From the NCBI GenBank assembly GCA_027493955.1, contig JAOSJT010000001.1:62001-126000 (forward strand): DNA of 64,000 bases, given 5' to 3'. Positions within the stretch are counted from its first letter, which is position 1. Every line of letters begins with the position of its first letter. The notes beneath the pieces were generated by a model that did no database searches, was not told where the DNA came from, and was given only the letters and a program-made list of their open reading frames with translations. A program made the position numbers and the translations under genes. The stretch is from Bacteroidia bacterium. Its GTDB lineage: Bacteria > Bacteroidota > Ignavibacteria > SZUA-365. Positions 1 to 64,000 of the stretch are shown here, one piece after another.

Positions 1-303
1 AAAACGGGGGAAAACCTCCGGAAAAGCGGCCAACGCCCGGTGGCCGGCGTTGGGCTCCACGCCCGCTATCAGCGTGCGACGCCACGAGTACCAGCTCCAG
101 ACCAGGTCCGGATCCTTTCTGAAGGCGCGCTCCGTGGCTAACTCCGTCGGATCGTATTGAGACCAGAGTCCACCGGCGCTGCGAAATGTCGGGACGCCGC
201 TTTCGGCGGACACGCCTGCGCCTGTGAGAACGCAGACATGCCGCGCGCGACGAAGGCGCTGGATAAATGTCTCAGACAGTACCGGGGTGTGTGAGTGATT
301 CAT
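1..303 (-). CDS. cobB: Sirtuin-family NAD-dependent protein deacylase (C-terminus beyond the window)
   Basis: Sir2/CobB enzymes remove acyl groups from protein lysines using NAD+. Only the first 101 codons lie in the window; the frame runs open off the left edge. Residues 28-41 read GAGVSAESGVPTFR, the sirtuin NAD-binding signature, followed by GLW. Residues 72-75 give Tyr-x-x-Arg (YSWR), which in class III sirtuins of the CobB/SIRT5 type recognises succinyl or malonyl lysine, so desuccinylase activity is plausible (family knowledge, not shown here). The ATG at 303 has a GGAG about 10 bases upstream. The gene starts 15 bases after the stop of the acylase-family gene at 319, so the two are probably cotranscribed. 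The catalytic His and zinc-binding Cys lie outside the window and could not be checked. Confidence 0.9.
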   Translation of the reverse strand, partial: MNHSHTPVLSETFIQRLRRARHVCVLTGAGVSAESGVPTFRSAGGLWSQYDPTELATERAFRKDPDLVWSWYSWRRTLIAGVEPNAGHRALAAFPEVFPRF

Positions 304-318
304 GCAGCAACTCCGGGG

Positions 319-2736
319 TCAATTCGTGAGGGAGAGACGTTTCCAGCCGGATCGCCGAACAGCCTCGACATTGATGACGAGGCGGTGCAACGCTCCCATG
401 TGCCAGAATGCGGTGTGATCGGCATAATGCGGGCTGAATGGCTGCCCCGACTGTCCGCCCGGTATGACGATGTAACTGGAATCCGGTGAATTCAGATCCG
501 CCACGAAACGCATGGATGCCGCGACACGTGCATCATACGGGCGCGAAATGGAGTACTCCGTGTTGTTCACGGTCGTGTTGGATCCGCCGATGCTGAAGGG
601 ACCGATATTGAAGAGACGATCCAACGGTTTCTTTTCACCGAAAGGATGGCGGAACTCGATGGTGTGCAGTCTTCCCCAGTTCCATGTGTTCATATCCCTG
701 CCGAGCGCGGTGCGAAGGTCGGTTACAGCGTCGGTAATACCCTTGACGAGGATGTGCCTCTTGCTCTCCCTCCCCGGTGTCCGGATATCGTCGAACCAGG
801 TTTCCGTTGAGTCAGCAAGCAGGGTCGGAAGGACGCGCGTGACGATGTTTGCAACGAACGTGTAATTGTGAAACAGTGTGCTGTCCATCTCGTCTTCGAA
901 GGTTCGACGCAGCACATGCGTCAACGCGGCATTGAAAATGGCGGCTTCGGCGGATGAGGTGTTCATGCGACAATCCCAGCGGGCCAGCAGATTCATAACC
1001 CGCGTGATGAGCAGCGGACGAGCCTTCCATGCGCGGAGGGCTCCTACGAAGGCACGTCGGAGAGTGTCCGCATAGGGTGATTGCACATCCATTTGCATCA
1101 GGCGGAAATCGTCCGGAGTGAACATGGCCTGTTCGCTGAGCATTTGATGGATGCGTTTCGCGCGCGAATCGTCTTCCCACAGAGAGGAGATGGGCACCGG
1201 AGAAGACGTTGGCACCTTGTTGTTCGCCGCGACGAGCATTCCCTCTTCGGGTTCGGCCAGGCGGGGAAGCTGCCCGGCCGGAACATAGCCCTGCCAGCTG
1301 TTCGCACCTTCCCAGCCCGCCGAGGGGAGCAGCGCTTGTCCTTTACCACGAATCGGCACACGACCGACAGCGAGACGAGCGATGACGCCGCTGGTGTCGG
1401 CGTAGATGATGTGTTGCGCGGGAACGCCAAATGTTGCGAACGAACTCTGAAATTCATTCCAGTTCCGCGCGTGGGCCGCACGGTACATTGCCAGAATCTC
1501 GTCGCTGGCTTCCTGTCCAGCCCAGCGCAGCGACACCGCAGTAGGGCCGCTGAAGCGGCTGGAATCGCGAATCACGTTCTGCAGCGGATACACGGGGGTG
1601 ATAATCGGTCCGCGCGGTGTTTGCCATGTGGTTTGCACGACAGGCAGACTGTCGCGAACAAAGATCGAATCGGTGAACACGCGCATGCCCACACTGCGAC
1701 CCGCATCGATGCAGGTCGAATCGCGATAGTTCACCCGCTCGGTGAAAAAATCAACGTCGTCCGCCATCAGATTTGTCATGCCCCAGGTCAGAACGGAATT
1801 GTGTCCGATGACGATACCGGGCACACCGGGGATCGTTACACCTCCCACATTCAATCCGGGAGCGGAGAGGTGCATGATATACCAACGGGAGGGTTGGCTG
1901 ATGAGCAAATGGGGATCATTTGCCAGCAAAGGTTTTCCGTTGACGCTCCGTGTTCCTGTAACAGCCCACGCATTGCTGCCGATCGCCGAACCTTGTGACG
2001 CGAGGAGGCGCTGTGCGGTTGCAGCCCCATCGTGCAGAAGTCCGAGCGACACCAGTTGCCGCGGTTGTGTCGGATGCGGAAGTGAGGAGATCGCCGTCTG
2101 TTGCGGCGGGAAAAGCTGGCGAGCGCGTTCTTCGCCGAAACGCGCGATGAGTTCGCTCAAGGTCAGGTCTGTCCACCAGGAGAGGGCAAGTTCCCATCCG
2201 AGCAACCGCGCGATGATGAGCGAATGCGCCGGCGTCCACGGTTCAGGTTGATACTGGAGTAAATCGAACTCTATCGGTAAGGAATGCCCGCGTTCGTGTA
2301 TGCCCGCATTGACCCCCTTGCTGTACGCGTCGAGTATTTTCCGTGTCTGATCGGAAACCTCCGTCAGCAGACTGTCCGCCTGCCGGTGCAGGCCGATGGT
2401 ACGCATGAGACGGTCGGCAGGCAGCGCTTCAGCGCCAAAAATCTCGGCCAGCCGACCGCTCCCGTAGCGTCGAAGCACGTCCATCTGCCAGAGGCGATCC
2501 TGCGCGTGAACATATCCGGCGGCGACAAAGGCGTCATACTCGTTCCCTGCGAGAATGTGTGGTATTCCGGCCTGATCTCTGAATACCTCTACCGGCCCGG
2601 AGAGCGCCGACACGGAGGCCTCTCCCTGCGTTTCAGGGAGTGCCCGTGTCGCCAGATCGTAGGTGAGGTATCCGGCGAAAATGAGGAGCAGAATGGTGCT
2701 GACCGTTAGTGCGATTGAGGTGTGTCGTCGTTTCAT
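319..2736 (-). CDS. Penicillin acylase family N-terminal nucleophile hydrolase (penicillin amidase S45)
   Basis: An 805-residue Ntn-hydrolase proenzyme that would self-cleave into alpha and beta chains and hydrolyse amide bonds (beta-lactam side chains, acyl-homoserine lactones or similar N-acyl substrates). An N-terminal hydrophobic stretch at about residues 8-25 indicates export or membrane anchoring. The alpha-chain region carries VFRDQAGIPHI and GYVHAQDRLWQMD, both typical of S45. The predicted autocleavage site is Gly253/Ser254 in IGSNAWAV, Ser254 being the new N-terminal nucleophile, followed by ANDPHL and by IPGVPGIVIGHN, also family signatures. The length fits the family (about 750-850 residues). 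It lies just upstream of the sirtuin gene on the same strand. The natural substrate cannot be told from sequence. Confidence 0.93.
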   Translation of the reverse strand: MKRRHTSIALTVSTILLLIFAGYLTYDLATRALPETQGEASVSALSGPVEVFRDQAGIPHILAGNEYDAFVAAGYVHAQDRLWQMDVLRRYGSGRLAEIFGAEALPADRLMRTIGLHRQADSLLTEVSDQTRKILDAYSKGVNAGIHERGHSLPIEFDLLQYQPEPWTPAHSLIIARLLGWELALSWWTDLTLSELIARFGEERARQLFPPQQTAISSLPHPTQPRQLVSLGLLHDGAATAQRLLASQGSAIGSNAWAVTGTRSVNGKPLLANDPHLLISQPSRWYIMHLSAPGLNVGGVTIPGVPGIVIGHNSVLTWGMTNLMADDVDFFTERVNYRDSTCIDAGRSVGMRVFTDSIFVRDSLPVVQTTWQTPRGPIITPVYPLQNVIRDSSRFSGPTAVSLRWAGQEASDEILAMYRAAHARNWNEFQSSFATFGVPAQHIIYADTSGVIARLAVGRVPIRGKGQALLPSAGWEGANSWQGYVPAGQLPRLAEPEEGMLVAANNKVPTSSPVPISSLWEDDSRAKRIHQMLSEQAMFTPDDFRLMQMDVQSPYADTLRRAFVGALRAWKARPLLITRVMNLLARWDCRMNTSSAEAAIFNAALTHVLRRTFEDEMDSTLFHNYTFVANIVTRVLPTLLADSTETWFDDIRTPGRESKRHILVKGITDAVTDLRTALGRDMNTWNWGRLHTIEFRHPFGEKKPLDRLFNIGPFSIGGSNTTVNNTEYSISRPYDARVAASMRFVADLNSPDSSYIVIPGGQSGQPFSPHYADHTAFWHMGALHRLVINVEAVRRSGWKRLSLTN

Positions 2737-3185
2737 GGTGTCGCTTCATTGCGTCGTTCAAACTAGCAAGCACTGCAGCGAAATCCAATGAACACCGCGC
2801 GGCATGTGCGCTTTCACCCGTACGGAGCGGCAAGGTGTTTTCCGCACACAGGAGACGGGGCGGCAATATGCAACCATAGAGCGACAGAGTGATACGCTTT
2901 GCGCCATTTTCGCGATACTCCTCCCTGACCGGGAGTCGCTGATACCGGAGCGCGATCTTCCGAGGCACGCGACGCCCGGCATCAGGCACATCCGTGTTTC
3001 TCACGCCGCGAAAAAGCGGCAGCACATCGGTGGCTGAGGCCGAAGAACTCGCGGCACAGCGTGTGGATACCGAGGACGAACAGTTTCAACTTGTCGTGAG
3101 AATTCATTATCTTTTCATCATCAACATCTACCACAGCTGTACTTCCACCGCCATGAAATACGAAGCATTCAAGGTTTCGCAACGT
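2737..3185. other. Intergenic region between divergent acylase and OmpA-family genes
   Basis: About 450 bases separating divergently transcribed genes, so both promoters should be here. I see no convincing coding sequence: the short open frames on both strands have no recognisable motifs. The frame of the downstream gene extends back to an ATG at 2994, but the signal peptide argues for a start at 3186. I could not identify a clear promoter. Confidence 0.5.
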
Positions 3186-4739
3186 ATGAAAAACCGCTTT
3201 CTGCTGTTGGTGGCCGCGACGATACTGGCAGGTACCGGCAGCACGATGAATGCCCATGCACAGCAGGCGCAAAAGCCGGCATTCATGCCGAAGCGGGAAA
3301 ATCTCGGGCCCATGGTGAATTCCGAATATGACGAGGTTTTCCCTGTCATTTCCGCCGATGCAAAAACATTGTACTTCGTCCGGAAAGGTCATCCTGACAA
3401 CACGGGATCAAAAAAAGAAGATGATATATGGGTCAGCGAGCGCCTGCCGGATGGAAGCTGGAGCAAAGCGCGCAATGTCGGGCAGCCGCTCAACACCGAT
3501 GGCTTCAACTTCGTCTGTGCCGTGCTGCCGGACAACAACACCCTCCTTCTCGGGAACCAGTATATGCGGGATGGCTCCCAGCGTCAGGGTTTGTCGCTGA
3601 CATATCGTGAGGGTGAAACATGGAGTTTTCCCTCGCCGTTGAGCATCGCCAACCTGGGCAATCTGTCGCATCTCACGGAGTATACCATGGCGCCTGACGG
3701 CAGAGTCATTGTGATGAGCATCCTTCGCCAGGACTCCATTGGCGGCAGGGATCTCTATGTCAGTTTCAGAAAGCCGGACAACACCTGGGCCGAACCCGAG
3801 AATATGGGGCTTGGAATCAACAGTACGGAACAGGACGTCACTCCCTTCATTGCTGCCGATGGTGTGACACTGTATTTCTCCAGCAATCGTCCAGGGGGCT
3901 TCGGGAGCAACGATGTGTATATGACGCGAAGACTGGATTATACGTGGAAGAAATGGTCCGTTCCGCGCAATCTTGGCTATCCAATCAACACGGCGGGCTG
4001 GGATGCGTACTACACGGTGCCCGGCAACGGAGAATTCGCATATTTCGTTTCGACCAGCGATGGATATGGAAAATCTGATCTTTTCCGTATCGAGTTGCCT
4101 GAGGATGCCCGGCCTATTCCGGTCATGATGGTAAGCGGTAGGGTACGCGACCCCAAGGGGCAGATCATTCCCGCATCTATCACCTATGAGCGCCTCTCCG
4201 ATGGGGAAGTGATGGGATCGGCGACAGCGGATCCTACCACGGGCGAATATCAGATCGCCTTGCCTATGGGGCATCAGTATGGCTTCCATGCGAATGCCGA
4301 GGGGCATTATCCTGTAAGCCAGCACCTGGACCTTACGGATCTGTCCAATTTCAAGGAAGTGGAGCGGGATCTCATCCTGGCTCCGGTGACGCGAGGCGCA
4401 TCGATACGACTCAACAACCTGTTCTTCGATTTTGACAAGGATATACTCCGCGATGAATCGAAACCGGAGCTTGACAGACTCGTCCGTTTCCTCAATGAAC
4501 ACCCGAGCATGATCATACAGGTCGATGGTCATACGGATTCTGTGGGTGGGTTCGAGTATAACATGGATCTGTCCCGGCGTAGGGCCAAAGCGGTCGTCGA
4601 ATATCTCGTGTCGCATGGAATTTCCGACGTCAGACTTATTCCGCGCGGCTTCGGTAAGACGCGTCCTGCTGCGACCAACGAAACGGACGAAGGTCGGCAA
4701 TGGAACAGACGGGTTGAATATTCCATCCTGCAGGAGTGA
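3186..4739 (+). CDS. Secreted PD40/WD40-like propeller protein with C-terminal OmpA peptidoglycan-binding domain
   Basis: About 517 residues. Order of domains: signal peptide (MKNRFLLLVAATILAG..AHAQ), a beta-propeller built from PD40/TolB-like repeats (for example DEVFPVISADAKTLYFV and DVTPFIAADGVTLYFSSNRP), a carboxypeptidase-regulatory-like beta-sandwich segment (MVSGRVRDPKGQIIPA), and an OmpA domain (FFDFDKDILRDES ... VDGHTDSVG ... LSRRRAKAVVEYL) that binds peptidoglycan. Such proteins anchor the outer membrane to the wall and are common in Bacteroidota, where several belong to gliding or T9SS machinery (PorE-like). The start at 3186 is chosen because it puts the signal peptide at the N-terminus; ATGs at 3153 and 2994 are in frame. 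A strong terminator follows the stop. Confidence 0.88.
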   Translation: MKNRFLLLVAATILAGTGSTMNAHAQQAQKPAFMPKRENLGPMVNSEYDEVFPVISADAKTLYFVRKGHPDNTGSKKEDDIWVSERLPDGSWSKARNVGQPLNTDGFNFVCAVLPDNNTLLLGNQYMRDGSQRQGLSLTYREGETWSFPSPLSIANLGNLSHLTEYTMAPDGRVIVMSILRQDSIGGRDLYVSFRKPDNTWAEPENMGLGINSTEQDVTPFIAADGVTLYFSSNRPGGFGSNDVYMTRRLDYTWKKWSVPRNLGYPINTAGWDAYYTVPGNGEFAYFVSTSDGYGKSDLFRIELPEDARPIPVMMVSGRVRDPKGQIIPASITYERLSDGEVMGSATADPTTGEYQIALPMGHQYGFHANAEGHYPVSQHLDLTDLSNFKEVERDLILAPVTRGASIRLNNLFFDFDKDILRDESKPELDRLVRFLNEHPSMIIQVDGHTDSVGGFEYNMDLSRRRAKAVVEYLVSHGISDVRLIPRGFGKTRPAATNETDEGRQWNRRVEYSILQE

Positions 4740-4766
4740 CGTCGCTCCTCTGTCGTGTCCCAATGT

Positions 4767-4796
4767 AAATCCCGGTTCGCCGGGATTTATTTTTCC
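4767..4796 (+). terminator. Intrinsic terminator after the OmpA-family gene
   Basis: Perfect 9-bp stem (4767-4775 AAATCCCGG with 4780-4788 CCGGGATTT) closed by a TTCG tetraloop and followed by ATTTTTT. It lies 28 bases after the stop codon. Confidence 0.9.
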
Positions 4797-5075
4797 CCCT
4801 CGAAGGAGGTCCGAAGCGCAGGACTGGCGCAACCCGAGTCCGACCGGGCATTTCGATGTCTCATGCCGTGCGTACGTCGTCTCTCCGGTCATGGCATCAC
4901 CAGAGCGCCATATCGCTCCCCCGCGCTGAGCGTATCGCGCTCTGATCGGAAGTATCAGCACTCATTGGATGCAGATCGCGATTCAGGTATATTTCTGTGA
5001 CAATCGCGGCCCCGCCCAGGTCGGTAGAGGAGCGAGGCGGACGCAGCGCTCGACACAGTTCCCCGCATCATCGAG
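4797..5075. other. Non-coding spacer
   Basis: With the terminator this forms a stretch of about 335 bases without a supported gene. Open frames occur on both strands but carry no motif or ribosome-binding site. The promoter for the downstream small genes is presumably here but not identifiable. Confidence 0.4.
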
Positions 5076-5309
5076 ATGAATGGTATGAGTAAATTCGAAA
5101 CGATTCTTCACTCCAAATCCGATTGTCTCATCACGCTTTTTCATGATCCTGAAGATCACATGTCGTGGATTATTCGAAAGTGGAAGCGACGGCTGTTCGG
5201 AAAGAAATGTCTCGTCAGCCGTTGGTTCAACACACGCGAGCAGGCGGAGCGCTTCGCCGAGCAACTGGTGCGCGAATGTGCCGGAATACGCGCAAAACTT
5301 CAGTCGTAA
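5076..5309 (+). CDS. Small protein of unknown function (77 aa)
   Basis: I do not recognise a family. The protein is basic and aromatic in the middle (WIIRKWKRRLFGKK), then has a predicted amphipathic helix (TREQAERFAEQLVRE). There is no signal peptide or metal motif. A second in-frame ATG at 5085 is an equally possible start. It is followed after 6 bases by another small gene and then by a nitrilase-family gene, all in the same direction, which suggests one operon. The regular helical C-terminus and tight spacing support a real gene, but without a homologue this remains moderate. Confidence 0.5.
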   Translation: MNGMSKFETILHSKSDCLITLFHDPEDHMSWIIRKWKRRLFGKKCLVSRWFNTREQAERFAEQLVRECAGIRAKLQS

Positions 5310-5315
5310 GGCATC

Positions 5316-5558
5316 ATGGATACCACCTATTGTTATTCACCGGAAAACGTCTTGCGTCAAATCGAAGGACGGGAGGCCGTTCTCGGCGTTTTCGAGCTTC
5401 GGTTTTATTCTTCCGGAGGCAGACCTGCGAAGGAAATGACCGAGTGTGTTGAAACCTTTTACTACTATCCCTCCGGCGGTACGATTCGCGATGCGTCCTT
5501 GAATATTCTCCTGTATGAGCCGCGTCTCGATATTTATCATACCGGCAAACGGGGATAG
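5316..5558 (+). CDS. Small protein of unknown function (80 aa)
   Basis: I do not recognise a family. The sequence is beta-rich and aromatic (VLGVFELRFYSSGG, VETFYYYPSGG, NILLYEPRLDIYH), looking like a small soluble beta protein without a signal peptide. An AAGG lies 6 bases before the ATG. It sits 6 bases after the preceding small gene and 12 bases before the nitrilase-family gene, so translational coupling in a three-gene unit is likely. It could be an accessory subunit of the amidase, but that is only a guess from position. Confidence 0.5.
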   Translation: MDTTYCYSPENVLRQIEGREAVLGVFELRFYSSGGRPAKEMTECVETFYYYPSGGTIRDASLNILLYEPRLDIYHTGKRG

Positions 5559-5570
5559 TTCGCTTTTCAG

Positions 5571-6362
5571 ATGCGCAGCGCAGCCCTTCAATTTTGCCCG
5601 GAATTCCTCGCCGTCGAGTCCAATCAGACGCGTGTACTCGATTTCATACGCACCTGCGATGCGGAATTGCTGGTTCTGCCCGAGCTCTGCTTCACGGGAT
5701 ATTTTTTCCACGACAGCGAACAACTCCGCTCGGTGGCGGAAGCAACGAACGGGCCCTCCGTCACGTTGCTGCGTGATGTTGCACGTTCACGGAAGGTTAT
5801 CATCGTGGCCGGAATCGCCGAACGTGCAGGAGAAAACGTGTATAACAGCGCTGTGACGGTGCTCCCGGATGGCAGTGTGGATGTATACCGGAAAACCCAT
5901 CTCTTTGCAGAGGAAAAAATCCTTTTTACTCCGGGTGACAGCGGTTTCCGTGTGAGGGACTTCGGTTCCTGGCGCTTGGGCGTCATGATCTGCTATGATT
6001 GGCGTTTCCCTGAAGCCGCGCGTACTTTGGCACTCAAAGGGGCGCATATCATCGCCCATCCTTCCGATCTCGTCGCCGCTCCGGAACTCTGGCAGCCTGC
6101 CATGCGCGTGCGATCACTGGAGAACAGGGTGTTCACCATCACCGCCAATCGCACCGGGCGTGAAACACGCGGACTGGATGAACTGATATTCCATGGTTGC
6201 AGTCAGATTGTCGCACCGTCGGGCAAGGTGCTCGTGGAGGCGGGCAGGGAGGATGAAGGTTGGATATACGCCGAGATAGATCCGACTGCCGCTGACCGCA
6301 AAGCCTTCTCGCAGTGGAACGATATCATGACAGATCGCCGGCCGGATCTGTACGAACTCTGA
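5571..6362 (+). CDS. Carbon-nitrogen hydrolase (nitrilase superfamily amidase)
   Basis: A 263-residue cytoplasmic amidohydrolase with the complete nitrilase catalytic triad: Glu38 in LPELCFTGY, Lys108 in YRKTHLF and Cys141 in VMICYDWRFPE. The length and the FPE after the nucleophile match the omega-amidase / N-carbamoyl-amide hydrolase branch, but the substrate cannot be fixed from sequence. There is no signal peptide. It ends 17 bases before the DUF374 acyltransferase start and is probably cotranscribed with it and lpxK, although a metabolic link to lipid A is not evident. Confidence 0.92.
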   Translation: MRSAALQFCPEFLAVESNQTRVLDFIRTCDAELLVLPELCFTGYFFHDSEQLRSVAEATNGPSVTLLRDVARSRKVIIVAGIAERAGENVYNSAVTVLPDGSVDVYRKTHLFAEEKILFTPGDSGFRVRDFGSWRLGVMICYDWRFPEAARTLALKGAHIIAHPSDLVAAPELWQPAMRVRSLENRVFTITANRTGRETRGLDELIFHGCSQIVAPSGKVLVEAGREDEGWIYAEIDPTAADRKAFSQWNDIMTDRRPDLYEL

Positions 6363-6379
6363 CACGATACGGAGGAGTG

Positions 6380-7003
6380 ATGCGCGCGTTACTTGTCAAC
6401 GTCCTCGTCGGAATGCTTATGCGTACCTTGCGTATCTCCGTCGAGAATTCGGCAACGGTAGATGCGCTCCTTGAAGCCCGGTCTCCGTTCGTGCTCGTCT
6501 TCTGGCATGGTTCGATGCTCTGGCCGTGGTGGCGATTCGGAAACAGCAATGCTGCCGCTCTCGTGAGCATGAGCAGCGACGGCCAGCTGCTCGCAGACAT
6601 TCTCCGGCGGTGGGGATACACTGTTGTCAGAGGATCCAGCAGTCGCGGCAGCAAGGAAGCGATGCAGGCGATGCGCGACATCATTCGCGAAGGACACATT
6701 CTCTGCGTCACACCGGACGGACCGAGAGGGCCGCGCCATGAAATGAAAATGGGGGCGGTGCGCGTGGCCCAAACCATGCGTGTTCCGCTCGTCGTCGTCA
6801 GTGTCGGGTACGTCCGTTGTCGGCACCTGAAAAGCTGGGATCGTTTCGAATTACCCATGCCGTTCTCACGCTGCTATGTGCGATTCAGCGAGGCGGTGCA
6901 GATCAATCCGGATCTGGAAGGTGAGCCGCTGGAAGATGTGCGCGCAGATCTGGAGAAAAAGATGACGGCCGAGTATCGCAGCGTCGCTCTGCGGGGGGCA
7001 TGA
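6380..7003 (+). CDS. DUF374 lysophospholipid acyltransferase-family protein
   Basis: About 207 residues. The family (DUF374, related to LPLAT/PlsC acyltransferases) is found in LPS-producing bacteria next to lipid A genes and is thought to acylate a lipid A or phospholipid precursor. Supporting motifs are LVFWHGSMLWPWW (the His-containing block), RGSSSRGSKEAM and VTPDGPRGPRHEMKMG, which correspond to the LPLAT blocks. The N-terminus is hydrophobic (LLVNVLVGMLM), fitting membrane association. The start at 6380 is chosen because GGAGG lies five bases upstream; the frame extends back to 6314, overlapping the previous gene. The stop is immediately followed by the GTG of lpxK, so the two are coupled. 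Confidence 0.88.
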   Translation: MRALLVNVLVGMLMRTLRISVENSATVDALLEARSPFVLVFWHGSMLWPWWRFGNSNAAALVSMSSDGQLLADILRRWGYTVVRGSSSRGSKEAMQAMRDIIREGHILCVTPDGPRGPRHEMKMGAVRVAQTMRVPLVVVSVGYVRCRHLKSWDRFELPMPFSRCYVRFSEAVQINPDLEGEPLEDVRADLEKKMTAEYRSVALRGA

Positions 7004-8035
7004 GTGATTCGGACGCTTGCATCCCGGCTGTACGGGACGGTGGTGCGCCTGCGCAATCGGGCCTATGACCAGGGGTACCTGCGCAGTGTCCGTATCCCTG
7101 TACCGGTAATTTCCGTGGGGAATATCACCGCGGGCGGCACCGGAAAGACGCCGGTCGTGGAACGATTGGTCGAGTACTACCTGAGAAGTGGTATACGAAC
7201 CGCTGTTGTGTCACGCGGATACAAACGTACCAGTACAGGCAGTGTTGTCGTGTCCGACGGGAAGGGAAGCGTTGTGGATGTGCCGAGTGGCGGAGATGAG
7301 CCGGTTCAGATCGCACGGAAATTCCCGGAGGCGGTGGTCCTTGCGGATGCGAATCGCGTTCGCGGCTGCCTCCGAGCAACGCAGGAATTCGAGGTCGAGG
7401 TCATCATCCTTGACGATGCCTATCAGCACAGGGCTGTGGGCCGTAGTGTGGATATCGTCGTGCTCGACGCCTCGAGCGCACTCTACGCGCAGCGGCTGTT
7501 GCCGGCCGGACGTCTGCGGGAACCGCTGGTGAATCTTTCCCGGGCGGATGTTCTGCTTCTCAGCCGCTGCGAAGCCGACGTCGCGCACGAACAGATGACG
7601 CTCGCGCTTCGGGCCTACAGCAATGTGCCGGTGTTTGCGACACGCTTCCTGCCTCAGCATCTTCGCCGCCTGCACGACTTCGGGGAGCTTCCACACGATG
7701 CACTCCGCGGTGCCTCGGTGGTGTCTTTTTGCGGTATCGGTGCGCCGGCAAGTTTTCTGAAAACCATGGATCATATGGGCATCGCGTCGCAGCAACATCA
7801 TGAGTTCCCCGATCACCATCGTTTTACTGACGCGGATATTGCCATGCTTCTGGATGGGGCCAGAGCCGCAGGGACAGTGCTGCTCACCACGGAGAAAGAT
7901 GCGATGCGACTGTTGCAGCATCGGACGGCACTCGAGGGAGTGGATGTGCTGTATCCGGTGATGCGTCTGGAGTTTTTGGGAGCGGAGGAAGATTTTTTTC
8001 GTCTCTTGTCTGAACGCACATCCCTGCGCATCTAA
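7004..8035 (+). CDS. lpxK: Tetraacyldisaccharide 4'-kinase (lipid A biosynthesis)
   Basis: A 343-residue LpxK, which phosphorylates the 4' position of the lipid A disaccharide with ATP at the inner face of the inner membrane. The P-loop AGGTGKTP at residues 43-50 follows the family pattern VPVISVGNITAGG, and VVSRGYKR and ILDDAYQHR are the other LpxK hallmarks. The start codon is GTG at 7004, directly abutting the TGA of the acyltransferase gene, which implies translational coupling. The gene indicates that the organism makes lipid A. Downstream, a convergent DksA-type gene begins after 12 bases. Confidence 0.95.
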   Translation: MIRTLASRLYGTVVRLRNRAYDQGYLRSVRIPVPVISVGNITAGGTGKTPVVERLVEYYLRSGIRTAVVSRGYKRTSTGSVVVSDGKGSVVDVPSGGDEPVQIARKFPEAVVLADANRVRGCLRATQEFEVEVIILDDAYQHRAVGRSVDIVVLDASSALYAQRLLPAGRLREPLVNLSRADVLLLSRCEADVAHEQMTLALRAYSNVPVFATRFLPQHLRRLHDFGELPHDALRGASVVSFCGIGAPASFLKTMDHMGIASQQHHEFPDHHRFTDADIAMLLDGARAAGTVLLTTEKDAMRLLQHRTALEGVDVLYPVMRLEFLGAEEDFFRLLSERTSLRI

Positions 8036-8047
8036 CGCACACCCTGC

Positions 8048-8419
8048 TCAGCGTCGCTGGAAACCGTACGCCGGCGAACTTGTCCTTTTCCTGAGAATAC
8101 CAGCGCACTGTTCGCAGAAATGGGCGGTCGGATGTTGCCGCAGGAGATCCGCAGCGATCTGTCCCTTGCAGAAAATGCACTGGCCGTATTCGTTGCGATC
8201 CAGACGTTCAAGTGCCAGACGCAGATCATTGAGTCGCGGATCGGCCTTGAACGCGAGATGCGCGGACAGCGCCTCAGGCGTGAATTGGGTAATCTCCTCT
8301 TTGTACACCTCGGTGAGAATCGCCGCTATGCGTTCGAGGATAATTTCCCTGATGCTTTCGTCTCTATTCGTCGCTGCGTGTTGCACGATGTCTTGCTCGT
8401 CATGATACCGGATATCCAT
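8048..8419 (-). CDS. TraR/DksA-type zinc-finger protein
   Basis: A 123-residue protein with a helical N-terminal half and a C-terminal four-cysteine zinc finger (CIFC ... CEQC) in the arrangement of the DksA/TraR family, preceded by LALERLDRNEYGQC, the usual lead-in to the finger. DksA-like proteins bind the RNA polymerase secondary channel and modulate the stringent response with ppGpp. The N-terminal coiled coil is shorter than in E. coli DksA and I could not confirm the acidic tip residues, so a DksA-like but distinct function is possible. It is convergent with lpxK. Confidence 0.85.
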   Translation of the reverse strand: MDIRYHDEQDIVQHAATNRDESIREIILERIAAILTEVYKEEITQFTPEALSAHLAFKADPRLNDLRLALERLDRNEYGQCIFCKGQIAADLLRQHPTAHFCEQCAGILRKRTSSPAYGFQRR

Positions 8420-8552
8420 CCGGCGGGAAAAGGTACACGATGGTTGTTACCCGCAAGTATAGAGCTTTTTTCGAAAGAGTCAAGTGAAATCGTACAAAGG
8501 CGCAAAACACACCGATTCTCCGCGATTTCTTGCTGCGTCAGGCTGCCGCACT

Positions 8553-10421
8553 TCAACGAAGATAGACCATGAGAATGGAAATATCGGCTGAACTCACTCC
8601 GCTGATGCGCGATGCCTGCCCTATGGAGCTGGGTTGCACACGCATGAGCTTTTCGCGTCCCTCATTGGAAAGCGAGCGCACGCGGCTGTAATCGAAATTC
8701 GGCGGAATAATGAAATCCTCCGCAAAACTGAATTTTTCTACATCGCGTTGTTGACGGTCTATATAACCGGCATATTTCGTCTCGATTTCGAGCTGCTCAA
8801 GCACGCGTGTATCAGCAAGCGCACGGCGGACGAGTGGATCCCGCGCAATACCGTCCAGGCGCAGGACGCTTTCGGCCGTCACTCCCTCGCGTCGGATGAT
8901 TTTGCCCAGAAACTCGTTCTGTGCAACCGGCGTGGATGCGTGGCGGGCAAGTAGGGGATTCAGAGTCGCGGGATCGAGTGTGCGCACTTCCACGAGGTCT
9001 CTCATTGCGGCGATTACGGGTTCGCGTTCGCGCACGGTGTGAAACAGATCGTCCGGTATCAGTCCATAACGGTGCCCGTGATGCATCAAACGACGGTCGG
9101 CATTATCCTGCCGCAGAAGTAGCCGGTACTCTGCCCGCGAGGTGAACATGCGGTACGGCTCCTCTGTCCCTTTGTTGACCAGATCGTCGATCAGCACTCC
9201 AATGTACGCCTCGGAGCGCCGGAGGATGAAAGGCCGCTCCCCGCGCAAGGCCAGTGCGGCATTGATACCCGCCATCAAACCCTGCGCCGCGGCTTCTTCG
9301 TATCCGGATGTACCGTTTATCTGTCCGGCGAGGTAGAGTCCGCGCACGCGCTTCGTCTCAAGGCTGAGGTTGAGCTGATGAGGTGGGACGTAGTCGTATT
9401 CGACGGCATAGCCGGGGCGTAACATCTCGACGCGATGCATGCCCGCGACGCTGCGCAGCGCGCGCAATTGAATCTCCGCGGGGAGACTGGAGGAAAAGCC
9501 GTTCACATAGACGACATCGGTCGCCCGGCCCTCCGGTTCGAGAAAGAGGTGATGGCTCTTTTTATCGGCAAACCTGACGATTTTATCTTCTACGCTCGGA
9601 CAGTAGCGCGGGCCTGTTCCCTGTATTCTGCCGGTGTACATCGGCGAGAAAGCGAATCCTTCGCGCATGATGTCATGTGTCTGTTCGTTCGTATGCGTGA
9701 CGTAACACGGCACCTGATCGAACGAAGGGCGGGGTGAACGGAAGGAAAACGCGAATGGTGGTTCGTCGCCGGGGGCGATGGCCGTCTGGTCGAGATCCAG
9801 AGAGGCGAGTGATACCCGCGGGGGAGTGCCGGTTTTCAAACGTCCCGTTTCGAAACCAAGTCGCTGCAGCGCTTCGGTTATTCCAGTCGCCGGCATTTCA
9901 CCATGCCGCCCGCCCTCCGTGCGGGCAAGTCCGGTGTACATGGCGGCGTTGAGAAAGGTGCCACTGCAGATAATCACCGCGCGACAGGAGATATCACCCC
10001 GCGATGCGGTACGGACAGCGGTAATGCGCCCGCTTTCGACATGCAGGTCCCGCACTGAATCTTCGAGAACAGACAATCCGGGGATGGATTCGACATAGGC
10101 GCGGGCGGCATCAGCATACTGTTCACGGTCATTCTGCGAACGAGGCGACCACACCGCCGGACCCTTGGACCGGTTCAGCATTTTATACTGAATTGCGGAC
10201 GCATCGGCGAGCAGGGCCATGGCGCCTCCGAGCGCATCGATTTCCCTGACGAGATGCCCTTTTGCAGTTCCGCCGATTGCGGGATTGCATGAGAGTCGGC
10301 CGATGGCCTGTGCGTCCATCGTCACCAGGGCGGTGGTGCAACCCATACGTGCGGAAGCGGCGGCGGCCTCAATGCCCGCATGCCCGGCTCCGATAACGAT
10401 AATGTCGTAATCCTGATTCAT
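8553..10421 (-). CDS. mnmG: tRNA uridine-5-carboxymethylaminomethyl modification enzyme MnmG (GidA)
   Basis: A 622-residue FAD-dependent enzyme that, with MnmE, installs the (carboxymethyl)aminomethyl group on U34 of certain tRNAs. The N-terminal dinucleotide fold has [14 protein letters not shown], followed by [14 protein letters not shown], the MnmG signature, and the later [20 protein letters not shown] block. The C-terminal helical domain ([13 protein letters not shown]-like, read here as [13 protein letters not shown]) binds MnmE and tRNA. Length is standard. AAGG precedes the ATG by 6 bases. The upstream 425 bases are non-coding and contain a structured region. Confidence 0.97.
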
Positions 10422-10514
10422 CGTAACCTTTTAAAGTAACGCAATTCGGTTGCAATTGCGAGCGGGAAGCAGAGAAAAAATGCACGGAAAAATGCAGCGA
10501 ATACCTTCAATACT

Positions 10515-10856
10515 CACGGCGGTGTTTGCTCTTTCGATAAAAATCTTTGAGCACTCTCGCATGCCTGTTCCCTCTGTCCGGCTTTCCTGAGGAATGCAGA
10601 CACGAGTCGGACTCCCACAGATGGAAGTCCGAATCGCAGCCGGGGAAACCGGAAGAACCCTCGTGGTGTATGCCGTCCGGCCGGAATATTCAGGTCATAA
10701 AAAAATCCCCATCCGGATTGTGCAACCTTGGACGAGGATCACCGTAACAACTTTGGGCTAAAGATCTAGGGAGACAAAGAACCCTCCGAACACACCCCAC
10801 CGTCAATCAGTAATAGCGGGCGATGTCGAGATCGCCCGTTATTTTTTTATAGCACA
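10515..10856 (+). ncRNA. Candidate structured non-coding RNA of unknown class
   Basis: The 425 bases between mnmG and the beta-CASP gene (10422-10846) have no coding frame, yet end in a strong plus-strand terminator although no plus-strand gene precedes it for kilobases. The segment folds well: 10578-10587 pairs with 10644-10652 (CCGGCTTTCC/GGAAACCGG, one bulge), enclosing a second helix of 10604-10616 with 10623-10635 (11 of 13 pairs). A long-range pairing of about 10516-10527 (ACGGcGGTGTTT) with about 10788-10804 could close the whole. I found no RNase P, tmRNA or SRP consensus. One position fits a G-U wobble only if the minus strand is the RNA, so orientation rests on the terminator. Ends are approximate. 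Confidence 0.35.
10812..10847 (+). terminator. Plus-strand intrinsic terminator in the mnmG upstream region
   Basis: Helix of 10812-10824 with 10831-10843 (core CGGGCGAT/ATCGCCCG, extended by A-U pairs), six-base loop GTCGAG, then a run of T. Read on the minus strand there is no T tract, so it serves plus-strand transcription. Confidence 0.75.
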
Positions 10857-12247
10857 AATGATTCACCGGCAGCGGGAATGACGACGTTGCGCAAGCCCAG
10901 GTCTTCCTGCATCGCATGTTGCAGTTTCTGTTGCTGGTCGTAGTCCCCGTGCACAAGGAAGGTGTGACCGAGCCGGGCGGGATTGAATCGCCCGTGGAAG
11001 GCGAGGAGTTCTTTTTTGTCCGCATGTGCGCTGAGGCTGTTCATCACGACGATCTCCGCCTTGACGGCAAACTCCTCGCCGAAAATGTTCACCTTGGGGT
11101 GACGTTCGACCAGCCGCCTGCCGAGTGTATGCTCGGCATTATACCCGGTGATCAGAATGGTATTGCGCGGATTTTCGATGTTATTGCGCAAATGATGCAG
11201 TATGCGTCCTCCTTCGCACATTCCTGAAGCGGAGATGATCATCATTGGCTGATGAATGCCATTCAGCTCTTTGGAATGCGTTACATGTGAAACGTAGCGC
11301 AGCGTTTCGAAATTGAAGGGATTCTGCTGTGTGAGCATCGCTTCGCGGGCTTCGGGATCCATGCACTCGGGATGAATGCGGAACACCTGCGTGGCGTTGA
11401 CGCTCAGTGGACTGTCAACATAAATGGGAATCTCTGGTAGTCTCCCTGCTTCCCAAAGTAAATGCAGATCGTAAATGAGCTCCTGAGTTCGGCCAACCGC
11501 GAAGGCGGGAACGATGATTTTACCGTTGCGCGCAATGGTGCGCTTGATGACATCCTCCAGCAGGTCAAGCGCAACTTCGGTTTCGAGATGCGTCCTTCCG
11601 CCATAGGTACTTTCCGTGATGAGGACATCTGCGTCGCCGGGGAATTCCGGGTCCATCAGAATCGGCCTGTCGGGGCGCCCAAGGTCGCCCGTAAAACAAA
11701 TACTGAGCTCGCGGTCGCCGTCGCGCACGTCGAGCATCACGATGGCGGACCCAAGGATATGCCCGGCATCATAAAAGGTGACAGTGATGCCGTCCGCAAT
11801 ATGTGTTTTTCTCCGGTATCCTACGGTCTGGAACTGCGTGAGCGAATCCACGACATCGTCGAGGGTGTACAGCGGTTGCACTTCGGGGAGGCCCTTGCGC
11901 TGATGCATTTTGTTGACGAACTCCGCATCCTTCTGCTGCAGGAACGCGCTGTCGAGCAGCATTACATTGGCAAGATCGCGTGTCGCATGTGTGCAGAATA
12001 CGGTACCGTCGAAGCCGTGCTTGCAGAGCATCGGGAGTTTGCCGCTGTGATCGATATGCGCATGTGAGAGCACCAGCGCATCTATCTCCGACGGGGTATA
12101 CGGAAACCTGCTGTTTATCTCCCATGCCTCTGCACGCTTTCCCTGATAGAGTCCGCAGTCGAGCAGGATGTTTGTTCCGTTGACCGTGAGCAGATGACTG
12201 GAGCCCGTTACCGTCCGTGCGGCACCGTGAAATGTGAGTGTAATCAT
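10847..12247 (-). CDS. Metallo-beta-lactamase / beta-CASP family ribonuclease (CPSF73-like)
   Basis: A 466-residue protein with an N-terminal metallo-beta-lactamase fold (HGAARTVTGSSHLL; zinc motif H62-A-H64-I-D66-H67 in SHAHIDHSG; ICFTGDLG for the next ligands), a beta-CASP insert, and a C-terminal RMBL segment (SLSAHADKKELL with TFLVHGD). This is the bacterial CPSF73/YSH1-like branch, zinc-dependent endo- or exoribonucleases in the cytoplasm, distinct from RNase J. Close homologues are often annotated as MBL-fold RNA metabolising hydrolases. The exact RNA substrate is unknown. The gene is followed by the candidate non-coding RNA region rather than another coding sequence. Confidence 0.93.
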   Translation of the reverse strand: MITLTFHGAARTVTGSSHLLTVNGTNILLDCGLYQGKRAEAWEINSRFPYTPSEIDALVLSHAHIDHSGKLPMLCKHGFDGTVFCTHATRDLANVMLLDSAFLQQKDAEFVNKMHQRKGLPEVQPLYTLDDVVDSLTQFQTVGYRRKTHIADGITVTFYDAGHILGSAIVMLDVRDGDRELSICFTGDLGRPDRPILMDPEFPGDADVLITESTYGGRTHLETEVALDLLEDVIKRTIARNGKIIVPAFAVGRTQELIYDLHLLWEAGRLPEIPIYVDSPLSVNATQVFRIHPECMDPEAREAMLTQQNPFNFETLRYVSHVTHSKELNGIHQPMMIISASGMCEGGRILHHLRNNIENPRNTILITGYNAEHTLGRRLVERHPKVNIFGEEFAVKAEIVVMNSLSAHADKKELLAFHGRFNPARLGHTFLVHGDYDQQQKLQHAMQEDLGLRNVVIPAAGESFVL

Positions 12248-12289
12248 GGTAAAACAGGATTTGTGGTTATTGATTCCCGGGCGAACAAT

Positions 12290-14383
12290 TCAATATTGCG
12301 CCAGTGCGCGTGCTGATTGATAGATGTCCCCTTCACTGACGAGGATTGCCTCCTCCAGCGCTTTGGCGAAGCCTACAGGACAGTCCAGTGAGGCGACACG
12401 CCTGACGGGTGCGTCGAGTTGTTCAAAAAGATGTTCCGAAATCCACGCTGCGATCTCCGCGCCGAAGCCGCCGGTTCGACCGGCTTCATGGACCACCAAA
12501 GCCTTCCCGGTACGGCGCACGGATTCGGTGATTGCATCCGTATCGTACGGTATGATGCTACGGAGGTCAAGGATGTCCACCTCTACGCCCTCACGGGAGA
12601 GACGTTCGGCTGCGAGATCGGCAAGACGCACTGTATTTCCGTAGGTGATGATGCTCAGCGCGTCGCCCTTGCGGCGGAGCCGCGCACGTCCGATGGGAAC
12701 ACAGAGATGCTGTTCGGGGTACGGCGCACGTCCCCATGCGTGGTTGTAGAGATACTTCGGTTCGAGATAGACCGTAATCCCGCGGGTGCGGAAGGCGCAA
12801 CGCAGGAGTCCGGCGGCGTCGTCGGCGGAAGCCGGCATCACGATGCGCACACCCGGAATGGACGCGAGAGCGGCTTCGATGGATTGCGAGTGGTACATAC
12901 CACCCTGAATGTAGCCTCCGGAAGCCAGTCGTATGATAATATTCGGGACGAACTGTCCGTTCGTGCGCCAGCATTCGTGTGCGCTGTTGACAAACTGTTC
13001 CATGGCGGGCCAGAAATAATCTGCGAACTCGGCCGCTTCCACGACCACCCAGATGTCGTCGCTGTAACGGCAGAATCCGTTCGCAGTGCCAAGGATGAAG
13101 TCCTCCGCAATCGGGGCATTGAATACGCGGCCCCCGCCGAACTCTTGCTGCATCCCTTTTGTGACATTGAAGACGCCACCCTTCTCGCCGGAGGCGACGT
13201 CCTCGCCCCAGAGAAAGGTGGACGGATTGCGACGGAATTCATCAATCAGCGTCGCGTTGATCGCTTCGCGCATCGTGAGCGTCGGGACGCTTGGATCGCC
13301 GGAGCGAAGTCCGGCTTCGAACTGCGATTGCGACAATGGGCAGATGTGCGTGTCATCCGCAAATACGTACCGCAGAACGCTTCCCGGATCCGGTGGAGGT
13401 GCCGCTTCTGCGCGTGCAGCGGCGGCCTCTATCTCCGCATGATTTTCACGTTCGATAGTGGATACATCTTCGTCACGTACTATTCCGTGCTCGAGCAGCC
13501 AGAGGCGGAAGCGCGGTAATGGATCGCGACGCTGGGCTTCGATGATTTCCTCATCGCTCCGGTACAATTCGTGTCGGTCGGAATTGCTGTGCGCTCCGAT
13601 GCGCACGCAATCGGCATGTACCATGGCAGGACCGTTGCCCGAACGTATCCATGCTATCGCGCTCTGCAGTGTCGTCCAGGAGTCGAAAATGTTCGTGCCA
13701 TCGCAATTCAGCACGAGAAGATTTTTGAAGCCGCGGAAGTTGTCCGCGATATTGGTGTTCGCGCTCTGCTCATGCACCGGGACAGAGATGCCGTACCCGT
13801 TGTTCTGCAGGATGAACATCACCGGCAGTTTTTCTCTGCATGCCCCGCTCAGTGCTTCGTAAAAGTACCCTTCGGAGGTCGCGGCTTCACCGCTGCTATA
13901 CCATGCGATTTCATCGCCACCGAAATAGCGTGCAGCCCGCGCGACACCCACCGCATGGAGTGCATGGCTCCCGACACAGCTCGAGACATTCTGTATACGC
14001 AGGGACGGTTTTGCAAAATGGTTGCTCATGTGCCGTCCCCCCGAGGCAGGATCGTCCGCCTTTGAGAGTCCGTTGAGAATAATTTCCTCACACGTCAGGC
14101 CGGCGGCGAGCACGGTCATCAGATCGCGGTAATACGGGAACAGGAAATCGACACCGCTGCGGACGCTGAGGCCCATCGCGAGTTGTATTCCTTCGTGGCC
14201 TGCGCACGGTGCGTGATAACTCCATCCCTTCGACATCTTGAGATAGCGGGCGGCTTTCTCATCCAGCGACCGGCCGCAGTGCATGAGCTTGTACCACGCG
14301 ATGAGTGTGGCGTCGTCCACATGCGCTGCTCTGCCACCGATGGGATAGAGGTCGAAGACGGGAGCGGAAGATATATCGGACAT
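12290..14383 (-). CDS. Fused alpha/beta E1 component of a 2-oxo acid dehydrogenase (thiamine-diphosphate dependent)
   Basis: A 697-residue fusion. Residues 1 to about 340 are an E1-alpha domain (YYRDLMTVLAAGL, GSHALHAVGVA, SSGEAATSEGYFYEAL ... QNNGYGIS, the thiamine-diphosphate motif). Residues from about 370 are an E1-beta domain (TMREAINATLIDEF, WGEDVASGEKGGVF, NAPIAEDFILGTANG, VHEAGRTGGFGAEIA). The enzyme decarboxylates a branched-chain 2-oxo acid or pyruvate and passes the acyl group to E2. The GDG normally starting the thiamine motif reads SGE, as in the branched-chain branch (GEGAASEG type). Fused E1s of this length occur across Bacteroidota, and no E2 or E3 gene lies in the window. Branched-chain keto acids are my preferred substrate. 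Confidence 0.92.
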   Translation of the reverse strand: MSDISSAPVFDLYPIGGRAAHVDDATLIAWYKLMHCGRSLDEKAARYLKMSKGWSYHAPCAGHEGIQLAMGLSVRSGVDFLFPYYRDLMTVLAAGLTCEEIILNGLSKADDPASGGRHMSNHFAKPSLRIQNVSSCVGSHALHAVGVARAARYFGGDEIAWYSSGEAATSEGYFYEALSGACREKLPVMFILQNNGYGISVPVHEQSANTNIADNFRGFKNLLVLNCDGTNIFDSWTTLQSAIAWIRSGNGPAMVHADCVRIGAHSNSDRHELYRSDEEIIEAQRRDPLPRFRLWLLEHGIVRDEDVSTIERENHAEIEAAAARAEAAPPPDPGSVLRYVFADDTHICPLSQSQFEAGLRSGDPSVPTLTMREAINATLIDEFRRNPSTFLWGEDVASGEKGGVFNVTKGMQQEFGGGRVFNAPIAEDFILGTANGFCRYSDDIWVVVEAAEFADYFWPAMEQFVNSAHECWRTNGQFVPNIIIRLASGGYIQGGMYHSQSIEAALASIPGVRIVMPASADDAAGLLRCAFRTRGITVYLEPKYLYNHAWGRAPYPEQHLCVPIGRARLRRKGDALSIITYGNTVRLADLAAERLSREGVEVDILDLRSIIPYDTDAITESVRRTGKALVVHEAGRTGGFGAEIAAWISEHLFEQLDAPVRRVASLDCPVGFAKALEEAILVSEGDIYQSARALAQY

Positions 14384-14588
14384 GAAATGCGCTTTCGATT
14401 TCTGCTACGGAATGCAGGAAAAATAGCTGCCCCGGCGCGACGAAACAACAGCCGACAGCGGCGGAGCAGGGCGGGAAGCGGGTGATCACCGCCTCATGCA
14501 GCGGAGTGTTTTTGCGGCGGCGTGCCGAGACCACTTCCACACCCCTGTCAACATTGCTCCAAATTGCTGTGCTCGCGCAAAATAGTAT

Positions 14589-14616
14589 TTGACACCTCTC
14601 GAAAATTTGCTATGTT
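14589..14616 (+). promoter_or_regulatory. Sigma70-type promoter of the HU gene
   Basis: TTGACA at 14589-14594 and TATGTT at 14611-14616 with a 16-base spacer, 46 bases before the HU start. A full AGGAGG ribosome-binding site lies nearer the gene at about 14651. Confidence 0.65.
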
Positions 14617-14661
14617 TCATCGAGCTATCACAATTAACTTCACCATCACCAGGAGGCATCT

Positions 14662-14964
14662 ATGGCAAAGGCAGCTCCAAAGGCCATGACGAAAAAGGAA
14701 ATCATCGATCACCTCTCCACCAAGCTCGATGTGCAGAAGAAAGTCGCCGAGCAGTTCCTCTTCGAGTTCACGGATCTCGTGTACAAGCAGACGAAGAAGC
14801 AGAGCGAATTCACCCTTCCGGGTCTCGGCAAGTTCGTGACAGGAAAAACCAAGGCACGCACGGGACGCAACCCGTCAACGGGCGAGACAATCAAAATCCC
14901 GGCCAAGAAAGTCCTCAAGTTCCGCGTCGCAAAAGCGGCAAAGGACAGTGTGCTCGGAAAATAA
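14662..14964 (+). CDS. HU-family nucleoid DNA-binding protein
   Basis: A 100-residue HU/IHF-type protein that bends and compacts DNA as a dimer. A short lysine/alanine leader precedes the fold (MTKKEIIDHLSTKLDV), then LPGLGKFVTGKTKARTGRNP corresponds to the conserved strand-and-arm signature, with GETIKIPAKKVLKFRVAKAAKD at the C-terminus. The arm carries the proline in RNPSTGE that intercalates into DNA. It has a consensus promoter, a strong AGGAGG and its own terminator, so it is a monocistronic, highly expressed gene. Confidence 0.95.
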   Translation: MAKAAPKAMTKKEIIDHLSTKLDVQKKVAEQFLFEFTDLVYKQTKKQSEFTLPGLGKFVTGKTKARTGRNPSTGETIKIPAKKVLKFRVAKAAKDSVLGK

Positions 14965-14987
14965 TCGTCGTCCTCCGGACCGATGAG

Positions 14988-15014
14988 AAGGCGCCGATTT
15001 GGCGCCTTTTTTTT
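14988..15014 (+). terminator. Intrinsic terminator after the HU gene
   Basis: Perfect 8-bp stem AAGGCGCC (14988-14995) with GGCGCCTT (15001-15008), five-base loop GATTT, followed by a run of T to 15014. It is 23 bases after the stop. Confidence 0.93.
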
Positions 15015-15192
15015 GGACTGCGCGGTGTTGCGCTTCATGCGTACGTTTATGGTTGTCGTACACTGTCGACGGTGATCCTGGTCCTGTGATGGAGCAATGA
15101 TGCAACTGTCGCATAGACGGCAACGATGTACGCACGTCGTCCGCAGGGATTCGCGGCACGGAAAAAATAACTTGAAACAAAGGCAGGGAGCC

Positions 15193-16731
15193 ATGATCTC
15201 AACAGTCAACAGTGCGGCAACGCATGGCATCAACGCATATCTCGTCACCGTGGAAACACATCTGGAACAACAGGTCCCGGGTTTCGTTGTTGTGGGGCTC
15301 CCGGACAACGCCGTCCGCGAGAGTCGCGAACGCGTGACCGCGGCCATCAAGAACTCGGCGTATCACTTTCCGATACGGCGCATCGTCGTCAATCTCGCCC
15401 CCGCCGATGTGCGGAAGGAGGGGTCCGCTTTCGATCTGCCGGTCGCCATGGGCATTCTCAACGCGGCCGAATTTGTGGACGGGAAGCTCTTTCCCGACAC
15501 GGTCTTTTTAGGTGAACTGGCGCTGGACGGGAGTCTCCGTCCGGTACACGGCGCGCTGTCCATCACGATAGAGGCGCGGCGACGGGGGATGCGACGTATC
15601 ATTCTCCCCGAGGCAAACGCACGTGAAGCGGCCATGGTGCAGGGTATTGATATTCACCCCTGCACGTCCCTTACCGAAGCCGCGGAAATAGCGAACGGCA
15701 CGCATCCCAGCGCAAAACCGTTTCGTGTGGATGTGGAAGCGGTATTTCGTGAACAGCAATGCCGCGCCATCGTGGATTTCGCCGATGTGAAGGGACAGGA
15801 AAACGTGAAACGCGCTCTGGAGGTATCGGCCGCGGGCGGACATAACATCATTCTCATCGGTCCGCCGGGATCGGGTAAAACAATGCTCGCAAAGCGTATA
15901 CCGACGATTCTTCCCCCTCTGGATTTCGACGAGGCGCTGGAGACAACGCGCATTCACTCCGTAGCCGGCCTCTTGAGCCCCGGGGCCGCCATCGTCGCCA
16001 CGAGACCATTCCGTTCACCGCATCATACCATCAGCGATGCCGCGCTGGTGGGCGGAGGCATTGGGTACGCAAGACCCGGGGAAATCAGTCTGGCGCATAA
16101 CGGCGTGCTGTTCCTGGATGAACTTCCGGAGTTCGCGCGTAATGTGCTGGAAGTCTTGCGGCAACCGCTCGAAGAGGGTAGCGTCACAATTGCGCGATCC
16201 AAAATGTCCATCGAGTATCCCGCTGATTTCATGCTTGTCGCTGCGATGAATCCCTGCCCTTGCGGGAACTACGGTAATCCGCTTCAGGAATGCTCCTGCA
16301 CGGATCAGCAGATACAAAAATATATGGGACGCATATCAGGGCCTTTGCTGGATCGCATTGACATCCATATCGGATGTCCGCAGGTCAAGTATCAGGAACT
16401 GGCCAGCGAACGACGCGGAGAGTCGTCCGGCATCATCCGTGCGAGGGTGCAGAAAGCCCGCGACCGGCAGCGCGAGCGTTTTGCGCACCGTCACGGATTA
16501 CACTGCAACGCCTCGATGACATCGCAGGATATTCAGAAATTCTGCTCGGTCGATGAAGCGTGCAAAGCCCTGCTCAAGCATGCGATAACCGTACTCGGCC
16601 TGAGCGCCCGCGCCTACGACCGCATCCTCAAGGTAAGCCGCACCATCGCAGACCTTGCCGCTGCTCCCACAATTACAGCTGAACATGTCTCCGAGGCGAT
16701 ACAGTACCGCGATCTCGACAGACGCGTCTGA
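15193..16731 (+). CDS. comM: YifB/ComM family AAA+ ATPase (Mg-chelatase-like)
   Basis: About 512 residues. The N-terminal ChlI-like domain (HGINAYLVTVETHLEQQVPG, VGLPDNAVRESRERV) is followed by an AAA+ domain with Walker A GPPGSGKT at 223-230 and Walker B LFLDELPEF, then the zinc-like cysteine segment MNPCPCGNYG and a C-terminal helical domain. ComM in naturally competent bacteria is a hexameric helicase that extends branch migration during DNA uptake; elsewhere YifB's role is unclear. The start at 15193 is chosen over 15097 because it gives the family N-terminus and has GGGAG just upstream. No other competence gene is visible nearby. Confidence 0.95.
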   Translation: MISTVNSAATHGINAYLVTVETHLEQQVPGFVVVGLPDNAVRESRERVTAAIKNSAYHFPIRRIVVNLAPADVRKEGSAFDLPVAMGILNAAEFVDGKLFPDTVFLGELALDGSLRPVHGALSITIEARRRGMRRIILPEANAREAAMVQGIDIHPCTSLTEAAEIANGTHPSAKPFRVDVEAVFREQQCRAIVDFADVKGQENVKRALEVSAAGGHNIILIGPPGSGKTMLAKRIPTILPPLDFDEALETTRIHSVAGLLSPGAAIVATRPFRSPHHTISDAALVGGGIGYARPGEISLAHNGVLFLDELPEFARNVLEVLRQPLEEGSVTIARSKMSIEYPADFMLVAAMNPCPCGNYGNPLQECSCTDQQIQKYMGRISGPLLDRIDIHIGCPQVKYQELASERRGESSGIIRARVQKARDRQRERFAHRHGLHCNASMTSQDIQKFCSVDEACKALLKHAITVLGLSARAYDRILKVSRTIADLAAAPTITAEHVSEAIQYRDLDRRV

Positions 16732-16924
16732 CGCTTGCGCGCTGTCGCACGGTGCCTGTTCCAGGGGTGCAAAGCGGCATGAGTGGATTGCTGGGTGCTC
16801 GCGGGACTTCGCGAGTGTCAACCGTACAAAACCCTTTGTTGCGGAGGGGGAAGAAAATGCTCTCGTGCGAGACGGATTCCTCGACCGATTGGCTGGGCCA
16901 CAGAACGATCATTTGTGCGGCATG

Positions 16925-17671
16925 CTATCGTTTGATGATACCAAGCTTCATGGCAACGAGCAGTAAGAGGAACTGCGGGATGCCAAGAATGTACCGTCTC
17001 CAGAGTCGACCAGGTTCCAGCATCAGACGATGGAGCCATTCGAGTCCGAGATACTGCATCCACAGCGGTGCGCGAGGTTTCGTCCCCGAGAGGATTTCGA
17101 AAAATCCGCCAGTGAGAACGACACGTGGCGCCAGGGCGAAATCCGCATGTGCGGCATACCACTCGAACTGCTTCGGAGTACCCATGCCGATGAAGAGGAC
17201 ATCCGGAGCGAATCGCCTGATGAGCTCGACAGTATCCGAATCGTCGATTTCTCCATACCCGTGACGGATGAGCAGGCGGTTATCGGGCACGCCCAGCCGG
17301 TGCATGGTCATGCGCAGCCTGTTGATCGTTCCCGGCAGGGCGCCGATCATGGCGATACGATGTCCCTGAGCAATGCAGCGCTGGAGCAAGCGATGATTCA
17401 TGTCCGTGGCGTTTATCCTCGCAACCGGGCCGCCGTGCATGAGTCGAAACGCAAAGCGAGCGCCTATTCCGTCGGGATAGGTGAGTGAGCAGGCGGACAG
17501 AACGGATCGGAGGAGAGCATCCTTGCGGCAACGCATCAGCACGTCGAAGTGCCCATAGGCGACGGACACCGGCAGGGGCTCGTTGTCTATTGCAGAAAGC
17601 ATGGCATCGTATTCGCCGACCAGCAGGTCGATGCCGAACAACGCACCTTTTCGAGGAATGGTCTGAGCCAC
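16925..17671 (-). CDS. WecG/TagA/CpsF family glycosyltransferase
   Basis: A 248-residue GT26 enzyme, which adds ManNAc(A) or a similar sugar from a UDP-sugar onto an undecaprenyl-linked intermediate in cell-surface polysaccharide synthesis. Support: YPDGIGARFAFRL (the conserved D-G in the active site), RIAMIGALPGTINR, and GMGTPKQFEWYAAHADF followed by VVLTGGFFEILSGTKPRAP, both diagnostic for the family. A hydrophobic C-terminus (QFLLLLVAMKLGII) suggests membrane contact. The start appears to be GTG at 17671, without a clear ribosome-binding site, so it is uncertain. It stands alone here with no polysaccharide cluster around it. Confidence 0.92.
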   Translation of the reverse strand: MAQTIPRKGALFGIDLLVGEYDAMLSAIDNEPLPVSVAYGHFDVLMRCRKDALLRSVLSACSLTYPDGIGARFAFRLMHGGPVARINATDMNHRLLQRCIAQGHRIAMIGALPGTINRLRMTMHRLGVPDNRLLIRHGYGEIDDSDTVELIRRFAPDVLFIGMGTPKQFEWYAAHADFALAPRVVLTGGFFEILSGTKPRAPLWMQYLGLEWLHRLMLEPGRLWRRYILGIPQFLLLLVAMKLGIIKR

Positions 17672-17923
17672 GGTTCTTTGTATGGAATGCGTGATGTTTG
17701 CGTGGATCCGCGTGTTTCCTTGATGCGGCGCTGCCGAATGGGGGGCGGCGCGCCATCATACGCGTCGCGACTCACCGATGGTATCGTCTACTGGCTATCG
17801 CATACTGTTGGACCGCAGAACGGGCTTGCTTGCTGAAGCGTGTACGATAACCGCATCACTCCGCAATATCTTTCCACTCACGAGCAGCCGGAGACTAGCT
17901 CAGTTGTTACCTGCGGACGGGTG
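17672..17923. other. Intergenic spacer upstream of the glycosyltransferase
   Basis: Together with the candidate small-RNA unit that follows, this is a 445-base stretch without a recognised protein gene. No motif-bearing frame is seen. A tRNA-like fragment near 17890 is discussed among the rejected items. Confidence 0.4.
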
Positions 17924-17952
17924 TTGACTTTGCGGAAAAATTTCCTTATACT
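17924..17952 (+). promoter_or_regulatory. Near-consensus sigma70 promoter
   Basis: TTGACT at 17924-17929 and TATACT at 17947-17952 with exactly 17 bases between, followed by a plausible start about 17959. No protein gene of normal length lies downstream on this strand before the convergent gene ending at 18117. Confidence 0.7.
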
Positions 17953-17958
17953 TGCAGC

Positions 17959-18110
17959 AGATATTCTCACCAAGACAGGAGGACCCGATAGAAGCATTTA
18001 TGCTGAACATATCGTTAGAACTGTCTACCGTCAATATCTGATGACGGTTAACCCGCGAAGGGTTTGTAAATGGAAAGCGGCGAGCATACCTCGCCGCTTC
18101 CGCGTTTTCA
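17959..18110 (+). ncRNA. Candidate small RNA or leader-peptide transcript
   Basis: A predicted transcript of about 150 bases between the strong promoter and a hairpin at 18075-18099 followed by CGCGTTTTC. A perfect AGGAGG at 17977-17982 is present, but the nearest ATG (18000) is 17 bases away and opens only 13 codons; an in-frame ATA at 17988 would sit at ideal spacing and give 17 codons (EAFMLNISLELSTVNI after the start). Either a tiny peptide or a non-coding RNA with an anti-SD-binding element is possible. It runs towards, and may overlap, the 3' end of the gene at 18117-18650. Confidence 0.4.
18075..18099. terminator. Hairpin between convergent units, probable terminator
   Basis: Perfect 10-bp stem AAGCGGCGAG (18075-18084) with CTCGCCGCTT (18090-18099), five-base loop CATAC. 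The plus side is followed by CCGCGTTTTC; on the minus side it lies about 18 bases after the stop of the 18117 gene and is followed by TTCCATTTAC. Neither T tract is strong, so termination efficiency is uncertain. Confidence 0.5.
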
Positions 18111-18116
18111 GGGATT

Positions 18117-18650
18117 TCAGGCCTCTTCTTCACCCGTGTCTTCCGCTTCTGCATCGGGATTTTCTTCCTCCTCGCTGCCGAACCAACCGAGAAGGAGGGA
18201 CATGAGCATGACGGCGTTGCTATCCTCATTCGGAAGAAATGTACCGTCGAATTGGGACGAAGCAACTTCTTCGCTCAGCGTGTGCCATTCCACCTGCCCA
18301 TTCTCATTGAAAAGCGTCGCTTTCGGTTCATACCCGAGGTCACGCAGCTTCGTCGCCACCTTGTCGCGCAGTTCCGTTTGTCCGGCGCTCCAGTACTCAA
18401 GAATGCTCTTCGCGAGATCGGCGGAAAGGTTCGCCTCCTCCGAGATCGCGGGTAAAATCAGCGAACCCGGCGCCTTGGCGATATTCCGGAAGCCTTTAAC
18501 CTGATGCTTCCCGGTTACGAGCCGGCAAAGCCCGGCTTTATCCTGTTCCAGTCCCGGCCGAATGACGGAGTGACGAAAGTTCTTATCCTCCATGAGCGCG
18601 AATACCACATTCGCGGGGTGTTCCTGTGCTTCTTTACGGTTAAGAGCCAT
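18117..18650 (-). CDS. Acidic protein of unknown function (177 aa)
   Basis: I do not recognise a family. The protein is soluble, with no signal peptide. The middle is predicted helical (NLSADLAKSILEYWSAGQTELRDKVATKLRDLGY), and the last 20 residues are almost entirely acidic (EEEENPDAEAEDTGEEEA), a feature of nucleic-acid-mimicking or chaperone-like tails. An N-terminal block (NVVFALMEDKNFRHSVIRPGLEQDKAGL) looks like a folded domain. Codon-level regularity and the intact 534-base frame suggest a real gene. It is convergent with the candidate small RNA at 17959 and separated from the histidine kinase gene by about 290 bases. Confidence 0.7.
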   Translation of the reverse strand: MALNRKEAQEHPANVVFALMEDKNFRHSVIRPGLEQDKAGLCRLVTGKHQVKGFRNIAKAPGSLILPAISEEANLSADLAKSILEYWSAGQTELRDKVATKLRDLGYEPKATLFNENGQVEWHTLSEEVASSQFDGTFLPNEDSNAVMLMSLLLGWFGSEEEENPDAEAEDTGEEEA

Positions 18651-18938
18651 TGTGCTGCAATACGGTGAAACAAATCATGATGAAGAAAAAGATACGCTTT
18701 TCCGACCGAATGCGGAAGTACCCGAATGTTTCGGTCGGAAGCATGGCTAGCGAGACGCCGGGTGCGATGTATTTATGGCGCAATACGGTATCTGCAGTGC
18801 GGGATGACGGATGGACAGCGAAAAGTTGCGTGTATGCGCAGACGGGAAATGCTGAATGGTCTGCCGAAGGCTTGTGGTCTCTCCGCAGGGTGCGAACGCG
18901 TTGATGCCGTGGTGCTGACCAGGCTTTCTCAGCGGTGG

Positions 18939-20345
18939 TTACACCGCGAGATCTTCAATATCCGGCTGCGTCCATGTGAAGGACCTGGGCAGCGTTATGA
19001 TAAACGCCGAACCAGGGAATTCCGGACCATTTTCCAGTCGTGAAGGGGATTCCACTCTGATGCTGCCATTGAATTGGCGGAGGATGTGCTTGACGACGCT
19101 CAAACCCAGACCGGTGCCTTCGATGCCGTGCTTTTTCGAAAGTGTGGAGCGATAAAAATCCTCGAAGATTTTTTCCTGTTCCTCCGGAGGGATGCCCATA
19201 CCGCTGTCGGCAATCTCGATACTGACACTCTCATCACGCTGATGGATATGAATCTCGACGCGCCCTTCCGCCGGTGTGTATTTGTGCGTGTTCGAAATCA
19301 GGTTGGAAAGCGCGAGCTTGAGCAAGCGCGGTTCCGCCTCGATATGCAAATCCTGTTGCGCACCGATCCAGGTCGAGAAGCGAATTTTCTTCGCGATGAA
19401 GAGGACACGCATTTCCTGGTAAATCTCGTCAATCAGCTCCGTGAGATTCACCTGAGTAATCACCGGCTTTTCCTCCAGTTTCAGTTGTGTAAGCTGAAGG
19501 ATGTCGTTGACTACCTGAATGGCGTTCATCATGCGTGCCTGCGAACGCTCAAGCGGCCGCTGCATGGCCTCGGGTACCGCTCCGACCGAACCGTCCAGAA
19601 TCATGTTCAGATAGGTAGTCGCTGCGGCGATCGGAGTCTTGAGATCATGTACCACGGACATGACATAGCGCGATTTCGCCTGCTCCGCGTCTCCCAGCTT
19701 GCGAAGGGCTATCGTCAGCGCACGTTCCCGTAAGTACAGTTCCTTTGAAATGGAATTCGCGAGATAGTTGCTGACGAACAAGGTGAGAGCAAGAAAAACG
19801 AACTGCACCCCGATAAACGTTTCGCTCAGATAATGGTCGTCCGGGATAAATCCTTGCGCGTGCATGTGGGGAATAACACCGTGTAATTCCATCATCGCGC
19901 CGCTGACCGCGACCACAAGCGTCACACTGATCAAGACCGAGATCACGCGCATCGGCAGTATCAGGCTGCCGATGATGACATGAAAAATGAAGAAGTACAG
20001 GAATGGCGATTCCACTCCGCCCGATATATAAATCAGGGCAAGCAGCGCCAGGAAATCCAGACACATCTGGATCAGCGCAAAGTGAAGCCCGTTGAACGCC
20101 GCGAAACCGTCCGGCGTGAGATGATGCGTGCGGTGGAGAATCAGATTGTAGATCAAAATTCCACCAGCCAGGGCGGTGATCAGAAATTCATCGAGCGAGA
20201 TATCCGATAACGCAATGCTGAAAATGATGACGGACAGCAGCATCGCGACGGCAATGTAGCGCATGTTGATAAGCCAGAGGTTGCGCCGCTTGAGCGCCCT
20301 CCAAAACTCGTCGTACATGATCCATTTCGGTGCGAGATGTAGCAT
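18939..20345 (-). CDS. Membrane-bound sensor histidine kinase
   Basis: About 468 residues. The N-terminal half has about six hydrophobic segments (IAVAMLLSVIIFSIAL, FLITALAGGILIYNLIL, CLDFLALLALIYISGG, FLYFFIFHVIIGSLIL, VLISVTLVVAVSGAMM, VQFVFLALTLFVSNYLA), a membrane sensor without a large periplasmic loop. It is followed by HisKA with the phospho-acceptor in VVHDLKTPIAAATT and an HATPase_c domain (N box LSNLISNTHKYTPAEG, DSGMGIPPEEQ, GTGLGLSVVKHIL). The start at 20345 is chosen for the GAGGA just upstream; the frame extends to 20426, overlapping the response regulator. It lies 77 bases downstream of that regulator and is probably cotranscribed with it as a two-component pair, divergent from the hydrogenase-like kinase. 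Confidence 0.92.
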   Translation of the reverse strand: MLHLAPKWIMYDEFWRALKRRNLWLINMRYIAVAMLLSVIIFSIALSDISLDEFLITALAGGILIYNLILHRTHHLTPDGFAAFNGLHFALIQMCLDFLALLALIYISGGVESPFLYFFIFHVIIGSLILPMRVISVLISVTLVVAVSGAMMELHGVIPHMHAQGFIPDDHYLSETFIGVQFVFLALTLFVSNYLANSISKELYLRERALTIALRKLGDAEQAKSRYVMSVVHDLKTPIAAATTYLNMILDGSVGAVPEAMQRPLERSQARMMNAIQVVNDILQLTQLKLEEKPVITQVNLTELIDEIYQEMRVLFIAKKIRFSTWIGAQQDLHIEAEPRLLKLALSNLISNTHKYTPAEGRVEIHIHQRDESVSIEIADSGMGIPPEEQEKIFEDFYRSTLSKKHGIEGTGLGLSVVKHILRQFNGSIRVESPSRLENGPEFPGSAFIITLPRSFTWTQPDIEDLAV

Positions 20346-20422
20346 ACTTCCTCGTTGGTACCAGCCCCGCATGGTGTGGATGTGATTTCGCTTGCTGAAG
20401 CAGTGCCGGTCGCTCCCGCAAC

Positions 20423-20803
20423 TCAATGCGGGCGGACGCGTGCAAGATGTCGTTGAATCTTCTCCAGAAGGACGGCCGGCGCGGTGGGCTTTTCAAGAAA
20501 CTCCTGGATGGGGACGCTTGCGCTTTCGCCGAAATTGAAACCGATTGCGCGCGTCAGGGATGTGAGCATGATGATGGGGACGGTCAATCCGCCGCGGCGA
20601 AAGCGGCTGGCCAGATAGAAACCGTCGTCCGCTTCCTGCATCATGACGTCGAGAATGATCAGATCAGGTTTTTCGTGGGAGACGATTTTGATGGCTTCGT
20701 CTACACATCCCGCTGTAACCACCCTGTAGCCGTGGGATTCAAGAAGCAGGCGGTTGGCTTCTACGATGTCCGGATCGTCGTCGATGAGTGCGATGGTAGG
20801 CAT
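20423..20803 (-). CDS. Single-domain response regulator
   Basis: About 126 residues, receiver domain only. Acidic pocket IDDD at 7-10, phospho-acceptor Asp52 in IILDVMMQ, Thr/Ser in IMLTSLT, and Lys in FLEKPTAP. Between the last two is a longer loop (GFNFGESASVPIQ) than in CheY; I recall the same insertion in receivers that accompany [FeFe]-hydrogenase gene sets, which fits the neighbour at 21109. With no output domain it may act by protein-protein contact or phosphorelay. The start at 20803 (GGAG upstream) is preferred to far-upstream ATGs whose extension is not conserved-looking. The gene precedes the membrane kinase. Confidence 0.88.
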   Translation of the reverse strand: MPTIALIDDDPDIVEANRLLLESHGYRVVTAGCVDEAIKIVSHEKPDLIILDVMMQEADDGFYLASRFRRGGLTVPIIMLTSLTRAIGFNFGESASVPIQEFLEKPTAPAVLLEKIQRHLARVRPH

Positions 20804-21108
20804 GACAACTCCACGTGCCGCGGATAAAACAGTAAGGGCTTGCGCCGGAACAGTTCCGGCGAGGGGTACTCTCTTCCTGAAAAAATACAGACTGTCGCTT
20901 CCAAACGCAACGACATAGAGATGTGATTCTCTGCTGTGTTCATTTTTTTCGGGATGCGCATCGCACAAGGAAGCCGACACGCTGCTTTCGGTTTCGCCTG
21001 TGTACGCCGATGCCGGATGTGTGACAAGTGCTTTATCCTCTGTCCGCCGCCCTGTGCCTGGCGATTTCCATTGTTTGGTAATCATCTAAAGGCGAATTTT
21101 ATAGGTAT
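20804..21108. other. Divergent promoter region of the signalling island
   Basis: About 305 bases between the regulator/kinase pair and the hydrogenase-like kinase. Both promoters must lie here. I see no coding sequence and no confident promoter hexamers. Shared control of both units is plausible. Confidence 0.4.
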
Positions 21109-23184
21109 ATGCGAAAGGAAATGCAATCCTCATACATGTCCTCCGTTATCTCCACCATACCCGAACTGTGCAAGCGCTGCTATTGCTGCGTACGCGAATG
21201 CCCCGCCAACGCCATTCAGATTCAGAACGGACAGGCCGTGGTGCTGTCCGCGCGCTGCGTCGGTTGCGGGAACTGTTTGAAGGTGTGTACTCAGCATGCA
21301 AAATCCGTGCAGGACGGGGTATCCCATGTACTTGAACTGCTCGCGAATGCCGGATCACAGGAGCGCATCGCTATGCTTGCGCCTTCCTTCCCCGCGGCCT
21401 TCCCCGGTATCGAACCGTTGCGCATTGTCGGTGCACTGCGGACAGCCGGCTTCACCAGGGTTGTGGAAGTGGCGTTCGGTGCCGATCTCGTCAGCGAGGC
21501 CTATCACAATTTCATAGCCGAAAGCGATCGCCCCGTCATCACCACTCCCTGTCCGGCCATAGTCGAGTACATCGAGATGTACTACCCCGAACTCATACCC
21601 AGTCTCGCCCCCATTGTGTCTCCCATGATCGCGGCAGGGACGGTCATGCGGGAAAAATACGGCGCGTCGGCGGTCGTCGCATTCATCGGACCCTGTGTCG
21701 CAAAAAAACTGGAGATCCTCGATACCAATGTCGAGGGCATCGTGAACGAGGCGCTGACGTTTGATGAATGCACTACGCTGTTCGAACGCTGCGGCATTGA
21801 TCCCGCCACGCAAGCGGAAGTGGAATTCGACCAACCGCGGGCGAATCTTGGCCAGATTTATCCTGTTTCAGGAGGCCTGTTGAAAAGCGCGGGCATCGGT
21901 TCCGATGTCATGAACGAGGAAGTCGTGATCGTTGAAGGCCGCCAGCGCTGCATGAATATCATCAGTGAACTTGCGCAGGGGAAGGTGAACAGCAAGTTGA
22001 TAGACATCCTTTTCTGCGAGGGCTGTATCAACGGTCCCGGAATGACCAGTGAACTGAATTATTTCGAGCGGCGGGAATGCATCATCAGCTGGACGAAGTC
22101 CCGCAGTGCGGGTCTCAACAAGGCCATCTGGCGCAATGCCATGCAAACGTACAAGGATCTGGACCTCTCGCGCGAATACCGCGACCGAAGGGTACAGGAA
22201 CGGGTGCCGGATGAAGTGGAGATTCAGCGCATTCTCAACGCCATGGATAAGCATGCGGTGTCGAACCAGATCAATTGCGGGGCCTGTGGCTATGCAACCT
22301 GCCGGGATCTGGCAATTGCGGTGGCTCAAGGCATCGCCGAAAAGGAAATGTGTCTGCAGTACACCATTGACAATCTCGAACGCTCCCATCGTGAACTCGC
22401 TGAAGCGCAAGCGCAGCTCATTCAAACCGAGAAGCTGGCTTCGGTCGGCCAGTTGGCGGCAGGTGTGGCGCATGAGATCAACAATCCGCTGGGCACCATT
22501 GTACTCTATTCCCATTTACTGCTCAAACAGTTACAGGAATCGGACCCCGCACGCGACGATATCCGGTTCATCATCGCCGAAGCCGAACGCTGCAAGAACA
22601 TCACCGCAAGTTTGCTCAATTTCGCTCGTCAGGGGAAACTGGTCGTAGCCGAAACTTCCGCACAGGAGCTTCTCACCTATACTGCGACTATGATCGGCAG
22701 AAGGGACGATTTTTCCGCCATCGAACTACGACTCGACATCGCGGATGAACTCCCGCCGCTGTTTATTGACCTGGATCAGATGAAACAGGTGCTGCTCAAC
22801 CTCGCCCTGAACGCTTGCGAAGCGATGCCGGACGGTGGCACGCTGACGCTCGCGGCACACATGGCTCAATCGCCGCGGGAAGTAACCTTCCGCGTTTCGG
22901 ACACCGGAGTAGGAATACCGAAAGAAAATATGTCGCGATTGTTCACTCCATTTTTCACAACGAAACAGATCGGGAAAGGCACGGGACTGGGGCTCCCCAT
23001 CGCGTATGGAATTGTCAAACTCCATCACGGGCGGATTGAAGTTCGCAGTGAAGCGATGAAGGGGACCACCTTCACCATCACTCTGCCAAGCGATCTGCGG
23101 GATTATCCGACCGGAAAACCGATGACGCCTTCTGAACTGGCGGACGCGTTGTCCCCCGGAGCGCTCACAACAATAAGCACCTGA
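21109..23184 (+). CDS. Sensory [FeFe]-hydrogenase-like protein fused to a histidine kinase
   Basis: A 691-residue cytoplasmic fusion. Residues 21-60 hold two [4Fe-4S] ferredoxin motifs (Cys 21/24/27/31 and 50/53/56/60). Residues about 85-340 are an H-cluster domain: L1 TTPCP (Cys148), L2 GPCVAKKLE (Cys196), L3 FCEGCINGPG (Cys303, Cys306). Compared with catalytic enzymes (TSCCP, C-x3-C) the proton-shuttling first Cys of L1 is Pro and L3 spacing is C-x2-C, so a sensor rather than a fast enzyme is expected. Residues 390-415 add a CGACGYATC..C iron-sulphur segment. HisKA follows (His455 in AGVAHEINNPLG) and HATPase_c (DTGVGIPKEN, GTGLGLPIAYGIV). It likely senses H2 or redox state and signals by phosphorylation. 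It precedes the receiver-PAS kinase by 6 bases. Confidence 0.9.
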   Translation: MRKEMQSSYMSSVISTIPELCKRCYCCVRECPANAIQIQNGQAVVLSARCVGCGNCLKVCTQHAKSVQDGVSHVLELLANAGSQERIAMLAPSFPAAFPGIEPLRIVGALRTAGFTRVVEVAFGADLVSEAYHNFIAESDRPVITTPCPAIVEYIEMYYPELIPSLAPIVSPMIAAGTVMREKYGASAVVAFIGPCVAKKLEILDTNVEGIVNEALTFDECTTLFERCGIDPATQAEVEFDQPRANLGQIYPVSGGLLKSAGIGSDVMNEEVVIVEGRQRCMNIISELAQGKVNSKLIDILFCEGCINGPGMTSELNYFERRECIISWTKSRSAGLNKAIWRNAMQTYKDLDLSREYRDRRVQERVPDEVEIQRILNAMDKHAVSNQINCGACGYATCRDLAIAVAQGIAEKEMCLQYTIDNLERSHRELAEAQAQLIQTEKLASVGQLAAGVAHEINNPLGTIVLYSHLLLKQLQESDPARDDIRFIIAEAERCKNITASLLNFARQGKLVVAETSAQELLTYTATMIGRRDDFSAIELRLDIADELPPLFIDLDQMKQVLLNLALNACEAMPDGGTLTLAAHMAQSPREVTFRVSDTGVGIPKENMSRLFTPFFTTKQIGKGTGLGLPIAYGIVKLHHGRIEVRSEAMKGTTFTITLPSDLRDYPTGKPMTPSELADALSPGALTTIST

Positions 23185-23190
23185 ATTCGC

Positions 23191-24684
23191 ATGGATGAAA
23201 ACAAACCGACTCTGCTGGTCGTTGATGACGAGTTGGGTCTGAGGGAAGGCATACGCCGGATTTTTACCCTCGAAGGTTACGCGGTAACCGTCGCGGAAAA
23301 TGGCAGCGAGGGTGTTCAAAAGGGCTCAGAAAGTGAGTTCGATGTCGTGCTTCTGGATTTGAAAATGCCCGATATTGACGGACTCACTGTGCTCCGACGA
23401 CTGCGGGAGATATATCCGGATACCGAATATCTGATTATCACCGCTTTCGCCGGTATAGACACGGCTGTGGAAGCGACGCGTCACGGTGCCTACACCTACA
23501 TCCCCAAACCCTTTACACCCGATCAAATCGTATTCGAGGTCAACCGGGCTTTGGGGAAACGGCGGCTCACGCTCGAGACCCGTGAATTGCGGGCCGAACA
23601 GGAACGACGGCTTCTCGAGATCAGTCAGGAGAAGAGCCGGCTTCGCACCATTATCAATGCGATCAATGATGCGGTGTTTGTTACCAATCTGGAAAACGAG
23701 ATCGTCCTGGCCAACCCACAGACCCGCGCACTGTTCAACTTTCCGAGCACCATCAAGGCTGGCGATACCATCACCGATCTGCTCCCGCGCGAGGTGATCG
23801 ATATCATCGAAGAGGCACGGGTGAAGGCCGGTGAGGGCGTGGAGGTGCTGGCGCACGAGTGGGAGATGAAGCCGAATCTCGAGCTCGTGGTGTCCATGAA
23901 AACCGCACCCGTACGCGATGCGTCAGGAAGTATCATCGGTTTCGTGAGTACGATACAGGATGTCACGCAACTGAAACGTCTGGATGCCCAGAAGTCGCAA
24001 TTTGTCTCCATGGTAGCGCACGAGCTCAAAGCGCCGGTCGCGGCCGTGTCCGGGTATCTGGAAAATATGTATGCGAAAGTTCTCGGCGACGACATTGCGG
24101 CGTATGAAAAAATGATTGCCCGGTCACGCGAACGTCTGCAGGCGTTGATTGATCTCGTCAACGATCTGCTGAACATCAGCAGACGCGAATTAGGAACGAT
24201 ACGGCGCGAGATCGCCCCTGTCAGTATTCCGGATATCGTTGAAGCGAACAGAGAACTCTTGCAGGGAGAAATGGACAGGCGCGGACTGGCGTTCATCACG
24301 GAATATTCCGCTGCTCTCCCCCCCATATCTGTCGACAAGGATGAGTTCTCCCGCGTGGTCACGAACCTGCTCAGCAATGCGATCAAGTATAATCGCGACA
24401 ACGGAACGGTGACGGTTTCGGCGTTCCCCGAAGGCGATTCCGTGATCATTCATATTCGCGACAGCGGTATCGGTATGAAGAAAAAGGACCAGGATATGCT
24501 GTTTAGGCAGTTCTACCGTATTAAAAACGAGCAGACGAGAAGCATTCCTGGCACAGGTTTGGGGCTTTCCATCGTGAAACAAATCATCGATTCCTATCAC
24601 GGAAATATCAGCGTGGAGAGCGAGGAGGGCGTCGGAACGACGTTCGTTTTGCGGATCCCGGTGCATTTCGTCGGGGGTGAGTGA
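23191..24684 (+). CDS. Hybrid receiver-PAS-histidine kinase
   Basis: A 497-residue soluble protein. An N-terminal receiver (VVDDELG; Asp56 in VVLLDLKMPDIDG; Lys in YIPKPFTP) is followed by a short coiled coil, a PAS domain at about 140-265 (AINDAVFVTNLENEIVLANPQ, IGFVSTIQDVTQLKR), HisKA (MVAHELKAPVAAVSG) and HATPase_c (NLLSNAIKYNRDNG, DSGIGMKKKD, GTGLGLSIVKQII). The receiver-first order suggests it is phosphorylated by another kinase, most likely the hydrogenase-like kinase 6 bases upstream, and then relays the signal. The final output protein is not visible in this operon. Confidence 0.93.
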   Translation: MDENKPTLLVVDDELGLREGIRRIFTLEGYAVTVAENGSEGVQKGSESEFDVVLLDLKMPDIDGLTVLRRLREIYPDTEYLIITAFAGIDTAVEATRHGAYTYIPKPFTPDQIVFEVNRALGKRRLTLETRELRAEQERRLLEISQEKSRLRTIINAINDAVFVTNLENEIVLANPQTRALFNFPSTIKAGDTITDLLPREVIDIIEEARVKAGEGVEVLAHEWEMKPNLELVVSMKTAPVRDASGSIIGFVSTIQDVTQLKRLDAQKSQFVSMVAHELKAPVAAVSGYLENMYAKVLGDDIAAYEKMIARSRERLQALIDLVNDLLNISRRELGTIRREIAPVSIPDIVEANRELLQGEMDRRGLAFITEYSAALPPISVDKDEFSRVVTNLLSNAIKYNRDNGTVTVSAFPEGDSVIIHIRDSGIGMKKKDQDMLFRQFYRIKNEQTRSIPGTGLGLSIVKQIIDSYHGNISVESEEGVGTTFVLRIPVHFVGGE

Positions 24685-25170
24685 CAGACGAATACCGCTC
24701 GTCCGCTTTCGGCGGAGGAGAATGTTGTGCTATTTGCGATGAGGGAGCCATGATGCATACTTGCACGCGCAGGCCTTGTGTCTTGCAGTGTCAGGACGAA
24801 TGCGGACATCCTCACGCCCGACTCCGCTGTTGCCGCTCGTCAGGGGATACAGCGCGTTTCCGTTAAGACGTCGTAATTCGAATACTACCATCGCGGCGAT
24901 GTACGGAGCTTTGGTATAACTCCGCGGACCTCCGGAGCGCAGGTGGCGCCAGATACGCGTGGGTAGTTGTGACGACCCCGGATTCTTCCGGTGAAACCGG
25001 ATCACAGAAGCATCGAATGACAAGGCATCGACGGTGCGGCGCGTCTGCGCGGGCGAATCCCTTCGATGCCCGGTGCTCTGGAGCGCCCAATTTTTTGAAT
25101 TCTCGGTGATCCTGCCAATATTTCAAGATTCGTATCGCATGAATCGTTTGTTCGCAGGAAACAGTACAGG
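24685..25170. other. Intergenic region, no gene seen
   Basis: Nearly 490 bases between the hybrid kinase and the recombinase-like gene. Overlapping short frames on both strands lack motifs and ribosome-binding sites. No T-tract hairpin was seen after the kinase operon. It may hold decayed sequence. Confidence 0.4.
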
Positions 25171-26055
25171 ATGACAGAGAAAAAGCTACAGGGAATTGCC
25201 GAATCCTTCCAGACCTACCTTGCTGAGCACGGGAAGCATTTGAATACCATACGGTCGTACGGGAACGATCTCCGACAATTTTTTACCTGGTGTCGCAGTA
25301 CCTTCGGAAGCGAACTGGATCTGTCGATGTTGACACGCAGCGATGTCCAGGATTTCCGCGCGTTTTTACTCACCCGTAATGCGTCTCCGGCATCGGTCAA
25401 CCGCAAGGTGACGGCCTTACGTCAGTTTTTCGAGTTCTGTCGTAATCGCGATTTCATTTCCTCCAATCCCGCGAGCAACATCGGTGGCGTGACCGCAGAT
25501 CCGAAACCGCCCACGGTGTTGCTCCGCAAAGACGCTCTCCTGTTGGTACGCACGGCGGAGCGGCAGGCGGGTTCGCTGGACGCGAGTATCATTCTCCTGC
25601 TGCTGCATGCAGGATTGCGGAGCAGTGAACTCTGCGCTCTCACCGTCGGCAATGTGCATCTCACACCACGCGAGGGGCGGTTGTTCATCAAGGGACAGCG
25701 GGGAAAAACCACGCGGTTTGTTTTCTTGAGCATGCGCGCACAGAATTCTCTCCGGCAGTACATGCGCCAGCGCGGCATTAGTGTGCTGGCAAAACGGTTG
25801 CGCAATGAGGCGCTCTTCCTCACGCATGACGGCTCCCCGCTGACACAGCAGGCGGTGGATCAGATCGTCAAGCGCGTGGGACGTCTTGTCGGCATGGCGG
25901 AAATCACACCGTCCATGCTGCGCAACACCTACGCCGCAAATCAACTGCAGAGCGGCGCGTCGCCGGAGGCCGTTGCGCTGACCATGGGAGTCGCATCACT
26001 CAAGTCCATTCAGCGACTCAAGGAGCATTTGGACGACGATACGGATGTGGAATGA
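25171..26055 (+). CDS. Xer-type tyrosine recombinase homologue lacking catalytic residues
   Basis: A 294-residue protein with both Xer domains: an N-terminal core-binding SAM-like domain (FQTYLAEHGKHLNTIRSYGNDLRQF-type, shown here in part) and a C-terminal catalytic fold. Arg150 (HAGLRSSEL) and the beta-hairpin Lys (GKTTRF, about 179) are kept. The box that should read TPHxLRHT is TPSMLRNT (Ser248, Asn252; only Arg251 kept), the LGH box is MGV (Val274), and the nucleophile Tyr is Leu283 in SIQRLKEHL. It probably cannot cut DNA and may be a DNA-binding or regulatory derivative. The stop overlaps the start of aat by four bases (ATGA), so it is translationally coupled to a housekeeping gene. Confidence 0.85.
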   Translation: MTEKKLQGIAESFQTYLAEHGKHLNTIRSYGNDLRQFFTWCRSTFGSELDLSMLTRSDVQDFRAFLLTRNASPASVNRKVTALRQFFEFCRNRDFISSNPASNIGGVTADPKPPTVLLRKDALLLVRTAERQAGSLDASIILLLLHAGLRSSELCALTVGNVHLTPREGRLFIKGQRGKTTRFVFLSMRAQNSLRQYMRQRGISVLAKRLRNEALFLTHDGSPLTQQAVDQIVKRVGRLVGMAEITPSMLRNTYAANQLQSGASPEAVALTMGVASLKSIQRLKEHLDDDTDVE

Positions 26056-26633
26056 ACATTATCTCCCCGGATCGTTTGCTCGCCATGTACGCTTCCGGTG
26101 TGTTCCCGATGGCCGATGGACGAAGCGGTCCGTTGCTGCTGTTCAGCCCTGATCCGCGCACGATCATACCTTTGGAAGACTTTCACATAACACATTCGCT
26201 GAAAAAAACCTGGCGGGCCGGTCGTTTCGACATTCGTTACGACACCTGTTTCGAGCGGGTGATGCGCGAATGCGCCGCGAGAGACGATACCTGGATATCC
26301 GAAGAGATCATCCGCTCCTATGTTCTTCTGCACCGGCAGGGGAATGCGCACAGTGTGGAGACGTGGATGGATGGCGAGCTGGCAGGAGGCTTGTATGGCG
26401 TAGCCCTCGGGGGGGCGTTTTTCGGAGAATCGATGTTTCATCTGCGACGCGACGCTTCCAAGCTCGCGCTCATCGCACTGGTAGAACGTATGTTGGATAA
26501 GGGAATGACGTTGCTCGATGTGCAGTACAGCACACAGCATCTCCTTACTTTCGGGGCTAAAGAGATACCGCGAACGAGCTATCTGCGTCTGCTGGAAAAA
26601 GCGATTACCCAGACGGTATCTTTTTCGGATTGA
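26052..26633 (+). CDS. aat: Leucyl/phenylalanyl-tRNA--protein transferase
   Basis: A 193-residue Aat, the N-end rule enzyme that adds Leu or Phe to proteins with N-terminal Arg or Lys, marking them for ClpS/ClpAP degradation. Motifs: YASGVFPMAD, FSPDPRTIIPLEDF, ETWMDGELAGGLYGVALGG, FFGESMFHLRRDASKLAL and LLDVQYSTQHLLTFGAKEIPR, all close to the family consensus. The usual W in P-W-W-SPDPR is missing at that position (LLLFSPDPR), a minor variation. The ATG lies within the stop of the recombinase-like gene. Confidence 0.96.
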   Translation: MNIISPDRLLAMYASGVFPMADGRSGPLLLFSPDPRTIIPLEDFHITHSLKKTWRAGRFDIRYDTCFERVMRECAARDDTWISEEIIRSYVLLHRQGNAHSVETWMDGELAGGLYGVALGGAFFGESMFHLRRDASKLALIALVERMLDKGMTLLDVQYSTQHLLTFGAKEIPRTSYLRLLEKAITQTVSFSD

Positions 26634-26707
26634 CAATCCATTTTCCCGCGGTCAAAGCAGACCAGCGTACCACCATGTGGTGGGCAGGAATGCCTACTGT
26701 CCGGGTA

Positions 26708-28945
<2,238 letters not shown>

Positions 28946-29226
28946 ACAAGTTACGGAATATTGCCATGCAGAGGAAAATCGAGGAATCCGCGTGAACGCG
29001 CTGCGTGATTGCACGTCGGAGGAAGACGTACAAGAGTGTATTCCCATGTCCATGCACCAGACGTATATTCGGGATCAGGAGAGAGCAAACCACGGCAGAA
29101 CACTGCTTCCTGACGTACGACCGCACAGAGAACGCCGTATTCCGATGCGGAAGATCCCGGCGAGATTCACCGATCGGTATGTCTCCCGTCGTCAGCGGCA
29201 ACGATCATCGAAACGGTCGTTGTGTG

Positions 29227-30207
29227 TCAGCGAAGCGGCTTACGCAGGCAGATACTGTACTGGTCACCTCTACCGTTGGTATTGAGCACGCGGGCCATAC
29301 TTTCCCATTCTCGGATCTGCTGTCTGCTGAATGGTGACGAAGCGGGGTTGACCGCATGGCTCCGGGCGTCGTTCAGCGGAATGCCCATTCTGTACTGCTC
29401 ACTGCCCCAGAACTGGAATGCGGTGGAGTTCCAGCGGATGTTTGTGACCTCGAAACCGATCCGTGTTGCGAGTGCTTCCAGTCCCTGCGGTGACGGAAGG
29501 AACAGATGGCGCGGGGCATCGAGTTGTACCCAGCGTTCGCCGTAGGTATCCCAGGCCTCCGAAACAGGATTCGGAGTGTTAATCAGACAGATGCCGCCGG
29601 GCGGTAACACGCGGAGTCCATGAGCGAGGACATTTTCGGGGTGCTCCATGTGCTCGAAGGAATGATGGAACATGACGAGGTCGAATGTCTCCTGGACGTC
29701 GCCCAATCCGGCTTTCCGGATCTCTGCGCCGTGAGGAAACAGGATATCTTGAGGTGCGAAAGGATCAACACCGAGAACACGCGCGAAACCGAGTTCTCCC
29801 AGCGTGTAGAGCATGGAACCGGAACCGCAGCCGACATCCAGTATGCGGGCACTCGTGTTGAGACCGAGCATGCCCAGACTGGCGAGCATTGGATCGGGGA
29901 AGCGGTGATAGAGCAAGCGTCCCGGCCAGCCTCCCCGCTTCCACAGCGCGTGTCGGGCGCGCAGCCGATGGGCGATTTGCTTTACACGGTTTCGCAGGGA
30001 GGGATCTGTGGAGAAGGAGTAGTAGCCGTCCGGATAGTGCCTGGACATATCGGTGGGTATTTCTCGATTTTCCATGCTGCCGCAGTGCTTGCAGCGATGA
30101 TAGGCAAAGTGTTCGCCTGTTCCGAACATCATTTCCGCGACAGTGTGTTCGGACATGCCGTCCGAGGATTCGCAGAAGCGACAGCTCTGTCCCGGTATCG
30201 GATTCAT
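29227..30207 (-). CDS. Class I SAM-dependent methyltransferase with N-terminal zinc ribbon
   Basis: About 326 residues. An N-terminal C-x2-C ... C-x2-C zinc ribbon (CRFC, CKHC) precedes a Rossmann methyltransferase with SAM-binding ILDVGCGSGSMLYTL, then FHHSFEHMEHPENVL and GGICLINTPNPVS. This architecture is typical of sugar or polysaccharide methyltransferases in surface-glycan loci and of other small-molecule methyltransferases; no glycan cluster lies beside it, so the substrate is unknown. The start at 30207 gives the ribbon at the N-terminus; the frame continues to 30312. Confidence 0.88.
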   Translation of the reverse strand: MNPIPGQSCRFCESSDGMSEHTVAEMMFGTGEHFAYHRCKHCGSMENREIPTDMSRHYPDGYYSFSTDPSLRNRVKQIAHRLRARHALWKRGGWPGRLLYHRFPDPMLASLGMLGLNTSARILDVGCGSGSMLYTLGELGFARVLGVDPFAPQDILFPHGAEIRKAGLGDVQETFDLVMFHHSFEHMEHPENVLAHGLRVLPPGGICLINTPNPVSEAWDTYGERWVQLDAPRHLFLPSPQGLEALATRIGFEVTNIRWNSTAFQFWGSEQYRMGIPLNDARSHAVNPASSPFSRQQIREWESMARVLNTNGRGDQYSICLRKPLR

Positions 30208-30399
30208 GAAAATACCCTGTAAAATGGTACAAAATACAAGATACACTTCTTTTGTCTGTGTCACCAGCGAGTGATGCTTTAGTGGAGAACGGTCGTACCG
30301 TGTTGTCGTCATGTATATGCGGCGGGAGCGTACGCGAGGAGATGCATGCTGGTGGGTTTGTGCGACCGATGATACGCGATACGAGAGCGGCTGGAAGGC

Positions 30400-30423
30400 G
30401 ATTTGGGCGATTCATGTATCGCC
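30400..30423. repeat. REP-like palindromic repeat, copy 1
   Basis: 24-base unit that begins GATTTGGGCGATTCATGTAT and ends CGCC, with inverted arms GGCGAT/ATCGCC around TCATGT. Identical to copy 2 at 30445-30468, start-to-start distance 45 bases, same orientation. Located just downstream of the RAYT-like gene. Confidence 0.8.
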
Positions 30424-30444
30424 ATCTGACCGAGGCCCGAATCG

Positions 30445-30468
30445 GATTTGGGCGATTCATGTATCGCC
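30445..30468. repeat. REP-like palindromic repeat, copy 2
   Basis: Perfect copy of the 24-base unit at 30400-30423; here the arms extend to 7 bases (GGGCGAT/ATCGCCC). The pair of direct copies resembles the tandem REPs seen around RAYT genes. Confidence 0.8.
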
Positions 30469-30691
30469 CAATTTCTCCCCAGGACCCGGAAACACCCCCG
30501 CCACACCAGGTTCCAACCCTCAAAACCACCACCCAAACCAGCACACTCCTCCATTTCCGACCATCATCCCTCACCAGATGGACCCAAATCCAGACAAATG
30601 CACAGAGCTTTCCCTCCCCGCCTGACGTCCGTCGTCCCGGAGCGCTGTCCCTGTCTCCTTGCGATAAAAAAATGTGCTCTTCGGCTTCCGC

Positions 30692-31504
30692 TTACTCGGA
30701 TAGAAAGATCCGGGCAGGACCCAGGCTCCGGATCACCGAGCCTCGCCCGCCCGCCATGCCACCGGCGCCTCCCCCACGCGCGACGCCCTTCTTGGATGCA
30801 GTGCGCACCGCCTCATCTCTCCGCGCGCCCGTCAGCAACAGAACGCGGCCGAGAAGCATCGCCCCCGCGAGCTGATCCGATACCGCGCGCCCTTTGCTTC
30901 CACGTACGGGCAGCGCACCCGTGCCGCCGAATTCCGATGCAAGAACATCGGCCAAGGTGAAGGCCTGCTTCCCCTTCTTCGTCTGAGGCGCGGGGTCCAC
31001 CACCACACGGCTCCACTCCTCCCGCAACTCCGCGTACACACGGGCCAATACGTCCTCGTCCTCCAGAACGCATGATGCGTAGCGCCGCGCCCAGACTGCG
31101 CCGCCATCCCTGCCGAACAACGCGTTGATGCGATGCGCGCTGTTCATCTTCAGATACCCCATGAACTCCGGCAGTGTCATGATGCGCCGGTAGTATATCC
31201 ATTCGTCACTGTCCTCCGGCGGCGCTTTCCGGGGGTTCCGGACTTCCGTGATCTCCAGGGCCATCTCCACCTCGGAGGGACGAATGTTCAGTTCGTGAAG
31301 GCGAATGCACGGGAAATTCTGCAACGCCTGACCGAGCACATCGAGGAATGCGCGTCCGGCGTCGCTGAGCGTGGTGATGCCGTCTTTCGTCGTTCCGAGA
31401 ATTTCAGCATTCTTCCTGGTCTTGAACACGACGAGATGCTTCGACAGCTTCGAATAGTCGTACTCCCGCACGCGGCGGGTACTGAGTTCTTTGAGTCGTT
31501 TCAC
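30692..31504 (-). CDS. RAYT-like (Y1/IS200-type transposase superfamily) protein with altered HUH motif
   Basis: About 270 residues. The layout matches REP-associated tyrosine transposases: a first strand with KHLVVFKTR, a middle DGITTLSDAGRAF...RLHELNI, and a C-terminal MTLPEFMGYLKMNSAHRINALFGRDGGAVWARRYAS-like block (quoted in parts: YLKMNSAHRINALFGR, VWARRY). Where RAYTs have MPNHxH, this protein has RPSEVEM: both metal-binding His are Glu (Glu78, Glu80). Tyr117 in FMGYLK could be the nucleophile but is one position off my alignment. About 100 extra residues follow the domain. The GTG start at 31504 has GGAG 8 bases upstream. It is flanked by two REP-like repeats. Probably inactive or repurposed; family assignment is by eye. 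Confidence 0.65.
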   Translation of the reverse strand: MKRLKELSTRRVREYDYSKLSKHLVVFKTRKNAEILGTTKDGITTLSDAGRAFLDVLGQALQNFPCIRLHELNIRPSEVEMALEITEVRNPRKAPPEDSDEWIYYRRIMTLPEFMGYLKMNSAHRINALFGRDGGAVWARRYASCVLEDEDVLARVYAELREEWSRVVVDPAPQTKKGKQAFTLADVLASEFGGTGALPVRGSKGRAVSDQLAGAMLLGRVLLLTGARRDEAVRTASKKGVARGGGAGGMAGGRGSVIRSLGPARIFLSE

Positions 31505-31682
31505 AAAATGCTCCCTAAGCGTTGGAAAAGACGATTTATTAAATATGTATGTGCTCGCACTCCGGACAAGGCAGAAAACCGCCGCTGCTCGAAGGCCGGC
31601 GCACAGGCTCCTTTCGTCGGGTTTGTGCCTTCGCAACGGGTTCGGTAGCTTACTGCTTCTTGTCAAACGTCTCCGGACTGTC

Positions 31683-33359
31683 ATGAAGAACCGAAGCAAT
31701 CTCCTCACCAGTATTCTCATTACGTCCGTTGCACTGCTCCTCATGCGGTGCGGCGGAAAACAGGATAATCACATGATGGAATCAGAGCAGTTGAAGCTCG
31801 TACGAGAGCGTATAGCCATGTTTGCGGAGACGGAGGTTTCCGCTGACCTCTCGGCACTCACTGAACGCGAACGCGCCTGTGTTCTGAAACTGGTGCAGGC
31901 CGGGAAGCTTGCGGATGCCATTTTCTGGATGCAATCCTCACATGACGCGGCAGCCGTACGAGATTCGCTTGCGACGCGTGACGACGACGCAGCAAAGGAT
32001 TTTCTCACGTATGTGATGATCCATTACGGCCCTTATGATCGGATTTTTGAGGGCGAGCGTTTCGTCGGACACGGCCCGGAGCGGAAACCGCTCGGGGCTG
32101 GTCTCTATCCGCCGGATATGTCGCGGGAGGAGTTCGAGAGCTGGGTGGCGGCCCATCCTGAGCAGCGCGCCGCCTTAGAAAGTCCCTACACGATCATCGT
32201 GCGCGGTGACGACGGTTTACGCGCGGTACCCTACCATACATGCTATCCGCAGGTACATGAGATGTCCCGCCTGTTGCTCGAAGCCTCGGAACTCGCCGAC
32301 AATCCCGGTCTCAGGAAATATCTCGCTCTCCGCGCCAAGGCGGTTATTACCGACGAGTATTATGACAGCGATATGGCCTGGATGGATCTGAAGACAAACA
32401 ACATCGACGTTGTCATCGGTCCCATCGAGAATTATGAAGATGGGCTCTTCAACTATAAGACGGCATACGAATGCGCTGTCATGGTAAAGGATCCGGAGGG
32501 GACACGGGAACTACAGATGTTCATTTCCCATATTGATGCATTCGAAAAGGCTCTCCCCATCGAAAGCAAGTACACACGGACGTCCGCAGGCAGCGGCAAT
32601 ATCCTCGAGGTCGTGAACATCGTGTACTTCGGAGGCGACTTCCACGCAGGCGTGAAGACCATCGCGGCGTCTCTCCCCAACGATCCCCGTGTAACGGAGA
32701 AAAAGGGCGGCAAAAAGCAGATGTACAAGAATCTGATGGAAGCGAAGTTTGATAAAATCGTCGTGCCCATTGCGGAGCGTATCCTCGATCCGGCTCTGCA
32801 TCCATTCGTGAACCGCAGTTCATTCACAAGCTTTGTGACGCTGCACGAGGTCTCGCATACCCTCGGCATGCCCTACGTGTATGGGAAGCCGGAGTTGAGC
32901 GTACGCCGGGCTCTCAAGGACCGTTACTCCGCCATCGAGGAATGCAAGGCCGACGTGCTCGGTTTGTACAACAACATGGTTTTGCTCGATGAGAAAATCA
33001 TCACCAAGGAGGCCCTGAAGAAAAGCATTGTCACCTACGTGGCCGGTCTCTTCCGGTCCCTGCGTTTTGGTGCCGAGGAAGCGCATGGTAAGGCAAATCT
33101 CATCCAACTCAACTGGCTGATTGACCGCGAGGCCGTCATACGGAGCGGAAAGCGGTGGAGTATCAATTTCGATCGTTTCATGCCGGCACTCACCGAACTC
33201 GCCCGCGAAGTGCTGATGCTGGAGATACTTGGTAACTACGACGGAGCCGGTGAGATGCTCACACGATACGGCGGCATCACACCTGCGATACAGGAAACCG
33301 TAGCGGCGCTGGCGGAAATTCCGCGGGATTTGAACACGAAATATTCTGTGCTTCGATAA
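31683..33359 (+). CDS. Lipoprotein-like zinc metallopeptidase of the dipeptidyl-peptidase III (M49) type
   Basis: About 558 residues. N-terminal signal ends in a possible lipobox (LLLMRC, Cys23), implying an exported lipoprotein. The zinc site is His388-Glu389-x-x-His392 (LHEVSHTLG) with the third ligand in EECKADVLGLY (419-424), the EECRAD motif of M49. Classical DPP III has HELLGH (HExxxH); the shorter HExxH form occurs in a bacterial branch often called Zn-dependent hydrolase. It should remove peptides from the N-terminus or act as an oligopeptidase in the periplasm. The start at 31683 is chosen for the signal peptide; the frame runs back to 31491. Divergent from the RAYT-like gene. Confidence 0.88.
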   Translation: MKNRSNLLTSILITSVALLLMRCGGKQDNHMMESEQLKLVRERIAMFAETEVSADLSALTERERACVLKLVQAGKLADAIFWMQSSHDAAAVRDSLATRDDDAAKDFLTYVMIHYGPYDRIFEGERFVGHGPERKPLGAGLYPPDMSREEFESWVAAHPEQRAALESPYTIIVRGDDGLRAVPYHTCYPQVHEMSRLLLEASELADNPGLRKYLALRAKAVITDEYYDSDMAWMDLKTNNIDVVIGPIENYEDGLFNYKTAYECAVMVKDPEGTRELQMFISHIDAFEKALPIESKYTRTSAGSGNILEVVNIVYFGGDFHAGVKTIAASLPNDPRVTEKKGGKKQMYKNLMEAKFDKIVVPIAERILDPALHPFVNRSSFTSFVTLHEVSHTLGMPYVYGKPELSVRRALKDRYSAIEECKADVLGLYNNMVLLDEKIITKEALKKSIVTYVAGLFRSLRFGAEEAHGKANLIQLNWLIDREAVIRSGKRWSINFDRFMPALTELAREVLMLEILGNYDGAGEMLTRYGGITPAIQETVAALAEIPRDLNTKYSVLR

Positions 33360-34178
33360 TATCCCGACCGGTTTGCCTGTGTAGAGCGTCTGAAGCCGCG
33401 GCAGTGCCCTGCTTCCGTGCGCGCTACGTCTCTCGCACATCCACATGTGAATGTGTCGCGGTTACGCCCGGAAGCACGCGTAAGTGTATACGGTGACGAC
33501 CCCGCCGCTTCATGCGACGGACGCTCGCACTCCATTTCTCTTCGCGAACGAGCTACACTCCGGTGGTGTATCAGGCCTTTGCACATCGATGGCTGTCACG
33601 ACCGGGTGATGACCAGTATGTGGCGAATCAGCATCGGGTATGGGAGTCGGGAAGCATGGTGCGCTCAATAGGGCTCATCACATCACCTCAACGAGTCTGA
33701 ATCTGCACCAGATGGCTGGAGAACGCTGGCCCTTTGGCGTCCATCGTGTATTTCGGGCACTGGCAGACCCGAATCGGCGTGTGGATCGCGTAACCATGAC
33801 AACGCGGGGAGAACAACCGGAACTTCGTGTCACCAGCGCCGCCGTGAGGCAATGTGTTGACGAGGAAAACATGCTGCGAGGCACAGGAGAGGGAGTTCAC
33901 ACCGCTGTCGGAACGTCACTATCACAGCCCCGTGTTCGTTAGTCCTCCCGAAGTCCGGGAGGAATCCTGTTGTGATTGACGCGGTGACTCCGAGTCCCAC
34001 CATGCGAAAAAAATAATAATCTTGCTTTCTATTAATTCTCTTCGTATAATGCCGCGTCATCATCATACCACGACTCTGACGGTTTCACCCGAGCGCCGGC
34101 GTCACGCCGGTTGCATTGTGATAGAAATTCCCGTCCCGAATGGGGCACCTTATTCTCTTCACACACATGGAGGTTCTC
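33360..34178. other. Long non-coding region
   Basis: About 820 bases, the largest gap in the window. Short frames occur on both strands but none has a recognisable motif, regular codon pattern or ribosome-binding site. A hairpin TCCTCCCG (33943-33950) / CGGGAGGA (33956-33963) lacks a T tract. AT-rich sequence at 34008-34050 may include the promoter for the T9SS cargo gene. It could be remnant or regulatory DNA. Confidence 0.4.
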
Positions 34179-35384
34179 ATGATCCGTTCCACACGCATGA
34201 TTCTGTGCATGGTGCTTTTCATCACCATTGCGGTGCCGTCACTTCACGCGCAAATCGTCTTCGATGGATCGCCCGGTACCGCGGCACCACCCGCAACGTT
34301 GGGTCCGTACACTATGATGACGTTTCCCGCCGATCCGCGGCCGGATTTCACGAACCTGACGACGGTTACCGGACCCAACGGTGACGTGATCTTCGATCAG
34401 AACATGTTGCGCGCGACTCCCGGAGTAAGCTGGAATCCCGGATGGAGTCACGGATATACCGGCCCGATTTATTATCGCGGAGGCAATGATGTGACGATGA
34501 CAATGCCCGCCAATACGGTCGCGTTTTACTTTTATGCGGAACCGAACATACACAGCACTTTCACCTTCACCGCGACAGCTCAGGACAATACTTCGTCCGG
34601 TCCGATCAGCGTCGCAGGTGCCGGGGGTGCGAAGTATTTCGGATTTTATTCGACGAACGGCGTGCCGCTCGTCAGCATCGCTGTGTCGGTTTCCGGTAGT
34701 CCGTCGGGATTTGCTGTGGGTGAATTCGGCATTTACCAGTGCGCAGCTCCGACCATCGCGGTTACGGTGACGCCGGCGATGTTATGGCCGCCGAATCACA
34801 CTATGGCGACAATCAACGCCACTGTCGCCGTCACAGCGGACTGCGGTGGCGATGTGATCACCCTGGAGTCCGTGACCAGCAACGAGCCGGACAATGGACC
34901 CGAGGACGGAAACACGATCAACGACATTCAGGGTGTCAGCACAGGTACCGCTGACTATGAATTCATGGTGCGTAAAGAACGTTCGGGCATCGGTACGGGT
35001 CGCGAGTATACCGCTACCTATATGGTCACGGACGGTGCCGGCAACACGGCCACAGCATCCGCTGTCGTTTCTGTTCCGTTGAGTCTGGCGAAAAACGGAG
35101 CCGACGTCTCTGTTGTGCCTGGAATTATCGAACTGGAGCAGAATTATCCGAATCCCTTCAATCCATCGACGACCATCAATTACGTGGTACCCGAAGCAGG
35201 GAGAGTCACTCTCGCTATCTTTGATATGATGGGCCGCGAAATCGCGATGCTCGTCAACGAAGAGCAGGAGAGCGGTCGGTACAGTGTCAGTTTCGACGCT
35301 TCGCACCTCCCCAGCGGGAACTACATTTCCCGCCTCTCCATGGGTGACCAGTCCGTGATACGCACGATGACGTTGTCGAAATAG
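34179..35384 (+). CDS. Secreted protein with Ig-like WPPNH domain and T9SS type A sorting domain
   Basis: About 401 residues. Signal peptide (MIRSTRMILCMVLFITIAVPSLHAQ in parts: VLFITIAVPSLHAQ), an N-terminal beta-rich domain of about 170 residues, then an Ig-like unit starting IAVTVTPAMLWPPNHTMA with EPDNGPEDGNTINDIQG and ERSGIGTGREYTATYMVTD, a repeat seen in many secreted bacterial proteins. The C-terminus has LEQNYPNPFNPSTTINYVVP...FDMMGREIAML, the T9SS sorting domain cleaved after outer-membrane export. GGAGG lies 5 bases before the ATG at 34179. The function is probably surface or adhesive; the N-terminal domain is not recognised. Confidence 0.9.
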   Translation: MIRSTRMILCMVLFITIAVPSLHAQIVFDGSPGTAAPPATLGPYTMMTFPADPRPDFTNLTTVTGPNGDVIFDQNMLRATPGVSWNPGWSHGYTGPIYYRGGNDVTMTMPANTVAFYFYAEPNIHSTFTFTATAQDNTSSGPISVAGAGGAKYFGFYSTNGVPLVSIAVSVSGSPSGFAVGEFGIYQCAAPTIAVTVTPAMLWPPNHTMATINATVAVTADCGGDVITLESVTSNEPDNGPEDGNTINDIQGVSTGTADYEFMVRKERSGIGTGREYTATYMVTDGAGNTATASAVVSVPLSLAKNGADVSVVPGIIELEQNYPNPFNPSTTINYVVPEAGRVTLAIFDMMGREIAMLVNEEQESGRYSVSFDASHLPSGNYISRLSMGDQSVIRTMTLSK

Positions 35385-35405
35385 GCATCAGACATCAATT
35401 GATCG

Positions 35406-35440
35406 GGAAAGGGCGGTGGTTCACCGCCCTTTCCTGGTTT
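35406..35440 (+). terminator. Intrinsic terminator after the T9SS cargo gene
   Basis: Perfect 13-bp stem GGAAAGGGCGGTG (35406-35418) with CACCGCCCTTTCC (35422-35434), loop GTT, followed by TGGTTT. The T tract is modest but the stem is very stable. Confidence 0.8.
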
Positions 35441-35510
35441 CATAGTCCCCGGAACTTCTATTGAGCCGCGGCACTGTTACCGAGCGGAACGCACTTGTTG
35501 GTACGCCGGG

Positions 35511-36407
35511 TTACAGAACAATCGACGCCCCGATCCAGGGAAGAAATTCGAGCGGTTCCATTTGCAGAGGCAGAATGACGCCGAGGTCGATATCGAAGGC
35601 CCCCGCCTGCAAGCGCACGCCGGGAGTACAGTATGAAATTTGTCTTTGATCGCGAATGAGAAACAGCTCGGTCATAAGTCGCACATGATCACTGACGGGA
35701 AGATCAATTCCCGCTACCATAAAATAATCTTCCTCGTCGGACTGATATCCCATGCCGCAGGTGAGATAGTTTCCCCTGGGACCACCGAGGTTCACCGTTC
35801 CAACGAGAAAGGGAGCTGTGGTCGAGTACTCGTCGGCAGTGAAATAGGTAAAGCCTGCCGAAATCGCTCCGAATGTTGTCGTGAAAGGCGTTACCTTCAA
35901 TGTCGTGTGGAGGAGTTGACCGTCTGCGTCTGGGAAAACAGATGTTCCTCCCTGAATCGTAACATATCCCGCTATTCCATATGCGATTGTGGGAAAGAAT
36001 ACCTCCTGTAACCCGAGCCGGAGATCACCAGCGCTCTCGGGATATGCGGTGGGGATGAGGTAGAGGTTCGGACTCCCGCGGCGCGAGCGAGGGATTTGAG
36101 GGTTCAGGACCGATACGCCGCTTACGGCTGAATGCGAAGCTGACTGCTCCTGATCCGGTGTCAGGATACGGGTCAGCGCGAGTATCGATGAGGAGGGTAT
36201 TCGTACTTCGACGCCGTCGCGTGTCGTGAGTATGAGCGTGTCGGCACTCCACCCCGATTCTTGACCTTCGATCGTCAAGCCATCCGTGCTTGTAATCGTG
36301 CAACGTGCGCTGTGAGCGTCACGCTGGTTGTTGTTTTGCGCGTTCATCGTCGCGCCGAGAAACATCATGCACAGCATTGCTATGCCCGTAAACTCCCTGC
36401 AGGTCAT
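35511..36407 (-). CDS. Exported protein of unknown function, probable outer-membrane beta-barrel
   Basis: A 298-residue protein with a signal peptide (GIAMLCMMFLGATMNAQ). Residues about 30-90 form a small beta domain (TITSTDGLTIEGQE, DTLILTTRDGVEVRI) resembling a nucleation or SH3-like segment. The C-terminal 180 residues show alternating hydrophobic strands (GYVTIQGGTSVFP, FGAISAGFTYFTADEY, FLVGTVNLGG, YFMVAGIDLPVS, FDIDLGVILPL) ending in IGASIVL, consistent with a transmembrane barrel. I do not recognise a specific family. GGAGG lies 7 bases before the ATG. It is convergent with the T9SS cargo gene. Confidence 0.8.
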   Translation of the reverse strand: MTCREFTGIAMLCMMFLGATMNAQNNNQRDAHSARCTITSTDGLTIEGQESGWSADTLILTTRDGVEVRIPSSSILALTRILTPDQEQSASHSAVSGVSVLNPQIPRSRRGSPNLYLIPTAYPESAGDLRLGLQEVFFPTIAYGIAGYVTIQGGTSVFPDADGQLLHTTLKVTPFTTTFGAISAGFTYFTADEYSTTAPFLVGTVNLGGPRGNYLTCGMGYQSDEEDYFMVAGIDLPVSDHVRLMTELFLIRDQRQISYCTPGVRLQAGAFDIDLGVILPLQMEPLEFLPWIGASIVL

Positions 36408-36604
36408 GGCGACCTCCGTTTTGTGTGACAGGAATAGAGAAAGAGCAAAAGGCGGTAAAAATGCGCAGTACGTCCGTTTCCCGATGTTCTCCAGCTAATA
36501 TGCGTCATTGAGGTGTGAAATAGCAATAGAGAAAGGGCACCTTACAAAAAATTAATGTGAAGGGAATATCCCTGCAGTGGAAAACCGGAGTTATAGATAT
36601 GAAG
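36408..36604. other. Intergenic spacer, presumed promoter region of the barrel gene
   Basis: Part of a 315-base gap. AT-richer than its surroundings (for example TTACAAAAAATTAATG near 36540). The minus-strand promoter of the gene at 35511-36407 should be here; I could not single out hexamers. Confidence 0.35.
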
Positions 36605-36631
36605 AAAAGGCCCCGCTGCTGCGGGGCCTTT
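36604..36631 (-). terminator. Intrinsic terminator after the M64 peptidase gene
   Basis: Perfect 11-bp stem AAAGGCCCCGC (36606-36616) with GCGGGGCCTTT (36621-36631), loop TGCT. On the minus strand the stem is followed by TTTTCTTC, so it ends transcription of the gene whose stop is at 36723. It lies about 90 bases beyond the stop. Confidence 0.8.
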
Positions 36632-36722
36632 GATGCTCATACGGTATTGTCAAAACGGAAGGGCATGCTCCTGTCAGATTCCTTCGCTGCACGTCGTCGT
36701 ACGACACGCAGACTGAGTAATC

Positions 36723-38144
36723 TCAGTTGCTATAGAAATCGATTTGCCTTTCGATCGCAGCCGAACATACCTTGCAGAAGGGGCCGAGTGTCAGTGAGAA
36801 CATTCTGCAGTCGAGAGAAGGCCGGTACATGCCTTCGGAGATGTAGCCCGCTCCTTCGAAAGCGCCTACCTTGCCGAGGAGCTCGGGATTTTCTGTTATT
36901 GCCTTACTACGCTTCATGATGGGGTCGCGCTTGGCATAATAGTCGGCGGCAAGTCGGTCGAGTGTCGAGATACTCGACCGCAGTTCGTCGTACTCCTTTT
37001 TTCCCCAGTCTGTGGGGAGACTGAGGCCTTGTGTGAGATGCTCCCGCCATTTTACGTCCGGGGCGTCGAGGAGGCGCGTAATGTTCGGTTCCCACGGCTC
37101 GACTCCGGCGGGATAAAACTCTTCGTACCCGGTGGAGGAACTGTAGTACTCGTCACCGAGCCCGCCGAAGCTATGGCCAAACTCATGTACGTACACATAG
37201 TCGCGCTGCCACTCCTGCCCCTTGTTGTTCTCGATTGTGTACGTGGTGGTATAGAGCTGATAGATGCCGCCGCCGCCGTAGCGGCTGTCATTGATGAGGA
37301 TGCAGATAAAGTCATACGGTGCCGCGGAAGCGATGTCGCGGAGTTCACGGTTTGCTTCGGTGAGGACGTACCGTTCACTACCGAAGGTGTTGTACATGCT
37401 GCCGAGCGCGGTATTTTTCCACACATTCTTGTCCGGTATGTCGATGCCGGATTCCGTGGAGACGGCACAGAGGGCGCGCACATTGAAGTCCTTCTTCCTC
37501 TCCTTGAAGGGGGAAGTATCGAACATCACATCGTTGAAATGCTTTGCATCGGCCTTGAATTTCTCCATATCCTTGGCCGCGTAACCATCGCCGATAATAA
37601 GAATATCCACCTTCCTGTGCATGTCTCCGTTATCCATGAGTGTGACGAGTTCCGATGCCGGCGCACGGCGCTCGATGCTGACAACGGTAGGATCGTTCGG
37701 ATCTATGACCGCGCTGAATTTCTCCTCGAAGATCAGATACTTGTTCCGACGGCTGAGCGTGAGTTGGACATGGCGTTTGGGGAAGGGGAAGCGAACGCTT
37801 TCATGAAACGACTTCCACACGCCGCGGCCCGCTTCCGCTGTGGTTTGCCACTCGTTGAACACAGTGGAGAAGCCACGCGAATAGAGCAGCATACCACTCT
37901 GCAGGTCGTAGATGCGAACCAGAAATTCCCCAAGATTCAGGGTATCGATGAGGTTCTTCGTGCTCCCGGCCCATGGGCCTTCGTGGAACACCTTGTCGAG
38001 GGTGATTTTCTCCTCGCCGCGCGTGCCGAGGTGATAATAATCCACGCGCATGGTCTTGTTCAGGAAAAAGCGGTGAAAATCAACTTGAGCTGTAGCCGGG
38101 ACTGTGAGCAGGACGAAGAGCAGGATGGTTGATTTGAATTTCAT
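36723..38144 (-). CDS. Secreted M64-family metallopeptidase
   Basis: A 473-residue exported zinc peptidase of the IgA-peptidase M64 family. Signal peptide MKFKSTILLFVLLTVPATAQ. An N-terminal beta-sandwich of about 150 residues precedes the peptidase domain, which begins VDILIIGDGYAAKDMEKF. The zinc site is HExxHxxGxxxD-like: His320-Glu321-x-x-His324 (VHEFGHSFGGLGDEYY), followed by EPWEPNIT, both characteristic of M64. No T9SS domain is present, so it is probably periplasmic or exported by another route. Substrates are unknown; immunoglobulin cleavage should not be assumed for an environmental organism. Confidence 0.93.
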   Translation of the reverse strand: MKFKSTILLFVLLTVPATAQVDFHRFFLNKTMRVDYYHLGTRGEEKITLDKVFHEGPWAGSTKNLIDTLNLGEFLVRIYDLQSGMLLYSRGFSTVFNEWQTTAEAGRGVWKSFHESVRFPFPKRHVQLTLSRRNKYLIFEEKFSAVIDPNDPTVVSIERRAPASELVTLMDNGDMHRKVDILIIGDGYAAKDMEKFKADAKHFNDVMFDTSPFKERKKDFNVRALCAVSTESGIDIPDKNVWKNTALGSMYNTFGSERYVLTEANRELRDIASAAPYDFICILINDSRYGGGGIYQLYTTTYTIENNKGQEWQRDYVYVHEFGHSFGGLGDEYYSSSTGYEEFYPAGVEPWEPNITRLLDAPDVKWREHLTQGLSLPTDWGKKEYDELRSSISTLDRLAADYYAKRDPIMKRSKAITENPELLGKVGAFEGAGYISEGMYRPSLDCRMFSLTLGPFCKVCSAAIERQIDFYSN

Positions 38145-38496
38145 GAATTCCTCGATTGCGGGTTGAGGGCGTTGGCCTATTGAGGAAAATTACGGATTTT
38201 GGCGGGATTGGAGAAGTATCTCACGGGAAAGCGGCGGACAATGGGAAGCGGGGGAGAGATGCCGTACGGGAGTATCCCTCAGCTGTGTGCGCTGCCACAA
38301 CCTGCGGCTGCGATTTCTCACAACCTGGCCACACAGTGGATGATCTCGTTTCCCCTCTGTTGTTTTCTCTCGACAGTTGAAGTGCCTTTGCTACGTTATC
38401 GCTTTTCTCCTATGTTGTTTTTGTACGCTGGACTGCAATTGCAACTTTGGCACGGGATTTGCCATATACGGGGAATATCAAAAAGGAGATATCGTC
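38145..38496. other. Intergenic region between divergent secreted-protein genes
   Basis: About 350 bases without a supported gene. A possible promoter for the downstream lipoprotein is TTGCAA at about 38438 with CATATA after 18 bases, but this is weak. A good AAGGAG ribosome-binding site is at about 38484. Confidence 0.4.
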
Positions 38497-39186
38497 ATGC
38501 ACCTTCGTACCATCGCAATCTCTCTTATGTCCGTCGCACTTCTGAGCGCATGTTCGTCAACAGGACGCCTCAAGGAGTACAGCTTTCATCAGAAACGGGT
38601 GGTCTTCAGACCGATAGCGGAAACGCAAACCATGACAGCGTCCGTGTTCGTGAACGATCCGTCCCCCGGCTCGAAGAATGCCTGGTCGGCTCTCGGCTCT
38701 TTCTTTCTTTCGCTCGCTGGCAGTGCGGCGGCGAGTGACAATGTCAAGCAAACTGTGAGCACGCAGGGTGTTGCACAGATACTCTCGGAGAATATGCGAA
38801 GCAGTATGGAAAACAGATATGCCATAGCCACTGTAGGGGAGGCGGAAGGTGAGGCCGACTTCATCGTCGAGACACGTCTGGAACATGTGGAACTGAGCAG
38901 CGATCCGGGTGGGGTGTTCCTGCATCTCAAGGTGAAACAGCATCTGTTGGATTGGCGCGACCTCAGCGTCATTTACAAGCAGTGCTTTGATGAACATGTT
39001 GCATTGCGATTCCACCCTGTTGGAGGTGTTCATCCCGCAGTCGATGCCGTGGTGGGTGTCGTCAGTGCCGTGCAACTCCTCTCCATGGATGAAGCGGAAG
39101 TTCAGGACGCCGTACTTGCGACAGCGCAGGATGCCGGACGCATGCTCTCCGACGATTTCGTTCGCGCTGTTGCGCGTACGCGCTGA
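38497..39186 (+). CDS. Lipoprotein of unknown function (229 aa)
   Basis: A lipoprotein signal peptide with lipobox LLSAC (Cys at about 19) and Ser next, then a mixed domain. The middle segment (TQGVAQILSENMRSSMENRYAIATVGEAEGEADFIVETRLEHVELSS) resembles outer-membrane lipoproteins of the DUF4136/CsgG-like type that monitor or assemble envelope components, but I cannot name the family. The ATG at 38497 has AAGGAGA 8 bases upstream, which is decisive; the frame extends to 38377. It ends 67 bases before a strong bidirectional terminator. Confidence 0.8.
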   Translation: MHLRTIAISLMSVALLSACSSTGRLKEYSFHQKRVVFRPIAETQTMTASVFVNDPSPGSKNAWSALGSFFLSLAGSAAASDNVKQTVSTQGVAQILSENMRSSMENRYAIATVGEAEGEADFIVETRLEHVELSSDPGGVFLHLKVKQHLLDWRDLSVIYKQCFDEHVALRFHPVGGVHPAVDAVVGVVSAVQLLSMDEAEVQDAVLATAQDAGRMLSDDFVRAVARTR

Positions 39187-39253
39187 TCGGGTTTCTGCTT
39201 GCGCAGTTGATGATCGCAGGTTTTCCTGCACGAAGGAACGGGAGAGGATATGA

Positions 39254-39284
39254 AAAAGGCCCCGCGCGCGTCGCGGGGCCTTTT
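39254..39284. terminator. Bidirectional terminator between convergent genes
   Basis: Perfect 13-bp stem AAAAGGCCCCGCG (39254-39266) with CGCGGGGCCTTTT (39272-39284), five-base loop. T/A tracts on both sides allow it to serve the lipoprotein gene (plus) and the DHOD-like gene (minus). Confidence 0.88.
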
Positions 39285-39345
39285 CATTGCTGCATCGAAC
39301 GGATAGTGTAAGCGGTGCTTGCGGGGTGGCCCGCGCAAGGGGGCT

Positions 39346-40326
39346 TTACTCCACTTCGGAAATCTTTTCCATGAACTGTGTACGCAGATATTTTGACGGA
39401 TCGCCTGCCTTGTGGAAATTCAGCATCCCCTTGAATTCTGCGATGGAACTGAATCCATTTCTCGCCATCCATTCTTCCAGTCCACTCAGAATCGGCGCGA
39501 TGGCTCCGAGACCCTCCTTGTACAGCAGCGAGGCGACCTGCACACTGGACGCACCGGCGAGAAGCATTTTGATCACATGTTCGGCATTTTTGATACCTGT
39601 GGAGGCGCAGAGATCGTATGGCAGATAGTGCGACATCAGTGCGATCCATCGGAGAGGCAGATGGTGCTCGTCAGGAGAGCTGAAGCTGAATGTCGTGCGC
39701 AGTTTGAGTTGTTCGATGTCGATATCGGGCTGCGTGAAGCGGTTGAAGAGTACGAGGCCGTTCAGATCGCGCCTTCCGAATTCCACCGCGAGGTTCGGCA
39801 GCGCAGTGAAGCCCGCGCCGATCTTCAATGCGACGGGGATGCTCACCTTCTGTTTTACCGTGCTGAGGATCTGAAAATACAGCTCCTCGACTTTTTTAGC
39901 GTCCATCGTGAGGTCCGTGGCGGTGGTAAACACGTTGAGTTCGATGGCATCCGCCCCGGCACTTTGCACCTGAACGGCAAAGTCCGGCCACCATTCGGCG
40001 GAGACGCAGTTGATGCTCGCGATGACGGGAATGGAAACTGCTGCTTTTGCGTCACGAATGAGCTTTGTGTAATCCTGTGCGCCGTACAGCAGTTCGAGAC
40101 GGGCATAATAGTAGTCATACGCTTCTGTATGATCGATGACCGAATCGCGCACACCGAAATCGCGCTCGGAGAGAACCTCTTCGAACAGACTCTTCAGAAC
40201 GACGGCGCCGGCGCCGGCTTGTTCGCAGGCAATGAGGTTCTCGACGGACTTGGTGAGTCCGCTGCTTGCCGCAATGACCGGATTTTTCAGTTGCAGTCCG
40301 AGATACGAGGTGGTGAGATTCGGCAT
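39346..40326 (-). CDS. Dihydroorotate dehydrogenase-like flavoprotein
   Basis: A 326-residue TIM-barrel FMN protein: TSYLGLQLKNPVIAASSGLT at the N-terminus is the class 1 DHOD opening; KSLFEEVL, IPVIASINCVSAEWW (a Cys at the place of the class 1 base), GADAIELNVF, IPVALKIGAGF, and a C-terminal phosphate-binding block (CASTGIKNAEHVIKMLLAGASSVQVAS). This group is widespread beside true PyrD and is annotated as dihydroorotate dehydrogenase-like; its substrate is unproven. The start at 40326 fits the family. No pyr genes are adjacent. Confidence 0.9.
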   Translation of the reverse strand: MPNLTTSYLGLQLKNPVIAASSGLTKSVENLIACEQAGAGAVVLKSLFEEVLSERDFGVRDSVIDHTEAYDYYYARLELLYGAQDYTKLIRDAKAAVSIPVIASINCVSAEWWPDFAVQVQSAGADAIELNVFTTATDLTMDAKKVEELYFQILSTVKQKVSIPVALKIGAGFTALPNLAVEFGRRDLNGLVLFNRFTQPDIDIEQLKLRTTFSFSSPDEHHLPLRWIALMSHYLPYDLCASTGIKNAEHVIKMLLAGASSVQVASLLYKEGLGAIAPILSGLEEWMARNGFSSIAEFKGMLNFHKAGDPSKYLRTQFMEKISEVE

Positions 40327-40407
40327 GGGTGTGCTCCGCTGGTCTGATTGGTGAGTGCTGCGAAAAAAAGAAATATCCACAAATCAGGGAACTGCTGCAA
40401 CAGAGAT

Positions 40408-40436
40408 TTGCATATCTGCCCAAACTGTTGTAATAT
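40408..40436 (+). promoter_or_regulatory. Sigma70-type promoter for the 40481 lipoprotein gene
   Basis: TTGCAT at 40408-40413 and TAATAT at 40431-40436 with a 17-base spacer, 44 bases before the ATG at 40481. Confidence 0.5.
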
Positions 40437-40480
40437 CCGATGCAGAACTCTTTAGATAAAACACCCTAACCGGGAAACGC

Positions 40481-41110
40481 ATGAAACAGGCCACAAGCTC
40501 TCCGAAATACATCACCCCCGCGCTGCCGCTGCTCGCCGTCGTGTTCCTTGTCTCTGCTTGCGGTACCCTTGATATCGCAGCGGTTGCGGACACACAATTT
40601 ATGATGAGTACACGCACGCTGCCATTCGAGCGCATCCTGGTGGTCTGCGACACGCGCGATTTGGGATTGAAATCGGAGCTGGAGGAGGGAATGAAGCGCT
40701 ATCTCGAGGAAACGGCAGGCGTGGAAGCGTTTCGAGATCTTGATCTCTTCACCCCTCTCAAGACGCTCTCCGAGAAAGAAAAGGTTTGGGCGCTGAAAGA
40801 CGCGGGCATCAATGTGGTTCTGTACATGAGTGCCGGAGGCAGCGGTCGCTCCCTGCGCGATTGGCTCTACACGGAGGCGGAGGATGTGGACAAAACGACA
40901 CAGGCATGGCAATCTTCCGTCGTGCGGCTGATTATTCCGGAGACGGGCCAGGTGGTGTGGGCCGCCGGATTGCCCGGGGAATCGCAGCTGATTACCTCCG
41001 AGACGCCGGCCCGGAAACTGTACGCCGCCATAACCAGTGATCTCCTCAAACGCGGTTTCCTGGCCCTTCCGACGGATAATCAACCGCTCATCAGGGGATT
41101 CAATCGGTAA
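40481..41110 (+). CDS. Lipoprotein of unknown function (209 aa)
   Basis: N-terminal signal with lipobox VSAC (Cys27) followed by GTL, so an envelope lipoprotein, probably outer membrane. The mature part looks like an alpha/beta fold (FERILVVCDTRDLGLKSELEEGM, AGINVVLYMSAGGSG, SSVVRLIIPETGQVVWAA) reminiscent of the DUF4136/CsgG-like fold, in which a peptide binds or assembles at the outer membrane; I cannot assign the family. It is preceded by a likely promoter. It is convergent with the large secreted gene at 41167. Confidence 0.78.
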   Translation: MKQATSSPKYITPALPLLAVVFLVSACGTLDIAAVADTQFMMSTRTLPFERILVVCDTRDLGLKSELEEGMKRYLEETAGVEAFRDLDLFTPLKTLSEKEKVWALKDAGINVVLYMSAGGSGRSLRDWLYTEAEDVDKTTQAWQSSVVRLIIPETGQVVWAAGLPGESQLITSETPARKLYAAITSDLLKRGFLALPTDNQPLIRGFNR

Positions 41111-41166
41111 GAGCGCGGGGATGACGGTCGTCTGCTGCTTGCGCTCCGCTTTGCGTCAACACCGGC

Positions 41167-42939
41167 CTATTTTTGTCGCCGTGTTCGGTTGGTTTCCATT
41201 TTTCTCATATCAATCACCACGTCGCTGTCTTTCCCGCGCACGGTAAGTGCGCCGCTTCCTTTTTCGCATGAAAGACGCGGGCTGGAGAAGAGGAGATTTT
41301 TGGGGGGATGGGGCAACACTTCGCCGTTCACTGTGCGCGACCCCTCATAGGCCATGCTGAGTGTATCGCCGAAAATGGTGATATAACGTATGCTCATGTC
41401 GCTGTCGAGACGGCTCGCATCCACCTTGCTTGCCTTGATGCGCCTGACGAACTGCTCGTAGGGTCCCACTACGTTTCTGCCCGCTACCTGCACGATGGCG
41501 CCGTTGCGCCGTTCATAGGATATCATGTGCCTGCCGAAATGCCCTTCGGCCATGCGATATCGTTTGAACGGGTACAGCGCGATATACACATCGCCGGTAT
41601 TGATGGTGATCCACCCCGATTTCACGCTGTCGATATCCAGAGCTTTCACATCGGGAGGGAGAAAACCGGTGAGCACCGGGAAGCGGGTAACCGTCCCGAT
41701 GTCGTACAAGGCAATCAAGGTGTTTTTATACTGAAATACGTCCTCGAAAGGCGAGCCGCCGACGATTTTCGTCACTGTGCCATGATAGGGATCCAGAATG
41801 GCCGTGCTGCGCAATGCGAGTTCTTCGGAGTGCGGGAGGAAGGGGGTGAGACTGTTGGCGTCGGAATACGGCTGCATGAGAAATAGTGTCGCGGACTTTT
41901 CGGGATTGTCCGGTATCCATGTCACATCCCATGTATGCTGCTCACGGTGCTGAATGAGTCCGCCATCGATCGATCCGATAGCATACAATGGATCCATGTA
42001 GGTGTATTTCCAGACCGGTCCGTTTCCTGTGAGACCATTGTCCCTCAATGGTTTGCGCCTTGGTTTCTGCTCCCAGGCCTCATACGGTTCCTGACGGTGC
42101 GTAGCAATGTCCACTATTTCAGGCAGCGGCTCGAAATCGCTGAGCGCGGCGAAGTATTGGTCACGGGAGTACAGACGCGTACCGTCGCCAAAGTACAGCC
42201 ATCCGATGGACGACATGTCCGAGGTGATGGGCTGCATCGCGGAAAGCATGTGTTCACGCGCGTGAGCGCCGGCGTACGCACCCACCAGATATTCATGTGC
42301 AAAATCCGCAAGCAGCCACTGCGCCATGAGCTCGGCGCGCTTGCGTAATCCATCATCGATCGCGTGGTCCCGCAGCAACAACAGCGCATTGAATACCGCA
42401 GCTCCGTAGGTTGGCGAGTCGAATTCTTCCTGGCCGGCCTCCGTGACCTCTCTCATCCAGTGCAGTAAGAATGCTTTGCTCTCGTCCTGATTCTCCTGCC
42501 TTGTGCGACCGTTGAACCACACCGCGGAATCTCCGAAATACAGCGTGGACAGATGGAGTGCGGCAAAATAGCAGACACGTTCGTGCTCTGCCTCGAAGGG
42601 CCTCACCGGAAGCTCCGTCCACACCATTTCGATATCCTGCCGCACATCATCCGCCATGGTGTTCCGGAGCAGCACGTAGGCTGTCGTCAACCGAAAGCGC
42701 TCAATGATATCCGGCGTCGCCATCGCGCTGAGGCTCCGGAGCATGTCCATGCCGTATTGGACCGCGCTGTCATTGCGGGAAAGTATTCTGGCGACGGCGG
42801 CGGCATGGTTATTCGTGGTTTCGTGATTTGTCCAGAAGGAGATGACGGAGTCTCGCCGCTCCGTCAAGGTGGGCTGCGCCGCCGCTGACCCACAGAGTGC
42901 AAGGAGGACGATGAGGGTGATGCGAATGTTCATCTTCAT
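41167..42939 (-). CDS. Secreted protein of unknown function (590 aa)
   Basis: Signal peptide MKMNIRITLIVLLALCGSAAAQ. Residues about 25-270 are predicted helical with repeated paired helices (ERFRLTTAYVLLRNTM, RVCYFAALHLSTLYFGD, TYGAAVFNALLLLRDHAI, RAELMAQWLLADFAHEY), like an (alpha/alpha) toroid of polysaccharide lyases or heparinase II/III-type enzymes, followed by a beta-rich half. I do not see diagnostic lyase residues, so this is only a fold guess. Its ATG overlaps the stop of the propeller gene by four bases, tying it to the murA operon. Confidence 0.75.
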   Translation of the reverse strand: MKMNIRITLIVLLALCGSAAAQPTLTERRDSVISFWTNHETTNNHAAAVARILSRNDSAVQYGMDMLRSLSAMATPDIIERFRLTTAYVLLRNTMADDVRQDIEMVWTELPVRPFEAEHERVCYFAALHLSTLYFGDSAVWFNGRTRQENQDESKAFLLHWMREVTEAGQEEFDSPTYGAAVFNALLLLRDHAIDDGLRKRAELMAQWLLADFAHEYLVGAYAGAHAREHMLSAMQPITSDMSSIGWLYFGDGTRLYSRDQYFAALSDFEPLPEIVDIATHRQEPYEAWEQKPRRKPLRDNGLTGNGPVWKYTYMDPLYAIGSIDGGLIQHREQHTWDVTWIPDNPEKSATLFLMQPYSDANSLTPFLPHSEELALRSTAILDPYHGTVTKIVGGSPFEDVFQYKNTLIALYDIGTVTRFPVLTGFLPPDVKALDIDSVKSGWITINTGDVYIALYPFKRYRMAEGHFGRHMISYERRNGAIVQVAGRNVVGPYEQFVRRIKASKVDASRLDSDMSIRYITIFGDTLSMAYEGSRTVNGEVLPHPPKNLLFSSPRLSCEKGSGALTVRGKDSDVVIDMRKMETNRTRRQK

Positions 42940-43931
42940 TGAATCAGAATGGTGCTGATGTAACCAAGCCGCACGGAGAAGGGTTGCCAGGAACGTCCAC
43001 GCGCGTTGGAAACGAATGATCCGTTTTCCGAGCCCGCATAGACACGGTCAGGTGAATCAGGGTCGAAAGCCAGCGCCGTGATGTTAAAATTCGTCAATCC
43101 GCCGCCGGCGATTTCCCATTGACGGCCGAGCGATGTGGAGCGGAAAATCCCGGCGTCGCGTGTGCCGACAAGGATCACATCCCGCTCATGCGGGCTGAAA
43201 GAAATGCATTTGACCATGGTGGAACGCAGGCCGCTGTTTCTGCTCTCCCAATTCCATCCTCCGTCCGTGGAAATCCAGACGCCCTCTGTCTGGCTGATTG
43301 CCGCAAAGGTGGTTGGTATGGCCGGATGGGAGATAATGCGAAAGACGTCCTTTCCTTCGAGCCCGCTGCGAATCCACGTCGATCCGCGATCCGAAGAGCG
43401 AAAGAGTCCGTCTGCCGTGGCGAGAAAAATCTCTCTTGCGGTAATGGTAATGCCGTTGACGTAGCCCGCATTGGTACCGGGAAGCAGGCGCCCTTTCTCA
43501 ACCCAGCGCTCGCCCCGGTCGGTGGATACGTAAACGCCGCGAGCCGTTGCTATCCATATCGCACCGTCGCGTATCGCAACGTCCGTCACGGTTGGCATGT
43601 CCCAGTCGGTGAGTAGTCTCCACGACAATCCTTCATCGCTGCTTCGCAGGACGCCGTAATCCGATGCGAGGAACATGACGCGTTCGGCCCCATCGCTCAG
43701 CATCGCGACACCGCTCACACCGCTGGTCACCCATCCGCGATTACTCCAGGTGACTCCGCGATCCGAGCTCACCGCCAAACCCTGATACACCGGGGCGGCA
43801 CGCCCGGCTTCCATGGGTGGTGGGGCGTAATAAAAACCGAAGGCCATAAGACGCTGTGGCTGCGCGTATGCCGGCGTTTCGGGGATGATGAGCAACAGAA
43901 GAGGGAGCAGGGGCAGCAGGATTTTTCGCAT
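42936..43931 (-). CDS. Secreted BNR/Asp-box beta-propeller protein
   Basis: A 331-residue exported protein: signal peptide (LLPLLPLLLLIIPETPAYAQ) and repeated Asp-box units S-x-D-x-G-x-x-W: SSDRGVTW, SSDEGLSW, STDRGERW, SSDRGSTW, STDGGWNW, and degenerate STSLGRQW and SNARGRSW, spaced about 40-45 residues, forming a seven-bladed sortilin/YCF48-like propeller. Probably a binding or scaffold protein on the cell surface or in the periplasm. The start codon overlaps the stop of murA by one base (TGATG), so expression is coupled to peptidoglycan synthesis; the link to murA is positional only. Confidence 0.88.
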   Translation of the reverse strand: MRKILLPLLPLLLLIIPETPAYAQPQRLMAFGFYYAPPPMEAGRAAPVYQGLAVSSDRGVTWSNRGWVTSGVSGVAMLSDGAERVMFLASDYGVLRSSDEGLSWRLLTDWDMPTVTDVAIRDGAIWIATARGVYVSTDRGERWVEKGRLLPGTNAGYVNGITITAREIFLATADGLFRSSDRGSTWIRSGLEGKDVFRIISHPAIPTTFAAISQTEGVWISTDGGWNWESRNSGLRSTMVKCISFSPHERDVILVGTRDAGIFRSTSLGRQWEIAGGGLTNFNITALAFDPDSPDRVYAGSENGSFVSNARGRSWQPFSVRLGYISTILIQ

Positions 43932-45193
43932 CAGTATTCCTCGCTGTCAACGCGGTGTATGTCGGCGCCGAGATCACGTAGTTTGAGCTCGATCGCCTCG
44001 TATCCGCGATCGAGGTGATAGACGCGGAGCACCTCCGTGCTTCCCTGCGCGACCAGGCCGGCAATGATCAGTGACGCGCTTGCCCGGAGATCCGTGGACA
44101 TGACGGTCGCACCTTTGAGAGCGGGCACACCATGCACGATGGCCGAGTTTTGTGTGACGTCAATGCGGGCACCCAGACGCTGGAGCTCGGCGACGTGATT
44201 AAAACGGTCTGTGTACACAGTATCAGTGATGAATGAACTCCCGTTCGCACCAGTCATCAATGCCATCCACTGTGCTTGCATGTCCGTGGGGAAACCGGGG
44301 TAGATGGCCGTCGTAATGTTGACGGGCAGCAGCCGCTCCGGTGCGCGGAGCGTGACGCTGCGCGCGCCGGGGAGGACTTCACAGCCGGCCTCGCGGAACT
44401 TCGTCAGCACGGCGGTGAGGTGGAAGGGATCGACTTGCTCGAGTGTGATTTCTCCACCGGTCGCAGCAGCAGCCGCGAGAAAAGTACCTGCTTCGATGCG
44501 ATCCGGGATGTTTCTGTCCTCGGCGGGATGGAGTTCGTCCACACCCTCCACGGTGAGGCAATTACTGCCGATGCCGTGGATAATCGCTCCCATGCGGACA
44601 AGAAAGCCGGCGAGTTGGGTGATTTCGGGCTCCGTTGCGGCGTTGCGTATGGTCGTAATACCTTCCGCGCAGACTGCCGCCATCAGGGTGTTCCCCGTGG
44701 CGCCCACACTGGAAATGTCGAATGTGATGTCCGCACCCTTGAGTCGTTTGGTTCGGGCGACAACATAGCCGCCATCGATGTCGATCTCCGCACCCAGTTC
44801 CTGCATGGCCTTCAGATGGAGGTCCACCGGTCGAGGTCCCCATGCGCAGCCACCGGGATAGGAGACACGCGCCGTACCGTAGCGGCCAAGCAATGGTCCC
44901 AGTACGTAGAATGATGCCCGCATCTTTTTTACGAGATCGTATGGTGCTTCAAATGAGTGGATGTTGCTGCAGTCGAGTTCCAGCGTCGTACCAGGATGAC
45001 GTATTTCCACACCCATGGATTCGAGCAGCGTTGACATTGTGGCGATGTCACGCAGACGCGGAGTGTTCTCCAGCCGACAGACACCGTTGCACAGCAAGGT
45101 GGCCGGCATCAGCGCGAGTGAGGCATTCTTAGCGCCGGAAATCGTCACCGATCCCTTGAGGGCATTGCCACCCCTGATAATGAATTTGTCCAT
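43931..45193 (-). CDS. murA: UDP-N-acetylglucosamine 1-carboxyvinyltransferase
   Basis: A 420-residue MurA, first committed enzyme of peptidoglycan synthesis, joining PEP enolpyruvyl to UDP-GlcNAc. N-terminus MDKFIIRGGNALKGSV with ISGAKNASLALMPA (the Lys-Asn pair), and Cys116 in YPGGCAWGPRPVDLHL, the fosfomycin target. Later blocks: DRIEAGTFLAAAAATGG, TAIYPGFPTDMQAQ, DLRASASLIIAGLVA. The start at 45193 fits the family (45223 also in frame). First gene of a likely murA-propeller-unknown operon. Confidence 0.97.
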   Translation of the reverse strand: MDKFIIRGGNALKGSVTISGAKNASLALMPATLLCNGVCRLENTPRLRDIATMSTLLESMGVEIRHPGTTLELDCSNIHSFEAPYDLVKKMRASFYVLGPLLGRYGTARVSYPGGCAWGPRPVDLHLKAMQELGAEIDIDGGYVVARTKRLKGADITFDISSVGATGNTLMAAVCAEGITTIRNAATEPEITQLAGFLVRMGAIIHGIGSNCLTVEGVDELHPAEDRNIPDRIEAGTFLAAAAATGGEITLEQVDPFHLTAVLTKFREAGCEVLPGARSVTLRAPERLLPVNITTAIYPGFPTDMQAQWMALMTGANGSSFITDTVYTDRFNHVAELQRLGARIDVTQNSAIVHGVPALKGATVMSTDLRASASLIIAGLVAQGSTEVLRVYHLDRGYEAIELKLRDLGADIHRVDSEEY

Positions 45194-45585
45194 GTTACCC
45201 GGAAAAAGAGAGATGTTAAGCACTCATGCAATCTTCAATCTACGCCCCCCGTCTACGCAAAGCAATGTCTTTCGCTGTCCGCTGGAGCGTGCTTGTTGAC
45301 TCATACATCATTATCCTCAAGGGTTTCATCATCGCATGCGACTGTTTGCGTATCCGTCTGCAGGCCCATGGGTAAGCCTGAGCCTGTGTACGCGGATGAA
45401 TACGGATTGTCATGGATTCATGCGGCGTTTTTTCATCGCTGGAAAGATCGTCTTTCACACAGTGCGATCATGGGCGATACATGAAGCGCCCGCATCCGCG
45501 GATTGCGGGCAATTGCGTCCCCGCATGCTTTTCCCTATATTTTTCGCACCTCGTTCTCCGGACTGTACCAGCACATGGATACACT
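45194..45585. other. Intergenic region with a REP-like element
   Basis: About 390 bases between divergent murA and the coiled-coil membrane gene. It contains a third, reverse-oriented copy of the REP-like palindrome at 45472-45491 (listed separately) and a following CCCGCA...TGCGGG hairpin. No gene is supported. Confidence 0.5.
45472..45491. repeat. REP-like palindromic repeat, dispersed copy
   Basis: The minus strand reads GGGCGCTTCATGTATCGCCC, differing at one of 20 bases from the same core in copy 2 (30449-30468, GGGCGATTCATGTATCGCCC). It lies 15 kb from the RAYT-like gene, in an intergenic region, as expected for dispersed REP elements. Confidence 0.65.
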
Positions 45586-46407
45586 ATGAATTCCTACCTC
45601 GGCTATTTGAAAGCCGCACTGACCTCGCAGTACAACCTGTTGCTTCTCGCCGCCGCAGGTATGATCTCGCTCATCTCAGGCAATCTCCTCCCTCTGCTCG
45701 TCGCTCTCGGCGGGGAGGCCGTCTGGCTCGCCGCGGCACCGCTATCACCAGCCTACCGGGCGATGGTGGATAGAAAACAACAGAAACACGCCCGAATCGA
45801 TGCCGACGATGAAATGCAGCGCATCGCGGGCGAGTTACCGCCGGAACTTCAAAAGAGGTTTGAACGCATGCGGAGGCAGGTTGGCGAAATTCGATCGCAC
45901 AACGAAGCTCAGGACGCACCCGGCCTTGCCCTCATGAACAGGACGACGGAGCGCCTCGATGACATGCTGCGCCGCTACGCGCGCATGTTGCACGCCCATA
46001 ATCGCTGGCTGCAGCACGCCGCCAGCGGAAATCGGTATGAGGTGGAGCAGCGGCTCGCCGCACTTGCCGGGGATGATGGCGGAGATTCCGAGCTCGCCGC
46101 GGCACGCGAACAGCAACGGCGTATTCTCGAGCAGCGGCTGGAGAAACTCGATAAAGCCGAACGGGACAACACGCTGTTGGAAACGCAGATAGCCACTCTG
46201 GAAGATGCCATGGGTTTACTTCGTGATCAGGCGCTCACTCTGCGCGATCCCGGGGAAATGACGGCACATCTGGATGGATTTCTCACCGAAGTGGAAGTGA
46301 CGGAGCAGACTGTCTCCGCGCTCGAATCCTCCTTTGCTGCGCTCTTTGACCGCGAATTGAAGCAAGCCGAAGAAGCCCGACGTATCGGCGATTCCACTCA
46401 ATCCTGA
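45586..46407 (+). CDS. Membrane-anchored coiled-coil protein of unknown function
   Basis: About 273 residues. Two N-terminal hydrophobic segments ([17 protein letters not shown] and [17 protein letters not shown]) form a hairpin anchor, then the rest is almost entirely alpha-helical and charged, with long coiled coils ([38 protein letters not shown]). I do not recognise a specific family. The frame extends back to 45412, but 45586 starts the anchor. It ends 11 bases before the acyl-CoA carboxylase gene and may be cotranscribed, without an obvious functional link. Confidence 0.82.
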
Positions 46408-46418
46408 ACGGAGATACC

Positions 46419-47966
46419 ATGTCCGAACAAAATCGCAGGAAGCTGCAGGAAATGCGCGCACAGTCCCGTCTGGGTGGCGGCGCGGAGCGCATCAAGGCCC
46501 AGCATGACAAGGGAAAATTTACGGCGAGAGAGCGCATAGACATCCTGCTCGACCGCGGCAGCTTCGAAGAAATTGACGCCTTCGTGACGCACCGCTCGCG
46601 TGACTTCGGACTGGAAAAGCAAAAATTCCTCGGAGACGGTGTCGTGACAGGCAGTGGCACCATCGACGGACGACTGGTCTTTGTCTTTAGTCAGGATTTC
46701 ACGGTCTTCGGCGGTTCGCTGTCCGAAGCGCACGCGGAAAAAATATGCAAGATTATGGACATGGCGATGAAGGTCGGCGCGCCGGTCATCGGCCTCAACG
46801 ACAGCGGCGGAGCGCGTATACAGGAGGGTGTCGTGAGTCTCGGCGGCTATGCGGATATTTTTCTCCGCAACACGCTCGCATCCGGCGTCGTGCCGCAGAT
46901 AAGCGCGATTCTGGGTCCCTGCGCCGGCGGAGCGGTGTACTCGCCGGCCATCACGGATTTCATTTTCATGGTCGAGCAGAGCAGCTACATGTTCGTGACC
47001 GGTCCCAACGTGGTCAAGACCGTGACGCATGAAAATGTGACCTCCGAAGACCTCGGCGGGGCGATGACGCACGCGAGCAAGAGCGGGGTGGCCCATTTCA
47101 CGCATGAAAACGAAGCACAAACCTTGCTGGCGATTCGTCGCCTCATGGGCTTTCTGCCGCAGAACAATGTCGAATGTCCACCGCGCGTCCCGCCGACGGA
47201 CGACATCCGCCGCAAGGAAGCCGCTCTGGAGGACATCATACCTGATAATCCGAATAAACCGTACGACATCAAGGATGTCATTCGGCTGACGGTGGATAAC
47301 GCGGATTTCATGGAGGTGCACGAGCATTACGCGCCGAACATCGTCACGGGTTTCGCGCGTTATGACGGACGTTCGGTCGGCATAATCGCCAATCAACCCT
47401 TCGTGCTTGCGGGGGTGCTCGATATCGATGCGTCAACGAAGGCGGCGCGTTTCGTGCGCTTCTGTGACTGCTTCAATATTCCCCTGGTGGTCTTCGAGGA
47501 TGTTCCGGGATTTCTGCCGGGCACGGATCAGGAGTGGCGCGGGATTATACGTCACGGCGCGAAGCTTCTGTACGCCTTCGCGGAGGCGACGGTGCCGAAA
47601 ATCACCATCATCACCCGCAAGGCCTACGGCGGTGCTTACGACGTGATGAATTCCAAGCATATCCGCGGCGATTTCAATTTCGCCTGGCCCACCGCCGAAA
47701 TTGCGGTGATGGGACCGAAAGGCGCCGTGGAAATCATTTTCAAGAAAGAGATCAGCTCGGCGTCCGATCCTGAAGCGGCATTGGAGGAGAAGATTAATGA
47801 GTATCGGGAGAAATTCGCGAATCCCTTCATCGCTGCGGAGAGAGGGTATATCGACGATGTGATCGCCCCGTCGGAAACCCGCCCCCGCATCATACGAGCG
47901 CTCGAAATTCTCGAAAACAAAGTGGATACCAATCCCCGCAAGAAGCACGGCAATATCCCGCTGTAG
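46419..47966 (+). CDS. pccB: Acyl-CoA carboxylase beta subunit (carboxyltransferase, propionyl-CoA type)
   Basis: A 515-residue carboxyltransferase that moves CO2 from carboxybiotin to propionyl-CoA (or acetyl-CoA, or acts in methylmalonyl-CoA decarboxylase). Both crotonase-like halves are present: [38 protein letters not shown] and [12 protein letters not shown] in the first (oxyanion-hole Gly-Gly), [26 protein letters not shown] and [16 protein letters not shown] in the second, ending [11 protein letters not shown]. No biotin carboxylase or carrier is nearby. GGAGA precedes the ATG by 6 bases. Confidence 0.94.
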
Positions 47967-48211
47967 CGGAGGCGCAGAGCGCAGAGCGACTTCTTTCGGA
48001 GACCGCGGTGATATTGGCGACAGGTTTCGCTTTGCGTGGTGGATCGTGGGCGATTCAGTGATCTGAGAAATGTGCCGTAACGGCATCGAAGCGCGGACAC
48101 ACTGTGGAATTCTCTCCGAGCAGACGCAATGTCATGACACTTCGACGGGTGAGTAGCCTACATCGTTCCGCCTGAGGCATAAAGATCGTAACCCGTAGTG
48201 GTTGTAAATCT

Positions 48212-49558
48212 TTATTCGCTCAGTTTTGCTTCCAGCGCGTCACGGTCTAGCTCGGCGCACGGGATGTTGACGAAGGCGAGGAGAAGGAGCCCGACAATGA
48301 AGAAGATGACCAAAGAAAGAATACTGTTGCGCGAGCTGCCGCTGACATAGGTCAGGTAGGCGAACAGCGCGGGACCGAGTATGGCGGAAAACTTTTCGAA
48401 CACGGAGAAGAAACCGAAAAATTCCGCCGAGGCCGAGGGAGGTATGATGCGGCTGTACAATGAACGGGAGAGCGCCTGGCTGCCGCCGAGCACGAGGCCC
48501 ACCACCGCGCCCAGTATCCAGAACTCCATCGCCGCCGTCATGAAAAACGCGTAAATCACTACACCGGTCCAGATAAGCAGCGATACCATGACCATGACTT
48601 TTGCGCCCCAGCGCCCGGCTGCCGCGCTGAACATACGCGCTCCGGCGATGCCGACGAACTGTATCATCAGCAGACTTCCCATCAGCGTCATCGTATCGAA
48701 ACCGAGTTCCTCCTTGCCGTAAATGGTCGCCATGGCGATGACGGTCTGTATGCCGTCGTTGTACACCATGAATGCCAGCAGGAAGAGCCCGAGATGCCTG
48801 AGCGAGCGAATGGTGCGCATGGTGAGAAAGATGCGCCGGAAACCGCCGGCGAAGAGTTTCAGCACCGGGCCCGCGCTCTTCCGCAGTCGCGGTTCTTCCA
48901 GGCGCGCAAAAGTGATCATCGAGAAGCCGCCCCACCAGAGCCCCACGCTGCCGAGTGCTATGCGTATGGCGAGCTGCATGTCTATCCCCACCGCTTCGTG
49001 AAAGGTCACCAGAAGTACCTGAAGGACGAACAGTGTACCACCGCCGGCATACCCGTACGCGTATCCTTTTCCGGAAACGGCGTCCTGTTCGTCGGCGGAT
49101 GCGATATGGGGCAGGAAGGCGTCGTAAAAGACATTTGCCGATACGAAGCTGAAGTTGCCGAGGAAGAACAGCAGAAGCGCCGGCCATACATCCCCCGGAC
49201 CGACAAAGAACATAAGCAGCGAACTTCCGCTCCCCACCCACGCGAAAAAAAACAGGAACGGACGCTTTGCGGAGGTATGATCCGCGATTGCGCCAAGCAC
49301 CGGCATGAACAGCATGACGAGCAATGCGCTTGCGCTGAGCGTGTAGCCGTAGAGCGAGGTGGCTTTCACGCCGGTCAATCCGAGAAAGGCTATGTCGACA
49401 CCGCCTTCGGGTACGACAACCGAAGCGAGATAGGGCCCGAACAATGCTGCGAGTATGGTGACGGCAAAAGCGGAGTTCGCCCAGTCGTACATGTACCAGC
49501 CGTACAGCACGCGCCTCCGCGCACTCGTCACGGAAACGGCGGTAGTGCTGCCTGTCAT
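48212..49558 (-). CDS. UMF1-family MFS transporter
   Basis: A 448-residue protein with about 12 transmembrane segments. The N-terminus YGWYMYDWANSAFAVTILAALFGPYL is the UMF1 (Atg22-related) signature, followed by GAIADHTSAKRPFL, the MFS loop motif. These exporters or permeases belong to the major facilitator superfamily and are thought to carry amino acids or similar small molecules; the substrate is unknown. Minus-strand, ending close to a short inverted repeat at 48179-48215. It lies 25 bases from nusB on the same strand, so an operon nusB-UMF1 is likely. Confidence 0.93.
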   Translation of the reverse strand: MTGSTTAVSVTSARRRVLYGWYMYDWANSAFAVTILAALFGPYLASVVVPEGGVDIAFLGLTGVKATSLYGYTLSASALLVMLFMPVLGAIADHTSAKRPFLFFFAWVGSGSSLLMFFVGPGDVWPALLLFFLGNFSFVSANVFYDAFLPHIASADEQDAVSGKGYAYGYAGGGTLFVLQVLLVTFHEAVGIDMQLAIRIALGSVGLWWGGFSMITFARLEEPRLRKSAGPVLKLFAGGFRRIFLTMRTIRSLRHLGLFLLAFMVYNDGIQTVIAMATIYGKEELGFDTMTLMGSLLMIQFVGIAGARMFSAAAGRWGAKVMVMVSLLIWTGVVIYAFFMTAAMEFWILGAVVGLVLGGSQALSRSLYSRIIPPSASAEFFGFFSVFEKFSAILGPALFAYLTYVSGSSRNSILSLVIFFIVGLLLLAFVNIPCAELDRDALEAKLSE

Positions 49559-49583
49559 GTCGGTGATCCTTTCAGCGGAGATA

Positions 49584-50039
49584 TCAGGTATCCAGCAATC
49601 CGCGGCCCGTCTTGTTGAGCCGTTCGCTGGTCTTCAGTTCGGTGAGAATGCTGTCGAGCAGACCGTTGATGAAGCGGCCGCTCTGCTCCGTGCTGTAGCG
49701 CTTCGCAATCTCGACGCATTCGTTGATGGTCACTTTGGCGGGAATGTCGGGGAAGTACAGAAATTCGATGATTCCCATGCGGAGCAGCACGCGGTCGAGA
49801 AGGGCTATGCGCTCGAAGCTCCAATGAGTGGATTTATCGGTGATGAGTTTGTCCGCCTCCGCCCTGTGCTTGAGTACCGCGTACACGATGCCCTGTGCGA
49901 AGCGGTAGTCTTCTTCGACGGCGTTCAACTCCTCGCCGGCTATGGTTTCCAGGAGCATTTCAATGGGCCCTTGTGACACCTCGTAGGCGTAGAGCACCTG
50001 CATTGCTTTTTCGCGTATTTCTCGCCGGGTTTTAATCAT
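49584..50039 (-). CDS. nusB: Transcription antitermination factor NusB
   Basis: A 151-residue NusB, which with NusE binds boxA in rRNA leaders and prevents premature termination. The helical fold shows TRREIREKAMQVLYAYEVS, IALLDRVLLRMGIIEFLY and the C-terminal signature VTINECVEIAKRYSTEQSGRFINGLLDSI. Length is normal for the family. It precedes the UMF1 gene. Confidence 0.95.
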   Translation of the reverse strand: MIKTRREIREKAMQVLYAYEVSQGPIEMLLETIAGEELNAVEEDYRFAQGIVYAVLKHRAEADKLITDKSTHWSFERIALLDRVLLRMGIIEFLYFPDIPAKVTINECVEIAKRYSTEQSGRFINGLLDSILTELKTSERLNKTGRGLLDT

Positions 50040-50169
50040 GTTTTCAAGATAGAGAAATAACCGCTGTCACGGAAGTTTGAGAATGTACAGAGATTTCTAC
50101 GTCGGATCGCGGTGCCAGTGCTTGCTGTGTGTTCTCACTGCTGGATGCTGCATGTTCCATTCTGTCTCG

Positions 50170-50958
50170 TTATCCTCCGCGCAGCAGCCGGATCGAGGGG
50201 GCGTCATCCTCCATGGTCACACGTGTGCGTACGCCGAAATGTCGTTCGAGGTGTTCTTCGGTGAGCACGTCATAGGGTGACCCATCAGCGACGGTACGGC
50301 CCTCGTCGAGCATTATCAGACGCTTGCAATACTTTGCGGCGAGATTCAGATCGTGGGTGATGCACAGAATGGTTCTCCCTTCCATATGCAGCCGCGAGAG
50401 CAACTCGAACAGCTCGACCTGATGGCGCAGATCCAGATGCGCGTTGGGCTCGTCCAGGAGAAGAATGGGCGTCTCCTGGGCTAATGCCCGGGCAATGAGG
50501 ACGCGGTGCAGCTCTCCGCCGGAAAGATCCGTGACTTTGCGGGCGGCGAATTTCGCCACGCCGGCCAGTTCCATCGCACGCTCCGCTGCTGCGATATCCG
50601 CCTGCGTCTCATACCCGAAGTACCCGAGGTGCGGCCCGCGGCCCAACAATACCATGGACCTTACCGTGAAAGGGAATACCATGTCTTCGTTCTGCGGTAC
50701 GACGGCGATCAATCGGGCACGCTCGCGTGCCGCATAGGCGTGCAGATCTCTGCCGTGCAATGCCACCGTGCCGCGCTGCGGATGTAACTCTCCGGTGAGC
50801 AGACGGAAGAGTGTCGTTTTGCCCGCCCCGTTTCTCCCGATGACTCCCGTGAAGCTTCCCGACGTGAAGTCGACCCGCACATCGTGGAGAATTTCCGTGT
50901 CGTTATATGCGAAACAGACATCCCGCAGCGCAAAGATCGTGTTTCCCGAATCGCTCAT
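50170..50958 (-). CDS. ABC transporter ATP-binding protein, iron-siderophore/B12 type
   Basis: A 262-residue ATPase of the FecE/BtuD/HmuV branch. Walker A GRNGAGKTT, Q-loop VVPQNED, PFTVRSMVLLGRGPHLG (the BtuD-like block), signature LSGGELHRVLIARAL, Walker B ILLLDEPNAHLD and switch His ITHDLN. It would power uptake of iron-siderophores, heme or B12 with FecCD permeases, which are absent from the window. Its ATG overlaps the stop of ogg2 by four bases, putting it last in a DNA-repair operon, an unexpected place for a transporter ATPase. Confidence 0.93.
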   Translation of the reverse strand: MSDSGNTIFALRDVCFAYNDTEILHDVRVDFTSGSFTGVIGRNGAGKTTLFRLLTGELHPQRGTVALHGRDLHAYAARERARLIAVVPQNEDMVFPFTVRSMVLLGRGPHLGYFGYETQADIAAAERAMELAGVAKFAARKVTDLSGGELHRVLIARALAQETPILLLDEPNAHLDLRHQVELFELLSRLHMEGRTILCITHDLNLAAKYCKRLIMLDEGRTVADGSPYDVLTEEHLERHFGVRTRVTMEDDAPSIRLLRGG

Positions 50959-51590
50959 TTTAAAATGTATCCGGTTTCACGCTGCCAGAGGAGCAGATCC
51001 AAAGCCGCGTGCGGTATATCCAGAGCGGCGGCGAGTTCTTCGAAGCGTCGCTCCAGGTTGCGATAGGTTTTGAGTGAAATACTCGGCGGCCATGCCTCCA
51101 GTACGTCGAGACGGATGAGATTGCGAATGATATGCCTGTCCACGATGGTGACCTCCGTCCTCCCAACATTACGCAGAAAATGGCTGGCTTCCTTCATTCC
51201 CAGACCATCGATGCCATCGGCGAGGATATCGCGGAGCTCTTTATCCGTAGAGTTCTGCTCAAAGAGCTGCAGTATTTCATCCTCGCGATTTCGCAGCGTG
51301 AGCAGGCGCCGCGCTTTAGTATTGTGAAAGCGCACATAACCGCCGGCGTGTCCGCGAAGGAGGGGAGCGGGATCGAATTCCACCGAAAGGAAGTTCCTCC
51401 GTTCCAATTCTTCCGCAACCAGCGCGCATTGCGCCGCGCTGCTCTGCGGCGTCATGACGCAGAAGAACAATTCATACATGTACCGCTCCTTCGGGACGTT
51501 CCCGAAGTCCCGCAATCTGCTGCGAATCGCATCGCGGTGGGCGTCCCACGCCACGAGTAATTCACTTCGGTCCGCTGCTTTGATTTTCAT
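50955..51590 (-). CDS. ogg: 8-oxoguanine DNA glycosylase/AP lyase, Ogg2 type
   Basis: A 211-residue helix-hairpin-helix base-excision repair enzyme. The HhH-GPD core is GLGMKEASHFLRNVG with Lys133 (Schiff-base nucleophile) and VTIVDRHIIRNL with Asp151, the Ogg2 arrangement; MYELFFCVMTPQSSA is also characteristic. It excises 8-oxoguanine paired with C, the role of MutM/Fpg. Both ends overlap neighbours by four bases (ATGA), with mutY upstream and the ABC ATPase downstream, so the set is translationally coupled. Confidence 0.9.
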   Translation of the reverse strand: MKIKAADRSELLVAWDAHRDAIRSRLRDFGNVPKERYMYELFFCVMTPQSSAAQCALVAEELERRNFLSVEFDPAPLLRGHAGGYVRFHNTKARRLLTLRNREDEILQLFEQNSTDKELRDILADGIDGLGMKEASHFLRNVGRTEVTIVDRHIIRNLIRLDVLEAWPPSISLKTYRNLERRFEELAAALDIPHAALDLLLWQRETGYILK

Positions 51591-52534
51591 TCCGCAAGCC
51601 TCACGAGAAGTCGTGCGGGCGGAGTGGAGGCGTTATCGGGCCGAAGGGTGATGAGGCTGTCCCTCCGCAGCGAGTTCAGCGCGTCCGCGAGAAGGCGTGG
51701 TGCATCGTGCCGCTCGTCGTACACTGTGCGGAGCAGCCGCGAAGCCCGGAGTTCATGTCCCGGGGCGTTTCGTAATTCCTCTACGATCCGGCCGCGATAG
51801 ATTCTGCGCGGTGTCTCGCGCGTCGTGCCTGAAGAAGTTCGTTCGGAAGCTTTCATGCGTCCGCGCGAGTTGCAATGCGCGGCGAGCGGACAGCGATCAC
51901 ACGCCGGCTGTCTCGATGTGCAGATCGTAGCCCCGAGGTCCATCAGGGCCTGGTTCCAGTTGTAATGGCTTTGCCGCGGTAACAGTGCCCACGCAATTTC
52001 CCATGCCGACGCCTCCGGGAGCATGTCTGCTTCGCGTTTCTGCTTTGCGAATAGTCGCGAGAAAATTCTCCGAATATTGACATCCACCATGGCCGCTCGT
52101 TTCCGGTGCCCGAAGCACAGGATGGCATGCGCGGTGTAACGCGCCTATGCCGGTAGTGCACGCAACGCCGTGACGGAATCGGGAATGCGGCCGTCGAAGC
52201 GTATGTGTATCACCTTAGCGGTCTCATGCAAGGATATTGCCCTTCGGTTGTAGCCCATACCGCTCCACGCCAGCAGTACGCTGCGCCTTTCGGCCGTGGC
52301 AAGAGCGGCGATATCCGGAAAACGCTGAAGCCAGAGAGGCAGCTTTTCGAGAACGCGGGAGACCTGTGTCTGCTGCAGCATGAACTCACTGACGAGTACG
52401 GAATAGACATCGTCGCGGTCGCGCCAGGGAAGAACACGCCCATGGCGTTTGTACCATCGCAGCAGCCGTCGCTGTAGCTGTGTGCTTTCCTCGGGGGTGG
52501 GTAGTCGAATCCCGGAAACTGCGGCGGGGATCAT
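51587..52534 (-). pseudogene. mutY: A/G-specific adenine glycosylase, interrupted by an in-frame TAG
   Basis: Two adjacent frames in the same phase make one MutY of about 314 residues. The first (52145-52534) has VLPWRDRDDVYSVLVSEFML with the catalytic Glu and ends at ALRALPA then TAG. The second continues A-R-YTAHAILCFGHRKRAAMVDVNIRR with the catalytic Asp, and C-x6-C-x2-C-x5-C (CTSRQPACDRCPLAAHC), the iron-sulphur cluster. The broken point is exactly the LPGIGxYTA hairpin. Reading CTACC(N)GGCATAGGCGCG(T)TACACC shows that a one-base deletion and a one-base insertion 13 bases apart turn G-I-G into A-stop-A-R. Everything else looks intact, so recent mutation, sequencing error or TAG readthrough are all possible. 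Confidence 0.85.
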
Positions 52535-52926
52535 TTCAACGCGGGAAGAATCGGAAGCGACCCTTCAAGCATCTCATACTGTGATACTTCGTCGAGGGTC
52601 ACCCAACGGATATCCTCGAACACACGGTTTTTCAATTCACCTGTGTACTCGGTCACCTGGAAAAAGGTGATAAGAAAACTCCCGCCGTCATCGTAGGTGG
52701 TTTGAATGGTCTTCAGCTCCACAGGTTTCACGGGTTCAATGTTCAACTCTTCCCAGAGTTCGCGCTCGAGACATTCGAGCAGTGTTTCTCCCGGGAAGGT
52801 TTTACCGCCCGGAAACTCCCATTTGAGGCCGTATCTGTGGTTTATGCCCCGTTGGCAGATGAGAAACTTCGCTCCGTCGCGAATGACGGCGGCAGCTACT
52901 CGTACAAGTTCTTCGCGATCGTACAT
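52531..52926 (-). CDS. mutT: NUDIX hydrolase, MutT-like 8-oxo-dGTP diphosphatase
   Basis: A 131-residue Nudix enzyme. The box is GGKTFPGETLLECLERELWEEL (G-x5-E-x7-REL-x-EE), preceded by FLICQRGINHRYGLKWEFPGG, the MutT-type lead-in. It would hydrolyse 8-oxo-dGTP and so prevent misincorporation. The stop overlaps the ATG of mutY by four bases. It is the first gene of the GO operon; the start at 52926 is chosen over an ATG at 53043. Confidence 0.88.
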   Translation of the reverse strand: MYDREELVRVAAAVIRDGAKFLICQRGINHRYGLKWEFPGGKTFPGETLLECLERELWEELNIEPVKPVELKTIQTTYDDGGSFLITFFQVTEYTGELKNRVFEDIRWVTLDEVSQYEMLEGSLPILPALK

Positions 52927-53279
52927 GCTGTTACCTGTTAAGCTGATCGATGACGGGACGGGCGGGCGAGGGCCCGTACGCAACAGTCCCATTGACCGTG
53001 CAGGATATTGGGCAATATACAAAATTGGGAAGGAGAAACACACAAAAACCGGACAGAGCGATGCATGAACTGCTTACACATCGTCAGGGAGCGCGCGCGG
53101 CAGTGACGCTCCCGACCTTTCTCCCGAGCCCGTATCGACGTCATCGGGCAAGCAAATTTTCTCGCGGCCGGGAGTAGGCGAATTGTTTCATTTTTACTGA
53201 CAATTGTCTACTTTCCTAATGGTTTCCACACCGACCAACAAATACTCACTTCACCGATCATCAACCAAGAGGAAGGATC
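52927..53279. other. Divergent promoter region between mutT and citrate synthase
   Basis: About 350 bases. A ribosome-binding site AGGAAGG is present 4 bases before the citrate synthase ATG. AT-rich sequence near 53180-53215 (TTTTTACTGACAATTG) may be the promoter, but the hexamer spacing is not convincing. No gene is seen. Confidence 0.4.
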
Positions 53280-54557
53280 ATGCCTACTCTGCAGGAAAAG
53301 CTTGCGGCTGTCTATCCACCGCTGCGAGATGAAATCAAGAACCTCGTCGCCGAGCACGGCGACAAAGTTGTTTCCCAGGTCACTGTCAAGCAAGTCTATG
53401 GCGGTATGCGCGGCGTCAAGGGTCTTGTGTGCGACACCTCGGAAGTTCCGCCCGACAAAGGACTGATCATTCGCGGTATCGAACTCAAGCACCTCGGCGA
53501 CAAACTCCCCGAAGAAATCCTTTACCTGCTTCTCGTCGGCGAACTTCCCGATGCCGACGCGCTGGCAGACATTCAGGCGCAACTCCGTGCCCGCATGGAT
53601 GTTCCGGCATATGTATGGGACGTGCTGAGTGCCATGCCCGCCGATTCCCATCCCATGACCATGTTCAACACAGCCATTCTGACCATGCAGAAGGAATCGG
53701 TGTTCGCCCGCCGTTACAACGAAGGCATGAAGAAGGACCAGTACTGGGATGCGACGCTGGAGGACGCGCTCTCCATCATCGCCAAGCTGCCGACGATCGC
53801 TGCATGGATTTACCGCAAGCGCTTCGGCAAGGGCGATCCCATCGCGCCACTGCCCGATGTGGATTGGTCGCAGAATTACGTGCACATGCTCGGCCTCGGT
53901 GATCCCAACGGCGAGTTCACCAAGCTGATGCGTCTCTATCTCGTGCTGCACAGCGATCACGAGAGCGGCAATGTGAGCGCGTTCTCGGCTTCGACCGTCA
54001 GTTCCGCGCTGTCGGATCTCTACTACTCCCTGAGCGCGGGTCTCAACGGACTTGCAGGTCCGCTTCACGGTTTGGCGAATCAGGAATGCCTGAAATGGGT
54101 TATCGAAGTGAACGAGCAATTCGGCGGTGCTCCGAGCAAGGAACAGCTCGAAAAATTCGCCTGGGATACGCTGAATGCTGGCAAGGTGATTCCGGGTTAC
54201 GGCCATGCGGTGCTCCGTATCACCGATCCGCGCTTCGACGCCTTCCTCGCCTTCGGTAAAGAATACTGTACCGGCGATCCGGTATTCGAAACCGTCTCGA
54301 ATGTTTTCGACGTCGTACCCAACGTGCTGCGACAGATTCAGAAAATAGCCGATCCGTGGCCGAACGTGGACGCCGGTTCGGGCGCTCTGCTGTATCACTA
54401 CGGTCTGACCGAATTCGATTACTATACCGTGCTGTTCAGCGTCAGCCGCGCTCTGGGTATCGCCTCGCAGGCGGTCGTCGCCCGCGCCATGGGTATGCCC
54501 ATCACTCGCCCGAAATCCGTCACCACTGCTTGGGTCAAAGGCCAGGTCCAGGGCTGA
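53280..54557 (+). CDS. gltA: Citrate synthase, mitochondrial-like type
   Basis: A 425-residue citrate synthase that condenses acetyl-CoA and oxaloacetate. Active-site His in LVLHSDHESGNVSAF, second His in GYGHAVLRITDPR, and Asp in PNVDAGSGALLYHYG. The N-terminal LVCDTSEVPPDKGLIIRGI and HPMTMFNTAIL resemble eukaryotic mitochondrial-type enzymes rather than the allosteric hexameric GltA of E. coli. A strong SD and a UUCG-loop terminator show a monocistronic unit. Confidence 0.95.
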   Translation: MPTLQEKLAAVYPPLRDEIKNLVAEHGDKVVSQVTVKQVYGGMRGVKGLVCDTSEVPPDKGLIIRGIELKHLGDKLPEEILYLLLVGELPDADALADIQAQLRARMDVPAYVWDVLSAMPADSHPMTMFNTAILTMQKESVFARRYNEGMKKDQYWDATLEDALSIIAKLPTIAAWIYRKRFGKGDPIAPLPDVDWSQNYVHMLGLGDPNGEFTKLMRLYLVLHSDHESGNVSAFSASTVSSALSDLYYSLSAGLNGLAGPLHGLANQECLKWVIEVNEQFGGAPSKEQLEKFAWDTLNAGKVIPGYGHAVLRITDPRFDAFLAFGKEYCTGDPVFETVSNVFDVVPNVLRQIQKIADPWPNVDAGSGALLYHYGLTEFDYYTVLFSVSRALGIASQAVVARAMGMPITRPKSVTTAWVKGQVQG

Positions 54558-54585
54558 CCTCTCTGAAACACCTTTCTCAATCGAC

Positions 54586-54614
54586 AAAGTCCCGCTTCGG
54601 CGGGACTTTTATTT
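54586..54614 (+). terminator. Intrinsic terminator after citrate synthase
   Basis: Perfect 10-bp stem AAAGTCCCGC (54586-54595) with GCGGGACTTT (54600-54609), TTCG loop, then TATTT after the T run. Same design as the terminator at 4767-4796. Confidence 0.93.
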
Positions 54615-54822
54615 CCGGGAGGGCGGGAGCTGATGCGCAGTTGGCTATGGAGACCGGATACGGTGCTGTTCCATCGCTCACTCGCGACCGAGGTTGAGCA
54701 CCTCTGTATCGGTGTGTTGTCAGGAGAGGGCCCTGTCTGCGGGGACCAATGAATCAAAAGCATACAATTTCAGATCAAATCTTCGTACCTTATGTCGAGC
54801 CACCCATATACAGGAGTATTTC

Positions 54823-55194
54823 ATGAATCTCGGCGCATTTTCTGTCAGCTTGTCCGTCAAGGACATCGAAGCCTCAAAACAGTTTTATGAGAAACTCGGA
54901 TTTGCCGTAACCGGCGGGAATCAGGAGCAGAACTGGTTGATACTGAAAAACGGAAGCCATGTCATAGGATTGTTCCAGGGGATGTTCGAAGGAAACATCC
55001 TCACCTTCAATCCCGGATGGAATAACGATGCCCAACGACTCGATCACTTTACCGACGTGCGTGATCTCCAGCGTCTCTGTAAAGAGCGAGGGCTCGAATT
55101 GACGTCCGAAGCGGACGAAGCGACTTCCGGTCCCGCGAGCTTCACGCTGGCAGATCCCGATGGCAATGTTATTCTTTTCGATCAGCATATTTAG
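54823..55194 (+). CDS. VOC-superfamily (glyoxalase/bleomycin resistance-like) protein
   Basis: A 123-residue protein with two beta-alpha-beta-beta-beta units: [22 protein letters not shown] in the first and [18 protein letters not shown] in the second, the DPDGN/E motif being typical of the family. Members are glyoxalases, antibiotic-binding proteins or dioxygenases; the metal ligands cannot be settled from these motifs. The start at 54823 is set by the CAGGAG upstream. Confidence 0.9.
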
Positions 55195-55409
55195 CCCGGT
55201 CTGTACTCCTGTTCCGTCCCTGGCGCGAATGCCTCGCATGCTCGTAGCGATGATGCCGGAATGGCGACCGGGCGAGGTACGTTTTCCCGCATCAATGTTT
55301 CGGCGCTGGTTGGTGTGGGGGATTCGCTCGCGGAGGATTGGCGCGGTATCCGTAACAAATCTTTCGTTCAGAGGAAATTCTCAATCACGACTTTTCATCA
55401 CGAACGACT

Positions 55410-55796
55410 ATGGCTATCAGTATTGTCCGACTCGGCAGTGAACGGTTGCCCGGCGAGGGCTTGCGCATCGGTACTGTGCGTCGCCCGCCGCGCGGTGTTC
55501 CAAAAAGTGAATTCGCAGCACAAAACTGGTACGATGTATGGTATCCCAATCTGGCCCCGACTGCGGAAACCCTGAAAATGGGGCAATCGGCGAGTACGGC
55601 GACGGAGTGGACAGCATTCGTCAGAAAGTTCCGGTCGGAGATGTCCGAGCCCGACGCTGCCCGGTCTCTCGCGCTGCTGGCGGCGTTATCGCATCAGACG
55701 GACTTTTGCGTCGGTTGTTACTGCGAAGATGAGGAACGGTGTCACCGTTCCGTCTTGCGTGCGCTTTTCGCGGAGCTGGGTGCCATGCTTCGTTGA
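55410..55796 (+). CDS. DUF488-family protein
   Basis: A 128-residue cytoplasmic protein of the DUF488 family. Support is RIGTVRRPPRGVPKSEF near the N-terminus, NWYDVWYPNLAPT, and a C-terminal CVGCYCEDEERCHRSVLRALF, the conserved Cys/His block of this family. The molecular function is unknown; DUF488 proteins are associated with nucleic-acid processing or redox in some reports but this is not established. Confidence 0.85.
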   Translation: MAISIVRLGSERLPGEGLRIGTVRRPPRGVPKSEFAAQNWYDVWYPNLAPTAETLKMGQSASTATEWTAFVRKFRSEMSEPDAARSLALLAALSHQTDFCVGCYCEDEERCHRSVLRALFAELGAMLR

Positions 55797-55955
55797 AGCC
55801 CGGACGGCGGGATCGAGCATTCAGGAGACCACCGCAGCAGTGCCGGAACAATTGAACGAAGCACTTACATGGATGCCGGAGAAAAAGAATAAAACGCCTA
55901 TATTCTCTCCCTCGAAACGTCTCACGAACAGATACCTTCCGAAAGGATAATAGCT

Positions 55956-56402
55956 ATGGCGACAGGCAGCGTTACTCTCCACCGTGTGCTTCGGGCGACA
56001 CCCGAAACAGTGTATCGGGCATTTCTCGAAGCAGACGCTCTCTGTAAATGGATGCCGCCCTACGGTTTCACCGCGGAAGTGCATCATATCGAACCCCGCG
56101 TAGGGGGCACCTACCGCATGTCGTTTCGAAATTTTTCGACGGGACATGCGCACAGCTTTGGCGGCGAGTATCTCGAATTGCTACCCAATCAGCGGCTGGA
56201 CTATGTTGATCGTTTCGACGATCCGAATTTGACTGGGGATATGCGCGTCACCGTGCTGCTGACAGAGGTGTCGTGCGGTACGGAATTGACGATTACGCAG
56301 CAGGGCATTCCCGAAATTATTCCGGTGGAGATGTGCTATCTCGGATGGCAGGAGTCCTTGCTGCAGCTGGCCAATCTCGTCGAGGCGGACATCCCCGAGT
56401 GA
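55956..56402 (+). CDS. SRPBCC-fold protein of the AHSA1 (Hsp90 ATPase activator homologue) type
   Basis: A 148-residue protein: HRVLRATPETVYRAFLEADALCKWMPP, VGGTYRMSFRNFSTG, TELTITQQGIPE, and GWQESLLQLANLVEA are the usual helix-grip blocks of this family. Members bind hydrophobic ligands; the AHSA1 name is historical. AAAGGA lies about 12 bases upstream of the ATG. Confidence 0.9.
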   Translation: MATGSVTLHRVLRATPETVYRAFLEADALCKWMPPYGFTAEVHHIEPRVGGTYRMSFRNFSTGHAHSFGGEYLELLPNQRLDYVDRFDDPNLTGDMRVTVLLTEVSCGTELTITQQGIPEIIPVEMCYLGWQESLLQLANLVEADIPE

Positions 56403-56439
56403 ACCGCCGGTGGCGTGAAAGTGGCAAGGAACGACACCC

Positions 56440-57747
56440 TTACAACTTGAGAAATCGCCTCGTCCCCGCGCTGCCGCGAAGCAGATAGATACCGTCGGGC
56501 CAATCCGATACATCGAGTCGGATGTTCCCGTTAGCGAATCCCGAGTATCGCATACGTCCGAGTATGTCGGAGATGGAGAAAAATCCGTCGATATGTCCAA
56601 TGTGGATGATGTTGACTGCGGGATTCGGATGGATCGTCATCACGAATCCCCGGTCCGCTACCGATTCTGTTGTTGTAGATATCGTTTCGGCGAGCGCGGC
56701 ATGCAATTGAAGCGCAACGAGAGCCGCCGGCGCAGGTGTCGCATTGGTGAGCACGCAAATCACAGCCCCCGATGAAACATCGTACATCATTTGCGATGAG
56801 TAGCCGCGTATACTGCCGCCGTGTTGCCACACCACGCGGCGGTTGAGGATTTTTTCGGCTATGCCGAAGCCGTAATTCCCGCTGCCCACAAAGGTGGTCA
56901 TCTCCCGCAGAGACGTGCTGCCAAGCACCTTACCCGACAGCAGCGCGGCATACCATTGCAGCATTTCACTGGAGGTGGAGTACATCGCTCCGGCAGTCCA
57001 GGCGGCGCTGAGCAGGGAGTTTCTCGACGTTGCATTGACATTCCCGCCATTCGCCCAGGGATGGGCGATGATTCCGTCCAGTGCTTCGTCAATAGGGAGA
57101 AACGTGCTGTCGAGTTGCAAAGGGGTGAGTATGGAATCGCGCAGAAAACGAGAAAATGGCCTTCCCGTGGCGCGTTCGACGATCATGCCCGCGAGGAGAT
57201 AATTTGTGTTGCAATACCCCCAGGAGGTCCCTGCCGGGAAGTGTGGCGGCCCGATCCAGCTCAGCACCTCTTCCCGTGTAAATACTCGTTCGGGATTTTT
57301 CAGAATAGTGTCGGGATATCCGGTGATTTCGTTGATGTCCGCCAGACCGCTCGTGTGATTCAATAGTTGGCGAATGGTGATGTTTGCATCAATGTGCTTG
57401 AACGCCGGCAGCCGGGAGTGCAGCGAATCTTCGAGGGTCAGGAGACCGGACTCGACACATTTCAACACCGCAGCTGCGGTGAAAAGCTTGCTGTTGCTGC
57501 CAATACCGAACAGCATCGCCGGGGAGACCGGAAGCCCGGGATGTGAACCTCCGGACGTGCCCTGCCACATTTCATGCCCGGGCAGCAGAAGCCCTGCGCT
57601 GATGCCGGGGATGCCGTGCGCGATACGCATGCTGTCTAACACGCGCTGTAACTCGGAGCGCAGCAATTCGGGCAGCGGCTGCGAGGTGACGGTGCCGCAC
57701 ACAACGAAAAGAACTATGAGGTGTAACGTTGCTCTGCGCTTGATCAT
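56440..57747 (-). CDS. Serine hydrolase of the class C beta-lactamase/PBP fold with T9SS sorting domain
   Basis: About 435 residues. Signal peptide (LHLIVLFVVCGTVTSQ), then a beta-lactamase-fold domain with S-x-x-K at Ser84-Lys87 (IGSNSKLFT), Y-x-N (YCNTNY) and the QHGGSIRGYSSQ HxG motif. The last about 75 residues are a T9SS type A sorting domain (FVMTIHPNPAVNIIHIG ... DILGRMRYSG), so the enzyme is exported to the cell surface. It is probably an esterase, D-aminopeptidase or peptidoglycan hydrolase rather than a resistance factor. The start at 57747 is chosen for the signal peptide. Confidence 0.92.
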   Translation of the reverse strand: MIKRRATLHLIVLFVVCGTVTSQPLPELLRSELQRVLDSMRIAHGIPGISAGLLLPGHEMWQGTSGGSHPGLPVSPAMLFGIGSNSKLFTAAAVLKCVESGLLTLEDSLHSRLPAFKHIDANITIRQLLNHTSGLADINEITGYPDTILKNPERVFTREEVLSWIGPPHFPAGTSWGYCNTNYLLAGMIVERATGRPFSRFLRDSILTPLQLDSTFLPIDEALDGIIAHPWANGGNVNATSRNSLLSAAWTAGAMYSTSSEMLQWYAALLSGKVLGSTSLREMTTFVGSGNYGFGIAEKILNRRVVWQHGGSIRGYSSQMMYDVSSGAVICVLTNATPAPAALVALQLHAALAETISTTTESVADRGFVMTIHPNPAVNIIHIGHIDGFFSISDILGRMRYSGFANGNIRLDVSDWPDGIYLLRGSAGTRRFLKL

Positions 57748-58066
57748 TTTCCGGTGAACGTGCAGTGTGCGGGGAACATGATAACAATCCACAACATGCA
57801 GAGAAGATAACGCGTTAGCCGTGGACGCACAATCATCTGATGAGTGGTCCTGAGAGACAAACCCCCGCAGATCCTGCTTCTCTGCACACGAGGTCGAGCC
57901 CTTCCGTGAAAAAATACTTGCATGGAGTACAAAGGAGCAGTAAGTTTCCACCGTACACATTTTCATGGTTCTGAATTACACGGTCACAGGGCCTTCTGTC
58001 GTAAAAACAGAAGCATCCTTCCTGTATATACCTACGACATCACTCACCATTTAAGGACGGGTCACC
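57748..58066. other. Divergent intergenic region
   Basis: About 320 bases between the beta-lactamase-fold gene and the S74 protein gene. It should contain both promoters. An AAGGA lies 11 bases before the 58067 start. No gene or repeat was seen. Confidence 0.4.
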
Positions 58067-59425
58067 ATGAAGGCAATTACCATTTTTCTCTTCGCAGTCT
58101 GTCTGAGCGCACTGCCGGTATCCGCACAGGATATTGAAGCGAAACTTTCGGGAGCGACACCATCACAGGGATTCACCATCAAGGACAATGGTGGCACAAA
58201 TCTGTTCACGCTCCGCGGCAATGGCCGACTCGGTATGGGTACGATGAATCCCGTCGGGTCCATTCACATCGAGGGAACGTCCGGTTCTTTTAACGCGCTT
58301 CGCGTCTACACGTCTACTCCCGACGGCTGGTCCGGGATATTATTGAACCAGAGTGGCGCGGGTAACGCTGCACGGTTTGTCATCAACAATACCACGTCGA
58401 CCAATAGTTGCCTCGAAGCCTCGACCAACGGGCTCGGAGCTGCCATAAACGCCAATAGCAGCAACGCCAGCGGGAAGTTGTTGGAACTCATGAACAGCAA
58501 CACATCGAGATTTCTCGTCGAAACGGATGGGACGGTAAGCATGGGAGGCAACCTCGGCATTGGCACTTCGTCTCCGTACGGTAGACTGGATATTCAAGGT
58601 ACCGCATCGGCGAATGCCATCCGCATCACACCATGGACCAGCAACGGGTCAGGGATATACATCAAACAGGACGGTTCCGGAAATGCCGCGCGCTTCGATA
58701 TTGCAATGTCCACATCAACGAACAACTGCCTGGAAGCGACAACCAACGCTTCGGCACCGGCGATCTGGGCGAATAATACCAATACGGGAGTCACCGCGCG
58801 CATCTTTCAGGCGAATAATGGATCCTCTATCACACGATTTTTTATTGAATGTGGCGGAAATGTCGGTATCGGTGTTGATGACGCGACGCAGGATCTCGAC
58901 GTACTCAACAACGCACGGTTTAGAGGAGTTATTTCATCCGCCTACTCTGCTCCGCTGAATCTCACGTCCACCGGAGTACTGACAATGGCGACATCTGACA
59001 TGCGCCTGAAAACACATATCACCAGGCTTCATGGGTCACTTGAAAAAGTCATGAAACTTCGGGGAGTGCGCTACAACTGGAAATCCGATCCGGACGGCGA
59101 TCTCCGCATCGGCTTCATTGCACAGGAGGTCAGGGACGTGGTACCGGAAGTCGTGTACACCAATCCTGTTGACGGCTTTCTGGGGCTCAATTATGCGGAA
59201 CTCACCGCTGTACTCGCCGAAGCAATGCAGGAGCAGCAACTCCTTATTAATGCGCTGCAGAAGAGAACGGATGAAGTTGCCTCGTTGAAGCAGCGGGTGC
59301 AAGAACTTGAACAACAGTACGCTCAGGTCCGTCAACTCGAGTCCGATCTCAACGCGCTGAAGGCCCTGCTGAGAGAACGCACCGGGGATACAGGCGCCGT
59401 TCAGGCCTCCCTGCAGATGAAGTGA
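58067..59425 (+). CDS. Secreted tail-fibre-domain protein with S74 intramolecular chaperone domain
   Basis: A 452-residue exported protein: signal peptide MKAITIFLFAVCLSALPVSA, then a beta-helical or fibre-like central region with repeated GNAARF-N-T-STN-CLEA-TN units (two copies about 120 residues apart) and NLGIGTSSP/NVGIGVDD collagen-like fibre motifs, then the S74 endosialidase chaperone domain beginning SDMRLKTHI (Ser-Lys dyad) with IGFIAQEVRDVVPEVV and LNYAELTAVLAEAM, and a C-terminal coiled coil. S74 domains trimerise the fibre and self-cleave. Common in Bacteroidota surface proteins as well as phage tail fibres. No phage genes are near. Confidence 0.9.
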   Translation: MKAITIFLFAVCLSALPVSAQDIEAKLSGATPSQGFTIKDNGGTNLFTLRGNGRLGMGTMNPVGSIHIEGTSGSFNALRVYTSTPDGWSGILLNQSGAGNAARFVINNTTSTNSCLEASTNGLGAAINANSSNASGKLLELMNSNTSRFLVETDGTVSMGGNLGIGTSSPYGRLDIQGTASANAIRITPWTSNGSGIYIKQDGSGNAARFDIAMSTSTNNCLEATTNASAPAIWANNTNTGVTARIFQANNGSSITRFFIECGGNVGIGVDDATQDLDVLNNARFRGVISSAYSAPLNLTSTGVLTMATSDMRLKTHITRLHGSLEKVMKLRGVRYNWKSDPDGDLRIGFIAQEVRDVVPEVVYTNPVDGFLGLNYAELTAVLAEAMQEQQLLINALQKRTDEVASLKQRVQELEQQYAQVRQLESDLNALKALLRERTGDTGAVQASLQMK

Positions 59426-59438
59426 GCGAGGCGACGAA

Positions 59439-60218
59439 ATGAAAACCATAATGATATTCTTCATCGCTTTGTTTGTGGTGCACATGGCCAATGCGCAACG
59501 AGGCGATATGACCGTGGCGACTGCGGCGCAGCTTACCGTGCCGGCCGGCGCGCAGATATGCGCAGACAGAATATTCGCGAATAATCCCGGCTATGGTGCG
59601 CTCACCATTGCGAACGCGAACTGTCTGTGTCCCGGCATGTCGGTGGTCCCGGTGGAACTCCTCGCGTTCAGCGCCTCGGCCGACAATGGTATCGTACTCC
59701 TACGTTGGACCACCGCGACCGAACTCAACTGCCACGGCTTCGAGGTACAAAAAGCCGCTCACGGCGGGGGAGCGGAATGGCTGGCGCTCGGATTTGTTGA
59801 AGGTGCCGGAAGCACAACGGAACGGAGAGACTACTTTTTCAGCGATCCGGGGACGAATGAAGGCACTGCGTTCTATCGTCTCCGTATTATCGATTACGAC
59901 GGCTCTTTCGCGTACTCTCCTGTCGTCGAGGTTCGATTCGTGACGCGGGTGTTGCCGTATACGATGTATCCGGTCTATCCCAACCCGGCGACAGAAAACA
60001 TTACCGTCTCCTTCACACTTCCGGAAGCCGCGAGTGTATCGCTCACACTCTACACGGTAGCAGGCACCGAGGTCACCAGGGTGATGGAACCGCGGGAATT
60101 CAGCGCCGGCTTCCACGCGGCGACGCTACCGACCTCAGGTTTGAGCCCCGGGACCTACGTTATCGAGTTGCAGGCAGGTGCAGTCCGTCGGACGCAAACG
60201 GTGGTTCTGCTCCAGTGA
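59439..60218 (+). CDS. Secreted protein with T9SS type A sorting domain
   Basis: A 259-residue protein: signal peptide MKTIMIFFIALFVVHMANAQ, a beta-rich region (VPVELLAFSASADNGIVLLRWTTATELNCHGFEVQ, split here as VELLAFSA and TATELNCHGFEV, the usual lead into the fibronectin-like segment) and a C-terminal TMYPVYPNPATENITVSF ... GTYVIELQ sorting domain. It follows the S74 protein by 13 bases, probably in one operon and exported together or partnering on the surface. No enzyme motif is seen. Confidence 0.88.
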   Translation: MKTIMIFFIALFVVHMANAQRGDMTVATAAQLTVPAGAQICADRIFANNPGYGALTIANANCLCPGMSVVPVELLAFSASADNGIVLLRWTTATELNCHGFEVQKAAHGGGAEWLALGFVEGAGSTTERRDYFFSDPGTNEGTAFYRLRIIDYDGSFAYSPVVEVRFVTRVLPYTMYPVYPNPATENITVSFTLPEAASVSLTLYTVAGTEVTRVMEPREFSAGFHAATLPTSGLSPGTYVIELQAGAVRRTQTVVLLQ

Positions 60219-60602
60219 TCTGAGCTGATACGGCGAACCATCTGCAGAGGACAGACGGAATCGCTCTTTCACGGAAGCACAAGCGATGGAAATATTCCTT
60301 CCGTCTGACCTGCGTTCCGCGCGGAGCGGACGGACAAGGATGATTGTGGTGTGCGATACTCTTCATCACAGTGGGCGAACGGCACGGTGAAAGACGAGAA
60401 CTAAAACCCGTCCGGGTATCCGGGAGCGGTATGGTGCGCCGTTTGCGCATTGGATGCGAAGCGCAAGTACTTCGTGAAGAACGACGTACCCGGGGTGGGG
60501 CATTTTCGCGATGCCGGACTGTTCGAGGGAATTGAAAGGCCTGCTTTCCTCGTGATCGCCATTGCAGTATCTTATAGTTTTTGCTCACCTTTTGGATGAA
60601 TC
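60219..60602. other. Intergenic region with a hairpin
   Basis: About 380 bases. It contains a nested hairpin, CAGACGGAA (60252-60260) with TTCCGTCTG (60299-60307), enclosing TCGCT (60261-60265) with AGCGA (60282-60286). No T tract follows. No gene is supported. Confidence 0.45.
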
Positions 60603-61685
60603 ATGCAAATCGGTATCGTCGGTCTTCCCTTCAGCGGCAAATCCACACTGTTTCAAACGATGACGCGCAGCTACCTCGACGAACAGGCGTTGGCGCGCAA
60701 GCAGACCAACATTGCCGTGGTCAAGGTACCGGACGCACGCGTGGACAAACTCGCGGAATACTACAATCCCAGGAAACTGGTCTATACGTCCGTGGAATTT
60801 GTGGACGTCGTCGGTCTGAAGAAGGGAGATCAGTCATCCACCCAGTTCACCGGCAATTTCCTGGCCGGGGTTAAAACCAACGACGCGCTGATTCACGTGG
60901 TGCGTTTGTTCGACGATCCGCTGTATCCGCATCCGGAGGGGTCCATCGACGCGTTGCGAGATGTTGAAATTCTGGAAACGGAGTTCATTCTCTCGGATCT
61001 GGCTATGATCGAATCGCGCATGGAGAAATTGCGCAAGCAGGCCATGAAGGCACCGGATGACAAGACGAAGGCTGAAGTGCGCATCATGGAGCGCTTCCAG
61101 GCTGCGCTCGAGCAAGAGCAGCCTTTGCGGACCCTGGACCTCGATCCGAATGACAGAGCGGTGATCAAAGGATATCAGTTCCTCAGTCTCAAACCGGTCC
61201 TTGTGGTACTGAATCTCGCAGAAGAGCAACTCGGCGATATAGCCATGCAGGTGCAACGTGTGCGCGAAGCTGTTCAATCGAAGGGTATGGCGGTGGACGC
61301 GTTTGCGGGGAAAATCGAAATGGAACTCGCGCAACTCGACGATGCCGAGGCGTCCGAATTCATGAAGGACTATGGAATCGCCGAGTCGGCCCTTACGCGT
61401 ATCATCCGCTCCGCCTATGATATGCTCGGTCTGATTTCCTTCCTGACCTTCGGAGAGGATGAATGCCGTGCGTGGACCATACGGCGTAATACGCCGGCCC
61501 AGGAAGCCGCCGGCGCGATACATACGGACCTCATGACGCGCTTCATTCGCGCGGAAGTCGTGCACTTCGATGATTTCGTGAAGCATGGATCCATCCAGGC
61601 CTGCAAAGACGCCGGGCACTGGCGTCTCGAAGGGAAGGAATACGTGGTCAAAGACGGAGACATGATCACCGTCCGTCACGGCTAG
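60603..61685 (+). CDS. ychF: YchF/OLA1-family ATPase
   Basis: A 360-residue Obg-superfamily P-loop protein. G1 is GLPFSGKST (residues 7-15) instead of the usual GLPNVGKST, FVDVVGLKKGDQ gives the switch region, LVVLNLAEE replaces NKxD as in YchF (hence ATP preference), and a C-terminal TGS domain ends IRAEVVHFDDFVKHGSIQACK. YchF acts at the ribosome and in redox stress response. PFSGKST is a lineage-type variation, not a loss. Confidence 0.93.
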   Translation: MQIGIVGLPFSGKSTLFQTMTRSYLDEQALARKQTNIAVVKVPDARVDKLAEYYNPRKLVYTSVEFVDVVGLKKGDQSSTQFTGNFLAGVKTNDALIHVVRLFDDPLYPHPEGSIDALRDVEILETEFILSDLAMIESRMEKLRKQAMKAPDDKTKAEVRIMERFQAALEQEQPLRTLDLDPNDRAVIKGYQFLSLKPVLVVLNLAEEQLGDIAMQVQRVREAVQSKGMAVDAFAGKIEMELAQLDDAEASEFMKDYGIAESALTRIIRSAYDMLGLISFLTFGEDECRAWTIRRNTPAQEAAGAIHTDLMTRFIRAEVVHFDDFVKHGSIQACKDAGHWRLEGKEYVVKDGDMITVRHG

Positions 61686-61756
61686 GAAGCGGGAGCGGAA
61701 CGCTGCGAATGGAAATCATCAGAGAGTAGACGTATCAGGTAAAAGGGAAGGGATCG

Positions 61757-61832
61757 CGAAAAGGAAAAAGGGTGAAATGGTAGGACGCTATTTGATGAGC
61801 ATTCTTACCTTTTCACCATTTTTCCTTTTCAC
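61757..61832. repeat. Imperfect long inverted repeat
   Basis: Left arm 61757-61782 and right arm 61806-61832 are complementary at about 24 of 26 positions (AAAAGGAAAAAGGGTGAAA against TTTCACCATTTTTCCTTTTC), with a 23-base loop. Purine/pyrimidine-rich, without a following T tract. Confidence 0.7.
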
Positions 61833-61914
61833 CGTTTCACGAGCGTCCGACGGTCCACACCGATCAGGCGAAATCGTCAATCGTTCCGCCTATAGGCGGA
61901 TCAATCGAAAATAC

Positions 61915-61950
61915 AAAAGCCTGACCACGTGACGGACAGGCTTTTTCGTT
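61915..61950 (+). terminator. Intrinsic terminator-like hairpin
   Basis: 9-bp stem AAAAGCCTG (61915-61923) with CAGGCTTTT (61937-61945), loop of 13 bases, then TCGTT. The nearest plus-strand gene is ychF, stop at 61685, so it may end that unit. Confidence 0.65.
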
Positions 61951-62057
61951 CAGTGAACGTGCACAGAAAGGTATACTGCAATATACTCGTGCGGAGAGGC
62001 GTTGTCAAGAACAAGTCTAAATACGCTTTACCGCGTCAAGACGAGCGGGGAGATTTC

Positions 62058-62483
62058 TCAGGTGTCGAGGCGGAAGAGACGACGCGCACGGTTCAGCACG
62101 CGCTGTGTCCCCGTGCCCAGAATGATCCCGGTGGAGAGCAAAGCGCCGACGGTGTTCGCGATCATGTCGTAGGGATCGAGCATACGGGATGTGGCGACAT
62201 CCTGATACACCTCGCTGAGTATACCGAAAGCGACGGTGGCGGCGAACGAGGCAAAAAGCGCTTTCGCAGGGGAGGAAAATCGTGGCAGCGGAAGCTCCAG
62301 CGCAAGCCAGAGCAGGGCTTGCTGAACACCGAAAAGCAGAATATGCGCTATCTTGTCCGGCTGCCAGATCCGGACGACAGGGAAGGACGTCCCCGGGAGC
62401 GACAGCAGGGTCATGATGAACAGGAACCAGACGACGGCGGGGAGAGCGGTACGCAAGCGAGCGCGTCGTTCATCCTGTGACAT
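62058..62483 (-). CDS. VanZ-like membrane protein
   Basis: A 141-residue protein with about four transmembrane helices (VVWFLFIMTLLSLPG, HILLFGVQQALLWLAL, ALFASFAATVAFGILSEVYQ, MIANTVGALLSTGIIL). The pattern DKIAHILLFG ... FGILSEVYQ ... DPYDMIANTVGALL is the VanZ-family signature, named after teicoplanin resistance but with no known general function. Its 5' end overlaps the stop of the downstream-encoded nnr gene by 14 bases, indicating coupling. Confidence 0.88.
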   Translation of the reverse strand: MSQDERRARLRTALPAVVWFLFIMTLLSLPGTSFPVVRIWQPDKIAHILLFGVQQALLWLALELPLPRFSSPAKALFASFAATVAFGILSEVYQDVATSRMLDPYDMIANTVGALLSTGIILGTGTQRVLNRARRLFRLDT

Positions 62484-64000
62484 GCGGAGAAAAATCCTTC
62501 AGAATCGACGCAAAGGAGGAAAGCAGATCCGTCGCGATCAGACCGTATTCCCCAACCCGATCTCTTGCGTGATCTCCCGCCTGACCGTGGAGATACACCC
62601 CCGCGCTGGCAGCGTGCTCCGATGAACAACCCTGAGCGCGGAATCCGGCTATGATACCGCTCAGCACGTCTCCCGCGCCGGCGGTCGCCATACCGGGGTT
62701 GCCGGTGGGATTGATAAAGACGTTTCCGTCTCTGCTGGCGATAACTGTCGGAGCGCCTTTGAGTACCAGTGTCACACCGAACTCCACCGCGAAGGTCTGC
62801 GACAAACTTATGCGTTTGGTCTCGATCTCCTCCTTGGATTGCGAGACAAGACGTGAAAATTCTCCCACATGCGGTGTCAGAATAACCTCCGCGTTGGTTT
62901 TTTGCAGCAGGTTGAGATGACCACCGAGCGCGTACAAAGCATCTGCGTCCAGCAACAGCGGTGCGGATGCGTGTTCGACAATGCGGCGGACCAGATTCTG
63001 CGTTTCGTACTGTCGGGAAATTCCGGGACCGATTACAGTGATACTTGCGCTGTTGATACGCTCGAGTATTTTGTCGAAATCCTTGAGACTGAGCGTTCCT
63101 TCATCGGTCTCATTCAGGGGAACCGTCATGACTTCCGTGAGCTTGATCTCGAAAATCGAATTCAGGCTGGCCGGTACTCCGAGATGCACGATCCCCGCTC
63201 CGCTCCGCAACGCCGCTTCGGAGGCCAGGACGGCCGCACCGGTCAGTCCGACGGATCCGGCGAGGACGAAGACGTTCCCCATCTGGTATTTGTGGACGTC
63301 GAATGCGCGTCGGGGCAGCATAGCGATGACGTCGCGACTTTCGAGGAGGAATGCGCTCGCGGCGCTGCGCAGCACAGCCGCGTCCGGCAGCCCGATGTCA
63401 ACCACGCGGACCTTCCCGGCATGCGCGCGGCCTTTGCGAAGAAGTACCCCGCGCTTGTAGGCACCCATGGTGGCAGTGCACCCGGCGCGCACGGCACAGC
63501 CGAGAACATCCCCTGTATCGGCACTGATTCCTGTGGGTACATCGATGGACAGAACAGGAACCGGCGAGGAATTGATGACCTCGACAACCTCCGCGAGTTC
63601 TCCCGTAAGGGGCGAGGCAAGACCAGTACCGAGCATGGCGTCTACGAGCAGGGCGGGTCCTTGCCGGAGGAGATCCGCGAGTTGGGCGCTGCCTCGGAAA
63701 AGGGATACATGCAGGGTATCGCTGCTGCTCTCCATGCGCCGGAGAATGTCGAGATTCGTGCGAGCGTCTCCCAGAATACTCTCATCCGGAGCCAGTGTCA
63801 ATACATCCACGTGAACGCCGCGGTTGTGCAGATGACGGGCGATCGCGAAGCCGTCCCCTCCGTTGTTGCCTTTCCCGCATACGATCAGAACGCGTTTCCC
63901 GGAGAGAGGCCCGAATTCCGCTTCGGCCACATCTGCCGAACCGCGGGCGGCATTTTCCATGAGTACAACACCAGGAATGCCAAATTCCTCGATACCTGTC
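62470..64000 (-). CDS. nnr: Bifunctional NAD(P)H-hydrate epimerase/dehydratase (5' end beyond the window)
   Basis: The frame is open from the right edge: codons before the ATG at 63960 read EEFGIPGVVLMENAARG, the epimerase N-terminus, so the start lies outside the window. NnrE (YjeF_N) domain: GKGNNGGDGFAIARHL, LVDAMLGTGLASPLTG, SIDVPTGISADTG. NnrD (carbohydrate-kinase-like) domain: VFVLAGSVGLTGAAVLAS, VILTPHVGEFSRL, VLKGAPTVIA and GNPGMATAGAGDVLSGIIAGF (the catalytic GxGD). The enzyme repairs damaged hydrated NADH and NADPH using ADP. At least 509 residues are visible, with only the first few missing. Confidence 0.93.
   Translation of the reverse strand, partial: TGIEEFGIPGVVLMENAARGSADVAEAEFGPLSGKRVLIVCGKGNNGGDGFAIARHLHNRGVHVDVLTLAPDESILGDARTNLDILRRMESSSDTLHVSLFRGSAQLADLLRQGPALLVDAMLGTGLASPLTGELAEVVEVINSSPVPVLSIDVPTGISADTGDVLGCAVRAGCTATMGAYKRGVLLRKGRAHAGKVRVVDIGLPDAAVLRSAASAFLLESRDVIAMLPRRAFDVHKYQMGNVFVLAGSVGLTGAAVLASEAALRSGAGIVHLGVPASLNSIFEIKLTEVMTVPLNETDEGTLSLKDFDKILERINSASITVIGPGISRQYETQNLVRRIVEHASAPLLLDADALYALGGHLNLLQKTNAEVILTPHVGEFSRLVSQSKEEIETKRISLSQTFAVEFGVTLVLKGAPTVIASRDGNVFINPTGNPGMATAGAGDVLSGIIAGFRAQGCSSEHAASAGVYLHGQAGDHARDRVGEYGLIATDLLSSFASILKDFSPHVTG

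Follow-up and report, generated by a model that had tools for sequence, protein, structure and literature searches.

Directly upstream of aat in the analyzed DNA (a 64,000-nt stretch, referred to here as the window) lies a gene for a Xer-like protein, which we call XL. The XL frame is uninterrupted over 294 codons, and its TGA stop shares the letters ATGA with the ATG start of aat at 26052. The earlier note had described an intact gene overlapping aat by four bases, and the frame at 25171-26055 bears this out. The features of the locus are as follows:

25094..25124, + strand: promoter-like block TTTG-N19-AATATTTC, 46 nt ahead of the XL start (read from the sequence; alignments and scan)
25171..26055, + strand: XL, Xer-like protein without the catalytic Tyr and His, 294 aa (sequence, Pfam, alignment)
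25240..25305, + strand: codons 24-45, helix B of the core-binding domain, predicted DNA contact (model, conservation)
25387..25446, + strand: codons 73-92, helix D of the core-binding domain, predicted DNA contact (model, conservation)
25618..25629, + strand: codons 150-153, Arg I and Glu, invariant (alignments)
25846..25887, + strand: codons 226-239, helix J, predicted major-groove contact (model, conservation)
25912..25926, + strand: codons 248-252, SMLRN replacing HxxRH, with the His lost and Arg II kept (alignments)
25990..26019, + strand: codons 274-283, Val for His/Trp and Leu for the nucleophilic Tyr (alignments)
26020..26052, + strand: codons 284-294, 11-residue tail versus at least 19 residues in Xer proteins (alignment)
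26052..26633, + strand: aat, leucyl/phenylalanyl-tRNA-protein transferase, start overlapping the XL stop by 4 nt (TIGR00667; adjacent in 15 of 15 loci)

The downstream gene scores 182.7 bits with TIGR00667 (cut-off, 143.6), and it directly follows XL in all 15 loci. In 12 genomes that belong to the class but not to the order, no Xer gene lies closer than about 1.5 kb to aat. The divergent neighbor of the XL-aat pair is gyrA in all 14 of the other genomes (e.g., L056:2302-4809, - strand); an assignment of this large gene as a Clp ATPase was considered and rejected. Downstream of aat, the orthologous loci usually carry a pfkB-family kinase gene in the opposing orientation. The window genome is the sole, rearranged exception to the gyrA linkage: its gyrA lies at C1:704367, and the still intact XL-aat pair is flanked by a two-component gene and by an opposing gene that, by eye, resembles one for a glycogen branching enzyme. 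In this genome, the pair moved, or stayed behind, as one unit. Therefore, a role that requires an adjacent gyrA cannot be general. A partnership between XL and the kinase genes upstream of it in the window was also rejected, as these are not adjacent to XL in any orthologous locus examined. Further upstream, a single protein encoded at 21109-23184 (+ strand) combines iron-only hydrogenase large-subunit-like, FeS, and histidine kinase domains; the next gene, at 23191, encodes a response-regulator/PAS/histidine-kinase protein, and the two are possibly a redox-sensing pair.

The block ahead of XL has a counterpart just upstream of the gene in other genomes (TTG, about 19 nt, and YAYATTTY or a close variant). 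We called it promoter-like by comparison with the promoter consensus of the phylum, and an ordinary promoter accounts for its conservation. A search for operators as perfect inverted repeats (7-base arms, gap of 2-12) in the 160 bases upstream of XL returned one repeat versus 1.6 in shuffles, i.e., no enrichment. In the gyrA promoter region of the window genome (L101), AATATTTCCGATT resembles the XL block ATATTTCnnGATT; this likeness was noticed post hoc and carries no weight.

Catalytic positions, C-terminal tail, and predicted fold

XL clears the cut-offs of PF02899 and PF00589 and has a two-domain, Xer-type fold along its full length (Phage_integrase, 1.5e-22; N-terminal SAM-like domain, 7.9e-11). 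In contrast, it fails the XerC and XerD equivalog models, scoring 144.2 versus 335.2 bits with TIGR02224 and 144.6 versus 329.6 bits with TIGR02225. The XL proteins are basic, with pI values of 9.8-11.5, and a literature search returned no description of the family.

In alignment with E. coli XerD, three active-site residues are kept in XL (R148 as R150, E151 as E153, and R247 as R251) and four positions are replaced (H244 by S248, H248 by N252, H270 by V274, and Y279 by L283). The earlier note's view that the fold and Arg150 persist agrees with the Pfam domains and with this alignment, to which R251 can be added as a second retained active-site Arg. All four substitutions that it listed (Ser248, Asn252, Val274, and Leu283) are correct as residues, but its placement of Asn252 at a catalytic His is not: Asn252 aligns with XerD His248, a conserved but non-catalytic residue, the catalytic His being H244. 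The catalytic Lys of the beta hairpin falls in a region of ambiguous alignment, where XerD K172 lies on Q176 in one alignment and, in others, the Lys of the XerA GKG or XerD K175 lies on R177.

The same pattern extends to all 15 XL proteins, that of the window included. The Tyr column holds Leu in 11, Val in 3, and Phe in 1, versus Tyr in 37 of 37 XerC/XerD proteins. The His column of HxxR holds Ser in 10, Thr in 4, and Met in 1, and the second catalytic His column Val in 11, Thr in 2, Ile in 1, and Met in 1, with neither His nor Trp at either position in any protein (0/15). Without exception, the XerD His248 position is Asn, and the two active-site Arg and the Glu are kept. This pattern is not due to chance, and the finding is real rather than an artifact. 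The earlier note's proposal that cleavage was lost while the fold was kept is thus strongly supported: 15 of 15 orthologs, all next to aat, lack the Tyr and both His but keep the Arg pair. Its converse, a Tyr at the active site or orthologs with broken frames, was not seen. Judged from these residues, the loss of catalysis is complete and probably predates the radiation of the order, and the label "site-specific recombinase" would be wrong for the family.

Only 9-11 residues follow the Tyr column in XL, compared with at least 19 in Xer proteins, leaving the XL tail 8-10 residues shorter; for this comparison, the extended XL frame of G013 was trimmed to 292 aa. That frame (L019) reaches 331 aa through a shift near the C terminus, where close relatives stop at 292, and could reflect an assembly error. 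In Xer proteins, the C-terminal tail is the part swapped between subunits. With a tail this short, the standard synaptic tetramer is therefore probably not built by XL. A study of archaeal XerA treats the C-terminal helix as a switch (PMC3646895).

The AlphaFold2 model of XL is confident (mean pLDDT, 88.6; pTM, 0.63), and its nearest structures are XerA (Z 22.0), XerH (Z 19.8), Cre, and an integron integrase. The high rmsd of the full-length matches may reflect a free angle between the two domains of the model. Phage repressors are also among the matches, namely, SroF (Z 16.4) and MrpR/YopR (Z 13.2-13.8). Helices B, D, and J were assigned as DNA contacting on the geometry of the Cre and XerD fold, and residues invariant among XL proteins are enriched in these three helices (24/56 versus 52/238 elsewhere; p 0.0015). 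Separately, PDB 9i5v chain 14, a 401-residue chain that carries the name of the ribosome-associated translation inhibitor RaiA, matches the Xer profile over its first ~278 residues and looks like a fusion of Xer with RaiA.

Distribution, constraint, and the resident Xer proteins

When 41 genomes were searched at the protein level, every one of the 11 other genomes of the family had an XL ortholog, as did three of four further genomes of the order; identities were 46-69%, well apart from XerC/XerD matches at 33% identity or less. Each of the 15 copies, counting that of the window, is an open frame. XL is missing from a single genome of the order (G012, 74% complete), which also has no aat or gyrA match; therefore, the entire block is probably absent from its assembly. 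A profile search at 1e-45 across the class (294 genomes) matched the same 15 proteins and nothing else, and in the phylum sample (395 genomes) only the window genome gave a match; no further relatives were found in these class and phylum samples, and none in viral contigs. Phage proteins match XL at identities up to about 30%. The named ortholog records are metagenome assemblies labeled Ignavibacteria, Chlorobiota, Bacteroidota, or Bacteroidetes.

XL is constrained as strongly as the order's own XerC and XerD and is under purifying selection. Across the same nine genomes, the mean pairwise identity is 60.3% for XL, 60.7% for XerC, and 62.0% for XerD, and the mean pN/pS is 0.41, 0.41, and 0.38, respectively, values that are only rough because synonymous sites are near saturation in most pairs. 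In the closest pair (G002/G005), XL has a dN of 0.05 and a dS of 1.26. In the tree, XL forms one clade (support, 100/100) apart from the XerC and XerD clades, on a stem of ~2 changes per site; because of this long stem, the tree does not name XerC or XerD as the parent.

The window genome also encodes an intact Xer pair, which the earlier note had suggested looking for. Both proteins retain the Tyr. The one whose gene comes after a topoisomerase-like gene (topA by eye) falls with the XerC-type clade; the other, encoded just ahead of tmk (by eye), clusters with E. coli XerD. A single dif-like site, ACTTCGTATAATAAATATTATGTAAAGT, lies at C1:966.9 kb (C1:966879-966900), outside the window, which itself contains no match to the dif pattern. 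With at most one mismatch, the 22-base dif-like core occurs once each in 9 of 17 genomes, and a reversed control gave 0 matches. As intact XerC and XerD and one dif-like site are present, XL is not the resolvase of this genome, and the idea that it substitutes for a missing Xer was rejected. Elsewhere in the genome, also outside the window, a degraded integrase fragment with an in-frame TGA (L005; G000:C1:36244-36405) resembles an intact phage-type integrase at C1:5078379 (L003).

Possible roles of XL

A DNA-binding regulator fits these observations best because the DNA-contacting helices and the phosphate-binding Arg are kept, the chemistry and the tail are lost, and the gene is coupled to aat in an operon. 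XL is almost certainly dead as a recombinase, and it very probably binds DNA. The fuller account, to which we give about an even chance, is that XL is a third chromosomal Xer paralog that lost cleavage before the order radiated and was kept as a sequence-specific DNA-binding protein co-expressed with aat. Such a protein would clamp DNA in the Xer fashion, with N-terminal helices B and D and C-terminal helix J, while the Arg pair would grip the core phosphate without cutting. It would probably act as a monomer or dimer, since the short tail should block the swap through which Xer subunits assemble into a tetramer. Its most likely activity would be transcriptional regulation. The XL-aat operon itself is one possible target and, in most of the order, the facing gyrA is another; we hold the assignment as a transcription regulator tentatively, a little short of even.

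Several other roles could be attributed to XL. It could be a non-cutting accessory to the Xer/dif machinery that limits or shapes recombination through contact with dif, XerC, XerD, or FtsK; in favor of this, it is a Xer paralog and shares its genome with XerC, XerD, and a dif-like site. However, XL is unlinked to xerC, xerD, and dif, its short tail should hinder the standard subunit contacts, and related genomes beyond the order have XerC/XerD matches but no XL. In addition, the Arg at window protein positions 32 and 220, constant in the three Xer proteins compared, are changed in XL, and therefore hint that a different DNA sequence is bound; we regard an accessory role as unlikely. We give the same low weight to an architectural or topological binder of junctions or supercoils that has no promoter target and originally sat beside gyrA: the basic character of XL and the divergent gyrA beside it in each of the 14 other genomes speak for it, whereas in the window genome the gyrA linkage is gone while the constraint on XL persists, and only the aat linkage is universal. 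The constant order and near-overlap with aat in 15 of 15 loci would suit a protein that serves Aat without specific DNA, e.g., one whose recombinase fold is a scaffold for contacts with Aat or tRNA, but the conserved residues cluster in the helices that recognize DNA and in the Arg pair that binds phosphate, which makes this decidedly improbable.

Retention of both active-site Arg might indicate a recombinase that still works through another nucleophile or the Tyr of a partner. Yet the final 60 residues of the window protein contain just one Tyr, Tyr254, which is replaced by Phe in G005 and has no counterpart in this region of the G001 protein; both catalytic His are lost, and the tail is shortened, so that continued activity is highly improbable; a displaced active-site Tyr was rejected outright, the C-terminal region having no conserved Tyr. 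Decay of a pseudogene or of a mobile integrase would likewise remove catalytic residues, but all 15 copies are open, at a fixed chromosomal position and under constraint equal to that of XerC/XerD. This constraint across the order refutes a pseudogene, and the lack of viral-contig relatives together with a phage identity of at most about 30% led us to reject a recent phage origin, leaving a decaying gene or integrase remnant barely credible.

XL is therefore best read as a chromosomal pseudo-recombinase that would serve to bind DNA, and its evolutionary history is unusually clear. Non-catalytic tyrosine recombinases are already known as regulators from phages; what is new in XL is a chromosomal gene common to a bacterial order and under the same constraint as true XerC/XerD. 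The 15 dead and 37 intact relatives form a clean set for testing how cleavage gives way to binding in a Xer protein, and aat, which belongs to the N-degron pathway, gains a candidate regulator in XL. A broader possibility, that a conserved dead Xer acts order-wide as a chromosomal regulator of transcription or topology and thereby couples DNA supercoiling, through gyrA, to the N-degron pathway, through aat, seems to us unlikely.

Among known proteins, XerC and XerD (TIGR02224 and TIGR02225) are the best sequence relatives of XL, sharing the two-domain, full-length fold, both Arg, the Glu, and a similar length; XL differs in having neither the Tyr nucleophile nor the catalytic His, a tail 8-10 residues shorter, and scores of ~144 bits against cut-offs of ~330. 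The streptococcal XerD-like protein (HAMAP MF_01817; NCBIfam NF002685) is a chromosomal Xer paralog reported not to act at dif, in a gene neighborhood different from that of XL; XL scores 30.5 bits with its model (cut-off, 178), and the lineage differs. By analogy, XL would most likely work like the SPbeta master repressor MrpR/YopR, a DNA-binding repressor with a tyrosine-recombinase fold and no recombinase function (PMC10516654). Both have lost catalytic residues from this fold (MrpR, PDB 8A0A), but MrpR is phage encoded, keeps its Tyr (Y304) and Lys (K169), and has lost the first Arg and His (PMC10516654), while XL is chromosomal, keeps both Arg, has lost the Tyr, and matches in structure only (Z 13.2). 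As MrpR lost different residues, the likeness is one of kind and no evidence of orthology. The phi3T repressor SroF (PDB 9RD5 and 9RGL; a repressor by the titles of its structures) is also phage encoded, unlike XL, and its DNA-bound structure matches the XL model at Z 16.4. Host co-option of tyrosine recombinases is also described for domesticated eukaryotic genes derived from Cryptons (PMC3212892); these are of transposon origin, whereas no mobile origin is evident for XL.

Follow-up and report, generated by a model that had tools for sequence, protein, structure and literature searches.

A multi-copy family of RAYT-like proteins lacking the HUH motif and accompanied by palindromic repeats

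The locus described here raises the question of what a RAYT-like protein may still do once the residues of its nuclease centre have been replaced. In the accessible text of the published accounts, HUH and the tyrosine are conserved throughout the aligned RAYTs (PMC3733652), Asn 119 joins the histidines in metal binding, members lacking the core motifs are judged non-functional and were excluded from a census (PMC6006769), and multiple copies in host genomes were not found (PMC2817692). An earlier note on the window (a stretch of 64,000 bases, corresponding to bases 62001–126000 of a single-contig genome of 5,237,942 bases, or 5.24 Mb) had described a RAYT-like protein without the HUH motif beside two perfect REP-like palindromes, on the premise that RAYTs are single-copy. 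The RAYT-like character, the missing motif and the repeats on the 3' side all hold; the palindromes are not perfect and the gene is not single.

The gene, its fold and its nuclease centre

The features of the locus are collected in Table 1. The frame is uninterrupted and reads ...IRPSEVEMALEI... The gene is likely to start at the GTG at 31504 rather than at the upstream ATG at 31744, since in the copies L002, L003, L004 and L007 the upstream frame is closed 11 codons earlier, L008 and L009 have an ATG at the same place as the GTG, and a Shine-Dalgarno-like sequence was read by eye ahead of it. In most of the other copies of the two subfamilies described below, GGGAG likewise stands ahead of the start, again as read by eye. 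The upstream flanks of the subfamily-1 copies turn unrelated past approximately position 31582. Within the protein the RAYT core spans approximately residues 8–168 and is followed by a C-terminal extension (approximately residues 169–270); these 100 or so additional residues, already remarked on in the earlier note, are borne out by the alignment past the core.

Table 1. Features of the locus, with positions in the window.
Feature	Position	Strand	Basis
HUH-less RAYT derivative, 270 amino acids, likely GTG start	30692–31504	-	Profile match to HUH-intact RAYTs and fold
GGGAGCA, Shine-Dalgarno-like	31509–31515	-	Read by eye
5' stretch common to other subfamily-1 copies	31505–31582	-	Promoter-like by position only
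Former HUH motif, R75-P76-S77-E78-V79-E80	31265–31282	-	Codons counted from the GTG start
Former catalytic Tyr/Asn helix, A158-E-L-R-E-E-W164	31013–31033	-	Codons counted from the GTG start
G-rich 3' untranslated stretch, stop codon to first palindrome, near-constant length	30472–30691	-	Coding-strand GC skew 0.46
Gene-proximal palindrome TTGGGCGATTCATGTATCGCCCAA, 9-bp arms, without GTAG tag	30448–30471		Repeat search and stem inspection
Second palindrome copy TTGGGCGATTCATGTATCGCC, 45 bp further on	30403–30423		Repeat search
Stretch past the array common to copy L004, approximate right end of the repeated unit	30340–30402		Flank comparison

The window protein scores 14 bits against Pfam Y1_Tnp, below the cut-off of 23, and matches no NCBIfam family, NF047646 included. 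The best E values of 12 family members against Pfam and PHROGs were 0.031 (Y1_Tnp) and 0.1, respectively. The NF047646 cut-off of 80 bits is also missed by the HUH-intact proteins L058, L032 and L086 (50.5, 67 and 69.6 bits), all of which exceed the Pfam Y1_Tnp cut-off. A sequence search of the PDB returned no match for the window protein and only weak, unrelated rows for the family profile. Profile–profile comparison relates the 12-member family to a set of 21 HUH-intact RAYTs (hhalign probability 99.8%, E = 1.7e-27, 158 columns), and this set matches Escherichia coli TnpA-REP (PDB entry 4er8) by sequence with an E value of 2.2e-7.

A structure model of the window protein was built from a five-row alignment and has a mean pLDDT of 60.8; ten-residue blocks within residues 21–160 average 68–88 and residues 193–270 fall below 50, the C-terminal extension being a region of low model confidence. 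All 30 Foldseek matches to this model at E < 0.001 are IS200-like transposases or 4er8. A second structural alignment gave Z = 13.4 for 2a6m (r.m.s. difference of 2.1 over 103) and Z = 12.4 for 4er8 (3.4 over 133 residues), and all Y1 transposases scored above the next-best fold, which is ferredoxin-like (Z = 8.2). Taken with the profile match, these comparisons show a predicted RAYT/IS200 fold to be retained in the window protein, as the relationship proposed earlier implied.

Twelve columns are invariant in the HUH-intact set (R11, Y17, Y23, M75, P76, H78, H80, K120, W139, Q140, Y160 and N164), of which R11, Y17, P76, K119 and W138 are kept by both subfamilies. The alignment places neither of the two HUH histidines, nor the tyrosine, nor the asparagine in either subfamily. 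In the window protein H78 is replaced by E78, H80 by E80, the tyrosine by E159 and the asparagine by E163; the corresponding residues in subfamily 2 are Ser or Cys, Glu, Arg, and Arg or Gly. The PxHxH pattern is found in none of the 13 members of the two subfamilies compared with 47 of the 49 aligned frames of relatives, and tyrosine with asparagine at +4 in 0/13 compared with 46/49, these motif counts covering the fetched loci. The relatives' frames comprise 29 loci standing for the 65 genomes, other than the source genome, that gave a match among the 395 of the phylum sample, all matches outside the source genome from searches of the order (E up to 1e-12) and class (E up to 1e-14), and L015, L021, L023 and L027. 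The phylum and class searches scored no more than six candidates in any one genome. The relatives without PxHxH are L015 (PASAH) and one fragment that ends short of the motif, and those without the Tyr/Asn pair are L015, one fragment and L085, which has a stop before the tyrosine helix. As judged from the alignment, then, the nuclease centre is shown to be gone, with both HUH histidines, the catalytic tyrosine and the metal-binding asparagine replaced. The earlier reading of E78 and E80 in place of the RAYT HxH is confirmed by frame and alignment, and the loss extends to Tyr and Asn.

Such replacements could in principle represent rebuilt chemistry in an active mobile element, with E78 and E80 (and perhaps E163) forming a carboxylate metal site, or with new residues of the C-terminal extension taking part, and the protein moving its own unit. 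The conservation of E80 in all 13 members would agree with this. However, E80 is the only one of the two glutamates that subfamily 2 keeps, position 78 being Ser or Cys there; the tyrosine position is Glu or Ala in subfamily 1 (Ala in L008 and L009) and Arg in subfamily 2, and no new conserved nucleophile was seen in the alignment of the two subfamilies. These observations weaken the carboxylate proposal of the earlier note, and we regard rebuilt chemistry as unlikely.

Copies, palindromes and the lost tag

The window protein matches 16 places in the genome. Subfamily 1, with the motif EVE, comprises nine copies (L001–L009) that are 67–100% identical, together with the fragment L016. Subfamily 2, in which the motif is SIE or CVE, comprises five copies, L010–L013 and L014. 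Three of the 16 places are broken: L002 by an in-frame TGA at codon 3, L014 by a frameshift, and L016 as a fragment. The remaining place, L015 (C1:3210639–3211094), is a lone, more distant member with a degenerate LPASAH motif and no tyrosine. We note that L015 is flanked on both sides by TGGGAGCTTCATGGAACGCCCA arrays with a 37-bp period; its repeat has 84 matches with up to two mismatches, 79 of them in the same orientation, and further arrays of this type lie near C1:783082–783880, 1217898–1218763, 2117661–2118125 and 4095448–4095839.

Just 3' of the window gene, 24 identical bases (GATTTGGGCGATTCATGTATCGCC) occur at 30400–30423 and again at 30445–30468. The gene-proximal repeat is a stem whose 9-bp arms enclose TCATGT, and the arms of the other are only 6 bp long; the identity and placement of the two 24-mers reported earlier are thus correct, but their description as perfect palindromes is not. 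A 19-mer of the subfamily-1 repeat (GGGCGATTCATGTATCGCC) has 46 exact occurrences in the genome compared with none for the reversed control, a count that supports their REP-like nature. Of these, 29 accompany the nine gene copies and invariably lie 3' of them, two are located at the fragment and 15 in six gene-free clusters, four of which consist of longer tandem units of approximately 118–151 bp (L078, L079, L080 and L081). The sequence of these units other than the palindrome partly recurs between L079 and L080. The subfamily-2 palindrome, searched as an 18-mer with up to one mismatch, has ten sites in the genome (one of them mismatched), which lie exclusively on the 3' side of the five subfamily-2 genes. 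A gene copy therefore carries palindromes of its own subfamily on its 3' side in 14 of 14 cases. At 45471–45492 of the window, upstream of an open frame, a palindrome of the same type stands alone in degenerate form (TGGGCGATACATGAAGCGCCCG).

The distance from the stop codon to the first palindrome core is 220–223 bp in subfamily 1 (9/9) and 201–213 bp in subfamily 2 (4/4). This stretch is G-rich on the coding strand in all 13 copies (skew 0.41–0.58) and is the site of the strongest skew in the window (215-base windows moved in 50-base steps); the 200 bases past the array lean to C, again in 13/13 (skew -0.06 to -0.49). The sign of the GC skew thus flips at the palindrome array in every one of these copies (30340–30691 in the window). 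Another region of high GC skew, 38000–38300, was considered as a further copy and rejected on reading its sequence. The position of the array 3' of the gene in every copy, at a near-fixed distance and after a G-rich stretch, would also be expected if the protein acted on RNA, binding the palindrome in hairpin form within the 3' untranslated part of its own message. A structured RNA there was not upheld, as the predicted fold of ten copies did not consistently exceed that of shuffles (z from +0.3 to -3.5), and six palindrome clusters lie apart from any family gene; we consider an RNA-level system very improbable.

Palindromes were also compared for a GTAG or CTAC tag, using stems with arms of at least 9 and a loop of up to 6. 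In the accessible text of one study, the E. coli system tolerates no change in GTAG, other systems being more tolerant (PMC8266576). A tagged stem was found at 25 of 46 HUH-intact loci, 0/15 HUH-less loci and 0/230 shuffled loci. The contrast is imperfect, since 21 of the 46 HUH-intact loci have no tagged stem, the 15 HUH-less loci are paralogues of three groups rather than independent cases, and in only 8 of these 15 did the rule detect the family's own palindrome. HUH-intact relatives with the same palindrome core do carry tags, as in GTAGGGGCGATTCATGAATCGCCCCTAC at L086 and GTAGGGCGGATTCATGAATCCGCCCTAC at L058. A tagged TTCATGAA palindrome, GTAGGGNNNATTCATGAATNNNCCCTAC, is not found in the source genome in the layout searched with up to three mismatches; with up to two it occurs in five of seven other genomes (23 times in G407, 13 in G635, three each in G401 and G007 and once in G520), the same-family genomes G403 and G404 having none. 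GTAG or CTAC lies within 8–10 bases of one of the 46 exact subfamily-1 palindromes, in an orphan cluster, and of one of nine from subfamily 2 (L011), but in neither case does it abut the stem as in the tagged form. On this comparison the tags of the two subfamilies' palindromes appear to be essentially gone. Set against the tagged relatives with the same core, the cleavage guide would thus have been lost along with the cutting residues, protein and palindrome having changed as pairs.

Three HUH-intact Y1 proteins (L017, L021 and L023) are encoded in the source genome, which makes it conceivable that the unit is a cassette unable to move by itself and is mobilised in trans by a different HUH transposase. 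These proteins are distant from the family and have different palindromes nearby, and the genome lacks the tagged TTCATGAA form as searched; moreover, a pure passenger gene would need no constrained protein. We therefore view mobilisation in trans as improbable. The HUH-intact, IS200-like protein at L017:1489–1971 is followed by its own CCCCACACTTACGTATGGGG-type palindrome array, by eye unlike the TTCATGAA type. L021 (C1:1004588–1004785) is a RAYT-like frame with a long insertion between the motif and the tyrosine helix, and contains a palindrome with a GTAG tag, together with repeats, within the coding sequence.

Selection, history and spread

Values of dN/dS (Nei–Gojobori) are 0.11–0.30 in 35 of 36 subfamily-1 pairs and 0.12–0.27 in six of six subfamily-2 pairs, with L002 taken in by skipping its stop and two of the four subfamily-2 sequences beginning at an inner Met; since sequence may be exchanged between copies, as between L008 and L009, these pairs cannot be treated as independent. 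The remaining pair, L008/L009, gives 0.66 on six differences. The C-terminal part is looser: those 35 pairs range over 0.14–0.65 there, and L008/L009 reach 1.54. Changes private to single copies among L001–L005 comprise 30 synonymous and 16 non-synonymous changes, the L002 stop among the latter, which differs from the site expectation with a pooled binomial p of 1.7e-8 (33 other variable columns were left aside). Taken singly, four of the five copies give p < 0.05 and L004 gives 0.11. These codon comparisons show that coding constraint persists and that the proteins are under purifying selection, in agreement with the earlier argument from the intact frame.

An ordinary transposase family that was amplified before its death, is now decaying and has been homogenised by gene conversion might leave a similar set of copies, and the three broken places and the L008/L009 tract described below are what it would predict. 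The low dN/dS values and the excess of synonymous private changes speak against decay, as does a loss that most simply predates the subfamilies, and we see only a slim chance that this account is correct. The earlier note had envisaged a decaying copy with an intact HUH homologue next door; the only HUH-intact proteins found in this genome are the distant ones with other palindromes mentioned above.

In a midpoint-rooted tree calculated without L002 and L009, subfamilies 1 and 2 form one group (support 100/97), with L058 and L059 in a separate one. The support for L015 joining the family is 93/88, at a point where the program warns of long branches meeting. Most simply, the loss of the active centre would predate the split of the subfamilies, that is, both multi-copy groups, in which case the copies spread after the loss. 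The outer flanks of the copies are unrelated. L008 and L009 are 98.65% identical over a tract of 1.1 kb that begins 13 bases ahead of the start and runs up to a palindrome's end. Their upstream stretches, judged by eye, look related although they have diverged, a pattern suggestive of conversion between older copies. At the window locus, the neighbouring gene (31683–33356) is present in eight of 11 other same-family genomes, and none of these eight has a RAYT in the approximately 1.5 kb upstream of it. The methyltransferase-like gene of the other side is absent from these stretches of approximately 1.5 kb, so they offer no clean empty site that would prove insertion by synteny. The location of units at 14 places with unrelated outer flanks, apparently after the loss, and the constraint on the recent copies would also suit the element with rebuilt chemistry considered above; on the other hand, no palindrome was found at a second (5') end by the stem rule, the left end being located only approximately.

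Outside the source genome, tblastn gave no match to relatives on plasmids, a search of viral contigs with the family profile gave no confirmed relative, and the sole match in the genome-contig search was a distant, HUH-intact relative in a Chloroflexi MAG. Among the matches listed in the phylum, order and class searches, none outside the source genome extends past profile residue 200.

Comparison with known systems and interpretation

The family resembles RAYT/TnpA-REP (E. coli TnpA-REP, 4er8; NF047646) in its core fold and in the flanking of each gene by its own palindromic repeat family, and differs from it in the replaced HUH histidines, tyrosine and asparagine, the missing GTAG tag, the several copies per genome and the C-terminal extension of about 100 residues. 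The nearest HUH-intact relatives by score and tree are L058 and L059, from the same taxonomic family. L058 is likewise set among GTAGGGCGGATTCATGAATCCGCCCTAC repeats that share the TTCATGAA core, but both proteins have HUH, Tyr and Asn intact, are each the single match in their genome at the threshold applied, and leave the C-terminal extension unmatched; tagged palindromes number 23 in the genome of L058 and three, all imperfect, in that of L059. The IS200/IS605 TnpA proteins (IS608 and ISDra2) are similar in fold (Z = 11.8–13.4) and in having dispersed copies with unrelated flanks, whereas the present family has no HUH or tyrosine and has palindromes on the 3' side only.

In our view, the interpretation that best fits these data, and one that we hold to be somewhat probable, is a non-cutting, palindrome-binding RAYT derivative that is kept as a gene-plus-REP cassette. 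Of the two readings offered in the earlier note, this corresponds to the non-cutting REP-binding protein; palindrome binding is inferred from the retained fold, the pairing of protein and palindrome within each subfamily, the fixed spacing and the constraint. The protein would still bind its own palindrome, as a hairpin or as a duplex, and would no longer cut it. Gene, G-rich 3' stretch and palindrome array would form one cassette, in which the protein may occupy the array at the 3' end of its own gene and likely regulate or protect its own transcript or the array. The copies would have arisen, and would stay alike, through host recombination or replication rather than through tyrosine-type cutting.

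The spread of the copies is the weak point of the non-cutting interpretation. All of the catalytic residues have been lost and yet dispersal to 14 places appears to have followed, which leaves some mobilising activity unexplained. For this reason we also entertain, as a tentative and less probable proposal, that the lineage became more mobile than its intact relatives after losing both the HUH/Tyr centre and the cleavage tag. The cassettes would then have spread twice, once in each subfamily and together with that subfamily's palindrome. The mechanism would require the protein but no tyrosine chemistry; the protein might, for instance, guide the capture of host replication or repair to palindromes.

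A search of titles and abstracts, in a literature that included few subscription papers, gave no description of HUH-less multi-copy RAYTs. The motif-less members found here are numerous and constrained, and each is paired with its own palindromes, which appear to be untagged. A RAYT without catalysis may consequently be studied as a case in which binding and cutting have become separated naturally, which would make it possible to test whether RAYTs persist by binding REPs rather than by moving them.
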